A stretch of 64,000 nucleotides of DNA from an uncultured Clostridia bacterium (GCA_946498095.1 CAMMMX010000012.1:1-64000); one strand, 5' to 3'. Numbered from the stretch's first letter, positions 1 through 64,000 are shown. Notes: generated from the sequence alone by a model not told the origin. Translations and numbers: made by a program.

Positions 1-6
1 AGTAAA

Positions 7-55
7 GCACCCCACTTGTTATTCAGTATATCATACTGTCTAACAAATGGGGTGC
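7..55. repeat. 49-nt near-perfect inverted repeat
   Basis: Arms of 8 bp (gcacccca/tggggtgc), 6 bp (ttgtta/taacaa) and 6 bp (cagtat/atactg) stack with two small mismatches around a 3-nt loop. It lies about 120 bases past the mgtE stop. On the minus strand it is followed only by a weak TTTACT tract, so it may be a terminator or 3' stabilising hairpin of mgtE, or one end of a small mobile element cut by the window edge. Confidence 0.6.
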
Positions 56-175
56 GATTCAATCATATTCGGTTCCTCTTCACTTTATTTGCCGGACTCT
101 TATTTTTACATTGTCCATAAGACAACAGTAGCTGAGAGGTTATGGCATATTTTTTCATCTCAGACATAAGTGTGC
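56..175. other. Intergenic, nothing recognised
   Basis: Non-coding spacer between the inverted repeat and the mgtE stop codon. No gene or clear regulatory site is seen. Confidence 0.5.
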
Positions 176-1525
176 TCACACCCCAAGAATCAACTTGGCA
201 ATCAGGAAGTAGACCACCAGCGAACAGGCGTCGACCAGGGTGGTGATTAATGGCGCTGCCATGATTGCCGGATCAAGTTTCAGCTTTTTCGCCGCAATTG
301 GGAGAAGGCATCCAATACATTTTGCCATAATAACGGTTGCGTATAGGCTCAAACTGACTGTCAAGGCAAAGCCCCAGTCTCCATGGTTCGTAATCAGCAA
401 ACGTGCAACATTGACAGCTGCTAAGCAGGCACCAACCAATATAGCGACGCGAATTTCAATCCACAGCACCTTAAAGACATCCCGTCCGCGTATTTCACCT
501 AAGGCGATTCCGCGAATGACCAGCGTGGAACTCTGCGATCCGGCATTGCCGCCCGTGTCCATCAGCATTGGGATTGCAGCGGTTAGAGCAGGCAGGACGG
601 CCAGCGCGTCCTCAAAACCAGTGATAATAAAACCGGTCAGAGTTGCGGAAACCATTAAGAGCAACAACCAGATGATCCTATGCCGGAAATGCGACCACAC
701 GGAGGTCTTCAGATAAGGCTGTTCTGATGGAGCCAACGCACCCATAATTTCCATGTCTTCCGTATTCTCTTCTTCCAAGACATGAACGACATCATCAATG
801 GTAATAATACCGACCAGCCTTTTTTCGTGGTCAACCACAGGGATGGACGATAGATCGTATTTACGGCAGACGTTGGCAACGTCCTCCTTATCGTCGGTGG
901 TATAAGCAAACTTGGCGTTTGTGTTCATGATATCGCCAATAACAGCAGATGGATCACTGGTCAGCAGTGTTGCGACGGTAACATATCCTAAAAAGACACG
1001 GTTTGGATCGGTAACATAACAGTCGTAAATGGTTTCCTTGTCGACTCCAGTTTTCCGGATCCGGTCAAATGCCTGGGAGACAGTCATTTCCTTTTTCAAA
1101 TCGATGAATTCCGTCGTCATGAGGCTGCCAGCGCTGTCCTGTGGATATTGCAAAATTTGGTTGATGATACTGCGCGTATTGGGATCAGTATTATTCAGTA
1201 TCTTTTTGACCACAGTTGCAGGCATCTCTTCCAACAAATCGACGGTATCGTCGACGAACAGCTCGCTGATAATGCCAGCCACCTCGGCGTCAGTGATAGC
1301 CTCAATGATGTGCTTTTGCATTTCCGGCGACATGTAGACGAAAGCCTCTGCTGCTGTTTCTTTCGGCAGCATCCGGAACAAAAGAACGATGTTCTCCTTG
1401 TCCAACGACTCAAAAAAATCTGCAATATCGACCACATTAAGTTGTGTGAGTTCCTGCTTGAGCAGATGGAACTGTTTGGTTTCTAAAAGCTTCAGGATAT
1501 CCTTTTCTGTGTTGAAGTTTGACAT
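176..1525 (-). CDS. mgtE: Magnesium transporter MgtE
   Basis: Predicted Mg2+-gated Mg2+ channel/transporter of the cytoplasmic membrane, 449 aa, the usual family length. An acidic, helical N domain (about residues 1-130, rich in LLEEMP-type repeats) is followed by a CBS pair (about 135-255; GIITIDDVVHVLEEENTED marks its end) and a C-terminal membrane domain of about five helices starting near residue 285. The PMLMDTGGNAGSQSS segment is the family's signature pore region. Start ATG at 1525 follows AAGGGTG at suitable spacing. It is transcribed alone from a promoter near 1730 through a roughly 200-nt structured leader, which suggests control by RNA structure in addition to protein-level gating by the N/CBS domains. 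Confidence 0.95.
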   Translation of the reverse strand: MSNFNTEKDILKLLETKQFHLLKQELTQLNVVDIADFFESLDKENIVLLFRMLPKETAAEAFVYMSPEMQKHIIEAITDAEVAGIISELFVDDTVDLLEEMPATVVKKILNNTDPNTRSIINQILQYPQDSAGSLMTTEFIDLKKEMTVSQAFDRIRKTGVDKETIYDCYVTDPNRVFLGYVTVATLLTSDPSAVIGDIMNTNAKFAYTTDDKEDVANVCRKYDLSSIPVVDHEKRLVGIITIDDVVHVLEEENTEDMEIMGALAPSEQPYLKTSVWSHFRHRIIWLLLLMVSATLTGFIITGFEDALAVLPALTAAIPMLMDTGGNAGSQSSTLVIRGIALGEIRGRDVFKVLWIEIRVAILVGACLAAVNVARLLITNHGDWGFALTVSLSLYATVIMAKCIGCLLPIAAKKLKLDPAIMAAPLITTLVDACSLVVYFLIAKLILGV

Positions 1526-1720
1526 GACTTATCACCCTTTTCGATAAAATGCCCATATCGATCTAAGGCATGCCTGCCAAATCCGTCTTTCAGGATATCA
1601 AGGGAAGCTTGCCTATGTATGATATGGATGAAATGGTCTTTGCAGCGTGTCCGCATCTTTCATGCTGACACGTTCGGGGAGGGACTCCTTCCATAGGCTC
1701 ACTTCCTTTCAAAGTTTTAC
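1526..1720 (-). promoter_or_regulatory. Structured 5' leader of mgtE (candidate riboregulator)
   Basis: About 195 nt of untranslated leader. A long-range pairing joins GGAAG..GCCTATG (near 1690-1708) to CATAGGC..CTTCC (near 1602-1616). It encloses a hairpin CGTGTC-AGCATGAAAGATGCG-GACACG (about 1645-1672) and a small GGAG/CTCC hairpin. This multibranch layout suits a cis-regulatory RNA for Mg2+ transport. The conserved GGTGAGGCTCCT core of the known M-box was looked for and not found, so the class is unassigned. Confidence 0.45.
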
Positions 1721-1726
1721 TCTCTT

Positions 1727-1754
1727 ATTATAATACATTTTGCGGCAAAGTAAA
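1727..1754 (-). promoter_or_regulatory. Promoter of mgtE
   Basis: On the minus strand: -35 TTTACT (1749-1754), 16-bp spacer, -10 TATAAT (1727-1732). It fits sigma-A and places the RNA start just before the structured leader. Confidence 0.6.
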
Positions 1755-2046
1755 TATTGTCTCTGTAAAAAACCAAATAAATTGCACATTTGATCAAATC
1801 TAATCGTTTTTTTGAGGCCAAAATTATGAAAAGCATATACGTTTGATTGTGGACATATATTGGAATGTGTCTTCTAAGCCACAAGAGAAACAGATGCGGT
1901 CACTTTTCGAATTTTATTTAATCGGATGGAGGTACGCTCCGTTTTTTGCCTTCTACGAATTTATAAACTTGGCTGATTTTAAGCGTTATTTTTTAGAAGA
2001 CAGCCGGATAGTACAAAGGAGAATTTGAGAAAGGGATGGGATATCC
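1755..2046. other. Intergenic region between mgtE and the Ca2+ ATPase
   Basis: AT-rich divergent spacer. It contains a 61-codon open frame (1843-2028) with no recognisable similarity and atypical composition, which I do not call a gene. An AAGGAG at about 2016 and a GAAAGGGA just before 2047 precede the ATPase start. Confidence 0.5.
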
Positions 2047-4827
2047 ATGAAAATTGCGAGGCTTGCGCAGGTGCTGGACGAAGATTTTGAGATTCACAAA
2101 ATGTCGGGAAACGGATTAAGCACCCGGCAGGCGGAGGAAATCTTGAAAACAACAGGGGAAAATTCCCTGCAAGCGAAAAAAAAGTCGAATGCCTTGCGGC
2201 TATTTGCCGGACAATTCAAGGATCTGATGGTTCTGGTACTGCTAGCCTCCACTGTCATATCGGTTTTTATGGGCGATATAACTGAAGCAATCTCCATCAT
2301 TACCATTGTATTCATCAACGCAGTTTTAGGATTCCTGCAGGAATTCCGGACAGAGAAAACGATCGAGATGCTAAAAAAGATGTCGGCGCCGACCGCGCAC
2401 GTGTATCGCGACGGCCAGCTTCAGACAATAGAAGCTTCCCAAATTGTTCCTGGCGACGTGGTAGAAATTGAAGCGGGGGACAAGGTACCGGCCGATTTGC
2501 AGCTTTTGTCTTGCAATCGTTTAGCAGTGGATGAATCCATTTTAACAGGCGAGACAGTTGCAGTTGATAAGGAAAGCTCGCAAACGGAGCATGTTCCAAA
2601 TGAACCGCACCGTTCCGATTTAGCCTACATGGGAACCATCGTGACTACCGGTAACGGGCGGGGAAGGGTAATTGCGACGGGGATGCGTACTCAGATGGGG
2701 CAGGTCGCGTCCATGCTGGATGACATTCAGGAAGAGGACACGCCGTTACAAAAACGTCTGGGAGAACTGGGAAAAATTATCGTAATCGGCTGCCTGGTCA
2801 TCTGTGTGATTGTTACGATCACAGGCATAATCAAGGGAGAAGAATTCTATAACATGCTGATTACCGGTATTTCGCTGGGTGTTGCGGCAATCCCCGAAGG
2901 TCTACCAGCAACGGTGACGATAGCGCTGGCGCTTGCTGTCCGTCGAATGCTCAAACATAAGGCGCTGGTACGGAAACTGAACGCGGTTGAGACGCTGGGA
3001 TGTGCCAGCGTAATCTGCACAGATAAGACCGGAACCCTGACGGAGAACAAGATGACAGTCAAAACAGCGGTCACGGCTTCGGATGTTTTCCAGGTAACAG
3101 GAAACGGTTATCAGATTGCTGGTGCTTTCGAATCGGATGGACGGATCGCTAGGGTGTCAACGGACGATGTCTTGCAGCGGATGTTGCACATTGGTATCTT
3201 GTGTAACCATTCCGAGGTTTACGCGCCTCAGCAGGGAGGAAACCGTAATCGGGAGGTCAATAGTACCCGTGGCGAATACCGGGTCAGCGGCGATCCGACC
3301 GAAGTGGCGCTGCTGATTGCGGCAGGAAAAGCGAACATATCGCGCCAAGAACTGTCAGGTTCCTACACACTGCTCAACGAGCTGCCATTTGACAGCCGGC
3401 GCAAATGCATGAGCGTACAATTGACCGATCGAAAAGGAATATGCTATTCGTACGTGAAAGGCGCCTTTGATGTGCTGCTGAAGCGTTGTACGCAGGTTTT
3501 GACACCGGAAGGTGTTCGTCCGATGACGCCTTCGATGCTGGATTACTTCCGGCGGGAAAGCGAGAAGATGGCGCAGGGAGCGCTTCGTGTTCTGGCCTTT
3601 GCCTATAAGCAGCTGGGGGGGACCTCCTTTACAGAATCAGAATGTGAGAACGGACTGATTTTCGTCGGCCTGATGGGGATGTCCGATCCACCGAAAGCAG
3701 GTGTCAAACGTGCGGTTCGGACGTGCCAAAAGGCAGGAATCAAAGCGGTGATGATCACTGGTGATTATAAGCTAACGGCCTGTGCGATCGGTAAGGAAAT
3801 CGGCATTTATCATAAGGGGGATCTGGTTGTAACAGGGGAAGAGCTGGCGCAGATGGATGATGCGCAACTCGATGCCTGTATCGGACGCATCAGCGTCTTT
3901 GCGCGGGTCAATCCCTCTGACAAGCTCCGTATTGTACGTGCATTTAAGAGAAAAGGGCATATCGTCGCCATGACAGGGGATGGGGTAAACGATGCACCGT
4001 CGATCAAGGAAGCGGACGTAGGCGTATCCATGGGTATCAGCGGTACCGATGTTGCAAAGGAAGCTTCGGATATCATTCTAACCGACGACAATTTTGCCAC
4101 ACTGGTCTCCGCGGTTGAACAAGGCCGCGTCATTTACAGTAACATCCGTAAGTTCATCCGATACCTCCTGTCATGTAATATCGGTGAAGTCATAACGATG
4201 TTTGTCGGCATCCTAATGGGGATGCCGGTGGTCCTGCTGCCCATTCAGATTCTACTGGTCAATCTAGCCACCGACGGATTGCCGGCTATCGCTCTTGGTT
4301 TTGAGCCGGCGGAAAAGGGGATTATGTCGCGCCGCCCGCGCCGTCCTGATGAAAGCATCTTTTCTGGAGGGCTGCTTTCCAAAATCATTTTTCGCGGCCT
4401 TTTGATCGGGTTAACGACACTTGGCGTATTTGTCATGTTTCTCAACAGTACGCATGATGTGTCCACTGCCCGGACTGGTGCATTTCTCACCTTGGTTATG
4501 ACGCAGCTCATTCATGTGTTTGAGTGCAAATGCGAGGACAGGAGCATCTTCACCATACCGGTGTGGAATAATCTGAAGTTGATTGGTGCGGTGCTGGTAT
4601 CCATTATTGTGATGCTTTGCGTTATTTATATCCCGGTTTTGCAGCCGGTGTTCCATACAGTAGCGTTAACGGGTAAGCAAGTGGGGAGCGTATTCGTTTT
4701 TTCCATGCTTGTCCCGATTGGAAGCGCATTGTTTCATTTTATTGGTAGAAAACAACATTCAAGGACGGAAGCCCGGTTCGGAAGTGGTGATGGCGTCGGC
4801 GATTTCCCGGAAGACAGGGCCCGCTGA
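2047..4827 (+). CDS. Calcium-transporting P-type ATPase (P2A/PMCA-like)
   Basis: Cation pump of the plasma membrane that couples ATP hydrolysis to Ca2+ export, 926 aa. Visible in order: N-terminal cation ATPase domain with the RQAEEIL..TGENSL motif, two helices (about 55-95), actuator domain with LTGE, helices 3-4 with the PEGLP motif (about 285-290), phosphorylation motif CTDKTGTLT with catalytic D326, nucleotide-binding domain (about 390-520), hinge motif TGDGVNDAP (D645) and a six-helix C-terminal membrane domain. PEGLP and DGLPAIALG favour Ca2+ over Na+/K+. The gene stands alone; the last 23 codons run into the antisense 3' end of the convergent PBP gene, so the extreme C-terminus is probably non-essential. 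Mn2+ transport cannot be excluded. Confidence 0.92.
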   Translation: MKIARLAQVLDEDFEIHKMSGNGLSTRQAEEILKTTGENSLQAKKKSNALRLFAGQFKDLMVLVLLASTVISVFMGDITEAISIITIVFINAVLGFLQEFRTEKTIEMLKKMSAPTAHVYRDGQLQTIEASQIVPGDVVEIEAGDKVPADLQLLSCNRLAVDESILTGETVAVDKESSQTEHVPNEPHRSDLAYMGTIVTTGNGRGRVIATGMRTQMGQVASMLDDIQEEDTPLQKRLGELGKIIVIGCLVICVIVTITGIIKGEEFYNMLITGISLGVAAIPEGLPATVTIALALAVRRMLKHKALVRKLNAVETLGCASVICTDKTGTLTENKMTVKTAVTASDVFQVTGNGYQIAGAFESDGRIARVSTDDVLQRMLHIGILCNHSEVYAPQQGGNRNREVNSTRGEYRVSGDPTEVALLIAAGKANISRQELSGSYTLLNELPFDSRRKCMSVQLTDRKGICYSYVKGAFDVLLKRCTQVLTPEGVRPMTPSMLDYFRRESEKMAQGALRVLAFAYKQLGGTSFTESECENGLIFVGLMGMSDPPKAGVKRAVRTCQKAGIKAVMITGDYKLTACAIGKEIGIYHKGDLVVTGEELAQMDDAQLDACIGRISVFARVNPSDKLRIVRAFKRKGHIVAMTGDGVNDAPSIKEADVGVSMGISGTDVAKEASDIILTDDNFATLVSAVEQGRVIYSNIRKFIRYLLSCNIGEVITMFVGILMGMPVVLLPIQILLVNLATDGLPAIALGFEPAEKGIMSRRPRRPDESIFSGGLLSKIIFRGLLIGLTTLGVFVMFLNSTHDVSTARTGAFLTLVMTQLIHVFECKCEDRSIFTIPVWNNLKLIGAVLVSIIVMLCVIYIPVLQPVFHTVALTGKQVGSVFVFSMLVPIGSALFHFIGRKQHSRTEARFGSGDGVGDFPEDRAR

Positions 4828-6378
4828 TGAGATTCCGGACTTTGCCTCCTCAGCCATGACAGTGACGACGTATTTCGGTTCTTCAGCGGGGAAAAAGCCG
4901 GTGAACCAGCCGGTCAGTATTTCGTTTCCGTCTTTGTCGGTCATGCCGGTTTGAGCTGTACCGGTTTTCCCTCCTGCAGTACTATGGACAGGGTGTAGGC
5001 GGGCATCGTTGTCATGGTCGACTGCATAAATCAACATGTCTTTCAGCGTTTCGGCCGTCTGCGCGGACATAATCTGGCGTGTGACGGCCGATTCCGCATA
5101 CGGGGACATCTTTCCATCCACATCGACGGTTCCTTTTACCAGCGAAGCTTCTGTTAATTTGCCGCGGTTCAGGATAGCACCTACCAGCTGGTTGACCTGC
5201 AGCGGGGTAGCGCTCAGCTTGCCTTGTCCGAATGCGAGGTTGGCTTTTTCTGCGGGGTTGACGAGATCGTAAATGGTAGGAAGTGTCCCCTTCGCGGTAA
5301 ACAGGGATGGCGCAAGCTGCGTCTGTTTGCCAAAACCTGCGTTGAGAGCAGTATAAAGCAGTGTGGAGCTGTCCAGCTGGCTGAGGGAAAGATGGATAAA
5401 ATAAGGGTTGCAGGATACGTTCATTGCATCGCGCATATCCAGTTTGCCATGTCCCTCTAAATCGTGACATTTAAAAACTTGATCCATAACTGAAATGGAT
5501 CCGGTGCAGGTGTAGCTGAAATCGCTACTCACGCCGCTGTCAAGGGCGACGGCGGCGGTAATCAGTTTAAAGACAGAACCAAGGTTGTATGCGGAGATGC
5601 AGCGATTTATCATAGGTTTGTTGGTTTCATCGGTCACGCTGGCGGAGAGGTGATTGGGGGAGTAGTCGGGAAAGCTGGCCATTGCCTTGATTTCCCCCGT
5701 ATAAGGGTCGGTGACAACGATAGCTCCTCTGGAAAGGTGTTTGTTTCCAACCTCTTCACAAATTTCCTGGATGGCCGTGTCAATGGTTGTAACGACGCCC
5801 TGAGTAGGCAGTTCCTGTACGTTCACCAGAGGCTTTTGATGCGGCAGAGGCGCACGCAGCGCGTCTACCGCGTAGGTAACGCTCGTTTGAGCAGTTACCT
5901 CGGACAGCAATTCGTCATAGGATTTTTCCAACCCGCTAACACCTTTTTTCGTGTAGTCGGTATAACCAATCAAATGTGCAGCCAGCTGATTGTCGGCATA
6001 ACGCTGTGGCGTTTCCAGGATGGTTACGCCGTCGGAATCGATGGCGTTTTTCGTCACCTCTATCAGGAAGGGCAGACGTTTTTCCACGTTTTCCAGGTAG
6101 GTGTCCCGATCTTCAGACTTAATGTATTGTAACACGACGCTGTGGTTGCACACGGTCGGATTGATGGCTGCAATGTAGTGCGACGTTGTATACAGCAGGG
6201 GCTGGAGATTGGTGTCGTATATTTGGCCCCGGGCGGCGGGCAGATTCAGTGTATACTGAGATTGCCGCTGTGCGGCGGCGGCAAAGCTGTTGTTGGTAGA
6301 AATGGTAAGCAGACGTAGATACAGAAGGGTAAAGCAGACTACCACCGCAGTAAAGACAGCTACAAGACGCTTCCACAT
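4759..6378 (-). CDS. Class B penicillin-binding protein (PBP2/SpoVD/FtsI-like transpeptidase)
   Basis: Peptidoglycan D,D-transpeptidase acting outside the membrane, 539 aa. One N-terminal anchor helix (residues 5-25), a dimerisation domain beginning at the conserved RGQIYD, and a transpeptidase domain with the three active-site motifs SVFK (Ser about 267), SCN (about 322) and KTG (about 471). No PASTA repeats follow, unlike SpoVD or PBP2x of many relatives, so it could be a sporulation or accessory division transpeptidase. The start was set at ATG 6378, which has GAGGAGG eight bases upstream; an in-frame ATG at 6462 lacks this and would put about 28 polar residues before the helix. The 3' end overlaps the convergent ATPase gene by 69 bp. 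Confidence 0.9.
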   Translation of the reverse strand: MWKRLVAVFTAVVVCFTLLYLRLLTISTNNSFAAAAQRQSQYTLNLPAARGQIYDTNLQPLLYTTSHYIAAINPTVCNHSVVLQYIKSEDRDTYLENVEKRLPFLIEVTKNAIDSDGVTILETPQRYADNQLAAHLIGYTDYTKKGVSGLEKSYDELLSEVTAQTSVTYAVDALRAPLPHQKPLVNVQELPTQGVVTTIDTAIQEICEEVGNKHLSRGAIVVTDPYTGEIKAMASFPDYSPNHLSASVTDETNKPMINRCISAYNLGSVFKLITAAVALDSGVSSDFSYTCTGSISVMDQVFKCHDLEGHGKLDMRDAMNVSCNPYFIHLSLSQLDSSTLLYTALNAGFGKQTQLAPSLFTAKGTLPTIYDLVNPAEKANLAFGQGKLSATPLQVNQLVGAILNRGKLTEASLVKGTVDVDGKMSPYAESAVTRQIMSAQTAETLKDMLIYAVDHDNDARLHPVHSTAGGKTGTAQTGMTDKDGNEILTGWFTGFFPAEEPKYVVTVMAEEAKSGISSAGPVFREIADAITTSEPGFRP

Positions 6379-6578
6379 AGGATCATCCTCCTCTTTTCTT
6401 TCAGTTTTATATTTCCACCCTTTGGGCAAAATAAACCCTTGTAAGCAGGAGGCGTCTTGCACCCTTCGTACACATGCGGTATAATAACTTCAAACGTATG
6501 GAAAGCCACCCTTTCAATGAAAGGAGTACATTGCTGAAACCGGATACGTCAAACCGCTGCGAAAAAAGGAGAGATCGT

Positions 6579-7946
6579 ATGGCCAAACGGGAGATAGGAG
6601 GTTGGATACTCCCTATACCGGTGGACAGGCTGCTGAAGAGGTTGCATGACGCTGGGTATGAGGCATATCTGGTGGGAGGGTGCGTCCGGGATTGCATACT
6701 GGGGCGTGCCGTCAATGACTATGATGTGGCAACAGTTGCGCTCCCGGAGCAGGTGAAGGCCTGTTTTGCTAAGGAAAAGGTTTTGGAAACTGGAATTCGT
6801 CATGGGACGGTTACCGTTGTCCTGGAGGGGATGGCGCTGGAAGTAACGACCTACCGTATCGATGGGGATTACGCCGACGGAAGACGTCCGGATTCTGTGA
6901 CGTTTACCAGTCACCTCATACAGGATCTCAGCCGCCGTGATTTTACCATCAACGCCATGGCGTATCATCCCAGGGAGGGACTGGTCGATCCTTTTGGCGG
7001 ATGGGCCGATTTACAGGCGAAAACGATTCGGTGTGTTGGTGTACCGCAGACGCGTTTTGAGGAGGATGCCTTGCGTATCCTGCGTGCGCTGCGTTTTGCT
7101 TCTCAACTCTCCTTTGCCCTGGATGTGGATACCGCTGATGCTGTACATTCATTGTGCGGACGTCTGCCCTGTATCGCGCGGGAACGCGTTCAGACGGAGC
7201 TCGTCAAGCTGCTGGTGGGAAAAGAAGCCGGACAAGTGCTGCTTGGTTATTCCGACGTTATCTGTACCGCAATACCACAGCTAAAGCCGTCAATTGGGTT
7301 TGCGCATGACAATCCTCACCACCGCTATGATGTCTGGACACACACCTGCCAGACGGTTGCACTTTGCGGGGAAGATCCGGTCGTGCGGCTGGCGGCACTG
7401 CTTCATGATGTAGGAAAGCCGTTTTGCTTTTCCAGGGATGAGAATGGGATGGGGCATTTTTATGGACATGCTGCCCAAAGCGTGGAAATTGCTTCCGATA
7501 TCATGAAAACGCTTCGGTTTGACAGCAAAACCATCCATGAGGTGGAAACGCTGATCCGTTGGCATGATGTCCCTATCGTGCCAACGGAAAAATCGGTCCG
7601 GCGGTGGCTTGCACGGATCGGGGTACAACAGCTGCGTCGCCTTTTAGATTTAAAGAAAGCCGATCTGCTTGCTACGGGTACCAGGAGACACGAGGATCCG
7701 CAGGTACAGCAGTTGGATACCATTGCATCCCTTGCAGAGCAAAACGCGACAACGTGCCTGACGTTGCGCCAGTTGCATGTGGATGGGAACGATCTCATTC
7801 GGCTGGGTTTTCTCCCTGGCAGACTGCTCGGAGACACATTGCAGCGTCTTTTGCAGGAAGTGATGGATGGAGACTGCGTCAACAAAAAAGAAGCCCTGTG
7901 TATGAGGGCACAGGAGCTTCTGATAGAGAAGGAGGAAACGATTTGA
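6579..7946 (+). CDS. cca: CCA-adding tRNA nucleotidyltransferase
   Basis: Adds or repairs the 3'-terminal CCA of tRNAs without a template, 455 aa. The class II polymerase head is clear: LVGGCVRDCILG (GGxVRD, about residue 27) followed by NDYDVAT with the metal-binding DxD, then RRDFTINAMAY and EEDALRILRALRFA, the latter from the tRNA-binding neck. A C-terminal HD domain (LLHDVGKP, then GHFYGHAAQS) is characteristic of the HD-containing CCA enzymes of Firmicutes. The start was chosen at ATG 6579 behind AAGGAGA; upstream in-frame codons to 6474 look untranslated. It converges on the DUF1540 gene. Confidence 0.93.
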   Translation: MAKREIGGWILPIPVDRLLKRLHDAGYEAYLVGGCVRDCILGRAVNDYDVATVALPEQVKACFAKEKVLETGIRHGTVTVVLEGMALEVTTYRIDGDYADGRRPDSVTFTSHLIQDLSRRDFTINAMAYHPREGLVDPFGGWADLQAKTIRCVGVPQTRFEEDALRILRALRFASQLSFALDVDTADAVHSLCGRLPCIARERVQTELVKLLVGKEAGQVLLGYSDVICTAIPQLKPSIGFAHDNPHHRYDVWTHTCQTVALCGEDPVVRLAALLHDVGKPFCFSRDENGMGHFYGHAAQSVEIASDIMKTLRFDSKTIHEVETLIRWHDVPIVPTEKSVRRWLARIGVQQLRRLLDLKKADLLATGTRRHEDPQVQQLDTIASLAEQNATTCLTLRQLHVDGNDLIRLGFLPGRLLGDTLQRLLQEVMDGDCVNKKEALCMRAQELLIEKEETI

Positions 7947-7979
7947 TGGGAGACTGCTTCGTTGAAATGGCAAGGCAGC

Positions 7980-8306
7980 TTATTGATAATCGTGGAAGGT
8001 GGTACATTCGGTGTCGGTTTTGCAACTTGCGCCTTTGCCGCTGATGTCAATTTGCTCTGCGTGGCAGCGGTTGTTTTCATTATACTGACAGTTACGTGCG
8101 GTACAAGCCACTTCGAGCGAGGTGTCCGGTACCGTAAATTGGAACGCACTGTTCTGGGCGGCCGCATCGCTTTTGGTACAGTAGGAATGGCAGCAGGTTT
8201 CATGGGAGTTTTCTGCATGAGTGCCGTGGACCTGAATTTTTGGCAGGCAGCAGCATTGTGATTGGTTATATGCGCAGCTGGTTACACTGCACCCCAATTT
8301 GGTCAT
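7980..8306 (-). CDS. Cysteine-rich DUF1540 protein (two domains)
   Basis: A 108-aa protein with 16 cysteines and two copies of the DUF1540 pattern: CSVTSCAYNQSQCCCLPKIQVHG near the N-terminus and CTARNCQYNENNRCHAEQIDISG near residues 68-90, each ending with a further Cys-rich piece. Such proteins are widespread in Clostridia, have no established function, and probably bind a metal through the spaced Cys residues. AAAGGA lies nine bases before ATG 8306. It is transcribed alone, convergent with cca. The repeated, regularly spaced Cys pattern on this strand argues that it, and not the open frame on the other strand, is the gene. Confidence 0.85.
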   Translation of the reverse strand: MTKLGCSVTSCAYNQSQCCCLPKIQVHGTHAENSHETCCHSYCTKSDAAAQNSAFQFTVPDTSLEVACTARNCQYNENNRCHAEQIDISGKGASCKTDTECTTFHDYQ

Positions 8307-8370
8307 ATTCCTTCATCCTTTCGATTCTACGGGCTTAGCAAGCCAGTAGCGGTTTGTGACGGGCAGTGCA

Positions 8371-8422
8371 CAAAAAAGGACACCGCCATCCAGCCTTAGT
8401 GTGGGCGGATGACGGCGCCTTT
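8371..8422 (-). terminator. Terminator of the D,D-carboxypeptidase gene
   Basis: On the minus strand a long GC-rich stem (GGCGCCGTCATCCGCCC pairing with GGCTGGATGGCGGTGTCC, imperfect) ends in CCTTTTTT, just past the stop at 8427. Confidence 0.8.
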
Positions 8423-8426
8423 ATTC

Positions 8427-9764
8427 TTATAGCCTCCTTGATTTACGTATACGCTTCAGTTTCCGTTTCTTTTGATTGTAGTACATGATTATGACGATAT
8501 AGAGCACGACCAGAAGAATCACGACAGCAATTGTAATCTTAAACCACGTGGAAGTAAAGAACGACTGAATCATGGACAGGATATACAAAAAGGTTGACCG
8601 GTTGACATCGTCCGTTGCTACCAGATCGATTGTGGCAATCACTTCATCCTCAAACTTCAAGTCGATTTCCCCCAGCTTGTCTCCAGCTTTGACAGGCGCG
8701 CTGACGGAATCTTCCTTGCGTATGACACGCTGTATGGTGGATAACTCGATATCTTTCGGGAAAGTTGCGATAAAGTCTTCTTTCGTCTGAAGCTTGACAA
8801 AATCAGCGTCGAAGGAGTTTCGGACCTTGACCTCTCCCACTTCCTCGCCTGTCTGCAAAAGCGTTTGCTGCCGGAGGAAATCAAACGCCCATTCGTACAG
8901 TCCTTTATGATCGATAAAACTCAGGTTATCTGCAATTTCGGTACCATACGAATCGTATATGGGAGCATCCAGAGAAACAATCATATAACGGTTTCCGTCT
9001 TTGTTTGCCGTCGAGACTAAGCAACGTCCGGCCTCGTCCAGTGTCCCGGTCTTGATCCCCTCGGCATAAGAATAGTAGTACTTGCCGCCGCGGTTTTGAT
9101 CCAGCATCAGATTGGTGTGAAGAACCCAGCGCGGTTCAGAGTGTTTGTTAGAAGCGGGGATGGAATAGCGGGGCGTTTTGGCAATCTCCATAAAACCAGG
9201 TATTTGAGCGGCATAGGAGGCGATGAGGTACATGTCTTTTGCCGTCGTATACTGATTGGGATCAAAAAGACCATGCGCATTGACAAAATGAGTGTTGACA
9301 GCTCCGATTTCCTTTGCTTTGTCGTTCATCATCTGCACAAACTTGTCCATATCTCCTTCGCCAACATGATAGGCAAGCGCACTTGCCGCTTCACAGGCGG
9401 ACTGTAGCATCATAGCGTATAGGTAGTCCTTAGCAGATGCAATTTCTCCATGACGGAAGTCGGCGTGGGAGATATTGATGCCGACAAACTCATCAAACAG
9501 CTGTGGTTCTGCCGTTACCATGGTGTTTTCCAGATCGGGGATATTCTCCATGACAACAATTGCGGTCATAATTTTAGTCAGCGAAGCGGGATATTTTTGC
9601 TTTTCAGCATTTTTTTCGTACACGACTTCACCCGTGTCCATATTTACCATATAAACAGCGTCACTGTGCACCTCCACGTTTGGAGTGAAAGCTTCGGCGG
9701 GAAAAAGTCCCAAGCAGAACACCGCAACTAAAACGGTCGTCAGGCAAATGGATAACTTGCGCAT
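8427..9764 (-). CDS. D-alanyl-D-alanine carboxypeptidase (DacF/PBP5 type)
   Basis: Trims the terminal D-Ala of peptidoglycan pentapeptides outside the cell, 445 aa. Signal peptide with cleavage near ALA-like PAEA (residues 1-23), S11 peptidase domain with SLTK (S61), the second motif as SAC (122-124) and KTG (238), then a beta-rich PBP5 C domain, and a C-terminal helix (about 408-428) with a basic tail KKRKLKRIRKSRR as the membrane anchor. The second motif is normally SxN (SGN/SAN); SAC-E replaces Asn by Cys here. ATG 9764 has AAGGAG nine bases upstream; an in-frame start at 9890 is unlikely because it would hide the signal peptide. Transcribed alone. Confidence 0.93.
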   Translation of the reverse strand: MRKLSICLTTVLVAVFCLGLFPAEAFTPNVEVHSDAVYMVNMDTGEVVYEKNAEKQKYPASLTKIMTAIVVMENIPDLENTMVTAEPQLFDEFVGINISHADFRHGEIASAKDYLYAMMLQSACEAASALAYHVGEGDMDKFVQMMNDKAKEIGAVNTHFVNAHGLFDPNQYTTAKDMYLIASYAAQIPGFMEIAKTPRYSIPASNKHSEPRWVLHTNLMLDQNRGGKYYYSYAEGIKTGTLDEAGRCLVSTANKDGNRYMIVSLDAPIYDSYGTEIADNLSFIDHKGLYEWAFDFLRQQTLLQTGEEVGEVKVRNSFDADFVKLQTKEDFIATFPKDIELSTIQRVIRKEDSVSAPVKAGDKLGEIDLKFEDEVIATIDLVATDDVNRSTFLYILSMIQSFFTSTWFKITIAVVILLVVLYIVIIMYYNQKKRKLKRIRKSRRL

Positions 9765-9914
9765 ATAGACAAACTCCTTAAAACAGTGTAAAATAGACTT
9801 CAGAACGCATTTGGGTCTGAAAGATACGTCCCTAATACGCGGTTGAGACTGTGCTTTTTGGCTATCTCCCGTTTGAGAAGTGTGTCCCAACCGGCTCTAG
9901 AATGATTACCATTT

Positions 9915-9920
9915 ATTATA
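9915..9920 (-). promoter_or_regulatory. -10 element upstream of the carboxypeptidase
   Basis: TATAAT on the minus strand, about 150 bases before ATG 9764, with only a weak AT-rich -35 (TTTATT). The long leader in between has no recognised motif. Confidence 0.4.
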
Positions 9921-10099
9921 TCAGACAGACTTGAAAAATAAAAGAGTTTTTTGGCAAAAAAACGATTTACTTGGTTATTTTGTATTATCCCGAGTAGGTA
10001 TTGCCGGAGGTTGGAGCGAATAGCCCTGTCCGGAGTGGTAAAAATAGAACGGTTGTGGCCGGTACCTCTGGGAAGACCACAATCGAATGGAGGCAGCTT

Positions 10100-10765
10100 A
10101 TGATCTATGTCACAGCAGACACGCATGGAGATATGAAACGCTGGAAAGATCCTGCTTTGCGCAAACTGAAAAAGGGGGATACCTTGATAGTATGCGGAGA
10201 TTTTGGCTTTATATGGGACGGAAGTAAGAAAGAAAAGAGAAACCTTGAGTGGATTGGCAAGCGGAAATATACCGTCGTGTTTGTCGAAGGATGCCATGAA
10301 AATTATGAATTGTTGCAAGAATATCCTCAGACGGAGTGGAACGGGGGACAGGTCCGCAGAATCAGCGGGAAGCTGAGGCTGCTTTTGCGCGGCGAAGTTT
10401 ACGACATCGACGGAGAGCGGGTGCTGGCTTTTGGCGGTGGAGTCAGTCCAGATGCCGATGAACGGATGCATCAAGGGCACTGGTGGGAAAGCGAGGCGGT
10501 CACAGAGGCGGATGCCGAGCGGGCGGACAAAAATTTATCCAAAACGGAAGATACGGTTGATTTTGTCGTCTCTCATGAGCCGCCACTGTTTATCAAGAAC
10601 TTTCTTGCAGTGGACGAAGGAGAGGACGGCTTTGTTCATTATTGCCTAGATAAGATTGCGCGGCGGTGCCATTTCCGTAGGTGGTATTTCGGCAAGTATC
10701 ATATGGAAAAGCTTGTGCCGCCAGTCTACGAAGCGGTTTATCAGAATATTGTCAAGGCCGAATAA
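10100..10765 (+). CDS. Calcineurin-like metallophosphoesterase
   Basis: Predicted dinuclear-metal phosphoesterase of the cytoplasm, 221 aa. The metal-ligand motifs appear in order: TADTHGD (D-x-H, residues 6-10), CGDFG (about 33), GCHEN (about 62, the GNHE motif with Cys in place of Asn), VVSHEPP (about 158) and a final WYFGKYH where most relatives have GHxH. The Asn-to-Cys and first-His-to-Lys changes alter two conserved positions, so its activity may differ from the family norm. Substrate unknown. GGAGG lies six bases before ATG 10100; longer in-frame readings from 10001 are not supported. Confidence 0.82.
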   Translation: MIYVTADTHGDMKRWKDPALRKLKKGDTLIVCGDFGFIWDGSKKEKRNLEWIGKRKYTVVFVEGCHENYELLQEYPQTEWNGGQVRRISGKLRLLLRGEVYDIDGERVLAFGGGVSPDADERMHQGHWWESEAVTEADAERADKNLSKTEDTVDFVVSHEPPLFIKNFLAVDEGEDGFVHYCLDKIARRCHFRRWYFGKYHMEKLVPPVYEAVYQNIVKAE

Positions 10766-10785
10766 CCGGAGGGGATTCGGCCTTC
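10755..10785 (+). other. Hairpin over the phosphoesterase stop codon
   Basis: AAGGCCGAAT and ATTCGGCCTT form a perfect 10-bp stem that includes the end of the gene. There is no T-run on either side, so it is a 3' stabilising or weak termination structure. Confidence 0.5.
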
Positions 10786-11073
10786 ATCGTTGGTTCGGGA
10801 CACTGCCAGCTTTGCCGGTGGTGGAACCCTGTAAAAAAGTTTGGTTTGAGGCATCTGGCCAAGAATGCAAATCAGGTCATATGAGGAAACCATCGATAGG
10901 AAGTGAGTTGCCCGTTTACAAGCTACGGGGCGGAAGAAGAAAAGTCCCCCTTCAAGAGGTTTATCAGTAGGATGATAGTGTCCCACAGTCGATATAGAAG
11001 GCTTCGATAGGGGACACAACTGATACAGCTGAACGAAACAAAATCACCGCTAGAGAAACGATGATGTTACGCC
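10786..11073. other. Intergenic, no gene recognised
   Basis: Spacer between convergent genes. Open frames on both strands lack ribosome binding sites and familiar motifs. Nothing further supported. Confidence 0.4.
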
Positions 11074-11904
11074 TTATTTCAATAGCCGGATGACCCCTTC
11101 AACAAGTGACGCGAAAGCATCTGCTGTCCGCCGGCCAACTTCCACGACATCCTCACCGCTGATACGCTGCGCGGTGACGCCCGCCGCCATATTGGTAATA
11201 CAGGAAATGCCTAGAACCCGGATTCCGCATTGTACTGCGGTGATGACTTCCGGAACCGTCGACATACCGACCGCATCAGCGCCGAGCAGAGAAAGTGCAC
11301 GGATTTCCGCAGGCGTTTCATATTGTGGGCCAGTCATGTACGCATAAACGCCTTCCTGCAAATGTAGACCTGCGGACGCTGCCGTTTTATGAGCCATTTT
11401 ACGCAAATCAGGATCATATGCCTGGGACATATCAAAAAAACGCTCTCCAAAGCAGGGAAGGTGGGCTCCCCGGACAGGGCTTCCCTCTGCCAGCTTGATA
11501 TGATCGCGGATAACCATCAGGTCTCCAGGCGAAAAGTCCGGGCAGATGCCGCCTGCCGCATTGGTAATTATCAGGGTAGGGATATCGAGCAGGCGAAGCA
11601 TGCGCACTGGGAAAGCGGTTTCGTCCATGCCGTAACCTTCATAAAAATGAAACCGCCCAGAGAACAGCAGGACATCCTGGCCTGCGATGCATCCGGCCAT
11701 CAGCTCTCCTTTGTGCGAGAGAGCTGTCGTTATAGGAAAGTGTGGGATATCTGTGTAGGGGATGGTGACCGCTCCCTCTACACGGGACGAAAATCCTCCC
11801 AAGCCGGACCCCAAAATAACGGCAGCTACAGGGGAAAAGCCATCCGGAAGCCTGTTACGGACGGCCTGCGCCGCTTCCTGATAATCTTTTAGTTCAAAGG
11901 ACAT
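11074..11904 (-). CDS. punA: Purine nucleoside phosphorylase (trimeric, class I)
   Basis: Phosphorolysis of (deoxy)inosine and guanosine to base plus (deoxy)ribose-1-phosphate in purine salvage, 276 aa. Signature segments: VILGSGLGGF (phosphate loop, about residues 30-39), SHKGELMAG, the phosphate/ribose-binding region GRFHFYEGY, ITNAAGGI, and MTGPQYETPAEIRALSLLGADAVGMS, which carries the purine-binding Glu and Met. Length and motifs match the low-molecular-mass trimeric enzymes and not DeoD hexamers. AGGAGG sits five bases before ATG 11904. It follows the zinc-ribbon gene after a terminator-like hairpin, so it may have its own promoter or depend on read-through. Confidence 0.93.
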   Translation of the reverse strand: MSFELKDYQEAAQAVRNRLPDGFSPVAAVILGSGLGGFSSRVEGAVTIPYTDIPHFPITTALSHKGELMAGCIAGQDVLLFSGRFHFYEGYGMDETAFPVRMLRLLDIPTLIITNAAGGICPDFSPGDLMVIRDHIKLAEGSPVRGAHLPCFGERFFDMSQAYDPDLRKMAHKTAASAGLHLQEGVYAYMTGPQYETPAEIRALSLLGADAVGMSTVPEVITAVQCGIRVLGISCITNMAAGVTAQRISGEDVVEVGRRTADAFASLVEGVIRLLK

Positions 11905-11925
11905 AATGACCTCCTATTGACAAAA

Positions 11926-11959
11926 CGCCTCCCAACCGGCTTGAACCGTTAGGAGGCGC
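11926..11959 (-). terminator. Terminator-like hairpin after the zinc-ribbon gene
   Basis: On the minus strand CGCCTCCTAAC and GTTGGGAGGCG pair around a 12-nt loop and are followed by TTTTG. Placed between the stop at 11965 and the punA start. Confidence 0.65.
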
Positions 11960-11964
11960 ATGCT

Positions 11965-12348
11965 TCATTCTTGTGTTTCGCCTTCCTGCCTGCGCAGGCG
12001 ACTGCCACATTTGGAGCAGAATACGGCGTCTCTGTCATTGCGGCTGGAACAGTTGGGGCAGGTGATCACCTTATTAATATCGTCAATTTTCTGGTCCGCT
12101 TTCCTCAACTGGTCAAGCAGGCGATCCACTTCCGCCACATATTTGTCGAGCAATGGCTCGTTGAAGTTTCCCGACTTTTTCATCAGGTAGACTGAATTGC
12201 CAAGACGTTCATAGGTCTGCTTGACCTGGGTGTTTATCTGCATTTTACTATATTTTAGCTTAGACGTTTCTACCACGTCATTTGTCTTTTGTGTGGCGAC
12301 TTCCGCCAAGTCCTTTGCTTTATTTAAAAAATCTTCGAAGCTTGCCAT
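11965..12348 (-). CDS. Zinc-ribbon protein with N-terminal helical domain
   Basis: 127 aa, function unknown. The first 90 residues are predicted to be helical and charged (FLNKAKDLAEVATQKTNDVVETSKLKYSK, then KYVAEVDRLLDQLRKADQKIDDIN), suggesting a coiled coil. The C-terminus is a zinc ribbon with CPNC (about 98-101) and CSKCG (about 114-118). This arrangement recurs in Clostridia as a small hypothetical protein. AAGGAG lies before ATG 12348; the longer frame starting at 12420 is poorly supported. It is followed by punA on the same strand. Confidence 0.8.
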   Translation of the reverse strand: MASFEDFLNKAKDLAEVATQKTNDVVETSKLKYSKMQINTQVKQTYERLGNSVYLMKKSGNFNEPLLDKYVAEVDRLLDQLRKADQKIDDINKVITCPNCSSRNDRDAVFCSKCGSRLRRQEGETQE

Positions 12349-12541
12349 GCCTTTCACTCCTTCTCTTCTGTCAGATACCACATTTATCTTACCCTTTTGT
12401 TTTGTTGACATTCGGATCAACTGAAATCCACCGTTATTACTGTTATTATAGCATATTCCTGATGGATATGCTAGTACTCTTTCAAATATCCGGCAAATAC
12501 AATGGGTGAACGCACCAAATCATTTGCTAAAATGCGCCTGT

Positions 12542-13999
12542 TCAAAAAAACGTACGGACAGCATCCTTTCTTCGTAGAATCTCGTCAAAGCTACGGATAT
12601 ATTCGAAGGGGTATTTATAGTTATACACCCGCTGGATTTTTCCATGCTCCGGTACAAGCTTAGTCGATGCCGCGGCGCCGGCCGCTAGGATGGTCTGCAC
12701 TTCCTCCATGATGTAGACATTGTAGAGGCTTTCGCAGCCCTTTTGTGCGTAACCAACGTTTTCCTGGTTCCCCAACGTGTTTTTTTGCCGGTACAGATAA
12801 TAAGGGGCATAACCGTCCGCAATCAGCGCTTGTTGGGCGTAAGAGACCATATCCGCAATGGGGTTGCGGCGCAGGCGATCGAGGGATGCTCCGTCATGGT
12901 AAAGCTGAGCTGCTCGCTTGAGGGAAAGCGTATGTACCGTTATGTTTTCAGGGGACAGGGTACGTACAATGTCCAAGGAGCGGCAAAAGCCCTCCGCAGT
13001 GTCGAACAAGAGTCCGGCAATGAGATCCATGTTGATGTAAGCAAACCCTGTGTGGCGTGCCATTTCATAGGCTTGTATGGTCTGTTCTGCGGTATGCCTC
13101 CGGCCAATTGCTTCCAAGACACAGTTATCCATTGTCTGTGGGTTGATGCTGACACGGGTAACGCCATGGTGCTTGAGACAATCCAGTTTGTCTTGGGTGA
13201 CGGTGTCAGGACGTCCGGCCTCTACGGTATACTCCCGCAGATGGGAGAGGTCAAACTGTGACGAAACGACAGTCAGCACGCGATCCAGCTGTGTGGCCGT
13301 CAAGGAGGTCGGGGTACCGCCTCCGACATAGATAGTGTCCAGTGTCAGGCCGCAGTCCCGCGCCAAGGAGGCAATGCTGACGAGTTCCTGGCACAGGCAA
13401 TCCAGGTAGTCGGGAATCAGCTTGACAGCCTGCGCCATCGCTTGGGAAACAAAGGAACAATAGTTGCAGCGCGTAGGACAAAAGGGGATGGACACGTATA
13501 AACTAAAGCTGTGGGGAGGCAGGGAATCCAGAAGCGGCTTTTCATGATCCGCAGTCAACTGGGCAAGGCGCAATTTATCTTCTGAGACATAAAAATCCTG
13601 CCGTAGGCGGGCATGAATCTCCTGCTGGGATAATCCCTGTGTTGCATCGTAATGGATCCGTTTCACAGGGCGGATACCGGTTAATACCCCCCATCCCGGC
13701 CGTACTCCGGTGAATGCGGCGAGTATGTCGAACAGCATGCAGGCAAAAAGACGCTCGCATTCGGCAGGCGGCGTGTCAGAAGAAACAGTCTGGTGACGTG
13801 CTTGCGTTTGCTTATCATAACGGACAAGCACCAAAAGGCGTATGCCTTTCCGCGTTCGACGCAGGCGAAGGCAAGCGCAGCGCGGATCCTCTGTAACGGG
13901 CGCGTCAAAGGTCACGACGACTTTTTCAAATGGGAAGAAGAGCTTGCACACGGCTTCCATCTCGTATTTGAAAGAATTGCCGATGAGGTTAATCGTCAT
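12542..13999 (-). CDS. hemZ: HemZ-type coproporphyrinogen dehydrogenase (radical SAM)
   Basis: Radical SAM enzyme of the HemN/HemZ group, 485 aa, close to Bacillus HemZ. An N-terminal domain of about 160 residues specific to HemZ precedes the core, whose cluster motif is PFCPTRCNYCSF (CxxxCxxC near residue 175), followed by YVGGGTPTSL and EAGRPDT. HemZ proteins are annotated as oxygen-independent coproporphyrinogen III oxidases, but in organisms lacking full heme synthesis the role is unproven. AGGAGA precedes ATG 13999, which overlaps the stop of the MBL gene by 11 bp, so the two are probably translationally coupled. A second relative, HemW, lies at 25494. Confidence 0.87.
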   Translation of the reverse strand: MTINLIGNSFKYEMEAVCKLFFPFEKVVVTFDAPVTEDPRCACLRLRRTRKGIRLLVLVRYDKQTQARHQTVSSDTPPAECERLFACMLFDILAAFTGVRPGWGVLTGIRPVKRIHYDATQGLSQQEIHARLRQDFYVSEDKLRLAQLTADHEKPLLDSLPPHSFSLYVSIPFCPTRCNYCSFVSQAMAQAVKLIPDYLDCLCQELVSIASLARDCGLTLDTIYVGGGTPTSLTATQLDRVLTVVSSQFDLSHLREYTVEAGRPDTVTQDKLDCLKHHGVTRVSINPQTMDNCVLEAIGRRHTAEQTIQAYEMARHTGFAYINMDLIAGLLFDTAEGFCRSLDIVRTLSPENITVHTLSLKRAAQLYHDGASLDRLRRNPIADMVSYAQQALIADGYAPYYLYRQKNTLGNQENVGYAQKGCESLYNVYIMEEVQTILAAGAAASTKLVPEHGKIQRVYNYKYPFEYIRSFDEILRRKDAVRTFF

Positions 14000-14663
14000 A
14001 GGTAAGCTCTCCTGCATTCGGTTGCAAATACGGATTATACCGGCGTTCCTGCTCTAAGGTTGTCGTTTCTTCATGTCCCGGCAGTACAAGGTAATCGCCT
14101 TGCAGGGTATCCGCGAGTATCCGGACGCTGCGGATTTCCTGTAAGGTATCGCCGCTGTAATGGTCGGTGCGGCCAATCGTCCCTTTAAACAGCGTATCAC
14201 CAGTAAACAGGAGGTCTTCGCATTGAAAAACAACACAGCCGGCGGTATGTCCCGGTGTATGGATGACCTGGAAGGAGAAGGCATCCTGTGTGACAATGTC
14301 TCCGTCATGCAGCACTTGACAGTTCGATACAGGATGGAAGGTGTACCCGCTGAAAATATGAGCGCAATTGATAGAAGGGTCCGTCAACATGCGTGCATCG
14401 TTCTCATGGACGTAGACGGGGACTTCCCCTCCGCACAAGGAAAGAAGCTCCGTACACGCATTGATATGGTCGAAATGTCCATGGGTCAGAAGCACCTTAC
14501 GTAGTGTCAGACCTTTCTCTACTAACATGTGGTGGATACGCTGCGCGTCAAACCCTGGATCGACAACGATTGCATTGCCGTTACCTGTCCCAACAACGTA
14601 GCAGTTGGTCATAAAAGGGCCGACCGCCAGCGAAAAAATATGTTCTCGCAAATGATGTTCCAT
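13989..14663 (-). CDS. MBL-fold metallo-hydrolase (glyoxalase II-like)
   Basis: 224-aa cytoplasmic metallo-beta-lactamase-fold hydrolase. Metal-binding motifs: THGHFDH (HxHxDH), HTPGHTAGC, FTGDTLF (bridging Asp) and LPGHEETT, all of the glyoxalase II/YcbL type. The likely substrate is a glutathione-free thioester or similar; not assignable. ATG 14663 was taken, with GGTGAG close upstream; a GTG at 14672 is an alternative. It sits in the leftward run recJ-rel-dtd-MBL-hemZ, an order that recurs in Clostridia, so it may be co-transcribed with translation quality-control and stringent-response genes. Confidence 0.87.
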   Translation of the reverse strand: MEHHLREHIFSLAVGPFMTNCYVVGTGNGNAIVVDPGFDAQRIHHMLVEKGLTLRKVLLTHGHFDHINACTELLSLCGGEVPVYVHENDARMLTDPSINCAHIFSGYTFHPVSNCQVLHDGDIVTQDAFSFQVIHTPGHTAGCVVFQCEDLLFTGDTLFKGTIGRTDHYSGDTLQEIRSVRILADTLQGDYLVLPGHEETTTLEQERRYNPYLQPNAGELTYDD

Positions 14664-14695
14664 GATTCTCACCGTTTCTTTTAAAATATGTCCGT

Positions 14696-15160
14696 TTAGG
14701 CAATACCGGGAACAGAAAGTTCATCGGTATCCAGCAGGATCGTAACCGGGCCGTCGCAGAGAGTGTTGATATCCATATGGGCGCCGAATACGCCGTTTTC
14801 TACCTGGACCCCTTCATCGCGCAGACAGCGCAGAAAAGCTTCATATAGTACAAGCGCGTCCTCGGGTGGCGCGGCGGCTGTAAAGCTGGGACGATTTCCT
14901 TTGCGACAGTCCGCACCTAATGTAAAATTTGAGACGACGAGCGCTTGCCCGTCTATATCTTGCAGCGATAAGTTCATCTTATCCGCATCGTCAGAAAAAA
15001 TACGTAATTTTGCACATTTTTTAGCCAGGCAGGCCGCATGTGCTGGCGTATCCTCCGCCAACACCCCCAAAAGAATGAACAAACCTTTTCCGATACATCC
15101 TGACGGCGTCCCATCCGCTATAACTGACGCGTTCTTCACACGCTGTACCACTGCTTTCAC
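14696..15160 (-). CDS. dtd: D-aminoacyl-tRNA deacylase
   Basis: Hydrolyses D-amino acids (and glycine mischarged on tRNA-Ala) from tRNA, 154 aa. The start MKAVVQRVKNASV, the motif NFTLGADCRKGNRPSFTAAAPP (family S-Q-F-T-L..KGxRPSF; the usual Gln is Asn here) and the C-terminal GAHMDINTLCDGPVTI loop (the family has M-x-V-x-L-x-N-D-G-P-V-T, with the Gly-cisPro of the active site as GP) identify it. GTG start at 15160 behind GAGGGA. It follows rel by 22 bases, the classical rel-dtd pairing. Confidence 0.95.
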   Translation of the reverse strand: MKAVVQRVKNASVIADGTPSGCIGKGLFILLGVLAEDTPAHAACLAKKCAKLRIFSDDADKMNLSLQDIDGQALVVSNFTLGADCRKGNRPSFTAAAPPEDALVLYEAFLRCLRDEGVQVENGVFGAHMDINTLCDGPVTILLDTDELSVPGIA

Positions 15161-15182
15161 AGGATATCCCTCATTTCTTCTG

Positions 15183-17360
15183 TCATTTTCCCGAACGCTC
15201 CACCTGAAGAACGCCGTCCACCTTACTGATCTTCTGAATGATACTTTTTAGCTGTTCCACCGACGGGATTCCGATGGTGATGACCAGATTGGCGTTGCCG
15301 TTTTTCAACTCTCTTGCGTTCAGTTCATGAATCGGGACACGAATAGAGGTTAATGCCATGCTGATGTCTGCAAGCAAACCGGTTCGATCGCGTGCGACAA
15401 TATCCAGTGTACAGCGGTAGTGGGTCTGGACGTTGTCTGCCCAGTGCACGCGGATCCAGCGTCCGGTAGAATCGGGGTTGTTGAGTCCCGCCCGGACATT
15501 TGCACAGTCGCGCTTATGCACGGAAACGCCGTGTCCGCGTGTAATAAAGCCGATGACGTCATCGCCGGGAAGAGGGTTGCAGCACTGCGCGAATTTGACC
15601 AGGCAGTTGTCAATCCCTTCAACGACGATGCCACTGATATCCTTTGTGGAGCGGGCGGGAGTTATGATAGGAAGCTGAGGTTCGTTTTCCTGCCGCTTGG
15701 CAGCCATCAGCTTGCTATAATCGTCTTTAATACGGGAGATAATCCGGGACAGGATAATACCGCCGTAACCAACAGCCGCGTAAAAATCGTCGACCGTTTC
15801 ACAATGCTGGCGCTTTGCAATATCAGCGATAAAGGACTCCAGTTCGTCAGCCGGCAAGGAGATGTTATTGCGCTTGAACTCCCGTTCCAGCTCTTCCTTA
15901 CCCTCCTTGATGTTTTCCTCCCGACGCTCCCGTTTAAACCAGGAGCGTATTTTGCTTTTGGCCTCGTTGGTTTTCGCGATATTCAGCCAGGAACGCACCG
16001 GCGTATGCCCTTTCGAAGTCAGGATTTCCACGATATCGCCGGTTTTGATTTGGTAATCCAGCGGTGCAATCCTGCCGTCGACTTTCGCGCCCGTCATCTT
16101 GTGCCCAACCTCGGTATGGATAGCATAGGCGAAATCAATGATGGTGGATTCAGCGGGGAGGCTGATCACATCCCCCTTAGGCGTGAAAGCAAACACCTCT
16201 TCCGGCGCTAAATCGCTTTTGATCGCGTGGACCAATTCCTCCGGGTTGTCCGTTTCCTGCTGGGATTCTATCATCTGCCGCAGCCATGCGAGACGTTCCT
16301 CCAGCTTATCCTTACCGCTGATCCCCGCCTTATACTTCCAATGCGCAGCAATTCCATATTCTGCGGTATAATGCATATCCCAAGTACGGATTTGTACTTC
16401 GAAGGGAATACCTTCCCGTCCGATGACGGTGGTATGCAGCGATTGGTACATGTTGGTTTTCGGGGTGGAAATATAGTCCTTGAAGCGGTTGGGGATAGGG
16501 CGGAACATGTCGTGAATAATCCCCAGCACATTGTAGCATTCGATAACGGTAGAGACAATAATCCGCACGGCATAAATATCAAAGATCTCGTCAAAAGAGC
16601 GGCCGGCAATGTAGACTTTTTTATAAATTCCATACAGACTCTTGACGCGGCCATCGATTTGCGGCGGAGGCTGAATATCACAGATCCGTTCTGCGATTTT
16701 AGATTTTATCGATTCAATAAAGGACTCTCTTGCGTCTTTACGGATGGCCAGAGCCCGCTCAATTTCCGCATAAGCGACCGGATCAAGGTAATAGAAGGAA
16801 CGATCCTCTAACTCCTCCTTGATGGCTCGTATACCTAGACGATGTGCGAGAGGGACATAGACCTCCATTGTCTCATGCGCCTTGTCTCGGCGCTTCTGTT
16901 CCGGCTTGGCATCCATGGTGCGCATGTTATGCAGGCGATCGGCAAGCTTGATGATAATAACACGAATGTCCTGCGACATTGCAAGTAACATTTTCCGGAC
17001 GTTTTCCGCCTTGTATTCCTCGATCGTGCTTGCAGAGGTAAGCAGATCCAGCTTTGTAACACCGTTAACGAGCAGAGCGACGTCCTCGCCAAACTTATCC
17101 TGAACCGTTTTCAGCGGCATATCGGTATCTTCGACCACGTCATGTAACAACGCTGCGCAGATGGTATCGGTGTCCATCCCAAGTTCGACCAGAATGTAAG
17201 CGACTGCAACCGGATGAGAGATATATGGTTCCCCGGAGTCACGCGTTTGCTGATCGTGGGCGACTTTGGCAAGCTCATATGCGCTTGTGATTCGTTCCAA
17301 GTCGTACGTGCGTTCACCGCTGATAATTTTTTCAATCAGCATGTCAATGGTGTAAATCAA
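15183..17360 (-). CDS. relA: Bifunctional (p)ppGpp synthetase/hydrolase RelA/SpoT
   Basis: Stringent-response enzyme, 725 aa. Order of domains: HD hydrolase (about 25-175; SGEPYISHPVAVA..LLHDVVEDTD), synthetase (about 235-345; YAVRIIVST and RFKDYISTPKTNMYQSLHT), TGS (about 390-450; FTPKGDVISLPAESTIIDFAYAIHT), a helical/CC region containing FAQCCNPLPGDDVIGFITRGHGVSVHKRDC, and a C-terminal ACT domain. Both catalytic halves retain their hallmark residues, so it should both make and degrade the alarmone. The start is TTG 17360, nine bases after AAGGAG; an ATG six codons later would be too far from that site. Lies between recJ and dtd. Confidence 0.96.
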   Translation of the reverse strand: MIYTIDMLIEKIISGERTYDLERITSAYELAKVAHDQQTRDSGEPYISHPVAVAYILVELGMDTDTICAALLHDVVEDTDMPLKTVQDKFGEDVALLVNGVTKLDLLTSASTIEEYKAENVRKMLLAMSQDIRVIIIKLADRLHNMRTMDAKPEQKRRDKAHETMEVYVPLAHRLGIRAIKEELEDRSFYYLDPVAYAEIERALAIRKDARESFIESIKSKIAERICDIQPPPQIDGRVKSLYGIYKKVYIAGRSFDEIFDIYAVRIIVSTVIECYNVLGIIHDMFRPIPNRFKDYISTPKTNMYQSLHTTVIGREGIPFEVQIRTWDMHYTAEYGIAAHWKYKAGISGKDKLEERLAWLRQMIESQQETDNPEELVHAIKSDLAPEEVFAFTPKGDVISLPAESTIIDFAYAIHTEVGHKMTGAKVDGRIAPLDYQIKTGDIVEILTSKGHTPVRSWLNIAKTNEAKSKIRSWFKRERREENIKEGKEELEREFKRNNISLPADELESFIADIAKRQHCETVDDFYAAVGYGGIILSRIISRIKDDYSKLMAAKRQENEPQLPIITPARSTKDISGIVVEGIDNCLVKFAQCCNPLPGDDVIGFITRGHGVSVHKRDCANVRAGLNNPDSTGRWIRVHWADNVQTHYRCTLDIVARDRTGLLADISMALTSIRVPIHELNARELKNGNANLVITIGIPSVEQLKSIIQKISKVDGVLQVERSGK

Positions 17361-17387
17361 ACAAGACAGCTCCTTTTCACGAGAGGT

Positions 17388-19433
17388 TCAAGCTTGTGCA
17401 TTCCGGCAAAGTCTGGCAAGAATACGGGAAGCGGACAAGTCCTTTTTCACCGTTGCCTGTGGGACAGAAATGGCATCAAACAGGGGAGAGGGGTGTATCA
17501 GCTCCAGCTCTTTCAGGATATCAAGCATCAAACGGAATTTGCAAAAATTCACATTCCCGGATAAGCGCATATATAACATGTCTACGTCGCCGCGGACATT
17601 TCCCAGCGCGGAAAGGGCTTTGTAAAGAGTTCCAAGCTCGGAACGCGAGGGCGTAATTTTCTGATAGACACGCGGGGAAAGCTTTTCTCCGTTCCACAGC
17701 TTTTCGTATACGCCTTTAGCGGAAAAAAAAGCATCTTGATCGAATCCAGCACAGCGGATATCCCGCACCTTTATGGAAACGCTTTCCTGACCATTGTAAT
17801 GGTTTATTTCCAGCGAGACTGCCAAATCAACGCGACTGTTTACGGGAAAAGGAAAATCCGGTGTTGGCATCCCAAAACAAATCGCATAGAAGCTCTCGCT
17901 GTCGAAGGAAAGCTTGAGTCTGGTATGTTTTCCTTCTGAAACGGGATAAACCCCTCGAATCAGGGCGTTCGGCATCAAAAAAACAGGGGAGGGGTTCCTT
18001 TCCCCGCAAGGCTCAAGAATCCCTAGCTGGCGGACAGCTTCCAAGGACAGATCGGATGCGCGTAACGACTTGTCCAGCTCCAGCACCGGCTGAGGCATGA
18101 CGTCATACATCTCCCGCGCATATTGCAGCATCGCGGTTTCGAAGGCAGGGACGTTACTGGTGCGCAATGTTACGCCAGCAGCTTTTGCGTGTCCGCCAAA
18201 GCGCGTCAGCAGATCGGAACAGGCTTTTATCGCCGGGTAGAGCGGAAAACCGTCAACGCTGCGCGCAGACCCACGCGCGATACCGCCTTCGTCTGTCAGG
18301 ACCATATTGGGCTTTCCGAATCGGTCCAGCAACCGCGCGCTGACAATTCCGATCACACCCGGATGCCAGTCTTTCCCACAAGCGACGAGGAAGCGCTTGT
18401 CCAGTTTCCGTGGTGCGGCCTCAAGCGAAGATAAAATCTGGGAAAGAATCTCCTGTTCCACAGCCTGCCGTTTACTGTTGTAGGCTCCGATTTTCCGTGC
18501 TTTCTCCGCTGCCTCCTCATCGTCTTCCGACAGCAGCAAATCAACCGCTTCAGAAGCGCTGCTCATCCGTCCGGTTGCATTGATGCGGGGTACGATGCTG
18601 AAAGCGACCGTACGCGCGTCAACGTCAGTAGGATGGATCCCCGCGTTTTCCATCAAAGCGATCAGGCCCGGACGTTCGGTATAGTGCAGCGTTTCCAGTC
18701 CCTTTCGGACAAAGAATCGGTTTTCACCAATCAGCGGTACCACATCCCCGATGGTGCCAACCGCCAGCAGATCACCATACTGTTCCAGCATGGAGGTGTA
18801 ATCACCGTCCTCCAAAGCGGTGATAAGCTTGAAGGCCACGCCAACTCCGGCCAACTCCTTGAATGGGCACGGGCAGTCAAGCCGGTGCGGATTCACAACA
18901 GCGCAAGCGTCAGGCAGGGTATCGCCGGGCTGATGATGGTCGGTAATCACCAGATCGATCCCCAAACTTTTCGCATAAGCCGCTTCGTCCAAAGAGGAGA
19001 TACCGTTATCCACGGTGATGATCAGTTGAATTCCGCCGGCGTGCAGGCGGTCGACGGCATTACGATTGAGCCCATATCCTTCTTTTTCCCGATCAGGGAT
19101 ATAATATCCGACTTGTGCACCGGCGAAAGACAAGTAATGATATAGCATGGCAGTGGAGGTAACACCGTCGCAGTCATAGTCGCCATAGACGGCGATGGAC
19201 TCACCGCCGTCTATGGCAGCACGGACGCGCTCCACCGCCAGCTGCATATCCGCCATCAGGAACGGATCGGAGGGCTGCACCTCATCGCTGAGAAAGGCGG
19301 ACGCTTTTTCCAGTGTTCCCAGTCCGCGCGCAGACAGGATATGCGCCAGGAAGGGCGTCAAATCAGAATGGGCGGTTAGGTTTCGCACCTGAGACTCATC
19401 CGCCTGTTTCAGCAGCCATTTTTTTATCGCCAT
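17388..19433 (-). CDS. recJ: Single-stranded-DNA-specific exonuclease RecJ
   Basis: 5'-3' exonuclease of recombination and mismatch repair, 681 aa. The DHH phosphoesterase motifs are present: AVYGDYDCDGVTSTAM (DYDxDG, about residue 70), VITVDNGISS, ITDHHQPG (DHH), and the DHHA1 segment with RFGGHAKAAGVTL. An OB-fold follows, and a C-terminal extension of about 120 residues is typical of Firmicute RecJ. ATG 19433 was chosen over a TTG at 19457, though neither has a strong ribosome binding site. First gene of a leftward unit with rel, dtd, the MBL hydrolase and hemZ, driven by the promoter at 19514-19542. Confidence 0.95.
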   Translation of the reverse strand: MAIKKWLLKQADESQVRNLTAHSDLTPFLAHILSARGLGTLEKASAFLSDEVQPSDPFLMADMQLAVERVRAAIDGGESIAVYGDYDCDGVTSTAMLYHYLSFAGAQVGYYIPDREKEGYGLNRNAVDRLHAGGIQLIITVDNGISSLDEAAYAKSLGIDLVITDHHQPGDTLPDACAVVNPHRLDCPCPFKELAGVGVAFKLITALEDGDYTSMLEQYGDLLAVGTIGDVVPLIGENRFFVRKGLETLHYTERPGLIALMENAGIHPTDVDARTVAFSIVPRINATGRMSSASEAVDLLLSEDDEEAAEKARKIGAYNSKRQAVEQEILSQILSSLEAAPRKLDKRFLVACGKDWHPGVIGIVSARLLDRFGKPNMVLTDEGGIARGSARSVDGFPLYPAIKACSDLLTRFGGHAKAAGVTLRTSNVPAFETAMLQYAREMYDVMPQPVLELDKSLRASDLSLEAVRQLGILEPCGERNPSPVFLMPNALIRGVYPVSEGKHTRLKLSFDSESFYAICFGMPTPDFPFPVNSRVDLAVSLEINHYNGQESVSIKVRDIRCAGFDQDAFFSAKGVYEKLWNGEKLSPRVYQKITPSRSELGTLYKALSALGNVRGDVDMLYMRLSGNVNFCKFRLMLDILKELELIHPSPLFDAISVPQATVKKDLSASRILARLCRNAQA

Positions 19434-19513
19434 AGCGAATTTTCCACGCCCTTCCAAGCCGCTTAAGAATGGCTCCTACAGCCATCGTACTGGCTCTCAC
19501 AATAGATAAGATT

Positions 19514-19542
19514 ATTATAGCACACATCGAATAAAAGTACAA
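19514..19542 (-). promoter_or_regulatory. Promoter of recJ-rel-dtd-hemZ
   Basis: On the minus strand: -35 TTGTAC (19537-19542), 17-bp spacer, -10 TATAAT (19514-19519), about 80 bases before the recJ start. Confidence 0.8.
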
Positions 19543-19865
19543 TTCGTCCGTGTGTACAGGTGAGGAAACTGATGTAGATTTCTTGTCGGCTGCATGCTTT
19601 TCTAATAGAGTGATGTGTACAGGCACTGTCTGGACGGTAGACTGGATCACATCGCATATTTTATGCAAGCAAGAAGAATCCCGCCCAAAAGGCGGGAACG
19701 GAAAGGATAAGTCTCACTCTATCGGTCGAATGAACCAGAATTTTATCGTGTATAACAAAGGGTAAAACGGCTTGAGCGGCTCAGAAAAATGGGCAGATGG
19801 ATGCGAGTGAAAAACTTTAGGAATCTCTTGTAGCTTTATCCAAATCTTCCGGCTATTTGGGTGAT
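19543..19865. other. Intergenic region with a GC hairpin
   Basis: No gene is recognised. A perfect CCCGCC-CAAAA-GGCGGG hairpin lies near 19680-19697; on the minus strand it runs into ATTCTTCTT, so it may end transcription from the alpha/beta-hydrolase gene although it is about 170 bases past the stop. Confidence 0.5.
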
Positions 19866-20834
19866 TCAATACCAATTGATGTGAAGTGGAGGCTCCTCCG
19901 GCAGCAGATCGCGGGAGACATTCTGGTAAAGAAAATCGTCCAGGACAGCGCGATAGGTATCGGGAGCGCTGGATAGGCCCGCTGCATGCCCCACACCATA
20001 CAGGAGATAAACGCGCGCGTTATTGGCTGCGTGCGCCAACCGGTAGCTTTCGGAAGGAGAGATCATGTCGTCATCGCTGCCGTGCAAAAAGAGAATCGGG
20101 ACGGTCAGGCCGGACAGATGCTGTGTGAAATCCTCATTTGCGCAACCACCCTTGCAGACGGATGCAAGTTCAGCAGCTTGTAGAAAAGGAAACGTTGGGA
20201 GCTGTAGGCTGCTTTTCAAGCGTGCGGAAAAAATGGTCCCGACACAGCTGTAGGCGCTGTCGCAAACGATCCCCTTTACCTGCTTAGGAAGTGTGTCGCC
20301 AGCCGCGCAAATGGTCGCAGCGCCCATGGAAACGCCGTGCAGCAGGACGGACGGCGGCGCCGTCTTCTTAAGCTGCTGGCTGCCGATGTGAATCCAGCTC
20401 AGCAGATCCTTCCTTTCAGTCCAGCCCATGCCGACAGCGTCCCCCTCGCTATCCCCATGCCCGCGACTGTCCGGAACAAGCACCGAGCATCCCAGGTCGG
20501 TGTAATAGGAAGCATACTGCCACATGTCATCAGCGCTGGAACCGTATCCATGTAACAGGATGACCAGCCAATTACGCTGCGAGGAAGCATTTGGATTGCG
20601 AATCAGCTGCGCCGCAAGCGTCAGGCCGTCGTCCGTTACGAAGGTAAGCTGTTCGGCATGGTGGCTTTCAAACCAGCGCCGTCCTTCTTCTGCGGTCTCA
20701 GCAGCTTCAGGCGTTTGGGAACGGGGAGAACGTGTTAATCGCAGGTAAGTCTGATTGCCAATGATCAGAAAAGCAGTCGCAGTGGAGACGGCAACGACAC
20801 AGGCGGCAATGAGTATGGCTAATTTCTTTTTCAT
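19866..20834 (-). CDS. Alpha/beta hydrolase, membrane-anchored or exported
   Basis: 322 aa. An N-terminal KKK and a hydrophobic helix (residues 4-26) point to a signal anchor. The catalytic domain has the oxyanion HGYGSSADDMW, an acidic turn PDSRGHGDSEG, the nucleophile elbow HGVSMGAA (Ser about 176), the acid in HGSDDDMISP and the His in GVGHAAGL. This is the BAAT/YqkD-like group of 'alpha/beta hydrolase' proteins common in Firmicutes; the substrate is unknown. AAGGGG precedes ATG 20834, and a TATAAT lies near 20950 on the minus strand. No operon partner is evident. Confidence 0.85.
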   Translation of the reverse strand: MKKKLAILIAACVVAVSTATAFLIIGNQTYLRLTRSPRSQTPEAAETAEEGRRWFESHHAEQLTFVTDDGLTLAAQLIRNPNASSQRNWLVILLHGYGSSADDMWQYASYYTDLGCSVLVPDSRGHGDSEGDAVGMGWTERKDLLSWIHIGSQQLKKTAPPSVLLHGVSMGAATICAAGDTLPKQVKGIVCDSAYSCVGTIFSARLKSSLQLPTFPFLQAAELASVCKGGCANEDFTQHLSGLTVPILFLHGSDDDMISPSESYRLAHAANNARVYLLYGVGHAAGLSSAPDTYRAVLDDFLYQNVSRDLLPEEPPLHINWY

Positions 20835-21021
20835 TTTTCATTCCCCTTGCTACAATGTTGTCCCGGTTGGTAAGAAAGCAAATTTGTACAAAAGAGAATT
20901 CCTGCATGGAAGAAACAGCGATGCGTTTCATATTCAAGAAGACGCCATTATTATATCATATATTATTTTATTTTTCTACATTTTTCACATAATTTTGTCT
21001 GCGTCAATGTCTGCGTTTTTA

Positions 21022-21054
21022 CAAAAAAAGGAATCGGAAAAAATCCGGTTCCTT
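21022..21054 (-). terminator. Terminator of the antiporter gene
   Basis: On the minus strand GGAACCGGA and TCCGATTCC form a nine-pair stem with one mismatch around TTTT and run into TTTTTTT. Confidence 0.8.
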
Positions 21055-21087
21055 TCGAGGCAAAAGAGAGAACGCTTCCCTACCATT

Positions 21088-22536
21088 TCAATCGTTTTTT
21101 TCAGTTTGACTATTGGTATACGGCTCTACCAGCCTACCGATATCGTTTCCGCTGAGGACCAAAATGTCGTCCTGTTTCAGTGTCGTCGACCCCTTTGGAA
21201 TGACAATCTCATCTCCCCGCTTAATCATGACGATAAGAATTTCTTCCGGGATATCCGCTTGGATAATGGATTTTCCACACCATGGATCAGTGGGAGAGAG
21301 GACATGCTCTAAAAGCTGTGTACCCGTGTCCTCATAGTAATCGGTAAATGTCTTCATGACGGGTTTGGAGTCATCCACCAAACCGAGCTTCTTAGCAAGG
21401 AAAGGAACCAAAGTCCCTTGTACAGATACGGAAAACAAGGCAATATAAAAGACGATATGAAATAAGTCGTTGCCCATTCCGCCTGTTCTGGTTACTGAGA
21501 AGATAGCGAAGACGATGGAAGCGGCTCCCCGCAGGCCGGTCCAGGAAACAAAGAGCAGTTGTTTCAGCGGCATGCGGAACCATCCAAGGATGGCAAAGGT
21601 TGCAACAGGGCGGGCGATCAAAATCAACAGTAACGAGATAACAGTTCCATCGAGCAGTACGGCCGGTAGATGGGAAGGGAAGGAGAGCAGCCCAAGGATG
21701 AAAAACAGCATGATCTGCATAAGCCAGGAGATGCCATCGAAAAAATTCACCAAAGACCTCTTATGGACAATTTTGCTATTCCCTAGCACAATCCCAATGA
21801 TATAGACGCTCAAAAACCCATTGCCGCCGAAAAAATCTGCTAGGGCGTATCCCAGCAAAGCAATTGCGACGACAAAAATGGAATGTAACCCCTCAATTTC
21901 AAAGCTGACGCGTTTGAGGATATTCATTGCGACAAAAGAAATAAATGCACCAACGCCTAGCCCAAACACTATCTGGCATACCACAATTTGAATGACCGAT
22001 TCCGCGCCGGATCCGGATAACAGCGTCAGTATAGTGATGGTGAGCATATATGCACATGGGTCGTTGCTGCCGCTTTCAATTTCCAAAAGCGAAGCCAGCC
22101 CATCCTTTAAATTCAGTTTTTTAGATCGCAAAATGGAAAATACAGATGCTGCATCTGTCGATCCTACAATGGCCCCTAATAGAAGGCCTTCCAGTAGGCT
22201 TGTTTTCAAAAATAAAGTGCACAGCACGCCGAGAATACCGGCAGTCAGTACAACCCCCAGGGTACTCATCCAAATGGAACGCCCCAGCACTGGTTTGGCA
22301 ACTCTCCAATTGGTGCCGAAGCCGCCGTAAAACATGATGAATATCAGCCCGACCGTACAAAGCTGTTCGGCGATGGCGTAATCATCAAAAGGGATTCCCA
22401 CGATGCCATCTGAACCAAACAACATTCCCAGCACCATAAAGATGACCAGCGTCGGTACACCAAAACGGTATAAAACTTTGCTGCAAGCAACACAAAGAAT
22501 AATGATTACCGCGCTTATAATAATTGCAACGGTCAA
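21088..22536 (-). CDS. K+/H+ antiporter of the NhaP2/CvrA type with TrkA-C domain
   Basis: 482-aa monovalent cation:proton antiporter (CPA1). About 12-13 membrane helices up to residue 385; the motif LLLGAIVGSTDAASVFSILR and EIESGSNDP carry the acidic ion-binding residues of the ND family. The cytosolic tail (about 400-475) is a TrkA-C/RCK-C domain (DIPEEILIVMIKRGDEIVIPKGSTTLKQDDILVLSG) that binds regulatory ligands such as c-di-AMP or nucleotides in related transporters. Start TTG 22536 after AAGGGG. Transcribed alone, with its own terminator. Na+ as substrate cannot be excluded. Confidence 0.9.
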   Translation of the reverse strand: MTVAIIISAVIIILCVACSKVLYRFGVPTLVIFMVLGMLFGSDGIVGIPFDDYAIAEQLCTVGLIFIMFYGGFGTNWRVAKPVLGRSIWMSTLGVVLTAGILGVLCTLFLKTSLLEGLLLGAIVGSTDAASVFSILRSKKLNLKDGLASLLEIESGSNDPCAYMLTITILTLLSGSGAESVIQIVVCQIVFGLGVGAFISFVAMNILKRVSFEIEGLHSIFVVAIALLGYALADFFGGNGFLSVYIIGIVLGNSKIVHKRSLVNFFDGISWLMQIMLFFILGLLSFPSHLPAVLLDGTVISLLLILIARPVATFAILGWFRMPLKQLLFVSWTGLRGAASIVFAIFSVTRTGGMGNDLFHIVFYIALFSVSVQGTLVPFLAKKLGLVDDSKPVMKTFTDYYEDTGTQLLEHVLSPTDPWCGKSIIQADIPEEILIVMIKRGDEIVIPKGSTTLKQDDILVLSGNDIGRLVEPYTNSQTEKND

Positions 22537-22703
22537 CTTTTACCAACCCCTTTCCGGATTCCTATCTGCAAGAGTATCGTTTTCCTATATTTTAGTATAA
22601 CAAAAAAAGGCCAAATGCCGCAAGAGCAATCTGTGGTGGTTAGGGGGATAGAACGGTAGCTTCCGAAGCATTCAGAATTTGATACGCCTTTAAAACTCTT
22701 TCA

Positions 22704-22732
22704 TTGAATATGTGAAAGTGTTATGATATAAT
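22704..22732 (+). promoter_or_regulatory. Promoter of lepA
   Basis: -35 TTGAAT (22704-22709), 17-bp spacer, -10 TATAAT (22727-22732), about 75 bases before the lepA start. Confidence 0.8.
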
Positions 22733-22805
22733 ATCTATCATAATATATGTATACGCGCTTAGGCCGCCAGTAGACGGCTTTCAGACTGTTATGAGGTGAA
22801 ACTGC

Positions 22806-24611
22806 TTGTCAAAGAAAGAACATATCCGTAATTTCAGTATCATTGCACATATCGACCACGGAAAATCCACGTTGGCCGACCGGATTCTTGAGCAAACGGA
22901 AACGGTGTCCATGCGGGAGATGGAGGAGCAGCTGCTCGACAACATGGATATCGAGCGCGAACGCGGTATCACAATCAAAGCGCGTGCCGTCCATTTGTCC
23001 TACCAGGCCGACGACGGACAAACCTATGATTTTAACTTGATCGATACGCCGGGGCACGTCGACTTCAATTATGAGGTGTCCCGTTCCCTTGCAGCCTGTG
23101 AAGGGGCGATCCTAGTGGTAGATGCGTCGCAAGGAATTGAAGCACAGACGCTTGCTAACACATATCTGGCTTTAGAGCACGATTTAGAAATTGTCCCCGT
23201 TGTCAACAAAATTGATCTTCCGTCGGCGGAACCAGAGCGTGTATGCAAGGAAATTGAAGACGTCATCGGCATACCTGCTATGGACGCACCGCGCATTTCC
23301 GCTAAAATGGGGGAAAATATTCATGCTGTGATGGAACAGATCGTTGCGCTGATTCCTCCGCCGCAAGGGGATGATGATGCGCCGCTACAGGCATTGATTT
23401 TTGACTCCTACTATGACTCCTATAAAGGCGTTATTGTCTATATCCGCATCAAAGAGGGGACGGTCCGTCCTGGCATGACCATCCGCATGATGGCGACGGG
23501 CGCCGAATTTGATGTCGTCGAGGTGGGATGCATGGGGCCGACATCGCTGATTCCCACAGCGGGATTGTCTGCAGGCGAAGTGGGATACATCGCGGCTAGC
23601 ATCAAAAGCATCGGAGACACCCGTGTCGGCGATACCGTAACTGACGCGAACAAACCCGCGGCGCAGCCTCTCCCTGGTTATCGCAAGGTCAACCCGATGG
23701 TCTTTTCCGGCATCTATCCTGCGGACGGGGCCAAGTACGGCGACTTGCGTGAGGCGCTGGAGAAGCTTCAACTTAACGATGCGTCGTTGTCTTTCGAAGC
23801 GGAAACCTCGGTTGCGTTGGGATTTGGGTTCCGCTGCGGTTTCCTTGGGCTGCTGCATATGGAAATCATTCAAGAGCGGTTGGAACGGGAGTATAACCTG
23901 GATCTGATTACGACAGCGCCATCGGTTATCTATCGGATTACCAAGACCAACGGTGAGGTTGTTTATATTGACAATCCGACCAATTATCCTGACCCCGCTG
24001 TCATCCAGACGGCAGAGGAACCTGTGGTTACGGCACATATCTACGCGCCGACGGAATTTGTCGGTAACATTATGGAGTTGTGCCAGGATCGCCGCGGCGT
24101 ATTCAAGGATATGAAATACCTAGACGCGACACGCGTCGATCTGCATTACGAACTGCCTCTGAATGAAATTGTTTACGACTTTTTTGACGCGCTGAAATCC
24201 CGTACGCGCGGTTATGCTTCGTTTGACTATGAAATGCTTGGTTATGTTCCATCTCAACTCGTCAAACTGGATATCCTTCTGAACGGCGAAATTGTCGACG
24301 CGCTTTCCTTTATCGTCCACGCGGACAAGGCCTATCCACGTGGGAGGCGGATTGCGGAGAAATTGAAGGAGAATATTCCGCGCCAGCTGTTTGAGGTACC
24401 GATTCAAGCAGCAATTGGCGGAAAAATTATCGCACGTGAGACAGTGAAGGCGCTACGTAAAGACGTGCTTGCCAAATGCTATGGCGGTGACATTACGCGG
24501 AAGAAGAAGCTTTTAGAAAAGCAAAAGGAAGGCAAGAAAAGGATGCGCCAGCTGGGGAGCGTGGAGGTCCCACAGGAGGCGTTTATGTCAGTGTTGAAGC
24601 TGGATGAGTAG
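22806..24611 (+). CDS. lepA: Elongation factor 4 (LepA)
   Basis: Ribosome-bound translational GTPase, 601 aa. G1 AHIDHGKST (about 12-20), G2 region RGITIK, G3 DTPGH, G4 NKID and G5 SAKMG are all present, followed by EF-G-like domains II, III and V (the last with QGKCYG-like equivalents) and the LepA-specific C-terminal domain ending [25 protein letters not shown] start at 22806, seven bases after GAGGTG. It opens a unit with the nucleotidyltransferase (8-bp overlap) and hemW; lepA-hemW adjacency is conserved across bacteria. Confidence 0.97.
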
Positions 24612-25425
24612 GGCAAGGAAAATGTTTGATCAAAGCGTTAGAAGAATCTGTGGAACACTCGCGGAATGCCTGAAAGAATGTATCGATTTTGATACTTTTT
24701 CTTTGGCCGTATTCGGTTCCGCTACATTGGATGATTTTCGGCCTGGGATCAGCGATATTGATATTCTTGTGCTAACGGATGATACCCTGACGCCGAAACA
24801 GGCGGATGAGCTGCTGATGTTACGGCAATGTCTGACGGAAAGGGAACAGGATCCCCTTTTTCGTACATTGGAAGGTGGTATCCTGGGGCGTCAGGATTTT
24901 CTTTTTTCCCGATCTGGTCTGGTAGTATATTGGGGAACACATGGACAACGCATCGACACAAGTTATTGCCTCAGCGGTTTTGATCGTTTGGTGTTATACC
25001 AGCATGGTATTATCCTTTACGGTAAGGGGTTCCGGGACCATTTAAGCCTGCCAACTCAAGAAGAGCTTTTACTTGAAATTGCCAGACGGTACCAGGTGAT
25101 TCGCAGATATGCGAGGGAAACCAGCGGCAGTATCCATGCAATTAATTGGCTGTTTGATATTGCACGGGGGTTGTACACGCTGTGTGAAGGGGATGTTGTG
25201 TCGAAATCGGCTGCAGCACGTTGGGCGTTGTCGAATGGGATTTGTCCGGATGAGGTTCAGCCGTATCTGGAAGCTGCATTGCGTTTACGAGAAAGTACGA
25301 TGCCTCCCGCTTCCGTCGACAGTGGTTGGCTTGCTTCGTTGGGAGGGCCAATCCAGCGCTTTGCGAATGTTCTTAGGGAAGCCCTGTTTCATTTTGGGGT
25401 GATAGGCATGCCGTGTGGGCAATAA
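24604..25425 (+). CDS. Nucleotidyltransferase-domain protein (ANT/DUF4111-like)
   Basis: 273 aa. The N-terminal half carries the pol-beta nucleotidyltransferase signature [21 protein letters not shown] (GS..DxD, residues 38-57). The C-terminal helical half includes [17 protein letters not shown], which resembles the same region of AadA-type aminoglycoside nucleotidyltransferases and DUF4111 proteins. Resistance activity is not implied; many chromosomal copies have no known substrate. The ATG at 24604 lies inside the end of lepA and is probably coupled to it. It is inserted between lepA and hemW, which are usually adjacent. Confidence 0.78.
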
Positions 25426-25493
25426 ACATTATGTGAAGAAATGTTACTTTACACGCTTTAATGTGATTGAAAGTGAAAAAAGGTGGACTTAAC

Positions 25494-26597
25494 GTGATGA
25501 TCCAGCGGGAGCCGGTCGGTCTTTATATACACGTTCCTTTCTGTCGGCGAAAATGTCCATATTGCAGCTTTTATTCTGTTGCAGCAGACGAAACGTATAT
25601 GGATGCGTACTTGAAAGCAGTTTTGTATGCACTTCAGAAGCTTCCCTACCGCTACGATACCGTTTATTTTGGTGGAGGGACGCCTGTCCTACTTGGTGCA
25701 AAACGGCTGTGCCGTATCTTGGATGCTGTGGACATCTGCAGCGGAGCGGAGATTTCATTGGAAGCCAATCCCTGCGCAGTAGACGCGTCGTTGCTGCGTG
25801 GATTGCGGGTGGCGGGCCTTAACCGTATTTCCTTTGGCGTGCAAAGCTTTTCTGATCGGGAGTTGTCGGCACTGGGCCGTCTGCATGACGCACAACAGGC
25901 TCGCTATTGCGTCCAGGAGGCGCTGCGTTGCGGCATCGGTAACGTCTCGATCGATCTGATGCTGGGGACGCCTTGCCAGACGCTGGAAAGCCTGTCAGAA
26001 AGTATTCGGACAGCGGTTTCATTAGGGGTTCCCCATCTGTCCGCTTATATGCTTAAAATTGAACCAGGAACCCCGTATTGGCGCGATCAGGTCCAGAATT
26101 CATGTCCGGATGACGACAGCGTCGCTGAGCTGTACCGTTCCAGCGTTGCCTTGCTGGAAGAGGCAGGGCTCAAACAATATGAGATTTCCAATTTTGCACG
26201 GCAAGGTTACGCCTGCCGGCATAACCTGAAGTACTGGAACTGTGAGGATTATGCAGCGGTCGGTCCAGCGGCGCATTCGTTTCTGGATGGCCATCGGTGC
26301 GCTTGTCCTGCTGAGTTGGATACGTTTCTGAGCGATCCCCTTCACTGCGACCTAGTGGAGGAGGGGACTGTTTCAGACAGGGAACGTGCTTGGGAGTATG
26401 CCATGTTGCGCCTGCGTTTATCGGAAGGCTTGCCGTTGTCAGCGTATGCTGCACGGGGCGGGGATGCGTCTCGCCTGCTGGAACATGCCGAACCGCTGAT
26501 TGCAGGAGGCTTTGTCCAATATACCGGTGGGAACCTTCGGTTGACCGTGGATGGTTTTTTGCTGTCTAATGAGGTAACTGTCCGGCTGCTGGATTAA
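25494..26597 (+). CDS. hemW: HemW, radical SAM heme chaperone
   Basis: 367 aa. N-terminal GLYIHVPFCRRKCPYCSFYS carries CxxxCxxC for the radical-SAM [4Fe-4S] cluster, followed by YFGGGTP, LEANP, NRISFGVQSF and the C-terminal HemW-type HNLKYWNCEDYAAVGPAAHSF. The additional Cys of true HemN is absent, so the likely role is a heme-binding chaperone and not coproporphyrinogen oxidation. GTG 25494 stands seven bases after AAGGTGG; ATG 25497 is nearly as good. The lepA neighbourhood supports HemW. The other paralogue, HemZ, is at 12542. Confidence 0.9.
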   Translation: MMIQREPVGLYIHVPFCRRKCPYCSFYSVAADETYMDAYLKAVLYALQKLPYRYDTVYFGGGTPVLLGAKRLCRILDAVDICSGAEISLEANPCAVDASLLRGLRVAGLNRISFGVQSFSDRELSALGRLHDAQQARYCVQEALRCGIGNVSIDLMLGTPCQTLESLSESIRTAVSLGVPHLSAYMLKIEPGTPYWRDQVQNSCPDDDSVAELYRSSVALLEEAGLKQYEISNFARQGYACRHNLKYWNCEDYAAVGPAAHSFLDGHRCACPAELDTFLSDPLHCDLVEEGTVSDRERAWEYAMLRLRLSEGLPLSAYAARGGDASRLLEHAEPLIAGGFVQYTGGNLRLTVDGFLLSNEVTVRLLD

Positions 26598-26895
26598 GCT
26601 GCTGAAATTATTCTGGCAACGGAACACTACACAATGAACGATGTCAGAGAAAGGTAAAATTGCAGAGCTATCCACAGAAGGCGCCGCTTTACTCGGAATT
26701 TTTGCTCATTGCTGCGGCAAAACGAAATTCCCACCGACAGACCGACATCGATCGTGTTGATCTGTGTCGAAGAGGGAGCACGCGCGGTTCCTATCAGTGT
26801 TAAATTGCTGGAGCGCGGTATTTTTATTCCGGCAATTTTGGAGATCCTGAAGTCGTGGCACTTCATTTTAGTATCGTTGTGTCTTTCAAAAACAG
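26598..26895. other. Intergenic, no gene recognised
   Basis: Spacer after hemW. Open frames in both directions lack recognisable motifs and ribosome binding sites. Confidence 0.4.
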
Positions 26896-26921
26896 CCGCC
26901 CTGATAATCCTACCAGGGCGG
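26896..26921. terminator. Bidirectional terminator between hemW and the TSUP pair
   Basis: CCGCCCTG and CAGGGCGG form a perfect 8-bp stem with a 10-nt loop. The plus strand continues TTTTGC and the minus strand C-TGTTTTT, so it can stop transcription from both convergent units. Confidence 0.85.
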
Positions 26922-26931
26922 TTTTGCGATA

Positions 26932-27357
26932 TTATCGGGATATCTTTTTTCTATGGGCCTTTGTTTCGTCTTTGTTTCCGCTATCCTTCTCAGGACGCGC
27001 CGGGAAAGAAGCGATTAGTTCCTTGGCACCGATCACCAGCACAAAAACGGCGAATGATTTGGACAGAAAATGGGGGCTGACCCAGTTGGCCAACAACGTT
27101 CCCAGTACAGTTCCGGCTAGGCCGGTGATAACGCAAGGGAGGACGTCCTTCCAGCTCACAAGCTTGTTTTTCGTGTGCAGGACCAAGGCAAGCGCTGCAA
27201 TCGGGATAAAGAACACCAGATTGATCCCTTGTGCCTGTAGTTGTCCCATACCGGCAAACATCGTTAAATAGATGACAAGGATAAAGCCTCCGCCCAATCC
27301 AAGCGACGCTAAAACGCCTGTCAGAAAGGAAACAAGAATGACTGCAAACAGGTTCAT
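26932..27357 (-). CDS. TauE/SafE-family half transporter, second of a pair
   Basis: 141-aa membrane protein of the TSUP (DUF81, TauE/SafE) family, about half the usual 250 residues. GLGGGFILVIYLTMF near the N-terminus is the family's glycine-rich repeat motif; about four helices follow and the tail is cytosolic and charged (PARPEKDSGNKDETKAHRKK). The ATG overlaps the preceding gene's TGA as ATGA, so the two half-proteins are made together and probably form one transporter for a sulfur-containing or organic anion. The substrate is not assignable. Confidence 0.82.
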   Translation of the reverse strand: MNLFAVILVSFLTGVLASLGLGGGFILVIYLTMFAGMGQLQAQGINLVFFIPIAALALVLHTKNKLVSWKDVLPCVITGLAGTVLGTLLANWVSPHFLSKSFAVFVLVIGAKELIASFPARPEKDSGNKDETKAHRKKISR

Positions 27358-27710
27358 TTCAGCAGTAACCTCAATCCGGATAGAATAATAACCAGGCCGA
27401 AGATGCGTTTCACCCATACGTTCGACAGCTTTTTGAGAAGCAGGCTGCCTGCGATTGCGCCGGCCAGCCCACCGGGAATGTAAACCCAACTTTGATGCAG
27501 GTCTATGGTACCGGTAAACAGATAAATCACTGTGGTAGCGAGCGTAAAAGGCAGGATGATGGCAATCGATGTCGCGTGTGCCTTTTTGGGTTCCAGACCA
27601 GCTTTTTGCAACATCGGTACGGCAATGACGCCGCCGCCGGCGCCGAACAGTCCGTTCAGAACGCCGCAGAAAAATCCCAGAAACAGCGTATATATCCTTT
27701 TCAAATGCAT
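27354..27710 (-). CDS. TauE/SafE-family half transporter, first of a pair
   Basis: 118-aa membrane protein with the TSUP repeat GLFGAGGGVIAVPMLQ and about four helices. It corresponds to one half of a full-length TauE/SafE protein, the other half being the overlapping downstream gene. ATG 27710 is only one base after AAGGTGG, whereas TTG 27704 lies seven bases after it, so translation may begin two codons later. A TATAAT on the minus strand at 27750-27755 may be the -10 element, with a poor -35. Confidence 0.82.
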   Translation of the reverse strand: MHLKRIYTLFLGFFCGVLNGLFGAGGGVIAVPMLQKAGLEPKKAHATSIAIILPFTLATTVIYLFTGTIDLHQSWVYIPGGLAGAIAGSLLLKKLSNVWVKRIFGLVIILSGLRLLLK

Positions 27711-27768
27711 CCCACCTTTCCGATCCTTAGTATACGGGGCAACAGCGCTATTATACGGGGGCGTCTCC

Positions 27769-27797
27769 TTGTATTACGCAGAAATCTATGCTATAAT
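27769..27797 (+). promoter_or_regulatory. Promoter of the methyltransferase gene
   Basis: -35 TTGTAT (27769-27774), 17-bp spacer, -10 TATAAT (27792-27797), 40 bases before the start codon. Confidence 0.8.
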
Positions 27798-27836
27798 TAC
27801 CATTAGAGGATACAGGGCGGAGAAGGAGGATACAAA

Positions 27837-28613
27837 ATGGGGATACGTGAAAATTATACCAAATTGAATGCTGAGACCTGGGATAAGTGGGCAGAGGACG
27901 GTATTGAGTGGTCCATTCCGATTTCGCATGAAATGTACGAGGCTGCTTTGAGAGGGGAATGGAAGGTCTTCCTAACCCCTTCCAAACGGATGCCGCGGGA
28001 ATGGCTTGGACGGATTGAAGGGCTTAAAATCTTAGGGCTTGCTAGCGGAGGCGGACAACAAATGCCGCTTTTCACAGCTATGGGGGCTGTCTGTACGGTA
28101 TTTGATAATTCCAAGGTTCAGCTGGAGCGGGAGCACGAAGTCGCTTTGCGGGAGGGATACCAGATCCGCACCGTAAAAGGGGATATGACTCAGCGTCTTC
28201 CGTTTGAAGATGCATGCTTTGATGTTGTTTTTCATCCTATTTCCAATTGTTACATTGAGGATGTTTTTCATGTCTGGCGGGAATGCTACCGTGTTTTGAA
28301 AAAGGGCGGTGTTCTATTGGCGAACTTTGACAACGGTATGAATTTCCTTTTTGACGATGATGGGACATTACCGCTTGTTGCTAAAAACAAGCTTCCCTAC
28401 AACCCGCTCCAACAGGGGGAAGAGGCCTGCCGACAGATGGTGGAAAAGGGAGAGGGGATTCAGTTTTCCCATTCTTTAGAGGAAAACATCGGCGGACAGC
28501 TTGCAGCCGGGTTCCGGTTAACCAATCTTTATGAGGATCGAGATCGTGAATGGGGAGTCGTTCGCGCATACACACCGCAGTATATTGCAACTAGGGCGGT
28601 CAAACCTTTGTAA
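27837..28613 (+). CDS. Class I SAM-dependent methyltransferase
   Basis: 258 aa. The SAM-binding motif I reads ILGLASGGGQQMPLFTAMGA (about 64-83), followed by an acidic VFDNS at the end of beta-2, KGDMTQRLPFEDACFDVVFH (motif II-III) and LKKGGVLLANFDN. It is the methyltransferase-11 type often annotated in gut Clostridia, with the N-terminal NYTKLNAETWDKWAEDGIEWS. Target unknown. AGGAGG seven bases before ATG 27837. Transcribed from its own promoter, divergent from the TSUP pair. Confidence 0.88.
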   Translation: MGIRENYTKLNAETWDKWAEDGIEWSIPISHEMYEAALRGEWKVFLTPSKRMPREWLGRIEGLKILGLASGGGQQMPLFTAMGAVCTVFDNSKVQLEREHEVALREGYQIRTVKGDMTQRLPFEDACFDVVFHPISNCYIEDVFHVWRECYRVLKKGGVLLANFDNGMNFLFDDDGTLPLVAKNKLPYNPLQQGEEACRQMVEKGEGIQFSHSLEENIGGQLAAGFRLTNLYEDRDREWGVVRAYTPQYIATRAVKPL

Positions 28614-28667
28614 TTCAGGCTTGGGTGTCTCAGTATTCGTAAAAGGATGGGATGTGAGGCGTCACAA

Positions 28668-29589
28668 ATGATGGCAACCTATCAAAAAGCACAGAACTTT
28701 ATCTATAGGAACGCTCGGCCCCTTGATTTGGCAAGGTGGCAGTATCATTTTGAAAACGGGAGTAAGGAAGGGGTTTTAACGGCGTTATCCTATTATCAAA
28801 ACAGGGACGGTGGTTTCGGCTATGCGCTGGAAGCAGATGCATGGAATCCGAATTCCTCCCCCATACAGACTTGGGCTGCAACGGAAATCCTTCGTGAAAT
28901 CGCATTTCAGGATCAAGAACATCCGATCATACAAGGGATATTGAAGTATCTGAACAGTGGGAAGGACTTTAACGGGGAATTCTGGTATACCGTAGTCAGA
29001 AGCAATCAGGACTATCCGCATGCTCCGTGGTGGCATAGCGACAGGCGACAGTACCTTTCATGATGACTATAACCCTACAGCATGTCTGGCGGGGTTTATA
29101 GTACGTTTTGCAGATAAGGGCAGCCAGTTGTTTCAGCTCGGTTCCCTTATTGCCAGAGATGCTGTTGTACAGCTTCTCAAGGCTGAAAGTATCCATGACA
29201 TGCATACGACGCTCTGTTACATCCGGCTGATGCAGTATTTGGAAGAAGCCGATGCAACAAGTTTGGTGGATTACCCGGCGTTCAAGCGTAAGCTGATGGA
29301 TGTGGTAAGGCAGTTGATCACACAGGACACTTCCATATGGGAGGAAAGCTACATCTGTCGGCCTTCGCAATTTTTCCAAACGAATGATAGTATTTTTTAT
29401 GATGACAATCGAATGCTTGCAGACTATGAATGTAGCTTTATCATCAAAACGCAGCGGAACGACGGGTCATGGGAGATTCCGTGGTGTTGGTCGGACTATC
29501 CTGAGCAATGGGCAATCAGTAAGAATTGGTGGAAGTCGAACGGCATTATCCAGAACCTGCTGTATCTTCGCGGTTTAGGAAAACTGTAA
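28668..29589 (+). pseudogene. Frameshifted gene for an alpha/alpha-toroid-like (prenyltransferase-type) protein
   Basis: Two overlapping reading frames join into one protein of about 307 aa. The first ends ..[10 protein letters not shown] and the second resumes [19 protein letters not shown]. One extra A near 29040 (gac-A-ggc) explains the shift, because removing it restores an uninterrupted reading [16 protein letters not shown]. Repeats such as [18 protein letters not shown] and TQRNDGSWEIPWCW resemble the QW-type repeats of terpene-cyclase/prenyltransferase toroid proteins; the function is unknown. Start ATG 28668 after GAGG. Either a young pseudogene or a sequencing error, since both halves look otherwise intact. 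Confidence 0.75.
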
Positions 29590-29763
29590 TTGTAGTTCCT
29601 CAAAAGCCTGATTGGATTCCTTTACAAGAAAAACGTATTCTCATATTTTTGTCCTTGTTCATGGCAAAAGCTACTCTCAAGTACTCAAAAGTATTGTGAT
29701 TGAACAGTACAGACCAATGTTTACCTACAATCTAAGCATGTTGCGCACCTTCTTTCATGCAAT

Positions 29764-30204
29764 TTACAAAACCAATTCCATCACTAAAAAATGATTGTCC
29801 CATTGCGATTTTTTTCTTTCAATAAATCCGCATTGCGTATATATTTTTCTTGCGAATTCATTGCTGTGATGCACTTGGATCTGGACTACATTTGATCTCC
29901 TCTCGCGTCTAAATTTATCGATAATCGCTTCTACTGCTAACTTACCATAACCGCGCTTCTGAAAGTCGTCTGCAATAAATAAATTTGTGAATGAATATGG
30001 ATGAGTTTCTGTAGGAAACACTCTGACTATGACCAATCCAACAATCGTTTCATTCGAACGAATTGCATAAGCGAGAGAATCATCGCGATAAAGATATGCT
30101 TCTGCCAAAACACTTTCAGCATTTCCTACAAAACGACAGTTTTCCCGTTTCAAAGAAATACATTCATTAAAATTTGTTGCATTTACTTCTTGCAAATTAA
30201 CCAT
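29764..30204 (-). CDS. GNAT-family N-acetyltransferase
   Basis: 146 aa. The acetyl-CoA-binding motif A is FIADDFQKRGYGKLAVEAII (Q/RxxGxG/A as KRGYGK), with FARKIYTQCGFIERKK as motif B; the arrangement resembles spermine/spermidine acetyltransferases of Firmicutes (PaiA/BltD-like). The substrate is not certain. GGAGGG lies upstream of ATG 30204 at the long end of accepted spacing. The gene is clearly richer in A+T than the housekeeping genes, fitting an acquired segment. Confidence 0.85.
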   Translation of the reverse strand: MVNLQEVNATNFNECISLKRENCRFVGNAESVLAEAYLYRDDSLAYAIRSNETIVGLVIVRVFPTETHPYSFTNLFIADDFQKRGYGKLAVEAIIDKFRRERRSNVVQIQVHHSNEFARKIYTQCGFIERKKSQWDNHFLVMELVL

Positions 30205-30251
30205 TTTACTTTTTTCCCTCCAATTGATTCTATTTAAATCTCTTTATTTGG

Positions 30252-30500
30252 TTAAAGATAACGTTTCATAAAGGAAAAAGTATCAACATGAACCACATCC
30301 ATAGATAGCCGGTGTGTGCATAGTTTTGGTAGCACTTCTCCCGTGAGTTTTACAATCCATATTCCGGATTCCATGACGTCTTCCTTGATAAAGAACGCCA
30401 TCGTTTCTTTTTCATTCTACCAATCCTGCAAGCATTCATCCTCCAGTGGTACTCTGTCCTCAGTGACTTCAATGTGTTCATATTCTGAAAGAGAAAATGG
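30252..30500 (-). pseudogene. Remnant of an unknown gene with an in-frame stop
   Basis: The minus-strand reading runs SLSEYEHIEVTEDRVPLEDE, a TAG stop at 30417-30419, then NEKETMAFFIKEDVMESG..IWIVKLTGEVLPKL and ends at 30252. Composition and the acidic, well-ordered sequence on both sides of the stop look like true coding sequence. There is no start codon and a TGA lies directly upstream, so only a 3' portion remains. The family is not recognised. Confidence 0.55.
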
Positions 30501-30689
30501 TCAGAAACAAATGATGCTATCATGTAAATCCCGGCTTCTCTTGGTGATTTTTCATATGGAACTCATGAAGCTATTTTACACAATAACATAAATTGATAAA
30601 AGTTTCAATGAATTTTGGCGCAAGTTTTTGATTTCTGAAAGACACCATTGAGATCTGCCCCGGAAGGTTAGATATCAAAAGAAATAGGA
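30501..30689. other. Intergenic, no gene recognised
   Basis: AT-rich sequence between two gene remnants on opposite strands; nothing else is supported. Confidence 0.4.
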
Positions 30690-30874
30690 AGATCGATCTA
30701 TGAGACGCTTCCTCCACAGGAATTTTGTAAAGAGTCACATATCTGGAGGCATTAAGCGACAACGAAAAGCTTCCTTTTTTACGTGATAAAATCAAAAAAG
30801 ATTATGGAAGCCTCAAGACCTACGAATTTCTAAATGCCATGCGGACCCGCTCAAAAGCTGAAATCTGCCCTTGA
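30690..30874 (+). pseudogene. Remnant of an unknown gene with frameshifts
   Basis: The frame ending at 30874 reads VTYLEALSDNEKLPFLRD then KIKKDYGSLKTYEFLNAMR, with a plausible N-terminal part YETLPPQEFCKES in another frame just upstream (about 30697-30735). Stops and a shift separate the parts. Too short and broken to assign; it resembles coding sequence by composition only. Confidence 0.45.
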
Positions 30875-30931
30875 TACAGCAAAATCTTGTGTTTGAGCGA
30901 CGTCCCTAACGCCCCAGTGGAAATAGAATGG

Positions 30932-30960
30932 TTGACGTTTCAGCATATTTCTGTTATTAT
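30932..30960 (+). promoter_or_regulatory. Promoter of bioY
   Basis: -35 TTGACG (30932-30937), 17-bp spacer, -10 TATTAT (30955-30960), about 40 bases before the bioY start. No BirA-type TTGTTAAC palindrome was seen beside it. Confidence 0.75.
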
Positions 30961-30998
30961 TTTATGGAAGCAAATTTTCAGAACAGGTGGTACACACT

Positions 30999-31559
30999 AT
31001 GGAATCTCATGTAAAAGGCGCCGTTCCGAAGAAAACTCTTGATATTGTCTATATTGGTGTTTTCGCAGCCATTATTGCAGTCTGTTCCTGGATTTCTATC
31101 CCAGCAACTATTCCATTTACGCTGCAAACAATGGGAGTTTTTACTGCGGTGGGCCTTTTGGGTGGCAAAAGAGGAACTTTGTCAGTTTTGATTTATATTC
31201 TTCTTGGGGCTATCGGAATGCCTGTATTTGCGGGATTTTCAGGCGGAGTCGGTATTATTCTGGGAACAACCGGGGGCTATATCGTAGGTTTTTTATTTTC
31301 CGCTTTGCTTATGTGGGGAATGGAAAAAGCATTTGGTAGAGGTAAAATTACGCTGATTATTTCTATGGTAGTAGGGCTTTTGGTATGCTATGCCTTCGGG
31401 ACAGTGTGGTATATGATTGTATACACGCATAATTCGGGAGCCATTGGATTGTCTGCTGTTTTGGGAGGGTGTGTCATTCCATTTATTATACCGGATTTCA
31501 TAAAGATTGCGGTTGCTTTTCTTTTGACAAACAGACTGAAGAAGGTGTTGTCATGGTAA
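30999..31559 (+). CDS. bioY: Biotin transporter BioY (ECF S component)
   Basis: Substrate-binding membrane subunit of an energy-coupling-factor biotin transporter, 186 aa with about six helices. Family marks: FAAIIAVCSWISIPATIPFTLQTMGVFTAVGLLGGKRGTLSVLIYILLGAIGMPVFAGFSGG and TTGGYIVGF. The start was set at ATG 30999, eight bases after AGGTGG. The ECF ATPase/T subunits are not nearby; they are normally shared and encoded elsewhere. It overlaps the DUF1284 gene by 7 bp. AT-rich relative to the housekeeping genes. Confidence 0.93.
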   Translation: MESHVKGAVPKKTLDIVYIGVFAAIIAVCSWISIPATIPFTLQTMGVFTAVGLLGGKRGTLSVLIYILLGAIGMPVFAGFSGGVGIILGTTGGYIVGFLFSALLMWGMEKAFGRGKITLIISMVVGLLVCYAFGTVWYMIVYTHNSGAIGLSAVLGGCVIPFIIPDFIKIAVAFLLTNRLKKVLSW

Positions 31560-31951
31560 AGGAACGGATCGAATTAAGGGCGCATCACGGGATGTGTTTG
31601 ACCTTTTTTGAAGGAAAAGGTTATAGTAAAGGTTTTACCGAACATATGCAAAGTATTTATGATACAATGAAGGATAATCCCGAGCTGAAAGTTGTAATAA
31701 AAGAAGATATTATTTGTCAAAAATGTCCCAATTTACATAAAGGCTACTGCAAAACGAAGGAGTTAGTCCAAGGATATGATCGGCGGGTGTTGTCCCATTG
31801 TGGGTTAAAAGAAAATGTAGAAATCTCTTGGGAGAAATTTTCAAATCTTGTCATAGAAAACATTATTGTGTCAGGCAAAAGAAAAAGCATATGCGGAAAT
31901 TGCCAGTGGACAAAAATTTGTGAGTCGAAAGAACGAATATTTTTGAAATAA
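31553..31951 (+). CDS. DUF1284 cysteine-rich protein
   Basis: 132 aa. Begins ELRAHHGMCLTFFEGKGYSKGF, the conserved N-terminus of DUF1284, then IICQKCPNL, GYCKTKE, LSHCGL and ICGNCQWTKICES, giving spaced Cys residues suited to an iron-sulfur cluster or zinc. The function of the family is unknown. GAAGGTG precedes ATG 31553, inside the end of bioY, so the two are translationally coupled; a link to biotin or to an Fe-S process is only inference from this. Confidence 0.88.
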   Translation: MVKERIELRAHHGMCLTFFEGKGYSKGFTEHMQSIYDTMKDNPELKVVIKEDIICQKCPNLHKGYCKTKELVQGYDRRVLSHCGLKENVEISWEKFSNLVIENIIVSGKRKSICGNCQWTKICESKERIFLK

Positions 31952-31969
31952 CCCTATGTATAATAGAAT

Positions 31970-32205
31970 CAAGCAAAGCATGGTACACTTGTTCAACGAA
32001 AAATCAATATTCCCCCGGCTTCACCGGGGGGGTTATTTCGTGTGCGGGCGAAGTCCGATGTGGATAGCAACACGTGTCACGTAAGTGCGATTTGGTTTTT
32101 CGTTTGCAGTTGTCAGACCGCCAACTTATTCTACGACAATAGGGGTTCTTTTCTACCCCCGCGACATGAGTCTTCTTTTGAATCACTTGCCCAGCGAGTG
32201 TTTTT
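31970..32205 (+). ncRNA. Candidate structured RNA ending at an intrinsic terminator
   Basis: A 13-bp pairing (31995-32007 with 32092-32104, one G-U) encloses a CCCCCGG-CTTCA-CCGGGGG hairpin (32012-32030) and further small stems. A GGGGT/ACCCC hairpin follows near 32142-32159. The segment ends in CACTTG-CCCAG-CGAGTG plus TTTTT (32184-32205), a textbook terminator. A TATAAT sits at 31959-31964 but with no good -35, so it may instead be a 3' UTR structure of the bioY-DUF1284 unit. It matched none of the RNA families I could recall (RNase P, SRP, 6S, tmRNA). Confidence 0.4.
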
Positions 32206-32420
32206 CTTTATTTATACTTAAAATAAGCGAGCAGAACGGGGGATTGTTATGAGCAATGTGATGAAAATGGTTGATGAAACATACTTGCACAGGATGTGGT
32301 AGAAGTATTGTAATTCTGCCCCTTTTCAGACGAATTTGAAGAAGATGAATAGAATAGGGCGGTTTTTATATTGTGGAGTAAATTCTACAATGTTACAGGT
32401 TTTAATTGTATATCAAACGA
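32206..32420. other. Intergenic, only a doubtful short peptide frame
   Basis: A GGGGGA ribosome-binding-like site precedes ATG 32249, but the frame stops after 17 codons. A different frame just after it reads CTGCGRSIVILP, hinting at a broken zinc-ribbon gene. No firm call. Confidence 0.35.
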
Positions 32421-32464
32421 AACAAAAAAACACAACATGAGAGTTTAACTCTACCATGCTGTGC
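32421..32464 (-). terminator. Terminator of tRNA-Ala
   Basis: On the minus strand CACAGCATG and CATGTTGTG pair (one G-U) with an inner GAG/CTC extension, followed by TTTTTTT. It lies a few bases beyond the tRNA 3' end. Confidence 0.85.
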
Positions 32465-32470
32465 TTTTTC

Positions 32471-32546
32471 TGGTGGAGACGAAGAGGATCGAACTCTCGA
32501 CCTTACGGATGCGAACCGTACGCTCTCCCAGCTGAGCTACGCCCCC
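32471..32546 (-). tRNA. tRNA-Ala (anticodon CGC), CCA encoded
   Basis: A 73-nt cloverleaf plus encoded CCA. Acceptor stem GGGGGCG/CGTCTCC contains the G3-U70 wobble that identifies alanine tRNA, the discriminator is A, the anticodon stem TACGG/CCGTA holds the loop TTCGCAT with anticodon CGC (reads GCG), and the T arm is GAGAG-TTCGATC-CTCTT (one G-T pair). It has its own promoter and terminator and lies at the edge of the AT-rich accessory stretch. Confidence 0.95.
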
Positions 32547-32587
32547 ACAATGTAAAATATTTTATCTGCTTTTGAACTTGCTTATAT

Positions 32588-32616
32588 ATTATAGCATGCT
32601 TTTCAAGAGAATGCAA
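32588..32616 (-). promoter_or_regulatory. Promoter of tRNA-Ala
   Basis: On the minus strand: -35 TTGCAT (32611-32616), 17-bp spacer, -10 TATAAT (32588-32593). Confidence 0.8.
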
Positions 32617-32623
32617 GTACTTT

Positions 32624-32661
32624 TTTCAAAAAAATTGAGTCTGGGGTTTTATCCCAGACTC
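32624..32661 (-). terminator. Terminator of the ABC exporter operon
   Basis: On the minus strand GAGTCTGGG-ATAAAA-CCCAGACTC is a perfect 9-bp stem followed by AATTTTTTT, directly after the permease stop. Confidence 0.9.
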
Positions 32662-32669
32662 GTAAAAAC

Positions 32670-35600
32670 TCATTCGACTGATTTGAGGGATTCTACCATA
32701 CTGATTTTTTTCAGCCGGAAATGAAGTACGAAATTGACAATCAAAGTGAACGCGACTGTCAAAGCGGCGGAATACACAAAGCTCATCAAGTCAATATCCG
32801 GCGTGAACATAACGACATCCACCTCGGCGGTACGTACGACGAATTTTTCCAAAAAGACACCGGCCACCAGCCCAACTGCGATTCCCATGACGGTGCACAC
32901 CACATTCTCGCGGTAAATGTAAGCGGAAACTTCTTTGTCATAGAACCCTAGCACCTTGATGGTGGCAAGCTCCCGTATCCGTTCACTGACGTTGATGTTC
33001 ACCAGGTTGTATAGGACAACAAAGGCAAGTAGACCTGCGGAAACGATAATGACTAGAACGATGTAATTGAGGCTTGTTACAATATCCTTGAAGCTGTTCG
33101 CAATATCCGTAGAGAAGGAAACACCGAGGATATCCCCGTTTTCTACAAGCTGCTGGGCAAGTGTTTCCTGGACACCTTCGTCTTTGGCAATATTCAGCAA
33201 TGTGTAATTATAGGCTGGTTCCTCGCCAAAGAGCTGAACGTATAGATTCGGTGTGACATAGACGTAGTTCATTGTATAGTTTTCCGTGATACCGGATACG
33301 GGAATTTGGATTTGTTCTCCGTTCGTGTTCAACAAGGTGAAAGTGTCTCCGACAGACAAATCCAGCAGTCGGGCGAGTTTTTCATTGACGACGGCGCCTT
33401 CATCGGTAAGCGGTATCGTTTGACCGCTTTTGCGTTCCTGTAAAGCAATATAATGAGGAAGTTCCGATGTATCCTGTGGGACAAACAGATTGGCATTGAC
33501 AGTCTTGCGTCCGATGGACAAATCAAAGCTCTTTTGGTAGACGTATAACTGCTGTGTCACGTTAGGATTTCCACGCAACGTTTGTGCAAGTGTTGCCATT
33601 TCGTCAGAGGAGAGATCTTCCTGCACTGCAGCAATGGCGTCATATAGGAAAATGTCGGTAAACTGTGTCGTTGCAATGGAAGAGATGGCATATTTCAGGC
33701 CGAAACCCGTCAGCATCAGTCCTGTACAGCCGGCGATACCGATGACCGTCATCAGGACACGTTTTTTATAACGGAAGATGTTACGGGCTGTTACTTTTTT
33801 CACAAAGCCCAGGCGCTTCCAAATGAATGGAATGTACTCTAAAAAGACACGTTTTCCCGCTTTAGGCGAACGCGGACGCATTAGCTGGGCCGGCTGCGAC
33901 AAAAGTTCGGCGTAGCAGGCCGTCAACGCGGAGAGCGTTGTGCACAGGATCGCGACCAGTGTACACCAGAAAGCGTAATCCCAGCGGAAAGGTGCGGAAA
34001 TCTCCGGCATAATGTACATGATTCCATAGGCATCAAAAATGATACGGGGAAAGAGTTGGAAGCCGCATGTCAGGCCAATGACGCTGCCCAGGAAAGAAGC
34101 AGAGCCGGCGTAAAGGAGATATTTCAGCATAATGGCACCCTTGCCGTAACCAAGGGCTTTCAGGGTACCGATTTGGGTACGCTGCTCTTCTACCATGCGG
34201 GTCATGGTCGTGAGGCAGACCAGCACGGCGACGAGGATAAAGAAGACAGGGAAAACCTTTGCAACCGCATCGACACGTTCAGCGTCGGTGCCGAAGCCGG
34301 AATACCCAGGGTTTTGTGAACGATCGAGGACGTACCAGACTGGACGCTCCAGAGCGGCAATCTCCTGTTCGCTGTCGTTGATTTCCTGTTGTGCATCCCC
34401 CAACTCCTGATCGGTAGAAGCCTTTTTCTCGTTGTATTCGGCTTGCCCGGATGCAAGCTTTTGTTCGGCATCGGCAATTTCCGAGCGTGCTTGCTCAAGT
34501 TCTGTTTTGGACTGCTCCAGTGCTGCGGCGCCTTCATCCAACTGCGACTGCTTTTCAGCAAGGAGCCGCTCCGCGTCATCAAACTGTGTCAGCGCCTCTT
34601 CCTTACTGGCGGAGAGCTGTTCCATGCTTATGTCAAGCTCTGCACGTTCCTCCGCAATTGCCGCGGCTGCTTCTTCGGTTAGAAGTCCTTGCTGCTTCAG
34701 GGACGCTTCCTGTTCTTCGAGCTTGCGGTAGCCTTCGTTGATGGTCTGCTCTTGTTCCTGGAAGGTTTGTGTGGAGAGCTCCTTTTTCTGCGTCAATTCA
34801 TCTTGAGAAGTTTTGAGCTGATTGCGCCCTTCCACCAGTTCCGTTTCTTTTGACATGATCTCCGCTTCGCCGGCCGTCAGTTCATCCTTAGCAGCCTGCA
34901 GATCGGCGGCGCCCTGATCAAGCTCAGTCTGCGCCTTTAGTAGTTCCTCCTGCTGCTTTTGTTTCGCGTCGTCGAGTTTTTGTTTGGCTTCATCGAGCGC
35001 CTGGGTTGCTTCGTCGACGATTTCCTGGTAACGCTTGTCGGCGCGAATATCCGCGAAGTCCTCCAAAACATCCACCTTCGCGTCAATGGCGTCCTGATAA
35101 GCATCCGAGAAGGCTGACAATCCCTGTGTTGAATTCAAAGTCAGATAGAGGTCCGTATAAACATCTAAAACAAAATCGGACGATTCAACCATCATGAAGC
35201 AATCGATCGAGCCATCGCCAATGGAGCTGCTTCCACGTTCAAACGAGATGTATTGAGAAGACTGTACAATCCCAACAATGGTATAGGTATCGGTCGACAA
35301 CGTGTCGAGGATATCCGAATCCTCTTCTCCGGAGGACAGGGTGATTGTTTCACCGATGCGAAAGGAGGACGGGGTATGCGTCCCTTGTTCCACAACGCAT
35401 TCGCCTTCCTTTTCGGGAAGACGCCCCTCCAGCAGAGTCGGTTTGTTGATATGATTGTCTTGTAAGGATAGGATTTTTACAATGACTTCGTCACTGTCTC
35501 CGCATTTAGCAAATGCATCAGCAGAGTAGGCAGGCATCACATCCCGGACGTCATCGAGCGTACGTAATGCCTCTACGTCTTCTTGTGTGACACCGTAGGT

Positions 35601-35795
35601 GGATATCAGGCGGAAATCCATGAGGTTCGTATCACGGTAGTATTTGTCAGCGGTTTCCTTCATATCCGGACAGGCTGCCTTGACACCGGCAAAAAAGCCT
35701 GTCCCCAATACGATGATCAGGAAGATAGACAAAAATTTCCCGCGTGTTTTCCACATTTCCCGGAAAATATCCTTCAATAAGGCATGGTATTTCAA
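32670..35795 (-). CDS. ABC transporter permease with large extracytoplasmic coiled coil (FtsX/MacB type)
   Basis: 1041 aa. One helix near residues 18-38, then a long outside region: a MacB-like periplasmic core domain (about 45-250) and a heptad-rich coiled coil (about 250-470, rich in E, Q, A, L, K). Four helices with an FtsX domain (about 510-650), a second outside domain (about 690-890) and a second FtsX set (about 905-1030) follow. This is the layout of large single-chain permeases in Firmicutes that work with a MacB-type ATPase, thought to act mechanically on envelope substrates and not as a channel. The TTG start follows AGGAGG. Encoded 28 bases after its ATPase; no response regulator or kinase is adjacent. 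Confidence 0.88.
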   Translation of the reverse strand: MKYHALLKDIFREMWKTRGKFLSIFLIIVLGTGFFAGVKAACPDMKETADKYYRDTNLMDFRLISTYGVTQEDVEALRTLDDVRDVMPAYSADAFAKCGDSDEVIVKILSLQDNHINKPTLLEGRLPEKEGECVVEQGTHTPSSFRIGETITLSSGEEDSDILDTLSTDTYTIVGIVQSSQYISFERGSSSIGDGSIDCFMMVESSDFVLDVYTDLYLTLNSTQGLSAFSDAYQDAIDAKVDVLEDFADIRADKRYQEIVDEATQALDEAKQKLDDAKQKQQEELLKAQTELDQGAADLQAAKDELTAGEAEIMSKETELVEGRNQLKTSQDELTQKKELSTQTFQEQEQTINEGYRKLEEQEASLKQQGLLTEEAAAAIAEERAELDISMEQLSASKEEALTQFDDAERLLAEKQSQLDEGAAALEQSKTELEQARSEIADAEQKLASGQAEYNEKKASTDQELGDAQQEINDSEQEIAALERPVWYVLDRSQNPGYSGFGTDAERVDAVAKVFPVFFILVAVLVCLTTMTRMVEEQRTQIGTLKALGYGKGAIMLKYLLYAGSASFLGSVIGLTCGFQLFPRIIFDAYGIMYIMPEISAPFRWDYAFWCTLVAILCTTLSALTACYAELLSQPAQLMRPRSPKAGKRVFLEYIPFIWKRLGFVKKVTARNIFRYKKRVLMTVIGIAGCTGLMLTGFGLKYAISSIATTQFTDIFLYDAIAAVQEDLSSDEMATLAQTLRGNPNVTQQLYVYQKSFDLSIGRKTVNANLFVPQDTSELPHYIALQERKSGQTIPLTDEGAVVNEKLARLLDLSVGDTFTLLNTNGEQIQIPVSGITENYTMNYVYVTPNLYVQLFGEEPAYNYTLLNIAKDEGVQETLAQQLVENGDILGVSFSTDIANSFKDIVTSLNYIVLVIIVSAGLLAFVVLYNLVNINVSERIRELATIKVLGFYDKEVSAYIYRENVVCTVMGIAVGLVAGVFLEKFVVRTAEVDVVMFTPDIDLMSFVYSAALTVAFTLIVNFVLHFRLKKISMVESLKSVE

Positions 35796-35823
35796 AACGA
35801 TTTCCTCCTAATCCGGTTTAAAC

Positions 35824-36528
35824 CTACCATTCGATGGTCTCAACCGGGACCGGATGTTCATTCAGGACGATGCTGCTGACCTTACTGTTTTTCATCGTGA
35901 TAACGCGGTCAGCCATCGGAACGATCGCCTGATTATGGGTAATGACGATAACTGTCATACCGGTTTCGCGGCAGGTATCCTGCAATAGGCCTAGGATGGT
36001 TTTTCCGGTATTATAGTCGAGTGCGCCGGTAGGCTCGTCGCATAAAAGAAGCTTCGGACGCTTTGCCAAAGCACGCGCGATTGACACACGCTGCTGCTCA
36101 CCGCCAGACAATTGTGCAGGGAAATTGTTCAGGCGGTCGCCTAGGCCTACTTTACGAAGGACCTCCACGGGATCCATTGCGTTTTTACATATTTGGGTAG
36201 CTAGTTCTACGTTCTCCGTCGCCGTTAGATTTTGAACGAGATTATAAAACTGGAAGATAAACCCGATATCATAGCGGCGGTATTCGATCAATTTTTTGGG
36301 GGAATAGGAACTAATTACAGCGCCGTCGACGATGATTTCTCCTTCGTCACAGCTGTCCATTCCTCCCAGCATGTTCAGCACCGTTGTTTTACCGGCGCCA
36401 CTTGCGCCGACTATGATAGCGAACTCTCCTTTTTCAATTTGAAAAGAAACGCCGTCGGAGGCGGTAATCGTCACCTCTCCCATACGATAGCGTTTATATA
36501 CGTCTTTCAGTTCCACAAATGCGGACAT
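35824..36528 (-). CDS. ABC transporter ATP-binding protein (MacB/LolD type)
   Basis: 234 aa. Walker [10 protein letters not shown] (about residues 39-47), Q-loop [13 protein letters not shown], signature [15 protein letters not shown], Walker [13 protein letters not shown] and the H-loop VITHN. QFYNL and LSGGEQQR are typical of the MacB/LolD/BceA group that pairs with FtsX-type permeases. ATG 36528 has GAGGTG six bases upstream; a GTG at 36537 lies within that site. Forms a two-gene unit with the downstream permease. Confidence 0.93.
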
Positions 36529-36537
36529 TCCAGTCAC

Positions 36538-36868
36538 CTCACGATTTCGTTCTGGTTGTTAGTTTTTTCTGCGCATTGTCCGTGCTCTGTATGTCCCACA
36601 GGGGTTCGACTGCACTGCGTAGTAGCTGATGGTGATCACTGATAATTCTATTATACCAGCTGGAACGGTGAAAATCTATCTATTTTTCTGAATTTGTTCT
36701 TATTCGTCTGCGTCATTGTGTAACATCCTCAAACCAAAAGAAGATGTAAGACGATGGAACGCATCCACAGAGGTATTCGGCGAGATGTTTAGTTGAGCTA
36801 CAAACCCCCTTAACAAAGGGGAGAAGGGTTTACAACGTTTTGGGAGTTATAAAAAATCAAAAATGCAC
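36538..36868. other. Intergenic, no gene recognised
   Basis: It holds a minus-strand TATAAT near 36649-36654 that could serve the ABC operon (poor -35) and a short CCCC/GGGG hairpin near 36808-36824. No coding sequence supported. Confidence 0.45.
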
Positions 36869-36897
36869 TTGACGCAAGAGGTAGATTATAGTAAAAT
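36869..36897 (+). promoter_or_regulatory. Promoter in front of the decayed DUF3793/flavodoxin locus
   Basis: -35 TTGACG (36869-36874), 17-bp spacer, -10 TAAAAT (36892-36897). Its transcription start would fall on the first palindromic operator. Confidence 0.7.
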
Positions 36898-36900
36898 AAC

Positions 36901-36988
36901 AGTTAGCAAACACTAACTTCTGTACAGCTTAGTTGTTTACTTTTATTTCCTTGAGTTAGTTATAGCTAACTCATTCGAAACCAGTTAG
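36901..36988. promoter_or_regulatory. Palindromic operator cluster (DtxR-family-like)
   Basis: Two inverted repeats with the same arms, AGTTAG-CAAACA-CTAACT at 36901-36918 and GAGTTAG-TTATAG-CTAACTC at 36953-36972, plus a third half-site AGTTAG at 36983-36988. The pattern TTAG-Nx-CTAA resembles operators of DtxR/IdeR/MntR metalloregulators. The two centres lie 53 bp apart, about five helical turns, and the first overlaps the transcription start, suited to metal-dependent repression. Confidence 0.6.
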
Positions 36989-36997
36989 TTTACTTAT

Positions 36998-37222
36998 CTG
37001 TTAAGAAGCAGGCGCTCACAGCGCTAGTGTGGACCATCGGAACCAATACGAAAATTTTTTGTGGAAGGAGATTGGTATGCGTATGGCGTTGGTTGGGGAA
37101 GACGGGAAGGGGGCAGCCCGGCAAGGTTGTATTCATATTGAGTATGCGCAGACAGGGATGCGCAGCAGTTCTGCATATGAGCAGCGGAAGGTGCGATTCG
37201 CTGCTCGGTTCACTGACGGAAA
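36998..37222. other. Unassigned sequence before the DUF3793 remnant
   Basis: Open frames begin at 37027 and 37029 (behind no convincing site) and at 37079 after GGAAGGAG. None resembles FeoA or another family I recognise. Possibly a further decayed iron gene. Confidence 0.3.
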
Positions 37223-37851
37223 ATGGGCGGAAAGACTATCAAACGTCGATGGCGACAATCGGACCTCTCCTGCCAGCATAACCTGTCGGAAAAGGACTTT
37301 GGTGTTTGGGATAAATATCTAATTGCCCATTGTGCACCTACACTTGCGTCCTTGAAAACCGCCAGCATGTTTTGTGTCACGACGCCCGATAGAGACGCAT
37401 TGGAACAGCAGTTAAGAATCTAGAACCGTCGTTTCTGCTCAAAAGGACTGCTGCTTTTGTCATTCAGACGGCAAAACGGTAAGGCGATGATTTATGTCTG
37501 TCGTCCTTCTCAGCTGCAGTCGGATTTAGATCATACTGGAGTAGCTCAGTTTCTGGCCGGATATGGGTATCGGAACACAGATGTGGTATGCATTGGACCG
37601 TTTAAGGGAACGGCTACAAACGGAATCGGCCTTGCCACATCAGATCGGTATCTTTTAAGAGTATCCGTTTAGGGGATGTGGTCGGTTTTATCCAAAATGA
37701 AGGCAAAAACAGCAAGTGTACCGGGTGCTGGAAGGGGTACTGCAATGAATGCGAAACAGCCAAACGGTTTGAAAAATTTCGCAAATGTCAGGATTACACA
37801 AGGCTTTGGAAACAGGGAAGGAGTGTTTGGCAGCTCACTGTAGCTGCTTGA
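37223..37851 (+). pseudogene. DUF3793 family pseudogene
   Basis: Pieces of one protein lie in successive frames. LSEKDFGVWDKYLIAHCAP then TLASLKTASMFC comes first and stops at TAG 37421; then GKAMIYVCRPSQLQSDL and FLAGYGYRN; then GDVVGFIQNEGKNSKCTGCW, FEKFRKCQDYTRLWKQGRS and WQLTVAA ending at 37851. These match the DUF3793 layout (HCAPTLAGLKT at the start, GxIGxFLGYPxxDVxGFIxN and CxGCWKVY at the end). At least one nonsense and two frameshift lesions. DUF3793 genes usually sit in iron-linked loci with flavodoxin, as here. Confidence 0.75.
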
Positions 37852-37891
37852 CATAGAAAACAATGATACTAAGAAAAGAGGTTATTCAACA

Positions 37892-38285
37892 ATGAGCAGA
37901 GTAGCAGTGGTCTATTGGAGCGGAACGGGAAACACGTAGGCGATGGTGTATGCTGTGGCGGAAGGAGCGAAAAAGGCCGGAGCAGAGGTTTCGTTTTTTA
38001 TCGCAACAGAATTTGACGCAAATCAGATAAACAGCTTTGACGCGATTGCCTTCGGATGCCCTTCCATGGGGGCCGAGCAGTTGTGGGTGTGAACCAAAAT
38101 TAAATGGAAAAAAGATTGCACTGTTTGGGTCCTATGGGTGGGGTGACGGCGAGTGGATGCGTAGCTGGGAAACCACCTGTCAAGGGGACGGTGCAGTGCT
38201 GGCGTGTGAAAGTGTGATCTGTAATGAAGCGCCGGATAGCGAAGCGGAAGCGGTCTGTTCCGCTTTAGGGGAAGCATTGGCTTAA
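37892..38285 (+). pseudogene. Flavodoxin pseudogene
   Basis: Reads MSRVAVVYWSGTGNT then a TAG, AMVYAVAEGAKKAGAEVSFF, INSFDAIAFGCPSMGAEQL, and after a frameshift and small deletion near 38080-38100 KIALFGSYGWGDGEWM to the end CSALGEALA. T/SGTGNT is the FMN-phosphate loop and GSYGWGDGEWM the isoalloxazine-side loop of short-chain flavodoxins. AAAGAGG precedes the ATG. The TAG within the FMN loop alone would abolish function. Encoded directly after the DUF3793 remnant, under the same operator region. Confidence 0.88.
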
Positions 38286-38345
38286 TCTGTTGTAGATAGG
38301 GGAATGAACGGCTGATTCACGTTCGAAAGAACAGACTTTCAGTAT

Positions 38346-38382
38346 AATGCCCAGTCTGGTGTGGAGACCGGACTGGGCATTG
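38346..38382. other. Hairpin between the flavodoxin remnant and trpS
   Basis: AATGCCCAGTC and GACTGGGCATT pair around a TGGT/GACC-containing loop. No T-run on either strand; likely a weak terminator or 3' stabiliser for the converging trpS. Confidence 0.55.
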
Positions 38383-38402
38383 TCCATATTTGTGCCGTTC
38401 CG

Positions 38403-39413
38403 TTATTGCAGAAAGCCGACTTTCCGATAGACCTTTGACAGCGTCCGGGCAGAAATGGTACGTGCCTTTTCCGCACCGCTTTTATAAACGTCCTCCAGGT
38501 ACGCTTTGTCTGCAATGAGACGGGTGTAAGATTCCCTCACTTCGCGCAGCATTTCAACAACCGATTCGCCGACTGCAAGCTTAAAGTCGCCATAGCCTTT
38601 ACCGGAAAACTCTGCTTCAATTTGTTCCAGCGTACGCCCAGTCGCAATGGAATAGATTGTCATCAAGTTATTGATGCCATCCTTGCCGTCAGCGTAACGG
38701 ACGCAGGCATCGGAGTCGGTGACCGCGCGCTTGAATTTACGCATCAGGGTATCAGGATCGTCGAGAATATAGATGCAGCCGTTTTGATTTTCGTCCGATT
38801 TGGACATTTTTTTAGTCGGTTCCGAAAGCGACATGATTTTAGCGCCGACCTGAGGAATATATGCGTCAGGAATGGTGAAGGTGTCCCCATACAAACCATT
38901 GAAACGGCTTGCAACATTACGTGCCAGCTCCAGATGCTGTTTTTGATCGACACCTACTGGTACAAGATCGGCATGGTACAGGAGGATGTCCGCCGCCATC
39001 AGTGCCGGATAGGTGAAAAGTCCCGCATTGATATTATCGGCGTTTTTGGCGCTTTTGTCCTTAAATTGCGTCATGCGGGACAATTCGCCGAATTGGGTAA
39101 AGCAGCTGAGAACCCATGATAATTCAAAATGGGCAGGAACATGGCTTTGTATAAAGACAAGGCTTTTTTGCGGATCCACGCCGCAGGCAAGTAGCAGGGC
39201 CAAGGCTTGCAGAGTCTGTTGCCGAAGCTTTGTCGCGTCCTGCCGCACGGTAATTGCGTGTGCGTTAGCGATAAAATAAGCGCATTGGTAGTCATCCTGA
39301 AGTTTACCCCAGTTGCGCACTGCGCCGATATAGTTTCCCAGCGTAAACACGCCGGTTGGCTGAATCCCACTGAGGATTATCTTTTTTTTGTCAGGCGATT
39401 GGTTTTCAGTCAT
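38403..39413 (-). CDS. trpS: Tryptophanyl-tRNA synthetase
   Basis: Charges tRNA-Trp, 336 aa, the standard bacterial length. Class I signatures: GIQPTGVFTLGNYIGA (HIGH-equivalent TLGNYIG), DxxA..FIANAHAIT, VPVGVDQKQHLELARNVA and KKMSKSDEN (KMSKS). ATG 39413 follows GGAAG. It lies 24 bases after the aminotransferase gene on the same strand and has no promoter of its own visible, so expression probably depends on the shared upstream leader. No T-box precedes it. Confidence 0.96.
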   Translation of the reverse strand: MTENQSPDKKKIILSGIQPTGVFTLGNYIGAVRNWGKLQDDYQCAYFIANAHAITVRQDATKLRQQTLQALALLLACGVDPQKSLVFIQSHVPAHFELSWVLSCFTQFGELSRMTQFKDKSAKNADNINAGLFTYPALMAADILLYHADLVPVGVDQKQHLELARNVASRFNGLYGDTFTIPDAYIPQVGAKIMSLSEPTKKMSKSDENQNGCIYILDDPDTLMRKFKRAVTDSDACVRYADGKDGINNLMTIYSIATGRTLEQIEAEFSGKGYGDFKLAVGESVVEMLREVRESYTRLIADKAYLEDVYKSGAEKARTISARTLSKVYRKVGFLQ

Positions 39414-39437
39414 GAAAAATCTTCCTTTCGGGCGTGT

Positions 39438-40625
39438 TTAGCAAAATTCCTTCGTCAGTGCGCCGAGTATTTCCACTCCTTGAATAATCTGTTCGTCGGT
39501 CGGGGTGGAGAAATTCATCCGGAACGACTGTGTCGGATCCGTCTCCTGGGCGGTGAAAGCTGTACCCGGTACAACGGCAACCTTTCTCTGGACGGCTTCA
39601 CGGCAGAATGCCATCATATCGCAGTCCTTCGGAAGAGTACCCCAGATGAACAAACCGCCTTGGGGACGGGTATAAGTCACTTTGGGGTTAAAGTGTTTAT
39701 CCAGCTCATGCAGCATCAACGAGGACTTCTTTTTGTATATTTCCTTCAAACCGGCGATATGGCGATCCAAATCGCACTGGGTCATGAAGCGCTCGCATAT
39801 CATCTGTGCCAGGATATTGGTGTGGACATCGCCAGCCTGTTTACCGACGATTACCTTACCGATGATGTCCTTATGTCCGCAAAGATATCCGACACGCAGG
39901 CCGGGGGAGAGAATCTTGGAGTAGCTGCCGCAGTAAATGACCCTCCCATCGGTGTCCATCGTTTTGATGGCAGGGACGTCCTCTCCCTCAAAGCGCAGAT
40001 CTCCATAAGGATTATCCTCCAGTATGACGATGTCATAGCGCTGTGCTAGCTCGTAAACCGCCTTACGCTTTTCAAAAGACATCGTGATACCGGACGGATT
40101 CTGGAAATTTGGGATCAGGTACATCATGCGGGCATTTGGGTTTTCTTTCAGCGCCTTTTCCAGCAGGGAGATATTGATGCCGTCCTGTTCCATTTCGACG
40201 CCGACAAGCTTTGCACCGAAAGAACGGAAGGCGTTGAGGGCGCCGACAAAGCTCGGCGCTTCGCAGATGACGACGTCGCCCTCATTGCACAAAGCCTTGG
40301 CGGACAACTCAACCCCTTGCTGGGCGCCGGATACGATGACAAGCTCGTCGAAATCCATGCCTATCGAGTAAACATCTTTCATCCGTTTCTTTAGGGCGTC
40401 GCGTAAAGCGGGATAACCTTCCGTCAGGCTGTACTGCAGCGCACTGATCGGTTCCTCGCTGAGGATTTCCGCAGTAATGCGGCGTACGTCCTCAACAGGG
40501 AAAGCTTCTGGCGCAGGGTTGCCCGCTGCGAAGGAAATAACGGTCGGATCGGCCGTAAATTTCAGGATTTCCCGAATTGCCGAGGCTTTGAGGGAAGCGA
40601 TACGGTTGGAATAGTGAAACTGCAT
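39438..40625 (-). CDS. PLP-dependent aminotransferase (class I/II, 2-aminoadipate/MocR-like)
   Basis: 395 aa, fold-type I. Begins with the family's IRELLKFTADPTVISFAAGNPAPEAFP; carries YSLTEGYPALRDAL, SGAQQGVEL (phosphate-binding turn), PNFQNPSGIT, the Asp-Asn-Pro-Tyr EDNPYGDLRF and the PLP lysine in GSYSKILSPGLRVGY, then RPQGGLFIWGTLP. The group includes LysN-type aromatic/aminoadipate aminotransferases, so an aromatic amino-acid link with trpS downstream is plausible but unproven. AAGGA before ATG 40625. It has a long structured leader. Confidence 0.9.
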   Translation of the reverse strand: MQFHYSNRIASLKASAIREILKFTADPTVISFAAGNPAPEAFPVEDVRRITAEILSEEPISALQYSLTEGYPALRDALKKRMKDVYSIGMDFDELVIVSGAQQGVELSAKALCNEGDVVICEAPSFVGALNAFRSFGAKLVGVEMEQDGINISLLEKALKENPNARMMYLIPNFQNPSGITMSFEKRKAVYELAQRYDIVILEDNPYGDLRFEGEDVPAIKTMDTDGRVIYCGSYSKILSPGLRVGYLCGHKDIIGKVIVGKQAGDVHTNILAQMICERFMTQCDLDRHIAGLKEIYKKKSSLMLHELDKHFNPKVTYTRPQGGLFIWGTLPKDCDMMAFCREAVQRKVAVVPGTAFTAQETDPTQSFRMNFSTPTDEQIIQGVEILGALTKEFC

Positions 40626-40658
40626 GATTCATCGTCCTTTTCTTTATTTTACCTGACG

Positions 40659-40791
40659 GCTCTATAAGTCCGTTTATAGAGCGAGCTCAACCGGTATTCT
40701 TGCCTGCAAAAGTGAATTTCTCCTTCACAAAGTGCACGGAGAAGACTCTGTTATCGTGCTAACGGGGCAAAGTGTTTGTGTACACCTTGCC
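40659..40791 (-). promoter_or_regulatory. Structured leader of the aminotransferase-trpS operon
   Basis: Three hairpins in about 170 nt of leader: GGCAAGGTGT/ACACTTTGCC (40766-40791), TTCTCC/GGAGAA (40718-40743) and GCTCTATAA/TTATAGAGC (40659-40682, perfect 9 bp). There is no AGGGTGG T-box element and no terminator T-run. A regulatory role is inferred from the regular hairpins and the lack of coding sequence. Confidence 0.45.
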
Positions 40792-40827
40792 TCCCGAGAA
40801 ACTAGCAGGTAGAATCATATGGAATAC

Positions 40828-40856
40828 AGTATAGCACAATCTTATGGATTTTGAAA
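40828..40856 (-). promoter_or_regulatory. Promoter of aminotransferase-trpS
   Basis: On the minus strand: -35 TTTCAA (40851-40856), 17-bp spacer, -10 TATACT (40828-40833). It is back to back with the hydrogenase-cassette promoter. Confidence 0.5.
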
Positions 40857-40864
40857 GAGTTTTC

Positions 40865-40893
40865 TTGCGAAGCGGGCGAATTTGTAGTAAAAT
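40865..40893 (+). promoter_or_regulatory. Promoter of the sensory hydrogenase cassette
   Basis: -35 TTGCGA (40865-40870), 17-bp spacer, -10 TAAAAT (40888-40893), 65 bases before the first gene. Confidence 0.7.
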
Positions 40894-40957
40894 AAAAGTT
40901 ATCAGACAGAAGGCGTCCAGTCCGGACGACTTCTTGCTCAAAAGGAGGACGCAGGAT

Positions 40958-41206
40958 ATGATCGATATCAGCGTTTGTGTGGGGAGTTCCTGCCACATCA
41001 AGGGCTCACACGCAGTGATTACAGCAGTAGGGGCGCTCATAGACGAATATCGTTTGACAGACAAGGTGAAGCTGAAAGCGTCGTTTTGTCAAGGCAGATG
41101 CATTGACGGCGTTTGTGTTACGGTTGGGGAGACGGTGATTACTGGCGTGAACGCGGACAATGTCAGAGAGAAATTCGAGACGGAGATCATGCCGTTGTTG
41201 CCATAA
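40958..41206 (+). CDS. Thioredoxin-like [2Fe-2S] ferredoxin (NuoE/HymA type)
   Basis: 82 aa, a stand-alone thioredoxin-fold ferredoxin. The four cluster ligands are C7-x4-C12 and C44-x3-C48 (VCVGSSC, FCQGRC), the NuoE spacing. NuoE-type subunits pass electrons between NAD(P)H modules and hydrogenases; here it is encoded 21 bases before the sensory hydrogenase and likely donates to or accepts from it. AAGGAGG precedes ATG 40958. First gene of the cassette. Confidence 0.9.
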   Translation: MIDISVCVGSSCHIKGSHAVITAVGALIDEYRLTDKVKLKASFCQGRCIDGVCVTVGETVITGVNADNVREKFETEIMPLLP

Positions 41207-41227
41207 ATATGTAAAGGAGGGTTACCG

Positions 41228-42928
41228 GTGAACATACTAGAGCTGAAGGAAAGCAATTGCCAAAACTGTTATAAATGTATCCGTGGGTGCCACATTAAGG
41301 CGATTGAGTTCAAGAATAACCACGCCAATGTCATTGGGACGGAGTGTATCCTTTGTGGCGAATGCATTATCAATTGTCCGCAGGATGCAAAATATATTAA
41401 CGGTCAGCTGCCGCGGGTGCAGGAACTGGTTCGTAGCGGCCGTAAAGTTTATGCGACGATCGCGCCGTCTTGGAGCGGTTATTTCGCCTCTAGGGACTTT
41501 GAAAAGCTGTCCGGGGCGCTGAAAACGCTCGGCTTTGCTGGTGTCGAAGAAACTGCTATCGGTGCAAGCGAGGTAAGTGGAGCGTATAGCCGTCTGGTTG
41601 AGGAAGGGAAAATGGACAATATCATTATGACGGCATGCAGTTCTGTTACCATGCTGATCCAACGGCATTTTCCCAAGCTGATACCGTATCTGGCGCCTGT
41701 GTTGTCTCCGATGATGGCGCACGCAAAGCTGATGAAGGAAACCTATGGCGATATTGACGTGGTGTTTATCGGCCCTTGCTTTTCGAAAATATTCGAGGGG
41801 ACCGACATGCTGTCCGGACGGTATGTGGACGGTGTACTTACTTTTTCAGAGCTCAGTGATTGGATGGACGATGCACAGATTCAGCTCTCTCTGCCAGACA
41901 ATGAGGCGGTCGGGGTATCCAATCCGGTAGCCCGCTATTATCCAACGCCTGGAGGAATCCTGAAAACGATGGAGGGGACCGATTTCGGCGATTACCATAA
42001 AGTTGTAGTCGACGGTTTGGATCGTTGTATCGATCTGTTTCGTACCATTTCCGAAGATGGTCTGACCGGATTGCTGGTGGAAGCAAACATCTGCGCAGGA
42101 AGCTGTACAGGCGGCCCGGTCATGCGCCTTGGGGAACGGAAACTCATCCTTGCACAGGAGCAAATCAGCGGGAAAAAGCAAAGACAGGACGAACGGCCTG
42201 CCCAAACGGCGCAGGTGCACAGTTCCTATCCGCGGAAGTTTGTCAATTGCACGGTGAAAAACGATATGCCGTCGGAAGAGGAGATCCGCAGAATTCTTGC
42301 AAAGACGGGAAAGTTTACAAAGGAGCATGAGCTTAACTGCGGCAGCTGTGGTTACAATAGCTGCCGGGATAAAGCGATCGCCGTCTACCAGGGTAAGGCG
42401 GACGTGAATATGTGTCTGCCTTATTTCCGTAACCGGGCGGAAAGCATCTCCAATACCATTCTTGCCAATTCCCCTAACGCAATTTTCGCGCTGGACAGCG
42501 AGCTTCTGGTGCAGGATTTGAATATCACTGCGGAGGAGATGTTCCGCATCAACAAAAGTGACTGTGCGGGGCTGCCGGCAGAGATGTACATTGACACGGA
42601 TATGATCCGACACATGCAGGATGCCGGCGAAAGGGTCCGGTCAGCGCAGACTACCTACGCGGATGCCGGCATTACCGCGGAACAGACGGTGGTCTATGTG
42701 CCGGAACAGAATATCTATGTGGTCTTCATCAAGGATATTACCTCCGATGTGGAGAACGAGAAGGAACTGGAAAAAATCAGGCAGGATACGATTGAAACGA
42801 CACAAAAGGTCATCGACAAGCAGATGCGCGTCGCACAGGAGATTGCCAGTCTGCTGGGTGAAACAACGGCGGAAACCAAGGTAGCTTTGACAAAGCTGAA
42901 AAAATCGCTGTCTGAGACGGTCGTCTGA
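41228..42928 (+). CDS. Sensory [FeFe]-hydrogenase with PAS domain (HydS-like, group C)
   Basis: 566 aa, cytoplasmic. Two [4Fe-4S] ferredoxin motifs (C11/14/17/21 and C40/43/46/50), then the H-cluster domain: L1 MTACSSV (C137), L2 IGPCFSK (C184), L3 NICAGSC (C289, C293), all four cluster-binding Cys kept. The second Cys of the TSCCP motif, the proton donor of catalytic hydrogenases, is Ser, as expected for a sensor. A four-Cys Fes4-type cluster domain (about 371-397; CGSCGYNSC) and a PAS domain (about 405-510) follow, then a helical tail. GTG start seven bases after AAGGAGG. Lies between the [2Fe-2S] protein and a SpoIIE-type phosphatase. Confidence 0.92.
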   Translation: MNILELKESNCQNCYKCIRGCHIKAIEFKNNHANVIGTECILCGECIINCPQDAKYINGQLPRVQELVRSGRKVYATIAPSWSGYFASRDFEKLSGALKTLGFAGVEETAIGASEVSGAYSRLVEEGKMDNIIMTACSSVTMLIQRHFPKLIPYLAPVLSPMMAHAKLMKETYGDIDVVFIGPCFSKIFEGTDMLSGRYVDGVLTFSELSDWMDDAQIQLSLPDNEAVGVSNPVARYYPTPGGILKTMEGTDFGDYHKVVVDGLDRCIDLFRTISEDGLTGLLVEANICAGSCTGGPVMRLGERKLILAQEQISGKKQRQDERPAQTAQVHSSYPRKFVNCTVKNDMPSEEEIRRILAKTGKFTKEHELNCGSCGYNSCRDKAIAVYQGKADVNMCLPYFRNRAESISNTILANSPNAIFALDSELLVQDLNITAEEMFRINKSDCAGLPAEMYIDTDMIRHMQDAGERVRSAQTTYADAGITAEQTVVYVPEQNIYVVFIKDITSDVENEKELEKIRQDTIETTQKVIDKQMRVAQEIASLLGETTAETKVALTKLKKSLSETVV

Positions 42929-42944
42929 GATGGAGAGAGAGGGA

Positions 42945-44120
42945 GTGAGTACCATTCGCCTGTATGTTGACTTTGCGGCACAGAGCCTCAACAAGTATGG
43001 AGAGGAGTTGTGCGGCGATAAGGTAGAGTTCGTACGAGGGGAGGATTTCTCCTTAATGGTACTGGCCGATGGTCTGGGTAGTGGTGTAAAAGCGAATATT
43101 CTGTCTACATTGACGGCGAAAATCATCGCGACGATGCTGTCGGGCGGCGCAACGTTGCAGGAAGCCATCGAGACGATCGCCTGTACGCTGCCGGTCTGTT
43201 CCTGGCGTGGGATTGCCTATTCAACCTTTACGGTTATCCATATCAGAGACAACAACGTTGTCAGTATCGCAGAGTTTGATAATCCGTTTTTGCTGTATAT
43301 GAAAAAGGGCGTCATAACTGATATCAACCGGCAGGAGACGGTCATTGACGATAAAAAAATCTATCTCAGCGAAATCGCTTGCGAGGCGGACGACTGTCTG
43401 ATCAGTTTTTCGGACGGCGTTGTCCACGCAGGCATTGGAAGCCTGATGGATCTTGGCTGGCAGTATGACAATATTGTCAAGCATATCAAGGATACGGTGG
43501 ATTACCGGATGTCGCCCCAAGTCATCACGCAGAAAATTTTGGATGCCGTCAGCGTCCTGTATATGGGGAAGTGTGGGGATGATTCGACGGTATGTACGCT
43601 GAAGCTGAGGAAAAATTGTCCCGCGGTGATTATGGTTGGACCGCCAGCGGACAGCGCCCAGGATCAGGCTGTCGTTGATCGCTTGCTGAGTTGTGAAGGT
43701 CTGAAGGTGGTTTGTGGCGGCACAACATCGCAGATTGTTTCCCGTTTGACCGGTAGGGAGATTGAGGTGGCGCTGAATTATGCAGATCCCAGCGTGCCGC
43801 CGACCGCGGTGATAGAAGGCATCGATTTGGTGACGGAAGGCGTTCTGACCCTTGGAAAAACAGTGGACATCGTGAAACGCTACTTATCCGGTGAGGAGGG
43901 GAGCACGCAATTGTTGCGTCAGGCCGATGGCGCTTCCCGGCTGGCGAAGGTGTTGCTTGAGGACAGCACGCAGGTGACGTTTATGGTAGGTCGAGCGCTC
44001 AACCCGGCGCATCAAAACCCTTCCCTGCCGCTGTCGTTGAGTCTGAAGCTGGGTATCATTAATGAACTGGCGGATTTATTGCGTCAAAGCGGGAAAAGAG
44101 TGCAGGTCGACTTGTACTGA
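42945..44120 (+). CDS. SpoIIE-type serine phosphatase of the sensory hydrogenase cassette
   Basis: 391 aa. The N-terminal half (about 1-220) is a PPM phosphatase with metal-binding acidic motifs VLADGLGSGVKAN, LISFSDGVVHA and CGDDSTVCTL. The C-terminal half (about 225-391) contains VVCGGTTSQIVSRLTGRE and a helical end, conserved in these loci but without known activity. GTG 42945 lies seven bases after GGAGAG; an ATG at 42930, one base after the hydrogenase stop, is the alternative. As the third gene of the cassette it is the likely output, removing phosphate from an unknown protein such as an anti-sigma-factor antagonist. Confidence 0.88.
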   Translation: MSTIRLYVDFAAQSLNKYGEELCGDKVEFVRGEDFSLMVLADGLGSGVKANILSTLTAKIIATMLSGGATLQEAIETIACTLPVCSWRGIAYSTFTVIHIRDNNVVSIAEFDNPFLLYMKKGVITDINRQETVIDDKKIYLSEIACEADDCLISFSDGVVHAGIGSLMDLGWQYDNIVKHIKDTVDYRMSPQVITQKILDAVSVLYMGKCGDDSTVCTLKLRKNCPAVIMVGPPADSAQDQAVVDRLLSCEGLKVVCGGTTSQIVSRLTGREIEVALNYADPSVPPTAVIEGIDLVTEGVLTLGKTVDIVKRYLSGEEGSTQLLRQADGASRLAKVLLEDSTQVTFMVGRALNPAHQNPSLPLSLSLKLGIINELADLLRQSGKRVQVDLY

Positions 44121-44136
44121 CGCTGTTGTCGATTGG

Positions 44137-44165
44137 TTGCTTTTTTTCGGGGCAGATGGTACAAT
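44137..44165 (+). promoter_or_regulatory. Promoter of the yicC-remA-gmk operon
   Basis: -35 TTGCTT (44137-44142), 17-bp spacer, -10 TACAAT (44160-44165). Confidence 0.7.
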
Positions 44166-44223
44166 ATAAGAATCATCGTGCCGCTTAGGCGGTATGTCGG
44201 CGGTGGAAAAGGCGGTGTCAATT

Positions 44224-45102
44224 TTGCTTAAAAGTATGACGGGATATGGCAGGGAACGCCGGATCCTGCATGGCAGGGAAATTACGGTGGAGATGAAGGC
44301 GGTCAATCACCGGTATTTTGAATATGCTTCCCGGGTGCCTCGGAGTTATAGCTTCCTGGAAGACAAGCTAAAGGCGCTTGTGCAGGCCAGTGTAGCCCGT
44401 GGCAAGGTGGAGCTCAGCTTAGCGGTCAACGCCATCGAAGCTCCCGAAACACAAGTGACGGTTAATTTGCCTCTCGCACAGCAGTACGTCGATGCCTTAC
44501 GGCAAGCCAACCGCCAATTAGGCCTGACGGACGATCTTTCTTTGTCTAAGCTAGCACGGTTCAATGATATCTTTCTATGCCAGGCAGCGCAGATAGACGA
44601 AGCACAGCTGTGGGAGGATGTATCGCAGACGGCACAAGCGACTGTCGACCAATTTGTTCAGATGAGAACATGTGAAGGAGAAAGGCTTTACAGTGATATT
44701 TTATCGCGTTTGACTATGATGGAAGAAAAGATCACTTTTATAGAAGAACGCTCTCCGCAGGTCAACGAGAATTACCGAAACAGGCTGTTTTCCCGTTTGT
44801 CAGAGGTACTTGGCGATCGCACGATTGATGAATACCGTATTCTGCAGGAGGCGGCGATTTTTGCGGATAAAACGGCTGTGGATGAGGAAACGGTCCGGCT
44901 GCGCAGCCATGTCGCTCAATTGCGTGCGCTAATGGATGCCCCAGGGAGCGTTGGAAAGAAACTGGATTTTATTGTCCAGGAGATGAACCGGGAAACGAAC
45001 ACCATTGGTTCAAAAGCACAGGATATCCAGATTGCTGCCGTTATCGTTGAGATGAAAGCGGAAATTGAAAAAATCAGGGAGCAGGTACAAAACATCGAAT
45101 AA
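44224..45102 (+). CDS. yicC: YicC-family endoribonuclease
   Basis: 292 aa. N-terminal LLKSMTGYGRERR and VEMKAVNHRYFEYASRVPR are the YicC-like signature; the C-terminal DUF1732 part reads RLRSHVAQLRALMDAPGSVGKKLDFIVQEMNRETNTIGSKA. YicC proteins are endoribonucleases linked to sRNA turnover in E. coli. TTG 44224 (AAGGCGG upstream) was chosen because family members start right before KSMTGYG. First gene of the conserved yicC-remA-gmk unit. Confidence 0.92.
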   Translation: MLKSMTGYGRERRILHGREITVEMKAVNHRYFEYASRVPRSYSFLEDKLKALVQASVARGKVELSLAVNAIEAPETQVTVNLPLAQQYVDALRQANRQLGLTDDLSLSKLARFNDIFLCQAAQIDEAQLWEDVSQTAQATVDQFVQMRTCEGERLYSDILSRLTMMEEKITFIEERSPQVNENYRNRLFSRLSEVLGDRTIDEYRILQEAAIFADKTAVDEETVRLRSHVAQLRALMDAPGSVGKKLDFIVQEMNRETNTIGSKAQDIQIAAVIVEMKAEIEKIREQVQNIE

Positions 45103-45153
45103 CCAAAAACAGATGTAGTATGATTCAGCTCCCAGGAAAGGCAAGGTAAACAG

Positions 45154-45429
45154 ATGAAGCTCATCAACATCGGATTTGGAAACATGGTGTCCGCCTCCAA
45201 ACTGGTTGCAATTGTATCCCCGGAGTCGGCACCGATTAAACGGATCATCCAAGACGCGCGTGACCGCGGCAGCCTGATTGACGCGACCTATGGGCGTCGT
45301 ACCCGCGCGGTTATCGTCATGGACAGCGAGCATGTTATCCTATCAGCCGTCGCGCCTGAAACGGTTGCCAACCGTTTTGTGGAAAAGGATGCGGACGACT
45401 TTGACGAGGAGGACGGCGAGGATGAATAA
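45154..45429 (+). CDS. remA: RemA/DUF370 regulator
   Basis: 91-aa DNA-binding regulator of the RemA family (matrix gene activator in Bacillus). [38 protein letters not shown] is characteristic, with the acidic tail [15 protein letters not shown] lies upstream of ATG 45154. It overlaps gmk by 8 bp, the standard Firmicute order; the target genes here are unknown. Confidence 0.95.
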
Positions 45430-46033
45430 AAAAGGGTTGCTCGTCGTGTTGTCGGGCCCGTCTGGCTGTGGGAAGGGAACCGTGTTAAAAGAGCTTTTAA
45501 CCAAAAAGGAAGGGCTTTTTCTGTCTGTTTCTGCGACGACTCGCCGGCCGCGTCCTGGCGAGATTGACGGACAAAGCTATTATTTTCTTTCCCGTGATCG
45601 GTTTCTGGAGCTTGTCGATAACGGCGGGATGCTGGAGTACGCCTGTTATTGTGACAATTACTACGGTACACCGAAAGATTCCGTAGAGGCCAAGCGTGCG
45701 CAAGGCATAGATGTCATCCTGGAGATTGAAGTGCAGGGCGCCATGCAGATCAAGCAGAAATGTCCCGATGCAGTCATGGTTTTCGTCATGCCGCCGAGTA
45801 TGGCGGAACTAGCGCGTCGTCTTGTGGACCGTAATACAGAGGATGAAGAAACGGTGAGCAGACGCATGGCCAAGGCAGTGGAGGAGATGCGCCATGCCAA
45901 AGAATACGATTATATTGTCGTTAACGATACAGTGGAAAATGCGGTCGAGAACCTATGGGGAATCGTATTAGCGGAAAAGCTGACGGTACGGCAGCTGGGC
46001 GGATTTGTCGACGAGGTGCTGGCACAGGTTTAG
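45422..46033 (+). CDS. gmk: Guanylate kinase
   Basis: GMP + ATP to GDP + ADP, 203 aa. P-loop [11 protein letters not shown], the GMP-binding [22 protein letters not shown], and [26 protein letters not shown]. Start ATG 45422 overlaps remA and follows GAGGAGG. In most relatives rpoZ and coaBC come next; here priA follows after 31 bases. Confidence 0.96.
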
Positions 46034-46064
46034 CCGACTATGACACACCAGAAAGGGGAACGAA

Positions 46065-48536
46065 ATGGAGCTGTTGACTGCGCGGATTGCCGTGGAGAAG
46101 ACCTCATATGGCTTTGATAAGCTATACAGCTACAGCGTTCCCGCTGTACTGGCGGCGCAGGTGCGTCCCGGTGTCCGCGTGACAGTTCCCTTTGGCAAAG
46201 GAAATCAGAAACGCTTGGGTATCGTATTTGAGACGACTGTCCAACGCGCAGATCAAAAAGATTACGAGATGCTGAAGCCGGTTGCATCGGTAGTAGATGG
46301 GCAGGTCATACTGAATGGCGAGCTGATGCAGATTGTCAAATGGCTGAAGGAAAATACTTTTTGTACCTACTATGAAGCGGCGCGGTGTGTTCTACCCGCT
46401 AGTATGGATGTGCAGGTCTCATCCGTTTATCTGCTGCGGGAGGACGCGCAGCCGACACAACCGCTGACGGTCGCGGAAAACGCGTTTGTTGAGGCGTTGG
46501 CGGCGGCCAAACCGTCTCAACGTGCAAAATTATTGCGGACGGGCGGGGATGCTGCCAAAGAGCAGCTTTTGCAAACACTTTTTCATAAAAGTGTATTGAC
46601 ACGGGTTGAGCAGGTTAAGCAGAAGGTCGGAGACGAGACGGTACTGATGGTGCGTCTGACACAGGAGTTTCTCGACGATGCGACAGCCTTTACACTGACG
46701 CCCAAGCAGCGTGTTGTGACGGAAATGCTGGAGCAGGCTCAAAGCGCTTCGCTGCGCGAAGTTTGTGAGTCATGTGGCGTCGGGGACGGCGTGGTGAAAA
46801 ATCTCGTCAAGGCAGGTGCAGCGGTTATCTACCCGGCGCAGCAGTACCGGACACCACACAGCGACATTCAGGAGAAGGAGAGCGTGGAGGATATCATCCT
46901 TTCTACGGAGCAACAGCGCGTATTTGACGGAATCGCCGGTATGCTTGAGGAAGGGCGGGCTCAGGTCGCGTTGTTGCGTGGGGTAACGGGAAGTGGAAAG
47001 ACGTCGGTGTTCTTGAAGTTGATTCATCGGGTGCTTGCACAGGGAAAGCAGGCGATGATGCTGATCCCGGAAATTTCTTTGACGCCTCAAATGGTTACAA
47101 GGTTCCGTACGCTTTTTGGCGACCGTGTTGCGGTGATGCACAGTGCCCTCTCGCTCGGGCAGCGGCTGGACGAGTGGAAGCGTATTCAATCTGGACAGGC
47201 GCAGATTGTAGTCGGGACGCGAAGCGCGGTTTTTGCCCCTTGTCAAAACATCGGCTTGATTATTATGGACGAAGAAGGGGAAAACTCCTACAAATCGGAA
47301 AGTGTCCCGCGGTACCATGCACGTGAAGTTGCCAAGTTGCGCTGTGTCCATCATAAGGCGGTCTTACTGCTAGCCTCTGCGACGCCGTCGGTTTGCAGTT
47401 ATTATTACGCAAAAAAGGGACGTTACAGGTTGTTTGAGCTGCTGGACCGCTATAGTGGCAGTGAATTACCACAGGTGGCCATTGTGGATATGCGCGAAGA
47501 GTTGCGAAATGGAAACAAATCCTCCATCAGCGGAATTCTGGGCGAGGAGATACTCTATAATCTGGAGCATGGCGAGCAGACGCTTTTACTGATAAACCGG
47601 CGGGGATATCACACGTTGGTGACCTGTCTGGAATGTGGGGAAGCGGTGAGTTGCCCTCATTGCAGCGTCGCGTTGACATATCATAAAGCGGGAGACAGAA
47701 TGATCTGCCACTACTGCGGATACGAAAGGCCGTTGCCTCAGTCCTGTCCAAAATGCGGCAGCACGTATCTCAAACGGTTGGGGGCCGGGACGCAGCGTAT
47801 CCAGGACGAGGTACAGGAGCAGTTCCCGCAGGCGCGTATTCTACGTATGGATACAGATACAACCTATTCGCGTTTTGCATATGAGGAAAACTTCGCGCGT
47901 TTCGCGCAGGGTGAGTACGATATCATGCTGGGTACCCAAATGATCGCTAAGGGGCTTGATTTTCCCAATGTCACGCTGGTAGGCGTGCTTGCGATAGATG
48001 GTTTTCTGTATTCTGGTGACTTTAAAAGCTATGAGCGCGCATTTTCGCTGATGACGCAGGTCGTCGGGCGAGGCGGACGTGGAGATAAGGCGGGACGCGC
48101 TTTTATCCAGACGATGATACCGGATCATGAAGTGATAAATCTTGCCGGGCTGCAGGATTACGGACGCTTTTATGCGGGGGAGGAGGAACTCAGGAGGGCG
48201 CTTTTATATCCGCCTTTTTGCGATATCTGCGTGCTCGGTTTTTCCTCTCTTTCCGAATCAGGAGCAGTGTCGGCATCACAGCGTTTTCTGGCATTGCTGC
48301 GGGAGGCGGTGGAACAGTCTAAGGAAAAAATCCCGCTTCGGGTGCTTGGTCCGGCGCCTTATACTGTCGCGAAGGTAAGCGACAGGTTTCGGTATCGATT
48401 AATTGTCAAGTGTCGGAATAATGCAACGTTCCGGGGGATTTTGTCCGGGCTACTGCGTAAGGTATACGCTTCTCGGGAAAAATGTTTTTCGGGCGTTACC
48501 ATCTCAGTGGATCTCAATGGTGAGGTCAGCCTGTAG
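46065..48536 (+). CDS. priA: Primosomal helicase PriA
   Basis: 3'-5' helicase for replication restart, 823 aa. N-terminal DNA-binding domain, Walker A GVTGSGKTS (about 306-314), the Walker B motif IIMDEEGENSYKSE (D402) where PriA normally has DEEH, two zinc-binding clusters (CLECG..CPHC and CHYCG..CPKCG, about 520-570), helicase motifs V/VI (GTQMIAKGLDFPNVTLVGV, QVVGRGGRGDKAGRAFIQT) and the C-terminal domain. GAAAGGGG precedes ATG 46065. Confidence 0.95.
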   Translation: MELLTARIAVEKTSYGFDKLYSYSVPAVLAAQVRPGVRVTVPFGKGNQKRLGIVFETTVQRADQKDYEMLKPVASVVDGQVILNGELMQIVKWLKENTFCTYYEAARCVLPASMDVQVSSVYLLREDAQPTQPLTVAENAFVEALAAAKPSQRAKLLRTGGDAAKEQLLQTLFHKSVLTRVEQVKQKVGDETVLMVRLTQEFLDDATAFTLTPKQRVVTEMLEQAQSASLREVCESCGVGDGVVKNLVKAGAAVIYPAQQYRTPHSDIQEKESVEDIILSTEQQRVFDGIAGMLEEGRAQVALLRGVTGSGKTSVFLKLIHRVLAQGKQAMMLIPEISLTPQMVTRFRTLFGDRVAVMHSALSLGQRLDEWKRIQSGQAQIVVGTRSAVFAPCQNIGLIIMDEEGENSYKSESVPRYHAREVAKLRCVHHKAVLLLASATPSVCSYYYAKKGRYRLFELLDRYSGSELPQVAIVDMREELRNGNKSSISGILGEEILYNLEHGEQTLLLINRRGYHTLVTCLECGEAVSCPHCSVALTYHKAGDRMICHYCGYERPLPQSCPKCGSTYLKRLGAGTQRIQDEVQEQFPQARILRMDTDTTYSRFAYEENFARFAQGEYDIMLGTQMIAKGLDFPNVTLVGVLAIDGFLYSGDFKSYERAFSLMTQVVGRGGRGDKAGRAFIQTMIPDHEVINLAGLQDYGRFYAGEEELRRALLYPPFCDICVLGFSSLSESGAVSASQRFLALLREAVEQSKEKIPLRVLGPAPYTVAKVSDRFRYRLIVKCRNNATFRGILSGLLRKVYASREKCFSGVTISVDLNGEVSL

Positions 48537-48633
48537 TGTTGCAATGATTCCCGGCGGCTAGTCGGGAGGAAATAGCGTTTTCGCTTGCAAAGCGGCATCG
48601 CTTTATGCTTTTAGAGAAAGGAATGGTTGAACA

Positions 48634-49137
48634 ATGGCGGGATGCTTGAGAAATATTGTGTTGGAGGGCGACGAGGTTCTACGCAAACAGGCACGGGATG
48701 TCTCCGCTTTCAATGACAAGCTTGGCCAGCTTTTGGACGATATGCTGTTCACGATGTACGCGGCTGAGGGCGTAGGACTCGCTGCACCGCAGATTGGGAT
48801 CTTGCGTAAGATCGTTGTGATAGATATTGGAGAAGGCGTAATTGAACTGGTGAATCCAGAGATCATTGAGGCATCAGAAGAGACGGAGGAGGATGTTGAA
48901 GGGTGCCTGTCCTGTCCCGACGTGTCCGGATATGTACGGCGTCCGGTACGGGTGACGGTTCGTGCGCAAGACCGTAATGGTGAACCTTTTGAGCTGATGG
49001 GGGAAGGGCTGTTGGCCCGTGCACTTTGCCATGAAATCGACCATCTGTCCGGCCGGCTGTTTATCGATATTATGACAGAACGGGTGGACGAAAGTACGAA
49101 AAAAAGAGACAGAAAAGCGAAACGAAACCGTACGTAA
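48634..49137 (+). CDS. def: Peptide deformylase
   Basis: Removes the N-formyl group from nascent proteins, 167 aa. Metal and active-site motifs: GVGLAAPQIG, EGCLSCP and HEIDHLSG (HExxH), all intact. AAAGGA before ATG 48634. Followed by fmt, the pair that handles formyl-methionine. Confidence 0.96.
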   Translation: MAGCLRNIVLEGDEVLRKQARDVSAFNDKLGQLLDDMLFTMYAAEGVGLAAPQIGILRKIVVIDIGEGVIELVNPEIIEASEETEEDVEGCLSCPDVSGYVRRPVRVTVRAQDRNGEPFELMGEGLLARALCHEIDHLSGRLFIDIMTERVDESTKKRDRKAKRNRT

Positions 49138-49166
49138 TCAGTAAGGGGACAGGAAAGGCGGACAAT

Positions 49167-50087
49167 ATGAGAATTGTATTTATGGGAACGCCGGATTTTG
49201 CCGTGCCATCTCTGCGCGCTTTGATACGGCACGGCGACGACATTGCGGCGGTGTATACGCAGCCAGACAAACCCAAAGGCCGTGGCTACCAGATGATGCC
49301 GCCGCCGGTCAAACGCTTCGCGCAGGAACAAGGCTTGTCTGTGTTCCAGCCGGTATCGGTGAAAACGGAAGAAGAAATTGCCCGCATAAGGGCGTTTGCG
49401 CCGGATATGATAATCGTAGTAGCATACGGAAAGATTCTGCCGCCAGCGGTGCTGGAAATACCGCCGCTGGGGTGTGTCAACGTACACGCCTCGCTGTTGC
49501 CGAAATACCGCGGCGCGGCGCCCATTCAGTGGAGCGTTGTGAACGGTGAAACGGAAACAGGCGTTACGACGATGTATATGGCGCAGGGACTGGATACGGG
49601 CGATATGATTTTGAAAAAGAGTACGCCGATTGGTGAAAACGAGACGTCGTCACAGCTGCACGACCGCCTTGCGGAGCTGGGGGCGGAACTTTTAGGTGAG
49701 ACGCTGGAGCAAATTGAAAAAGGGATTGCGCCGCGAACACATCAGGATGATTCGCTGTCCTGCTATGCGCCCATGATCACCAAAGAGATGTCATTACTGG
49801 ACTTTACCGCTCCAGCCCGCGATGTCCATAACCGGATCCGCGGACTGACGGGGACAGCGTTCCTCGGCGGTAAACGGCTGAAGCTGTTTGAGAGCGAGTA
49901 TGCCGGTCCCTGTAGTGGATGCCCGGGAGAGATTACGGTGTCGGACGGGACCTTCCTTGTTGCCTGTGGCGACGGCTGTGGTGTCCGTATCCGGACGTTG
50001 CAACCGGAGGGAGGCAAGCGGATGGAGGCCGCGGCTTTTTTGCGCGGTAACCCGATCCAGGCGGGAACTATCTTGTCAGGAAAGTGA
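49167..50087 (+). CDS. fmt: Methionyl-tRNA formyltransferase
   Basis: Formylates Met-tRNA(fMet) with 10-formyl-THF, 306 aa. MRIVFMGTPDFAVPSLRAL, then NVHASLLPKYRGAAPIQWSVVNGE (His and active-site Asn region) and GVTTMYMAQGLDTGDMI, with a C-terminal OB-fold. AAAGG precedes ATG 49167. Follows def in the usual order. Confidence 0.96.
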   Translation: MRIVFMGTPDFAVPSLRALIRHGDDIAAVYTQPDKPKGRGYQMMPPPVKRFAQEQGLSVFQPVSVKTEEEIARIRAFAPDMIIVVAYGKILPPAVLEIPPLGCVNVHASLLPKYRGAAPIQWSVVNGETETGVTTMYMAQGLDTGDMILKKSTPIGENETSSQLHDRLAELGAELLGETLEQIEKGIAPRTHQDDSLSCYAPMITKEMSLLDFTAPARDVHNRIRGLTGTAFLGGKRLKLFESEYAGPCSGCPGEITVSDGTFLVACGDGCGVRIRTLQPEGGKRMEAAAFLRGNPIQAGTILSGK

Positions 50088-50099
50088 GAGGAGGGCATC

Positions 50100-50792
50100 A
50101 TGCCGTTTTTCTATTTTGATTACTATTATTTGATCCTGGTGGTACCGGCTTTGCTCATTGCGCTTTGGGCACAGTTTAACGTCAAGTCGACATTTAACCG
50201 GTATCGTCAGGTCAGGAATATTCGTGGTTATACCGGCAGTGAGGTAGCGCGTCGCATCCTGGACAGTCATGGGCTGTATGATGTGCGTATTGAACGTGTC
50301 AGCGGATCGCTAAGCGATCATTACGACCCTCGTACCAATGTTGTTCGTTTGTCTGATTCCGTCTATAACGACGCTTCTGTCGCAGCCCTTGGTGTCGCGG
50401 CACATGAGGTGGGACACGCAATCCAGCACAACCAGGGCTATTTGCCGCTTAAAGTGCGATCGGCGATCATCCCGGTGACGCAGCTAGGGTCATCTTTGGC
50501 TTTTCCACTCGCGATATTCGGGTTGTTTCTAGGCAGCGATATTCTGGTGAATATCGGAATTCTGTTGTTCGTTGCTGTCGTATTTTTTCAGCTTGTGACC
50601 CTCCCGGTTGAATTCAACGCCAGTAATCGCGCTTTGGCTGTGCTGGAAAGTGAACGTTTTCTGGAGGATGACGAGCTTTCCGGTGCGAAACGGACGCTGC
50701 GTGCGGCTGCGTTGACCTATGTGGCCGCATTGATCGTTGCAATAGCAAACCTTTTGCGTTTGTTGGCGCTGGTTGGACGCAGGCGGGACTAA
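50100..50792 (+). CDS. Membrane zinc metallopeptidase (YugP family)
   Basis: 230 aa of the neutral zinc metallopeptidase family PF04298. N-terminal helix (about 8-25), the catalytic AHEVGHAIQH (HExxH, about 101-110) and helices near 125-145, 145-170 and 200-225. The role is unproven, probably membrane protein turnover. GAGAGGAGG precedes ATG 50100. Encoded between fmt and rsmB, an order seen in many Clostridia. Confidence 0.93.
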   Translation: MPFFYFDYYYLILVVPALLIALWAQFNVKSTFNRYRQVRNIRGYTGSEVARRILDSHGLYDVRIERVSGSLSDHYDPRTNVVRLSDSVYNDASVAALGVAAHEVGHAIQHNQGYLPLKVRSAIIPVTQLGSSLAFPLAIFGLFLGSDILVNIGILLFVAVVFFQLVTLPVEFNASNRALAVLESERFLEDDELSGAKRTLRAAALTYVAALIVAIANLLRLLALVGRRRD

Positions 50793-50795
50793 ACG

Positions 50796-52118
50796 ATGAA
50801 AAATGCACGTTATGAGGCTGTTTCCCTGCTTGGCAGGATGGACAGGGAGCAAGCTTACTCCAATCTGCTTTTGGATCATTTCCTGCAAACCTGCGGGATG
50901 GATGCGCGGGAAAAGGCTTTTCTGTCCACGTTGTTTTATGGCGTTCTGGAGCGTCGGCTGACACTGGATTATGTCATACGCTGCTACTCGTCGATCCCGA
51001 TGTATAAGTTATCCACACAGGTGAAAAATATCCTGCGGACGGCGCTGTATCAGCTTCTCTACCTGGATGTGCCAGAGAATGCTGCGGTGGACGAGGCTGT
51101 TAAGCTGACGCGGGTGTTGCGTCAGTCACGTGCGTCAGGGTATGTCAACGCTCTGTTGCGCAGTTTCCTCCGCGCGGGGAAAGATATGAAACTGCCTGAC
51201 GAAAGCGATCCGGTTCGAAACCTGTCGGTGTGTTATTCCTGCGGGGAGCCATTGGTACGGACGTTTTTATGCGATTATGGCTTCGAAACTGCGAAGAATA
51301 TTCTGTCCGCCGCCTTGGAAAAGCCGCCTGTAACGGTACGTGTCAATACGCTGCGTACCGAGCGGGATTCCCTGCAAAAGCGTCTGGCGGAAGAGGGCGT
51401 TCCGTCTGCGGTATGTGATGCAGTTGAAGATGCGCTGATATGGAAAGGTTCCGGATCGGTAGAGCATCTGGCGACATTTCGTGAGGGTCTGTTCCATGTA
51501 CAAGACGCCTCGTCCCAGTTGTGTGCACTGGCAGCCGGGCCTCAAGCCGGTGATACGGTATACGACATTTGTAGCGCGCCAGGGGGAAAGGCCTTTACAA
51601 TGGCGCAGTATATGAAAGATAGGGGTACTCTGGCAGCGTTTGATTTATATGAAAGCAGGACGCGTTTGATTGATCAGGGGGCGCAACGGTTGGGCTTGAC
51701 CTGTCTGACGGCACAGGTGCGCGATGCGCTGCAAGGGAAACCGCTTCCTCCGGCCGATGTTGTGCTGTGCGACGTCCCCTGCACAGGGAGCGGTATCCTG
51801 CGCAGAAAGCCAGAAATCAAGTATAAGCCGCTGGACACGGTGCTTTCGTTGGCGCAGACGCAGTATGACATACTTCTGCGTAGCAGCGCATATGTAAAAG
51901 CAGGTGGAAGGCTACTATATTCTACATGTTCGATTGATAAAAGGGAGAATGAGGATGTCGTTCAGCATTTTTTGCAGGAGAATCCGGCATTTGAACTGGA
52001 TGAACTACCACGGCAATTCGCAAAGTTTCAGCATGCGGGGGAAGGGTGTGTGACGATCCTCCCTGGCGAACAGGATTGTGACGGTTTCTTTATTGCAATA
52101 TTGAAAAAGAGGAATTGA
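50796..52118 (+). CDS. rsmB: 16S rRNA m5C967 methyltransferase RsmB
   Basis: 440 aa. N-terminal NusB-like RNA-binding domain (about 1-130), SAM-binding motif DTVYDICSAPGGKAFTMA, the catalytic Cys motif VLCDVPCTGSGILRRKPEIKYK and the second conserved Cys in LLYSTCSIDKRENE. Starts at ATG 50796, three bases after the preceding stop, so probably coupled. Part of the def-to-thiN unit. Confidence 0.95.
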   Translation: MKNARYEAVSLLGRMDREQAYSNLLLDHFLQTCGMDAREKAFLSTLFYGVLERRLTLDYVIRCYSSIPMYKLSTQVKNILRTALYQLLYLDVPENAAVDEAVKLTRVLRQSRASGYVNALLRSFLRAGKDMKLPDESDPVRNLSVCYSCGEPLVRTFLCDYGFETAKNILSAALEKPPVTVRVNTLRTERDSLQKRLAEEGVPSAVCDAVEDALIWKGSGSVEHLATFREGLFHVQDASSQLCALAAGPQAGDTVYDICSAPGGKAFTMAQYMKDRGTLAAFDLYESRTRLIDQGAQRLGLTCLTAQVRDALQGKPLPPADVVLCDVPCTGSGILRRKPEIKYKPLDTVLSLAQTQYDILLRSSAYVKAGGRLLYSTCSIDKRENEDVVQHFLQENPAFELDELPRQFAKFQHAGEGCVTILPGEQDCDGFFIAILKKRN

Positions 52119-52127
52119 TGGATTCGG

Positions 52128-53186
52128 ATGTGCAACTACAAGGATAAACGCGATATTCTATCGATGAGTTTAGCGGAATTGGAGGGTATTTGCGTCCAAA
52201 ATGGTCAGCAGCGATTCCGTTCGAGGCAGGTATTTCAGTGGCTGCATCTGCATCACGCTGTCTCCTTTTCGGAGATGACCAATCTGCCTGCACAATTTAG
52301 ATTGTATCTTGAGGAAAACTTTTACATAAGTTTGCCGAAAATCGAGAAAAAACTTGTATCCGCTATCGATCATACGGTAAAATATCTATATCGCCTTGGG
52401 GACGGAGAATGTGTCGAATGCGTGATGATGGAGTATCAGCACGGCAACAGCCTGTGTGTTTCCACGCAAGTTGGGTGCCGGATGGGGTGTCGTTTTTGTG
52501 CGTCTACCATAGCGGGTTTTGTACGGAATCTGACGCCGTCGGAAATGCTGTCGCAGATTTATACCAGCGAGTTGGACAGCGGACGGGAAGTTTCCAGTAT
52601 CGTTTTGATGGGAATTGGGGAACCGCTCGATAATTATGAAAATGTCTTGCGTTTTTTACACCTTTTGTCTTCTCCGGATGGGCGGAATATGAGCTTGCGG
52701 CACGTTTCTCTGTCCACCTGCGGGCTTGTGGCTCAAATTGACGCTTTGGCGCGGGAGAAACTCGGTTTGACGCTCTCTGTATCCTTGCATGCGCCGAACG
52801 ATGCCATTCGTAATACGATGATGCCGGTCAACCGACGTTATCCGGTCGCGCAGTTGATGGACGCCTGCCGCCGCTATATTCGGTCAACAGGCCGGCGTAT
52901 TTCGTTTGAATATGCCATTGTAGCAGGCGTGAACGATTCTCTAGCGTGTGCGCAGGAGCTTGCGGCGCGTTTGCGAGGGATGCAGTGTCATGTCAATTTG
53001 ATACCAGTCAATCCCGTGCGTGAGAGGAATTATCGAACATCACAGCGCAATGTGATTGAACGTTTTAAAAGGGACTTGGAACAAAGGGGAATCAATGTGA
53101 CAATTAGGAGAACGCTGGGCGCCGATATTCAGGCTGCCTGCGGACAGCTGCGAAGAGAAAGGGAAGAAGGGAGTGGTGCAGATTGA
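52128..53186 (+). CDS. rlmN: RlmN, rRNA (adenine-C2) methyltransferase (radical SAM)
   Basis: Methylates C2 of A2503 in 23S rRNA and A37 of some tRNAs, 352 aa. CxxxCxxC cluster motif GCRMGCRFCAST, SIVLMGIGEPLDNYENV, VSLSTCGLV, LSVSLHAPNDAIRN, and the mechanistic C-terminal Cys in AACGQLR. ATG 52128 has only a weak ribosome binding site; a GAGGA lies about 16 bases upstream. It overlaps prpC by 4 bp. Confidence 0.96.
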   Translation: MCNYKDKRDILSMSLAELEGICVQNGQQRFRSRQVFQWLHLHHAVSFSEMTNLPAQFRLYLEENFYISLPKIEKKLVSAIDHTVKYLYRLGDGECVECVMMEYQHGNSLCVSTQVGCRMGCRFCASTIAGFVRNLTPSEMLSQIYTSELDSGREVSSIVLMGIGEPLDNYENVLRFLHLLSSPDGRNMSLRHVSLSTCGLVAQIDALAREKLGLTLSVSLHAPNDAIRNTMMPVNRRYPVAQLMDACRRYIRSTGRRISFEYAIVAGVNDSLACAQELAARLRGMQCHVNLIPVNPVRERNYRTSQRNVIERFKRDLEQRGINVTIRRTLGADIQAACGQLRREREEGSGAD

Positions 53187-53944
53187 CAGTTGTTGGCAAA
53201 AGTCATACGGGGCGCGTGCGTGAGACAAACCAGGATCGTTATGGGATTTATAATATTGGCAGATATGCGCTTGCAGTGGTCTGTGATGGAATGGGCGGCG
53301 AAAATGCAGGCGATATTGCCAGCGAGGATGCCTTAACTGCACTTGAGAAATATGTAGAAGATCATGTGCCGCGTCCCATTCATTTTGATTCTCTCTGCCA
53401 AACGGTGGCACGCGGCATCGATGCCGCCAATGCACAGGTGTATGCCCGCTCCCAATCAGCGCCGGAATACGAGGGAATGGGAACGACCTGTACCTGTGTC
53501 TTGACGGACGGAAAACGCGTCTGTATTTATAATGTAGGCGACAGCCGGGCATACTTGATTTCGCCGGAGATTGGTCGGCAGATAACCGTGGATCATACCT
53601 ACGTCCAGATGCTGGTTGAGCAAGGAAAGTTGGCTCCTGAGGCGCGCGGGACCCATCCGCGGCGCAACTACTTGATGCGTGCGCTTGGAGTGTCCCGTCA
53701 GGTGGAAAAAGACAGCTTTTTTTTCGACATGGAAAAGGATCATAATATTTTATTGTGTTCCGATGGGCTTTCCAGTTACTGCTCGGATGATGAAATCTAT
53801 CATACGGTTCGCTCGTTAGAGCCAACTAAAGCTTGTGAATCTCTGGTGGAGTTGGCAAATGCACACGGCGGACGTGATAATATAACGGTTGTGATACTGT
53901 CACATGGGCCATCAATGAATGGGAGTGAAATGATAAATGGATAG
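53183..53944 (+). CDS. prpC: PP2C-type Ser/Thr protein phosphatase (PrpC/Stp)
   Basis: Dephosphorylates targets of the PASTA kinase, 253 aa. Metal-binding and core motifs in order: RETNQDRYG, VVCDGMGGENAGDIAS, GMGTTCTCVL, YNVGDSRAYL, LCSDGLS, GRDNITVVIL. TTG start at 53183 within the rlmN stop (TTGA), after GGAG. It overlaps prkC by 8 bp, the usual phosphatase-kinase pair. Confidence 0.95.
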   Translation: MTVVGKSHTGRVRETNQDRYGIYNIGRYALAVVCDGMGGENAGDIASEDALTALEKYVEDHVPRPIHFDSLCQTVARGIDAANAQVYARSQSAPEYEGMGTTCTCVLTDGKRVCIYNVGDSRAYLISPEIGRQITVDHTYVQMLVEQGKLAPEARGTHPRRNYLMRALGVSRQVEKDSFFFDMEKDHNILLCSDGLSSYCSDDEIYHTVRSLEPTKACESLVELANAHGGRDNITVVILSHGPSMNGSEMING

Positions 53945-56003
53945 TTGTATCGGCAAGATCCTGGACCAACGCTTTCAGTTGAACGAATGCATTGGCAAAG
54001 GCGGTATGGCCAACGTATACAAAGCAACAGACCTGACGACTGGCCAGACGGTAGCCGTCAAGGTTTTGCGCAGTGAATTCGCAGATAATGAAGAATTTCT
54101 GCGCCGTTTTCGCAATGAATCCAAAGCGATAGCCAGCCTGAACCATCCAAATATTGTTCGTGTCGTTGATATCGGTAATGCTGATGGAATGGAATACATC
54201 GCAATGGAGTATGTCAACGGTATTACACTGAAGGATTATATGGAGCAACAGGGTGCTTTGCGTTGGAAGGATGCGGTCCATTTCACCGTACAGATCCTCC
54301 GTGCGTTGCAACATGCGCATGAGCATGGCATCATCCACAGGGACGTCAAGCCGCAGAATATTATGCTTTTGTCCGATGGTACCATCAAAATGATGGACTT
54401 CGGCATCGCTGGTTTTGCGCGTGAGGAGATTGAGCCTAAAACCAATAAGGCGATTGGTTCCGTGCATTATATCAGTCCAGAGCAGGCCCAGGGTGGGCTG
54501 ACCGACGCAAAGGGAGACGTGTATTCCGTTGGCGTAATGTTGTATGAGATGCTGACAGGTGTCAAGCCGTTTGACGGAGAGGATCCGGTGGAAATCGCTT
54601 TAATGCACATACAGACGCCGCCACGTCGTCCCAGTGAAATCAATGATTCCATCCCGGACGGGTTGGAAGTGATTACCATGAAAGCGATGCAGAAGAATCC
54701 ACAGGCGCGTTATAAGTCGGCGGAGGAAATGCTGGCCGATATCGATGAGTTTAAGCATAACCCCAGTATTGTGTTTGAATATGAGTATATGACGAGCGAT
54801 GACGCAACGAAATATTTCGATACGGCTCCGGAAGAATCCGAGGAAGAGGAAGAAGTCGAACAGAAAAAGTCGCCACTGATTCCTATTTTAGTTGCGGTAA
54901 CGTCAGCGTTTGTCATTGTGGCCGCGATTGTGGTTTTCGTGATTTTTATTGGGGGAGATTTCGGTAAAAAGGTCCCGGAAATGAATATGCCCAATTTGTT
55001 AGGCATGAATTTCAATGAAGCGAAGGCGAAATACCCGTCGCTCCAGTTTGAAATAAAAACAAAGGAATTTTCTGATTACGAAAAGGATCAGATATGCTGG
55101 CAGGAGGTAGAAGCCGATCGTCCAGTGAAAGAAAATAGTATCGTGCGCGTGAATGTGAGTCTTGGTATTAAGACTGTAGCGGTTCCGGATATTGATAACC
55201 TGCATATTGATGATGCGAAAACATTGTTGCAGCAGCGGGGACTTGAGGTTGACGTTGTGGAGGAGTTTAACTCTGAGGTTACAAAGGATTTTATTATCTC
55301 TTATTCTCCGGGTAAGGATGAAGAAGTCGAACCTGGTACGATAATTACCGTCGTCGTCAGTTTGGGTGCTCCCCAAGAGAAGATTTCCGTCCCCGGTGTT
55401 GTGGGATGGGATAGCGCGAAAGCGGAACGTGAAATTATCTCCCGTGGCCTGAAATACCACGCAACATTGGTAGATAGCGCGGAAAGGGAAGGAACCGTAC
55501 TTTCCCAGAGTATTGAGAAGGGCGAACTGGTGGACGAGAATACTTTGATTGAGGTAGAGGTATCCAATGGCAACGCGCCGACCTTCACGCGGACGTTGAG
55601 CGTGCCGCTGCCGTCAGGAAAAGATTTGTCCGATTACCGCTTTACCTGTTATCTGAATGCGACCTCTTACAGTGATTACGCCGATAAGAAAATTGCGTCG
55701 AACAGCTCGGCGTGGCAATTAACCCTGAAAGGAAGCGGGACAGCAGAGATAACAATTGAAGTAAGGAATACCAAGAATAACAAAAATATGGTTTACGCAA
55801 AGTATTCCTTGGACTTTGAGAATGGCCAGGTCGCAGAGATCATTCCTCCGGATGATACTGTTTTTGAACAAAACGAGTCGTCATCATCCTCGTCTTCTTC
55901 GTCTTCTTCCTCTTCTTCCTCCTCATCATCTTCGTCTTCACCATCAACCTCCTCCGATGTCAGCACTTCTTCTGATACGCGGGAGTCCGAGGAGCGGGAA
56001 TGA
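53937..56003 (+). CDS. prkC: PASTA-domain Ser/Thr protein kinase (PrkC/StkP)
   Basis: 688 aa. Kinase domain: GKGGMANVYKA glycine loop, VAVKVL lysine, HRDVKPQNIM catalytic loop, MDFGIAG and the activation segment to SPEQA (about 10-275). Single membrane helix (about 314-341), then three PASTA repeats outside (about 345-555) that bind muropeptides. Beyond these is an extra beta-rich domain (about 560-640) and a serine tail: about 22 Ser in a row from residue 646, then STSSDVSTSSDTRESEERE. The serine run is a TCN triplet tract, 55880-55943. Overlaps both prpC and rsgA. Confidence 0.95.
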   Translation: MDSCIGKILDQRFQLNECIGKGGMANVYKATDLTTGQTVAVKVLRSEFADNEEFLRRFRNESKAIASLNHPNIVRVVDIGNADGMEYIAMEYVNGITLKDYMEQQGALRWKDAVHFTVQILRALQHAHEHGIIHRDVKPQNIMLLSDGTIKMMDFGIAGFAREEIEPKTNKAIGSVHYISPEQAQGGLTDAKGDVYSVGVMLYEMLTGVKPFDGEDPVEIALMHIQTPPRRPSEINDSIPDGLEVITMKAMQKNPQARYKSAEEMLADIDEFKHNPSIVFEYEYMTSDDATKYFDTAPEESEEEEEVEQKKSPLIPILVAVTSAFVIVAAIVVFVIFIGGDFGKKVPEMNMPNLLGMNFNEAKAKYPSLQFEIKTKEFSDYEKDQICWQEVEADRPVKENSIVRVNVSLGIKTVAVPDIDNLHIDDAKTLLQQRGLEVDVVEEFNSEVTKDFIISYSPGKDEEVEPGTIITVVVSLGAPQEKISVPGVVGWDSAKAEREIISRGLKYHATLVDSAEREGTVLSQSIEKGELVDENTLIEVEVSNGNAPTFTRTLSVPLPSGKDLSDYRFTCYLNATSYSDYADKKIASNSSAWQLTLKGSGTAEITIEVRNTKNNKNMVYAKYSLDFENGQVAEIIPPDDTVFEQNESSSSSSSSSSSSSSSSSSSSSPSTSSDVSTSSDTRESEERE
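55880..55943 (+). repeat. Serine-codon triplet tract in prkC
   Basis: An uninterrupted series of TCN codons (TCA, TCC, TCG, TCT), low complexity, coding for the Ser run at the extracellular C-terminus. Length changes by whole codons would keep the frame. Confidence 0.85.
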
Positions 56004-56896
56004 TGTGGGAAACGGCTGAAAAGATGGGAAGGATCGTCCGCAGTTTAGGCGGCACATATACCGTAGAAATGCCGGATGGACTGTACCAGTGCCGTGCACG
56101 GGGGATTTTTCGTAAAAACGAGATCAAACCTGTCGTCGGTGATATGGTATCTATCGAAAGGCTGTCAGAAGGAGAAGGCTTTATCCAGGCGGTCGGGGAG
56201 AGAAAAAATCTCTTTATCCGGCCGCCTTTGGCCAATATTGACACCATGCTTTTTGTTTTATCTGTGACGCAGCCAGTTCCCAATTTTACGGTCACTGACA
56301 AGCTGATTGCGATAGCGGAGTATAAGGGGATTACTCCGGTAATCGTCGTTACAAAAGCAGATTTTACAGGTGGGGAAAAGATTGCTCAGATTTACCAAAA
56401 AGCAGGCTTTGATGTTTGTATCGTTAACAACGGTACAGGCGAGGGCGTGGATGATGTAATGCGTCTCATTACAGGAAAAATATGTGCTTTTACAGGAAAT
56501 TCCGGGGTGGGCAAATCCTCCTTACTGAATAATCTGGATAAACAGATTCAGGCGGATACCGGTGAAATCAGTGAAAAGCTGGGCCGGGGACGTCATACGA
56601 CACGTCATGTGGAGCTCTATCAGCTCGGGCAGGAAACCTATATTGCGGATACGCCAGGTTTTTCCTCGATAGATACCATGCGTTATGACATTATCCGAAA
56701 GGATGCGCTGCAGTACTGTTTCCGTGAATTTTCCCCCTATATTGGACAGTGCCGCTTTACCGGCTGTTCTCATACAACGGAAAAAGGCTGCGCTGTGTTG
56801 CAGGCAATGACCGAAGGAAAAATAGGGGTTACGCGTCATGACAGCTATCGAAAGATGTACGAAGAAGCGAAAGCGATCAAGGAATGGGAGCTTTAA
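56000..56896 (+). CDS. rsgA: Ribosome-dependent GTPase RsgA
   Basis: 30S-subunit maturation GTPase, 298 aa, circularly permuted. N-terminal OB-fold, then G4 VTKADF before G1 GNSGVGKSSLLN and G3 DTPGFSS, and the zinc motif CRFTGCSHTTEKGC (Cx5-6CxHx..C). The ATG at 56000 (or 56003) lies in the prkC stop after GGAG. In many relatives rpe follows; here thiN does. Confidence 0.96.
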   Translation: MMWETAEKMGRIVRSLGGTYTVEMPDGLYQCRARGIFRKNEIKPVVGDMVSIERLSEGEGFIQAVGERKNLFIRPPLANIDTMLFVLSVTQPVPNFTVTDKLIAIAEYKGITPVIVVTKADFTGGEKIAQIYQKAGFDVCIVNNGTGEGVDDVMRLITGKICAFTGNSGVGKSSLLNNLDKQIQADTGEISEKLGRGRHTTRHVELYQLGQETYIADTPGFSSIDTMRYDIIRKDALQYCFREFSPYIGQCRFTGCSHTTEKGCAVLQAMTEGKIGVTRHDSYRKMYEEAKAIKEWEL

Positions 56897-57546
56897 TGGG
56901 ACGTTTGTGTGTAGTTTTCGCCGGTGGACCGGTGCCTGATCTAGCCGCGATCCGTAAACATTTTCAGATGCTGCAAGAATCAGAGCCCTATATCGTTTGT
57001 GCCGATAGGGGGTATGATACTGCATGCCGCATCGGTGTGCGTCCTGATTTGATTGTGGGAGATTTTGACTCTTGTGAGACGGTGCCCGAAGGAATCCGTT
57101 GTCTTCGCTACCCACCGCAGAAGGATGATACTGATACGCTAATTGCTGTGAAAGAAGGCTTTGCCGCCGGTTGCACCGATTTTATCCTATATGGAGCGCT
57201 GGGAGGACGTTTGGATCACTCTGCCGCCAATTTTCAAGTTTTGCGCTGGATTTCACAGTGTGGAGGCAGCGGGAGGATGTTCAGTGCCGATCATCTGGTT
57301 CTGACAGTCGATCCTTCCCATCCGTTGCTTCTCTCGAAAAGTGATTGCGAAGATGCGTATATTTCCGTTTTTGCAGCCTGTCCACAGGCACGCGGTGTGA
57401 CATTACGGGGTCTGGCTTATGAGGTGGAGGATTTCGTGATGACGGACAGTTATCCGATTGGAACGAGTAACCGTCTCGCTTCGGATCAAGCGGAAATTTC
57501 CGTTCGGGAAGGGATGCTGTTTGTCGTCATTTCCCGGGAAACGTAA
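56896..57546 (+). CDS. thiN: Thiamine pyrophosphokinase
   Basis: Converts thiamine to thiamine diphosphate, 216 aa. IVCADRGYDTACRIGVRPDLIVGDFDS, QKDDTDTLIAVKEGF and ILYGALGGRLDHSAANFQVL are the family's catalytic motifs. ATG 56896 overlaps the rsgA stop (TAATG) and follows GGGAG. Last gene of the long rightward unit, ended by the hairpin at 57583-57611. Confidence 0.94.
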   Translation: MGRLCVVFAGGPVPDLAAIRKHFQMLQESEPYIVCADRGYDTACRIGVRPDLIVGDFDSCETVPEGIRCLRYPPQKDDTDTLIAVKEGFAAGCTDFILYGALGGRLDHSAANFQVLRWISQCGGSGRMFSADHLVLTVDPSHPLLLSKSDCEDAYISVFAACPQARGVTLRGLAYEVEDFVMTDSYPIGTSNRLASDQAEISVREGMLFVVISRET

Positions 57547-57582
57547 AGTTTGTCGTGTTCGATGATGCAATTGATAAAGAAA

Positions 57583-57611
57583 AAGGCCAGTGCTTGACAA
57601 ACACTGGCCTT
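57583..57611. terminator. Bidirectional terminator, thiN and histidine kinase
   Basis: AAGGCCAGTG and CACTGGCCTT make a perfect 10-bp stem with a 9-nt loop. The minus strand continues with TTTTTCTTT, serving the histidine kinase; the plus strand has TTGAACTTTT. Confidence 0.85.
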
Positions 57612-57617
57612 GAACTT

Positions 57618-58505
57618 TTATGGAAATTCTACCGTGATGGAAATTCGGTTTTCCTGATAATCTGCTTGGATGCTTCCGCCCAGACGCTGGGTCAATAACC
57701 TTGCAATCGAAAGCCCCAGCCCGGTGGAGTTTCGTCCGCTTTCCACCGTATAGAAACGATCAAAAAGTTTTCCCGCGGTTACTGACGTAAGTCCCCTTGC
57801 TGTATTTGAAAAGATAACCCGTCCCGCTCCATCCATCTGGACGGTCAAGTCCCCGTCACTGTACTTAAGCGCGTTGCTGATGATATTACTGAAGATCCGG
57901 CTGACGGCAGTGGGATCCAAAAAGCGTTCCACAGGCTGATCCGTTATGTGAATTTGGGGAAGGATGTTCTTTTTCCGCATCACCCCGTAAAACGAAAGCA
58001 GACTTTCTTCCAAAGCTCTGCGCAAATCCATCTGAATTCTTTCCGACTCCTTGACCGTGTTGACGATGGAATAACGAAATAGTTCTTCTGTCAGCTGACG
58101 TAGAGCCTCGGTACGGTTTTCGATGATGGACAAGTACCGCGCGACAGTTTCTGATTTTTCTTCTTGCTTCAGCAGTTCCAAGTAACCGAGGATGGCTGTC
58201 AAAGGCGTTCGCAGATCATGAGAGATATTAGCGACAGCTTCCTTCAATTCCAAGTCACCTTGCTGAAACCGGTGCCGTTCCTGTCGCAGCTTTTTGAGCT
58301 GGTCGTTGATGCCGGCAGCAAGCCTTTTCATATACGGATCATGGCCGGAAATGTCAATGAGGGTGTTCGTTTCACTGGAAAGCCGCTCGAGTAACTTCTC
58401 CTGGATTTCCCGTGCAGATTTGCGCATCAGGTACACTTTTCCCAAAAGTCCCACAACGACACAGAGTAAAACGGCGATAATCATCCATAACCAAAATTCC
58501 ATCAT
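57618..58505 (-). CDS. Sensor histidine kinase of ABC module 1
   Basis: 295 aa. One N-terminal membrane helix (about 3-25) with no outside sensing domain, HisKA with the phosphoacceptor ISHDLRTPLTAILGYLELL (His about 96), and HATPase with IISNALKY (N box) and GLGLSIARLL (G2). The lack of an input domain suits sensing through the partner transporter or membrane. Last of four leftward genes: regulator, ATPase, permease, kinase. Confidence 0.9.
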   Translation of the reverse strand: MMEFWLWMIIAVLLCVVVGLLGKVYLMRKSAREIQEKLLERLSSETNTLIDISGHDPYMKRLAAGINDQLKKLRQERHRFQQGDLELKEAVANISHDLRTPLTAILGYLELLKQEEKSETVARYLSIIENRTEALRQLTEELFRYSIVNTVKESERIQMDLRRALEESLLSFYGVMRKKNILPQIHITDQPVERFLDPTAVSRIFSNIISNALKYSDGDLTVQMDGAGRVIFSNTARGLTSVTAGKLFDRFYTVESGRNSTGLGLSIARLLTQRLGGSIQADYQENRISITVEFP

Positions 58506-58526
58506 TTCACCTTGATTTCAGCTCTC

Positions 58527-59360
58527 TTATTTGAGATCCTTACGTCGGAAAAAAAGAATCCCTAGCCCCGTCGTAGAGACCGTAATGACAGAGGAATATA
58601 ATATCAGACGCCAGGGGTGCTCAACGGATTGATTGGATAGCTGTGTTGCCTGTCCGCCGGGCAGAAAGTCGTAAAGAAATTCGTATATCCTGCGTTGCGT
58701 CCCCCGTAGATAATTGGGATTTGGCTGGGCTTCTTCCGTGATGGTCTCACCTGTGTCATCTGTATAAGAATAGCCTTCAAATATTTCTGGCTCATTCAGC
58801 CGCGCATAGATGTATGTGCCTGCAAACAATAGGAGGAATGCTCCAAGGATGCTGAGGACGGCTACCAGCGCTTTGCTTTGATTAAGCAAAGCCAGCATGG
58901 TAAAAAGCGCAGAAAACGCTATGGAAAGAGAGAATGCGGTCAGCGTCAGGATGCAAACCCATTTGAGATCCATTTGAAAAAAGCCAAGCAGTGGAATGCC
59001 TATCGCTAAAATAGACGCCAGATATGCCAGACACATGAGTAGGCCGGCAACCACGCATACAACCAAGTAGGATAGGTAAACTGAAATACGGCTATGTCCT
59101 ACGATCAGTTTATTGCGGATGGTTCCATCGCTGTACTCCGTTCCCACAAAGAGGCTGCAAAAGACAGCGAGCAGGACGCCGATAAATGTAGTATAGATCA
59201 TGAGGCTATTGTCCAGATAGATGGGGAATCCGTATTTCCTCACTGTCATATAGTACGTTAAGACTGTGAAGGATCCGAAAGCAAACAGGAAAGCCATACA
59301 AATCCAGAAGATTTTGGAGCGTTTCAGCCGATCAAAGTTGGCGGATAATAGTTTACTCAT
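58527..59360 (-). CDS. ABC-2 type permease of module 1
   Basis: 277 aa with about six membrane helices. N-terminal LSANFDRLKRSKIFWICMAFLF and FVGTEYSDGTIRNKLIVGHSR are marks of bacitracin/lantibiotic-type ABC-2 permeases (BcrB/LanE-like). ATG 59360 follows GAGGTGG and overlaps the ATPase gene by 8 bp. Probably exports or expels a peptide antibiotic, by analogy with such modules. Confidence 0.88.
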   Translation of the reverse strand: MSKLLSANFDRLKRSKIFWICMAFLFAFGSFTVLTYYMTVRKYGFPIYLDNSLMIYTTFIGVLLAVFCSLFVGTEYSDGTIRNKLIVGHSRISVYLSYLVVCVVAGLLMCLAYLASILAIGIPLLGFFQMDLKWVCILTLTAFSLSIAFSALFTMLALLNQSKALVAVLSILGAFLLLFAGTYIYARLNEPEIFEGYSYTDDTGETITEEAQPNPNYLRGTQRRIYEFLYDFLPGGQATQLSNQSVEHPWRLILYSSVITVSTTGLGILFFRRKDLK

Positions 59361-60267
59361 GGCTTCCACCTCCCAGCAAGCTGACATAATAACTTTCCAG
59401 ACTTTCCTCCCGTTCCTGCATCGACAGCAATTCGCAATTCTCTTTGACCAAGTCCATCGCCAGTTGTGTGACGCTTACTTTCCCATAGATATCCGCGTTT
59501 GTGTCAGAAAGGATATTGTATTCCAGCCCGATGCTGTCCAGTACACGGGCTAATGCTTTGGTATCGGACACTTCTACCCGCAGGCATTTTTGGCATGCTG
59601 CTTCCAGTTCTTCCGCGCTGATTTCCTTGATCATATGTCCACCGTCAATAAAGCCGTAATGCGTTGCCAAACGCGATAGCTCATCCAAGATATGGCTGGA
59701 AATCAGTACGGTAATTTGCCGTTCGCGGTTGAGCTTTAAAATCAGCTCACGCATCTCTATGATTCCATAAGGGTCCAACCCGTTGATTGGCTCGTCCAGG
59801 ATCAGAAAATCCGGATCGGATGCGAGGGCGATTGCAATCCCCAGACGTTGACGCATCCCCAGAGAAAAATTCTTGGCTTTTTTCTTTCCAGCCGATTCTA
59901 GGCCTACCAGTTCGAGCAAGGCTGGAATCCCGTCAAAAGAGGGCATCCCCAACACGCGGTACTGCTCTTTCAGATTGTCCGTTGCCGTCATGTCCAGATA
60001 GATCGAGGGCGTTTCGACCACGCCGCTCATGCGCCTGCGGGATTTGAAGATTTCCCTTTTATTGTGCTCAATACCATATAGGGTGTACCTGCCTGAGGTC
60101 GGTTGTTGCAATCCGCAGATGAGCCGGATTAACGTGGTTTTTCCGGATCCGTTTCTTCCTACGAAACCGTAAATAGCTCCTTTCGGGACGTGCATGGAAA
60201 GTCCGCTTAGAGCCTGAAAATTTCCATACCGCTTTATGAGCGAGTCGGTGGTCAGAATGTATTCCAC
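59353..60267 (-). CDS. ABC transporter ATP-binding protein of module 1 (BcrA-like)
   Basis: 304 aa. Walker A GFVGRNGSGKTTLIRLI, signature FSLGMRQRLGIAIAL, Walker B FLILDEPINGLDPYGI, H-loop SSHIL. The LGMRQRLG signature and the C-terminal extension of about 90 residues are typical of BcrA/LanF subunits. GTG start at 60267 seven bases after AAGGAGG. Downstream of the response regulator by 87 bases. Confidence 0.93.
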   Translation of the reverse strand: MEYILTTDSLIKRYGNFQALSGLSMHVPKGAIYGFVGRNGSGKTTLIRLICGLQQPTSGRYTLYGIEHNKREIFKSRRRMSGVVETPSIYLDMTATDNLKEQYRVLGMPSFDGIPALLELVGLESAGKKKAKNFSLGMRQRLGIAIALASDPDFLILDEPINGLDPYGIIEMRELILKLNRERQITVLISSHILDELSRLATHYGFIDGGHMIKEISAEELEAACQKCLRVEVSDTKALARVLDSIGLEYNILSDTNADIYGKVSVTQLAMDLVKENCELLSMQEREESLESYYVSLLGGGSHE

Positions 60268-60354
60268 AAAAATACCTCCTTGTTTTGATATCCATAGTTT
60301 ACCGCATCCTCGTAAAGCGTTCGGTTAAGGAAAGGGTTAAGAAATAGGAAAGAT

Positions 60355-61020
60355 TTACGTTGAGATAAACTGAAAACCGATCCCCCATACAGCTTCGATA
60401 TAGTCCTTGCCGCTGACCTCCCGTAGTTTTTTTCGTAAGTGACTGATGTGGATTTTCAAGGAGCTTTCGGTACAGTCCGGCGTATCCTCGCTGATACGGT
60501 CCAGAATCACGGATTTGGCGATCACCTGCCCTGAATGGAGCAACAAAAGCTTTAAAATTGCGTATTCCGTTTTGGTGAGCCGGACAGGGATCCCTTTGAC
60601 GCTGACCGCACGCGCTGTCTGATCCAGACAGATGTCACCCGCCGAAAGGACCGGCACTAGCCCTTGGGATGTATGGATACGCAGCTGGACTGTAATGCGG
60701 GCAAGCAGTTCTCTGATGTCAAACGGCTTTGTCAGGTAGTCAACGGCGCCGCCAAGAAGAAGGTTTACCTTATTGTCCATATCTATTTTTGCGCTCATGA
60801 TGATAACAGGGATATTGGAAATCCGTGTTAGCACCTCTTCGCCGGAAAGGCCCGGCAGCATCAGATCCAGAAGGATGAGATCGGGTGTTTGCTGTGATAA
60901 AAGATAAAGCGCTTCCGTTCCGGAATAAGCACGGAGCACACAATAATTTTCCTTATGCAAAACCTCTTCCAGCATATTGCCGATAGGGATATCATCATCA
61001 ATGATAGCAATTGTTTTCAT
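60355..61020 (-). CDS. OmpR-family response regulator of module 1
   Basis: 221 aa. Receiver domain with acidic IIDDD, the phosphoacceptor LILLDLMLPG (Asp about 52) and TKPF; winged-helix DNA-binding domain with LTKTEYAILKLLL and SLKIHISHLRKKL. ATG 61020 follows AAGGAG. Likely activates its own operon. Divergent from the second module across 300 bases. Confidence 0.92.
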   Translation of the reverse strand: MKTIAIIDDDIPIGNMLEEVLHKENYCVLRAYSGTEALYLLSQQTPDLILLDLMLPGLSGEEVLTRISNIPVIIMSAKIDMDNKVNLLLGGAVDYLTKPFDIRELLARITVQLRIHTSQGLVPVLSAGDICLDQTARAVSVKGIPVRLTKTEYAILKLLLLHSGQVIAKSVILDRISEDTPDCTESSLKIHISHLRKKLREVSGKDYIEAVWGIGFQFIST

Positions 61021-61130
61021 GCAAGTTTCTCCTTTAACATGCATTGCATCAGCGACAAAATGGTAAAAGTCTACAGGCATCAGGAATATTCCTGGTGGCG
61101 CCTCTGTCCGGAAGGCCCGGTTTTTCTTTT

Positions 61131-61159
61131 AGTATACAATAGAATGGCAGTTTCCGCAA
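61131..61159 (-). promoter_or_regulatory. Promoter of module 1
   Basis: On the minus strand: -35 TTGCGG (61154-61159), 17-bp spacer, -10 TATACT (61131-61136), about 110 bases before the regulator start. A TTCC-centred palindrome AGGAATATTCCT (61082-61093) lies in the leader. Confidence 0.7.
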
Positions 61160-61182
61160 GGTCAGGTTAGGGGTGCTGCCGG

Positions 61183-61211
61183 TTTACAGACATGTTCTCA
61201 TGAGATATAAT
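61183..61211 (+). promoter_or_regulatory. Promoter of module 2 (BceRS-like)
   Basis: -35 TTTACA (61183-61188), 17-bp spacer, -10 TATAAT (61206-61211), about 110 bases before the regulator start. Back to back with the module 1 promoter. Confidence 0.8.
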
Positions 61212-61320
61212 AATCTTGGAGCAAGACGCTGTTTTTTTATCGTCTGACTAGCCGTTCGTTTGGGCGCGGCTTGATGCTTCGCTGGTTGACGGAAAGCCGA
61301 AAGGAGAAAGATGAAGTGTA

Positions 61321-62004
61321 ATGGAATCGACAGTCTATCGGATTTTAATCGTGGAAGATGACCCGGGAATCGCCACAGCCGTTGCGCAACAGGCTCAAAT
61401 GTGGGAGATGGACGCCAGATGTGTGAAAGACTTTCGTGACGTTCTGGGAGAGTTTTCGGCGTATGATCCACATCTGGTTTTGTTGGATATCGCCCTGCCG
61501 TTTTTCAACGGATACCATTGGTGCAGCGAAATCCGGAAGGTTTCAAAAGTTCCTATTATCTTTATCTCGTCGGCATCTGATAATATGAATATCGTTATGG
61601 CAATCAATATGGGCGCTGACGATTTTATTGCCAAACCTTTTGATCAAGACGTTTTGATGGCAAAAATGCAGGCGATGCTTCGGCGTACTTATGATTTTGC
61701 TCCGGCCATTCCAACGCTAGAGCACCGGGGAGCACTGCTGAATACCGGCGACAATACATTGACCTATCAAAATCAGCAGTTGTCACTAACGAAGAACGAA
61801 TACCGTATCCTCCTGACTTTGATGGAAAACAAGGGGAGGGTGGTCAGCCGGGAAAAGCTGATGCAGCGTCTATGGGAAACGGACAGCTATATCGATGAGA
61901 ATACCTTGACAGTCAACGTCAACCGTCTGCGGAAAAAGCTGGATGCCATTGGACTCCCCGATTTTATTACCACGAAATTCGGAGTGGGGTATCTGATTGC
62001 CTGA
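61321..62004 (+). CDS. BceR-like response regulator
   Basis: 227 aa, OmpR family. Receiver motifs IVEDDPG, LVLLDIALPFFNGYHWC (phospho-Asp about 55) and AKPFDQDVLMAKMQAMLRR; winged helix with LTKNEYRILLTLMENKGRVVSREKLM and VNVNRLRKKLDAIG. YHWC and the overall order fit the Bce group. AAAGGAG is about 14 bases before ATG, a loose spacing. Followed by the kinase after 23 bases. Confidence 0.9.
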   Translation: MESTVYRILIVEDDPGIATAVAQQAQMWEMDARCVKDFRDVLGEFSAYDPHLVLLDIALPFFNGYHWCSEIRKVSKVPIIFISSASDNMNIVMAINMGADDFIAKPFDQDVLMAKMQAMLRRTYDFAPAIPTLEHRGALLNTGDNTLTYQNQQLSLTKNEYRILLTLMENKGRVVSREKLMQRLWETDSYIDENTLTVNVNRLRKKLDAIGLPDFITTKFGVGYLIA

Positions 62005-62027
62005 CAAAGAAAGGGGAGTTCATCCAA

Positions 62028-63026
62028 ATGAGAATGAATGCGGTACTTTTTTATCTGAAGCGGCATCGTCTGGGGATCTGTTTGTCCATCGTTTTTACAA
62101 TTATTTTTCTGGTTACGTTTCTATTATATCACCTGCCGGCGGGAGCGGTATTATATCCGTCGTTTGTATCTGCCGTATTAGGCATGTTGGTTCTTATCTT
62201 AGACGCCTGTCATGCCTATAAAAAACACAAACAGTTGAAGGCGCTTGGAACGCTTCCCTCTGCTTTGATGGAGTCCTTTCCGGCAGTGGAAACGCAGGAG
62301 GATGCAGACTACCAATCTCTCATTTCTTTGCTGCGTGAGGAGCAGAAGCAGTTGGAGAATCAAATGAATCTGCGTTATGCAGAAATGGTGGAGTATTACA
62401 CCATCTGGGCGCATCAAATCAAAACGCCTATCTCTTCGATGCATTTGACCCTTCAAAACGAGGATACAGAGCTTTCTCGAAAGCTGTCAGAGGATTTGTT
62501 TCGCATAGAGCAATATGTGGAAATGGTACTGATGTTTCTCCGGCTGGACGCAGAGTCGACGGATTACGTCATCCAGGAGCAGGAGATAGATAGCATTATC
62601 AAGCAGGCTGTTCGTAAATTTTCCAGCCAGTTTATCCGGAAGAAAATCCGGTTGCATTATCAGCCGGTGGACGCAAAGGTTATTTCAGATGAAAAATGGC
62701 TGCTGTTTGTCATAGAGCAGGTTCTTTCCAATGCAGTCAAATACACGCCATCCGGCGGCAGCATCACCATTGACCTGGAGCAGCCCCAGACGCTTTGTAT
62801 CCGGGATACAGGGATAGGGATTGCGCCTGAGGATCTGCCCCGCATTTTTGAGAAAGGGTATACTGGGTATAACGGGCGGAATGATAAAAAGGCCAGCGGG
62901 ATAGGGCTGTATCTGTGCAGGCGTATTTGCGACAATCTTGGGCATACCATATCAGTCAATTCTTCTTTGGAAACAGGCACGCTGGTACGCATCTGCTTGG
63001 AGAGAAAGTCGCTGGAAGTTGAATAA
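62028..63026 (+). CDS. BceS-like intramembrane-sensing histidine kinase
   Basis: 332 aa. Two membrane helices (about 15-35 and 42-62) joined by only a few residues, so no outside sensor; phosphoacceptor YYTIWAHQIKTPISSMHL (the Bce-type WAHQIKTP), HATPase with LSNAVKYTP and KASGIGLYLCRRICDNLG. Such kinases read the flux of the partner BceAB transporter. AAAGGGGAG precedes ATG 62028. Confidence 0.93.
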   Translation: MRMNAVLFYLKRHRLGICLSIVFTIIFLVTFLLYHLPAGAVLYPSFVSAVLGMLVLILDACHAYKKHKQLKALGTLPSALMESFPAVETQEDADYQSLISLLREEQKQLENQMNLRYAEMVEYYTIWAHQIKTPISSMHLTLQNEDTELSRKLSEDLFRIEQYVEMVLMFLRLDAESTDYVIQEQEIDSIIKQAVRKFSSQFIRKKIRLHYQPVDAKVISDEKWLLFVIEQVLSNAVKYTPSGGSITIDLEQPQTLCIRDTGIGIAPEDLPRIFEKGYTGYNGRNDKKASGIGLYLCRRICDNLGHTISVNSSLETGTLVRICLERKSLEVE

Positions 63027-63028
63027 GC

Positions 63029-63048
63029 TTCTTACGAAACTGTAAGAA
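63029..63048. promoter_or_regulatory. BceR-type inverted repeat
   Basis: TTCTTAC-GAAACT-GTAAGAA is a perfect 7-bp-arm inverted repeat just after the kinase stop. It contains TTACG-AAAC-TGTAA, close to the TNACA-N4-TGTAA pattern known for BceR-like regulators. A TACAAT -10 (63101-63106) lies about 55 bases downstream without a good -35, as expected for an activator-dependent promoter. Confidence 0.65.
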
Positions 63049-63055
63049 ATGAAGA

Positions 63056-63098
63056 GGGAAATGTAAGCAGATTCGATGGCGTGACATTTCCCTTTTTT
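63056..63098 (+). terminator. Terminator between the kinase and ABC genes of module 2
   Basis: GGGAAATGT and ACATTTCCC form a perfect 9-bp stem with a 19-nt loop and end in TTTTTT. It separates the low-level regulator-kinase unit from the inducible ABC unit. Confidence 0.8.
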
Positions 63099-63136
63099 GA
63101 TACAATAATGACAGAAGATTTAAAGGAGGAATACAA

Positions 63137-63901
63137 GTGAGTATTTTGGAAGTCAACGGACTGAAAAAGGTATATACAACCCGTTTCGGCGGAAATAAGG
63201 TTGAAGCTTTAAAGAAGGTAACGTTCAGTGTGGAGCAGGGAGAGTATGTTGCCATTATGGGCGAATCCGGTTCCGGTAAGACAACTCTTTTGAATATATT
63301 GGCTGCGTTGGATAAACCTACAAGCGGTACCGTACTTCTGGATGGGAAAGATCTTTCGCAAATCAAAGATTCCCACATATCGGCTTTTCGACGGGACAAT
63401 TTGGGATTCGTGTTTCAGGACTTTAATTTGTTGGACACCTTTTCTCTTGAAGACAACATTTATCTTCCGTTGGTTCTGGCGGGAAAGCATTTTACCGAAA
63501 TGCATCAGCGCCTGACACCGATTGCCGCACGACTGGGGATTTCTGAAATTCTGAAAAAGTACCCTTACGAGGTATCCGGAGGACAAAAACAGCGAGCGGC
63601 GGTGGCCAGGGCGTTAATTACCAATCCGAGGTTGCTGCTGGCGGATGAACCCACCGGCGCCTTGGATTCCAAAGCGACGGATGAGTTACTTCGCCTGTTT
63701 CGGGAAATCAATCAGAGCGGGCAGACGATTTTGATGGTAACGCATTCGGTGAAAGCGGCCAGTCACGCCGGGCGGATTCTCTTTATCAAGGATGGAGAGG
63801 TGTTCCATCAGATATACCGTGGCAACAGTACCAACGAACAGTTGTATCAAAAGGTATCGGATACCTTGACGATGCTGGCAACAGGCGGTGAAAAGAAATG
63901 A
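63137..63901 (+). CDS. BceA-like ABC transporter ATP-binding protein
   Basis: 254 aa. Walker A MGESGSGKTTLLNIL, Q-loop FVFQDFNLLDTFSLEDNI, signature VSGGQKQRAAVARAL, Walker [17 protein letters not shown]-loop VTHS. QDFNLLDT is typical of BceA-type proteins of peptide detoxification transporters. GTG start after AAGGAGG. It overlaps the permease gene as ATGA. Confidence 0.95.
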   Translation: MSILEVNGLKKVYTTRFGGNKVEALKKVTFSVEQGEYVAIMGESGSGKTTLLNILAALDKPTSGTVLLDGKDLSQIKDSHISAFRRDNLGFVFQDFNLLDTFSLEDNIYLPLVLAGKHFTEMHQRLTPIAARLGISEILKKYPYEVSGGQKQRAAVARALITNPRLLLADEPTGALDSKATDELLRLFREINQSGQTILMVTHSVKAASHAGRILFIKDGEVFHQIYRGNSTNEQLYQKVSDTLTMLATGGEKK

Positions 63902-64000
63902 GAAAGATGTTTTATGCCAAACTGGCTTGGACAGGAATCCGAAAAAATAGAAAGTTTTACGCGCCCTATCTCTTAACTTGTGTGGGAATGGTTATGATGT
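63898..64000 (+). CDS. BceB-like FtsX permease (5' part, cut by window end)
   Basis: Only the first 34 codons are visible: FYAKLAWTGIRKNRKFYAPYLLTCVGMV, which is the N-terminal cytosolic stretch and start of helix 1 of BceB-type permeases. The rest lies past the window. The ATGA overlap with the ATPase gene supports a coupled BceAB pair. Confidence 0.85.
   Translation, partial: MRKMFYAKLAWTGIRKNRKFYAPYLLTCVGMVMM

Follow-up and report, generated by a model that had tools for sequence, protein, structure and literature searches.

The hfsABC cassette found in the window (the whole stretch of 64,000 nucleotides of DNA from an uncultured Clostridia bacterium, GCA_946498095.1, CAMMMX010000012.1:1-64000) is, judged from its sequence, an ordinary representative of a known, putative signalling class, group C3 or hfsABC. 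Our best explanation of this module, held with moderate confidence, is that it couples H2, or the redox state which H2 imposes, to protein dephosphorylation through docking of the C-terminal tail of the sensory hydrogenase HydS (HfsB) on the phosphatase HfsC. The class is widespread and already named, in line with the initial annotation, which had called group C hydrogenases known: group C3 of HydDB is phosphatase-linked (PMC5037454), in Ruminococcus albus a phosphatase accompanies a group C enzyme (PMC6776011), and HfsC of the Thermoanaerobacterium hfsABCD locus is termed a serine phosphatase (PMC5707799, PMC11837493). What is new here is the evidence on how HydS and HfsC touch, and a TnpB-like gene with its RNA in relatives. 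H2 governs the H2, acetate and ethanol output of anaerobes in the gut, the rumen and biofuel fermenters, and the literature searched yielded no group C sensor whose output has been proven. The HydS tail, the linker-less HfsC and its new C-terminal domain turn vague phosphatase signalling into named, deletable segments; follow-up is best directed at the tail, the C-terminal domain and the TnpB-like variant.

The head-to-tail cassette of three genes annotated at 40958-44120 was confirmed as three open reading frames (Table 1), and profile matches agree with the domain content proposed for it (a NuoE-like protein, two ferredoxin clusters, Fes4, PAS and PPM domains). The start codon of hfsB is a GTG, and hfsC starts two bases after the hfsB stop codon. 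The single sigma-A promoter also claimed could not be kept as a confident assignment, the site being a weak match and one of several scoring 9/12. A second such match lies 78 bp further upstream, and the consensus scan found 8 sigma-A-like sites in the region against 3.8 +/- 2.0 expected by chance.

Table 1. Features of the hfsABC cassette, with positions counted from the first nucleotide of the window.
Feature	Position	Strand	Description or basis
Sigma-A promoter-like site TTGCGA-17-TAAAAT (weak)	40865..40893	+	consensus scan 9/12
Shine-Dalgarno AGGAGG of hfsA	40943..40948	+	read from sequence
hfsA	40958..41206	+	82-aa thioredoxin-like [2Fe-2S] protein; PF01257
hfsB/hydS	41228..42928	+	566-aa group C3 sensory [FeFe]-hydrogenase; PF02906 E 1e-38, PF04060, PAS, Fer4
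Two [4Fe-4S] ferredoxin motifs, residues 11-50	41258..41377	+	8/8 Cys invariant, 77 homologues
H-cluster domain, residues 73-297	41444..42118	+	PF02906 (Fe_hyd_lg_C)
C-terminal FeS domain Cx2Cx4Cx16C, residues 369-398	42332..42421	+	PF04060 E 2.7e-10; Cys invariant
PAS domain, residues 410-476	42455..42655	+	PF00989 E 5.8e-5
C-terminal tail KVIDKQMRVAQEIASLLGETTAETKVALTKLKKS, residues 521-560	42788..42907	+	proposed phosphatase-docking element
hfsC	42930..44120	+	396-aa SpoIIE-type PPM phosphatase + new C-terminal domain
PPM catalytic domain, residues 11-228	42960..43613	+	Asp set invariant; structure model
C-terminal Rossmann-like domain, residues 229-396	43614..44117	+	AlphaFold2 pLDDT 90.9

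The cassette is flanked by genes which, from their translations, we take to be trpS and a PLP-dependent aminotransferase gene on the other strand, followed presumably by yicC-, remA-, gmk- and priA-like genes; close relatives likewise have trpS upstream. The gene next to hfsC in the window is yicC-like and not an hfsD hydrogenase. Of 247 genomes of the order, 76 have the cassette as judged by HfsC matches, and the A-B-C arrangement is kept in 68 of the 73 loci with upstream context, which is more than chance. Co-occurrence of the three genes in related genomes, which had been set as a check, is thereby borne out, and since the genes co-occur the coupling of sensor and phosphatase is supported. 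Rex, which may be a regulator or a substrate, is found upstream of the hfs genes in more than 12 loci.

HydS shows the features of group C3, including the ligand cysteines, the N-terminal [4Fe-4S] pair (C11,14,17,21 and C40,43,46,50), the C-terminal cluster (C371-x2-C374-x4-C379-x16-C396, the group C motif Cx2Cx4Cx16C given in PMC8163306), a PAS domain, which is absent in group D (23.5 bits against a PF00989 cut-off of 22.6), and the adjoining Ser/Thr phosphatase gene. The H-cluster cysteines C137, C184, C289 and C293 had been placed correctly and are invariant in 77 HydS homologues. The proton-relay residue had been read as Ser in place of Cys, from a shifted register of L1. In the ungapped alignment with 8a6t_A, by which the register was set, C137 falls on the TSCCP H-cluster ligand (CpI C300) and Ser138 on the Pro position, and the relay position (C299) is therefore Ala136, which rules out Ser. 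G182, Y238 and N287 stand at the positions of CpI M353, F417 and M497, the last being assigned by motif register. Of the 77 HydS, 52 have Cys and 16 have Ala at the relay position, so that loss of this Cys does not define the class and low catalysis cannot be deduced from it for the class. The Ser-for-Cys argument for low catalysis was consequently abandoned, the residue being Ala and the A131C variant of TmHydS having lowered, not raised, activity (PMC10055695).

These residues also bear on a reading in which HydS would serve chiefly in catalysis, as a ferredoxin-linked hydrogenase subunit, with HfsC acting directly on a neighbouring hydrogenase to tune it. Such a neighbour lies directly downstream in 45 of the 76 loci and divergently upstream in 4, most HydS keep the relay Cys as counted above, and TmHydS does turn over H2, though slowly (PMC10055695). 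We nevertheless regard this reading as quite improbable, given that A136, G182 and Y238 correspond to A131, G177 and Y223, the residues substituted in TmHydS, that the PAS domain and tail have no catalytic use, and that the window cassette has no flanking hydrogenase gene. The window genome has four Fe_hyd_lg_C genes; apart from hydS of the cassette these are hydA of hydABC and a group B enzyme, on other contigs (C29 and C15, respectively), and a group D HydS adjoining DRTGG, RsbW-like and PHP genes, and none of the three adjoins hfsC.

HfsC matches SpoIIE (PF07228, E 3e-12), and its AlphaFold2 model as a monomer (pLDDT 88.6) retrieves SpoIIE 5mqh in Foldseek (E 3e-14); its closest likeness is to SpoIIE and RsbX. 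Residues D30, D47, D162, D217 and D218, which from knowledge of the family we take to be the PPM metal-binding sites, are invariant in 47 of 47 homologues. According to the model HfsC starts at beta-1 of the PPM fold, with neither an N-terminal regulatory domain nor a linker, and its best-conserved 17-mer (0.96) consists of the Asp-Gly loop and helix alpha1. Coupling of a sensory hydrogenase to the phosphatase, with dephosphorylation as the output proposed from the start, is partly supported by the published reading of the class, by co-occurrence and by the invariant Asp residues of the metal site; the Ser-for-Cys argument and the single promoter are not supported.

The C-terminal half of HfsC is, in the structure model, a conserved Rossmann-like domain without known relative, giving no Pfam or NCBIfam match and no PDB match at E <= 0.001. 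Its assignment to a known enzyme was rejected, matches to UbiX, methylglyoxal synthase and phosphoheptose isomerase being weak and none convincing. The domain carries the motifs GPP, CGGTTS, PP, GxDLVTEG and GRAxNPAHQNP, with E303, N358 and H361 invariant and C262 near-invariant. The neighbourhood survey suggested for this domain in the initial annotation was run: its profile matches 110 of 391 genomes of the class and, hits at contig ends being set aside, fusion to the phosphatase is kept across the class. The one exception is a single short ORF, and a free-standing family was thus dismissed.

The tail of HydS probably docks on HfsC, as conservation and gene order suggest. Mean top-residue frequency is 0.77-0.86 over the tail against 0.58 over the whole of HydS, and residues 541-560 form the top-conserved 20-residue block of the protein (0.86; 77 homologues). 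The tail profile gave 78 matches in 247 genomes, and the tail is proposed as a phosphatase-docking element because all 78 are in HydS-like ORFs directly before an HfsC-like gene; in 76 cases a detected HfsC follows at a distance of -11 to 76 bp, and in the other two the gene that follows is a degenerate HfsC copy. With this profile no match was found in ORFs of non-HydS size in the 247 genomes, nor in genomes with a group D locus but without an HfsC-like gene. Physical linkage of two genes also preserves their features together, which is a caveat on docking. As HfsC has no linker and its switch helix is its best-conserved part, the tail may represent the missing linker of HfsC, supplied in trans. 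The linker controls RsbU, the same control has been proposed for RsbP, and alpha1/alpha2 are the switch element in RsbU (PMC12143880).

HydS would accordingly resemble a split RsbP-type receptor, in which the hydrogenase and FeS domains, with H2 as the putative ligand, would set the state of the PAS domain, and the near-invariant helical tail following it would dock on the switch helix of HfsC. At low H2 HydS and HfsA would restrain HfsC, and at high H2 HfsC would be released and would dephosphorylate a regulator, raising hydrogenase and adhE expression. We lean towards restraint as the sign of control because of the published Thermoanaerobacterium genetics, where deletion of hfsA or hfsB, and not of hfsC or hfsD, increased adhE 2-3 fold together with ethanol, where hfsC and hfsD deletions share a lactate phenotype, and where the ethanol gain is absent on deletion of the whole hfs operon (PMC5707799). 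When R. albus grows alongside an H2 consumer, the operon encoding its group C enzyme is expressed 111-fold less (PMC6776011). Restraint of HfsC until H2 is high fits both this difference and the adhE results.

The opposite sign, in which H2-bound HydS stimulates dephosphorylation by HfsC in the manner of RsbT and RsbU and loss of HydS lowers it, is possible but rather unlikely. In RsbU the PPM dimer is activated through coiled-coil linkers, an equivalent mechanism being predicted for the PAS-linked RsbP (PMC12143880), and the pairing of tail and switch is compatible with either sign. Pure activation predicts, however, that hfsB and hfsC deletions behave alike, while their end products are opposite and adhE differs, a comparison subject to the caveat that some hfs deletions altered hfsD expression (PMC5707799). 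Restraint is itself not the whole story. In a T. thermosaccharolyticum hfsABCD deletion, where HfsC is lacking, high ethanol returns on overexpression of hfsD (PMC11837493); part of the action of HydS may therefore bypass HfsC, and the model is a partial account; it also leaves the lactate phenotype of the hfsC deletion unexplained.

HfsA matches PF01257 (E 1.1e-5) over profile positions 67-139 of 145, and thus comprises only the C-terminal part of the NuoE/HydC fold, with the cysteines C7-x4-C12 and C44-x3-C48 kept. As a [2Fe-2S] partner it would most likely act on the same side as HydS. The short ORF mentioned above (L166), a lone copy of the HfsC C-terminal domain without hydrogenase or phosphatase domain, directly follows an HfsA-like gene, and this hints that HfsA and the C-terminal domain work together; the partnership is weakened by three divergent operons (L167-L169) in which no HfsA is detectable beside HydS and HfsC. 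The gaps pointed out initially, namely the target, the C-terminal half of the phosphatase and the small ferredoxin, had been fairly stated and are here narrowed, not closed.

As to the substrate, HfsC could take part in partner switching, its target being a protein, of STAS type or otherwise, that an RsbW-like kinase phosphorylates, for example the kinase of the DRTGG/HATPase_c_2 pair. The likeness of HfsC to SpoIIE and RsbX speaks for this, as does the RsbW-like HATPase adjoining the group D HydS, divergent from hydABC, in the window genome (L011); such an HATPase occurs in 47 of 76 genomes with HfsC versus 70 of 171 others (odds ratio 2.3, p 0.004, phylogeny ignored). It is absent, however, from 29 of the 76 HfsC genomes (38%), and the single STAS protein of the window genome is SpoIIAA, beside SpoIIAB and SigF, for which reason a dedicated STAS substrate of HfsC was discounted there and we consider partner switching unlikely. 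The role of dedicated opposing kinase could be given to an APH/RIO-like kinase next to adhE, as about 20 loci have the one-strand order (rex-)adhE-kinase-hfsA-hfsB-hfsC-hydrogenase and in the window genome, too, adhE is followed by a kinase gene, its product being 74% identical. This kinase tracks adhE rather than hfs, may be a small-molecule kinase, and is unassociated with HfsC presence across 61 genomes (6/21 vs 9/40, p 0.76), so that it was rejected as the HfsC partner, a role which appears very improbable.

The most novel lead is found in a minority of relatives, in one branch of these loci, where a TnpB/Cas12-like protein of 480-530 aa is encoded after hfsC (L071, L072, L075, L111, L190-L192). 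Its profile gave 14 strong matches in 391 genomes of the class, Ruminiclostridium included, all in genomes with HfsC and none in the window genome. All 14 genes follow hfsC on the same strand, 11 adjoining it and 3 within 3.4 kb, past an adhE gene. The RuvC triad, D, E and D in the canonical TnpB references L208 and L210, is lost, the first Asp being replaced in 17 of 17 sequences, the Glu in 12 and the third-position Asp in 13. Directly after the stop codon follows a conserved RNA with hairpins P1 and P3 and a GCUGC/GCAGC pseudoknot, which is paired in 17/17 sequences with double changes in three; the covariation of P1, P3 and the pseudoknot was reached in 0 of 500 shuffles. Run over 1.45 Mb, the RNA model gave 21 copies, none of them away from a TnpB-like gene, and recovered L075, which had been left out of model building; it detected no copy near the window cassette. 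The RNA matches no Rfam family, and guide targets gave no match above background within about 10 kb of the locus. No report of a hydrogenase-linked TnpB-like gene was found in the literature searched. We tentatively propose that this captured, nuclease-dead protein may act for the hydrogenase-phosphatase pathway as an effector that binds DNA or RNA in an RNA-dependent manner, which would make it a TldR relative responsive to H2. Should gene and RNA be part of that pathway, this would be a case of a CRISPR-related protein domesticated to control metabolism. With TldR, the nuclease-dead TnpB repressors (PMC13418256), it has in common the lost RuvC residues, fixed non-transposon neighbours and a structured 3' RNA; in distinction to these its neighbours are H2-sensor genes, no guide or target emerged from the search around the locus, and often no more than about 15 nt separate the RNA scaffold from the start of a terminator hairpin.

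Compared by features, the window HydS shares with HydDB group C3 the PAS-bearing sensory H-domain, the N-terminal [4Fe-4S] clusters and the adjoining Ser/Thr phosphatase gene, and no defining difference was found. With T. saccharolyticum hfsABCD (PMC5707799, PMC11837493) the cassette has in common the hfsA-hfsB-hfsC order and the kinds of protein described, while the downstream hfsD/hydA2 is missing. TmHydS, the group C enzyme of Thermotoga maritima (PMC10055695), agrees at the three substituted positions given above and differs at that of M497, where it has Ser267 and the window HydS Asn287. RsbP and RsbU (PMC12143880) share the PPM fold, the PAS-plus-helix input and the conserved alpha1/alpha2 switch; in HydS-HfsC input and output are split over two polypeptides, HfsC carries a further domain at its C-terminus, and a gene for a dedicated STAS substrate is missing.

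A TnpB/Cas12-like gene with a dead nuclease occupies a fixed position downstream of hfsC in 14 of 391 genomes of the class, and directly 3' of it lies a conserved pseudoknotted RNA, for which no match was found in Rfam. One of these loci, L111, comes from a record titled Calditrichales bacterium MX18-03; since its sequence is the same as that of genome G433, which the genome set assigns to the window's class, this title is probably wrong.

In three relatives' loci (L190, L191 and L192) the TnpB-like gene adjoins an HfsC-like gene with degenerate phosphatase motifs, whose product, judged from these motifs, is possibly a pseudophosphatase. In genomes G120 and G245 the degenerate gene is a second copy, a normal hfs cassette being present elsewhere in the same genome. 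Locus L166 carries a copy of the HfsC C-terminal domain with neither hydrogenase nor phosphatase domain, and the HfsA gene is tandemly duplicated in 15 of the 73 loci with upstream context, including L091, L094, L095, L099, L119 and L120.

Coordinates of features in relatives' loci and elsewhere in the window genome
Feature	Locus	Position	Strand	Contig of window genome
TnpB/Cas12-like gene	L071	10190-11713
TnpB/Cas12-like gene	L111	10170-11687
TnpB/Cas12-like gene	L192	5513-7054
TnpB/Cas12-like gene	L194-L207 (further loci)
Degenerate HfsC-like gene	L190	5096-6127	-
Degenerate HfsC-like gene	L191	4759-5781
Degenerate HfsC-like gene	L192	4842-5513
HfsA-like gene, then stand-alone HfsC C-terminal domain	L166	7882-8896
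adhE, then APH/RIO-like kinase gene	L145	5044-8598		C9
hydABC-type operon, divergent from group D HydS gene set	L011	2811-11593		C29

Opposite the hydABC-type operon of L011 the gene order is DRTGG, RsbW-like HATPase, group D HydS, DRTGG-like and PHP, and this type of locus, counted by its HATPase, is found in 117 of the 247 genomes of the order. The pair of adhE and APH/RIO-like kinase genes is likewise recurrent, in some cases with rex and hfs genes alongside, and the L145 kinase is 74% identical to its counterpart in distant Clostridia. Clusters of adhE, kinase and hfs genes are also present in Treponema MAGs (L107, L122), which suggests horizontal spread of the cluster, or else a binning error.
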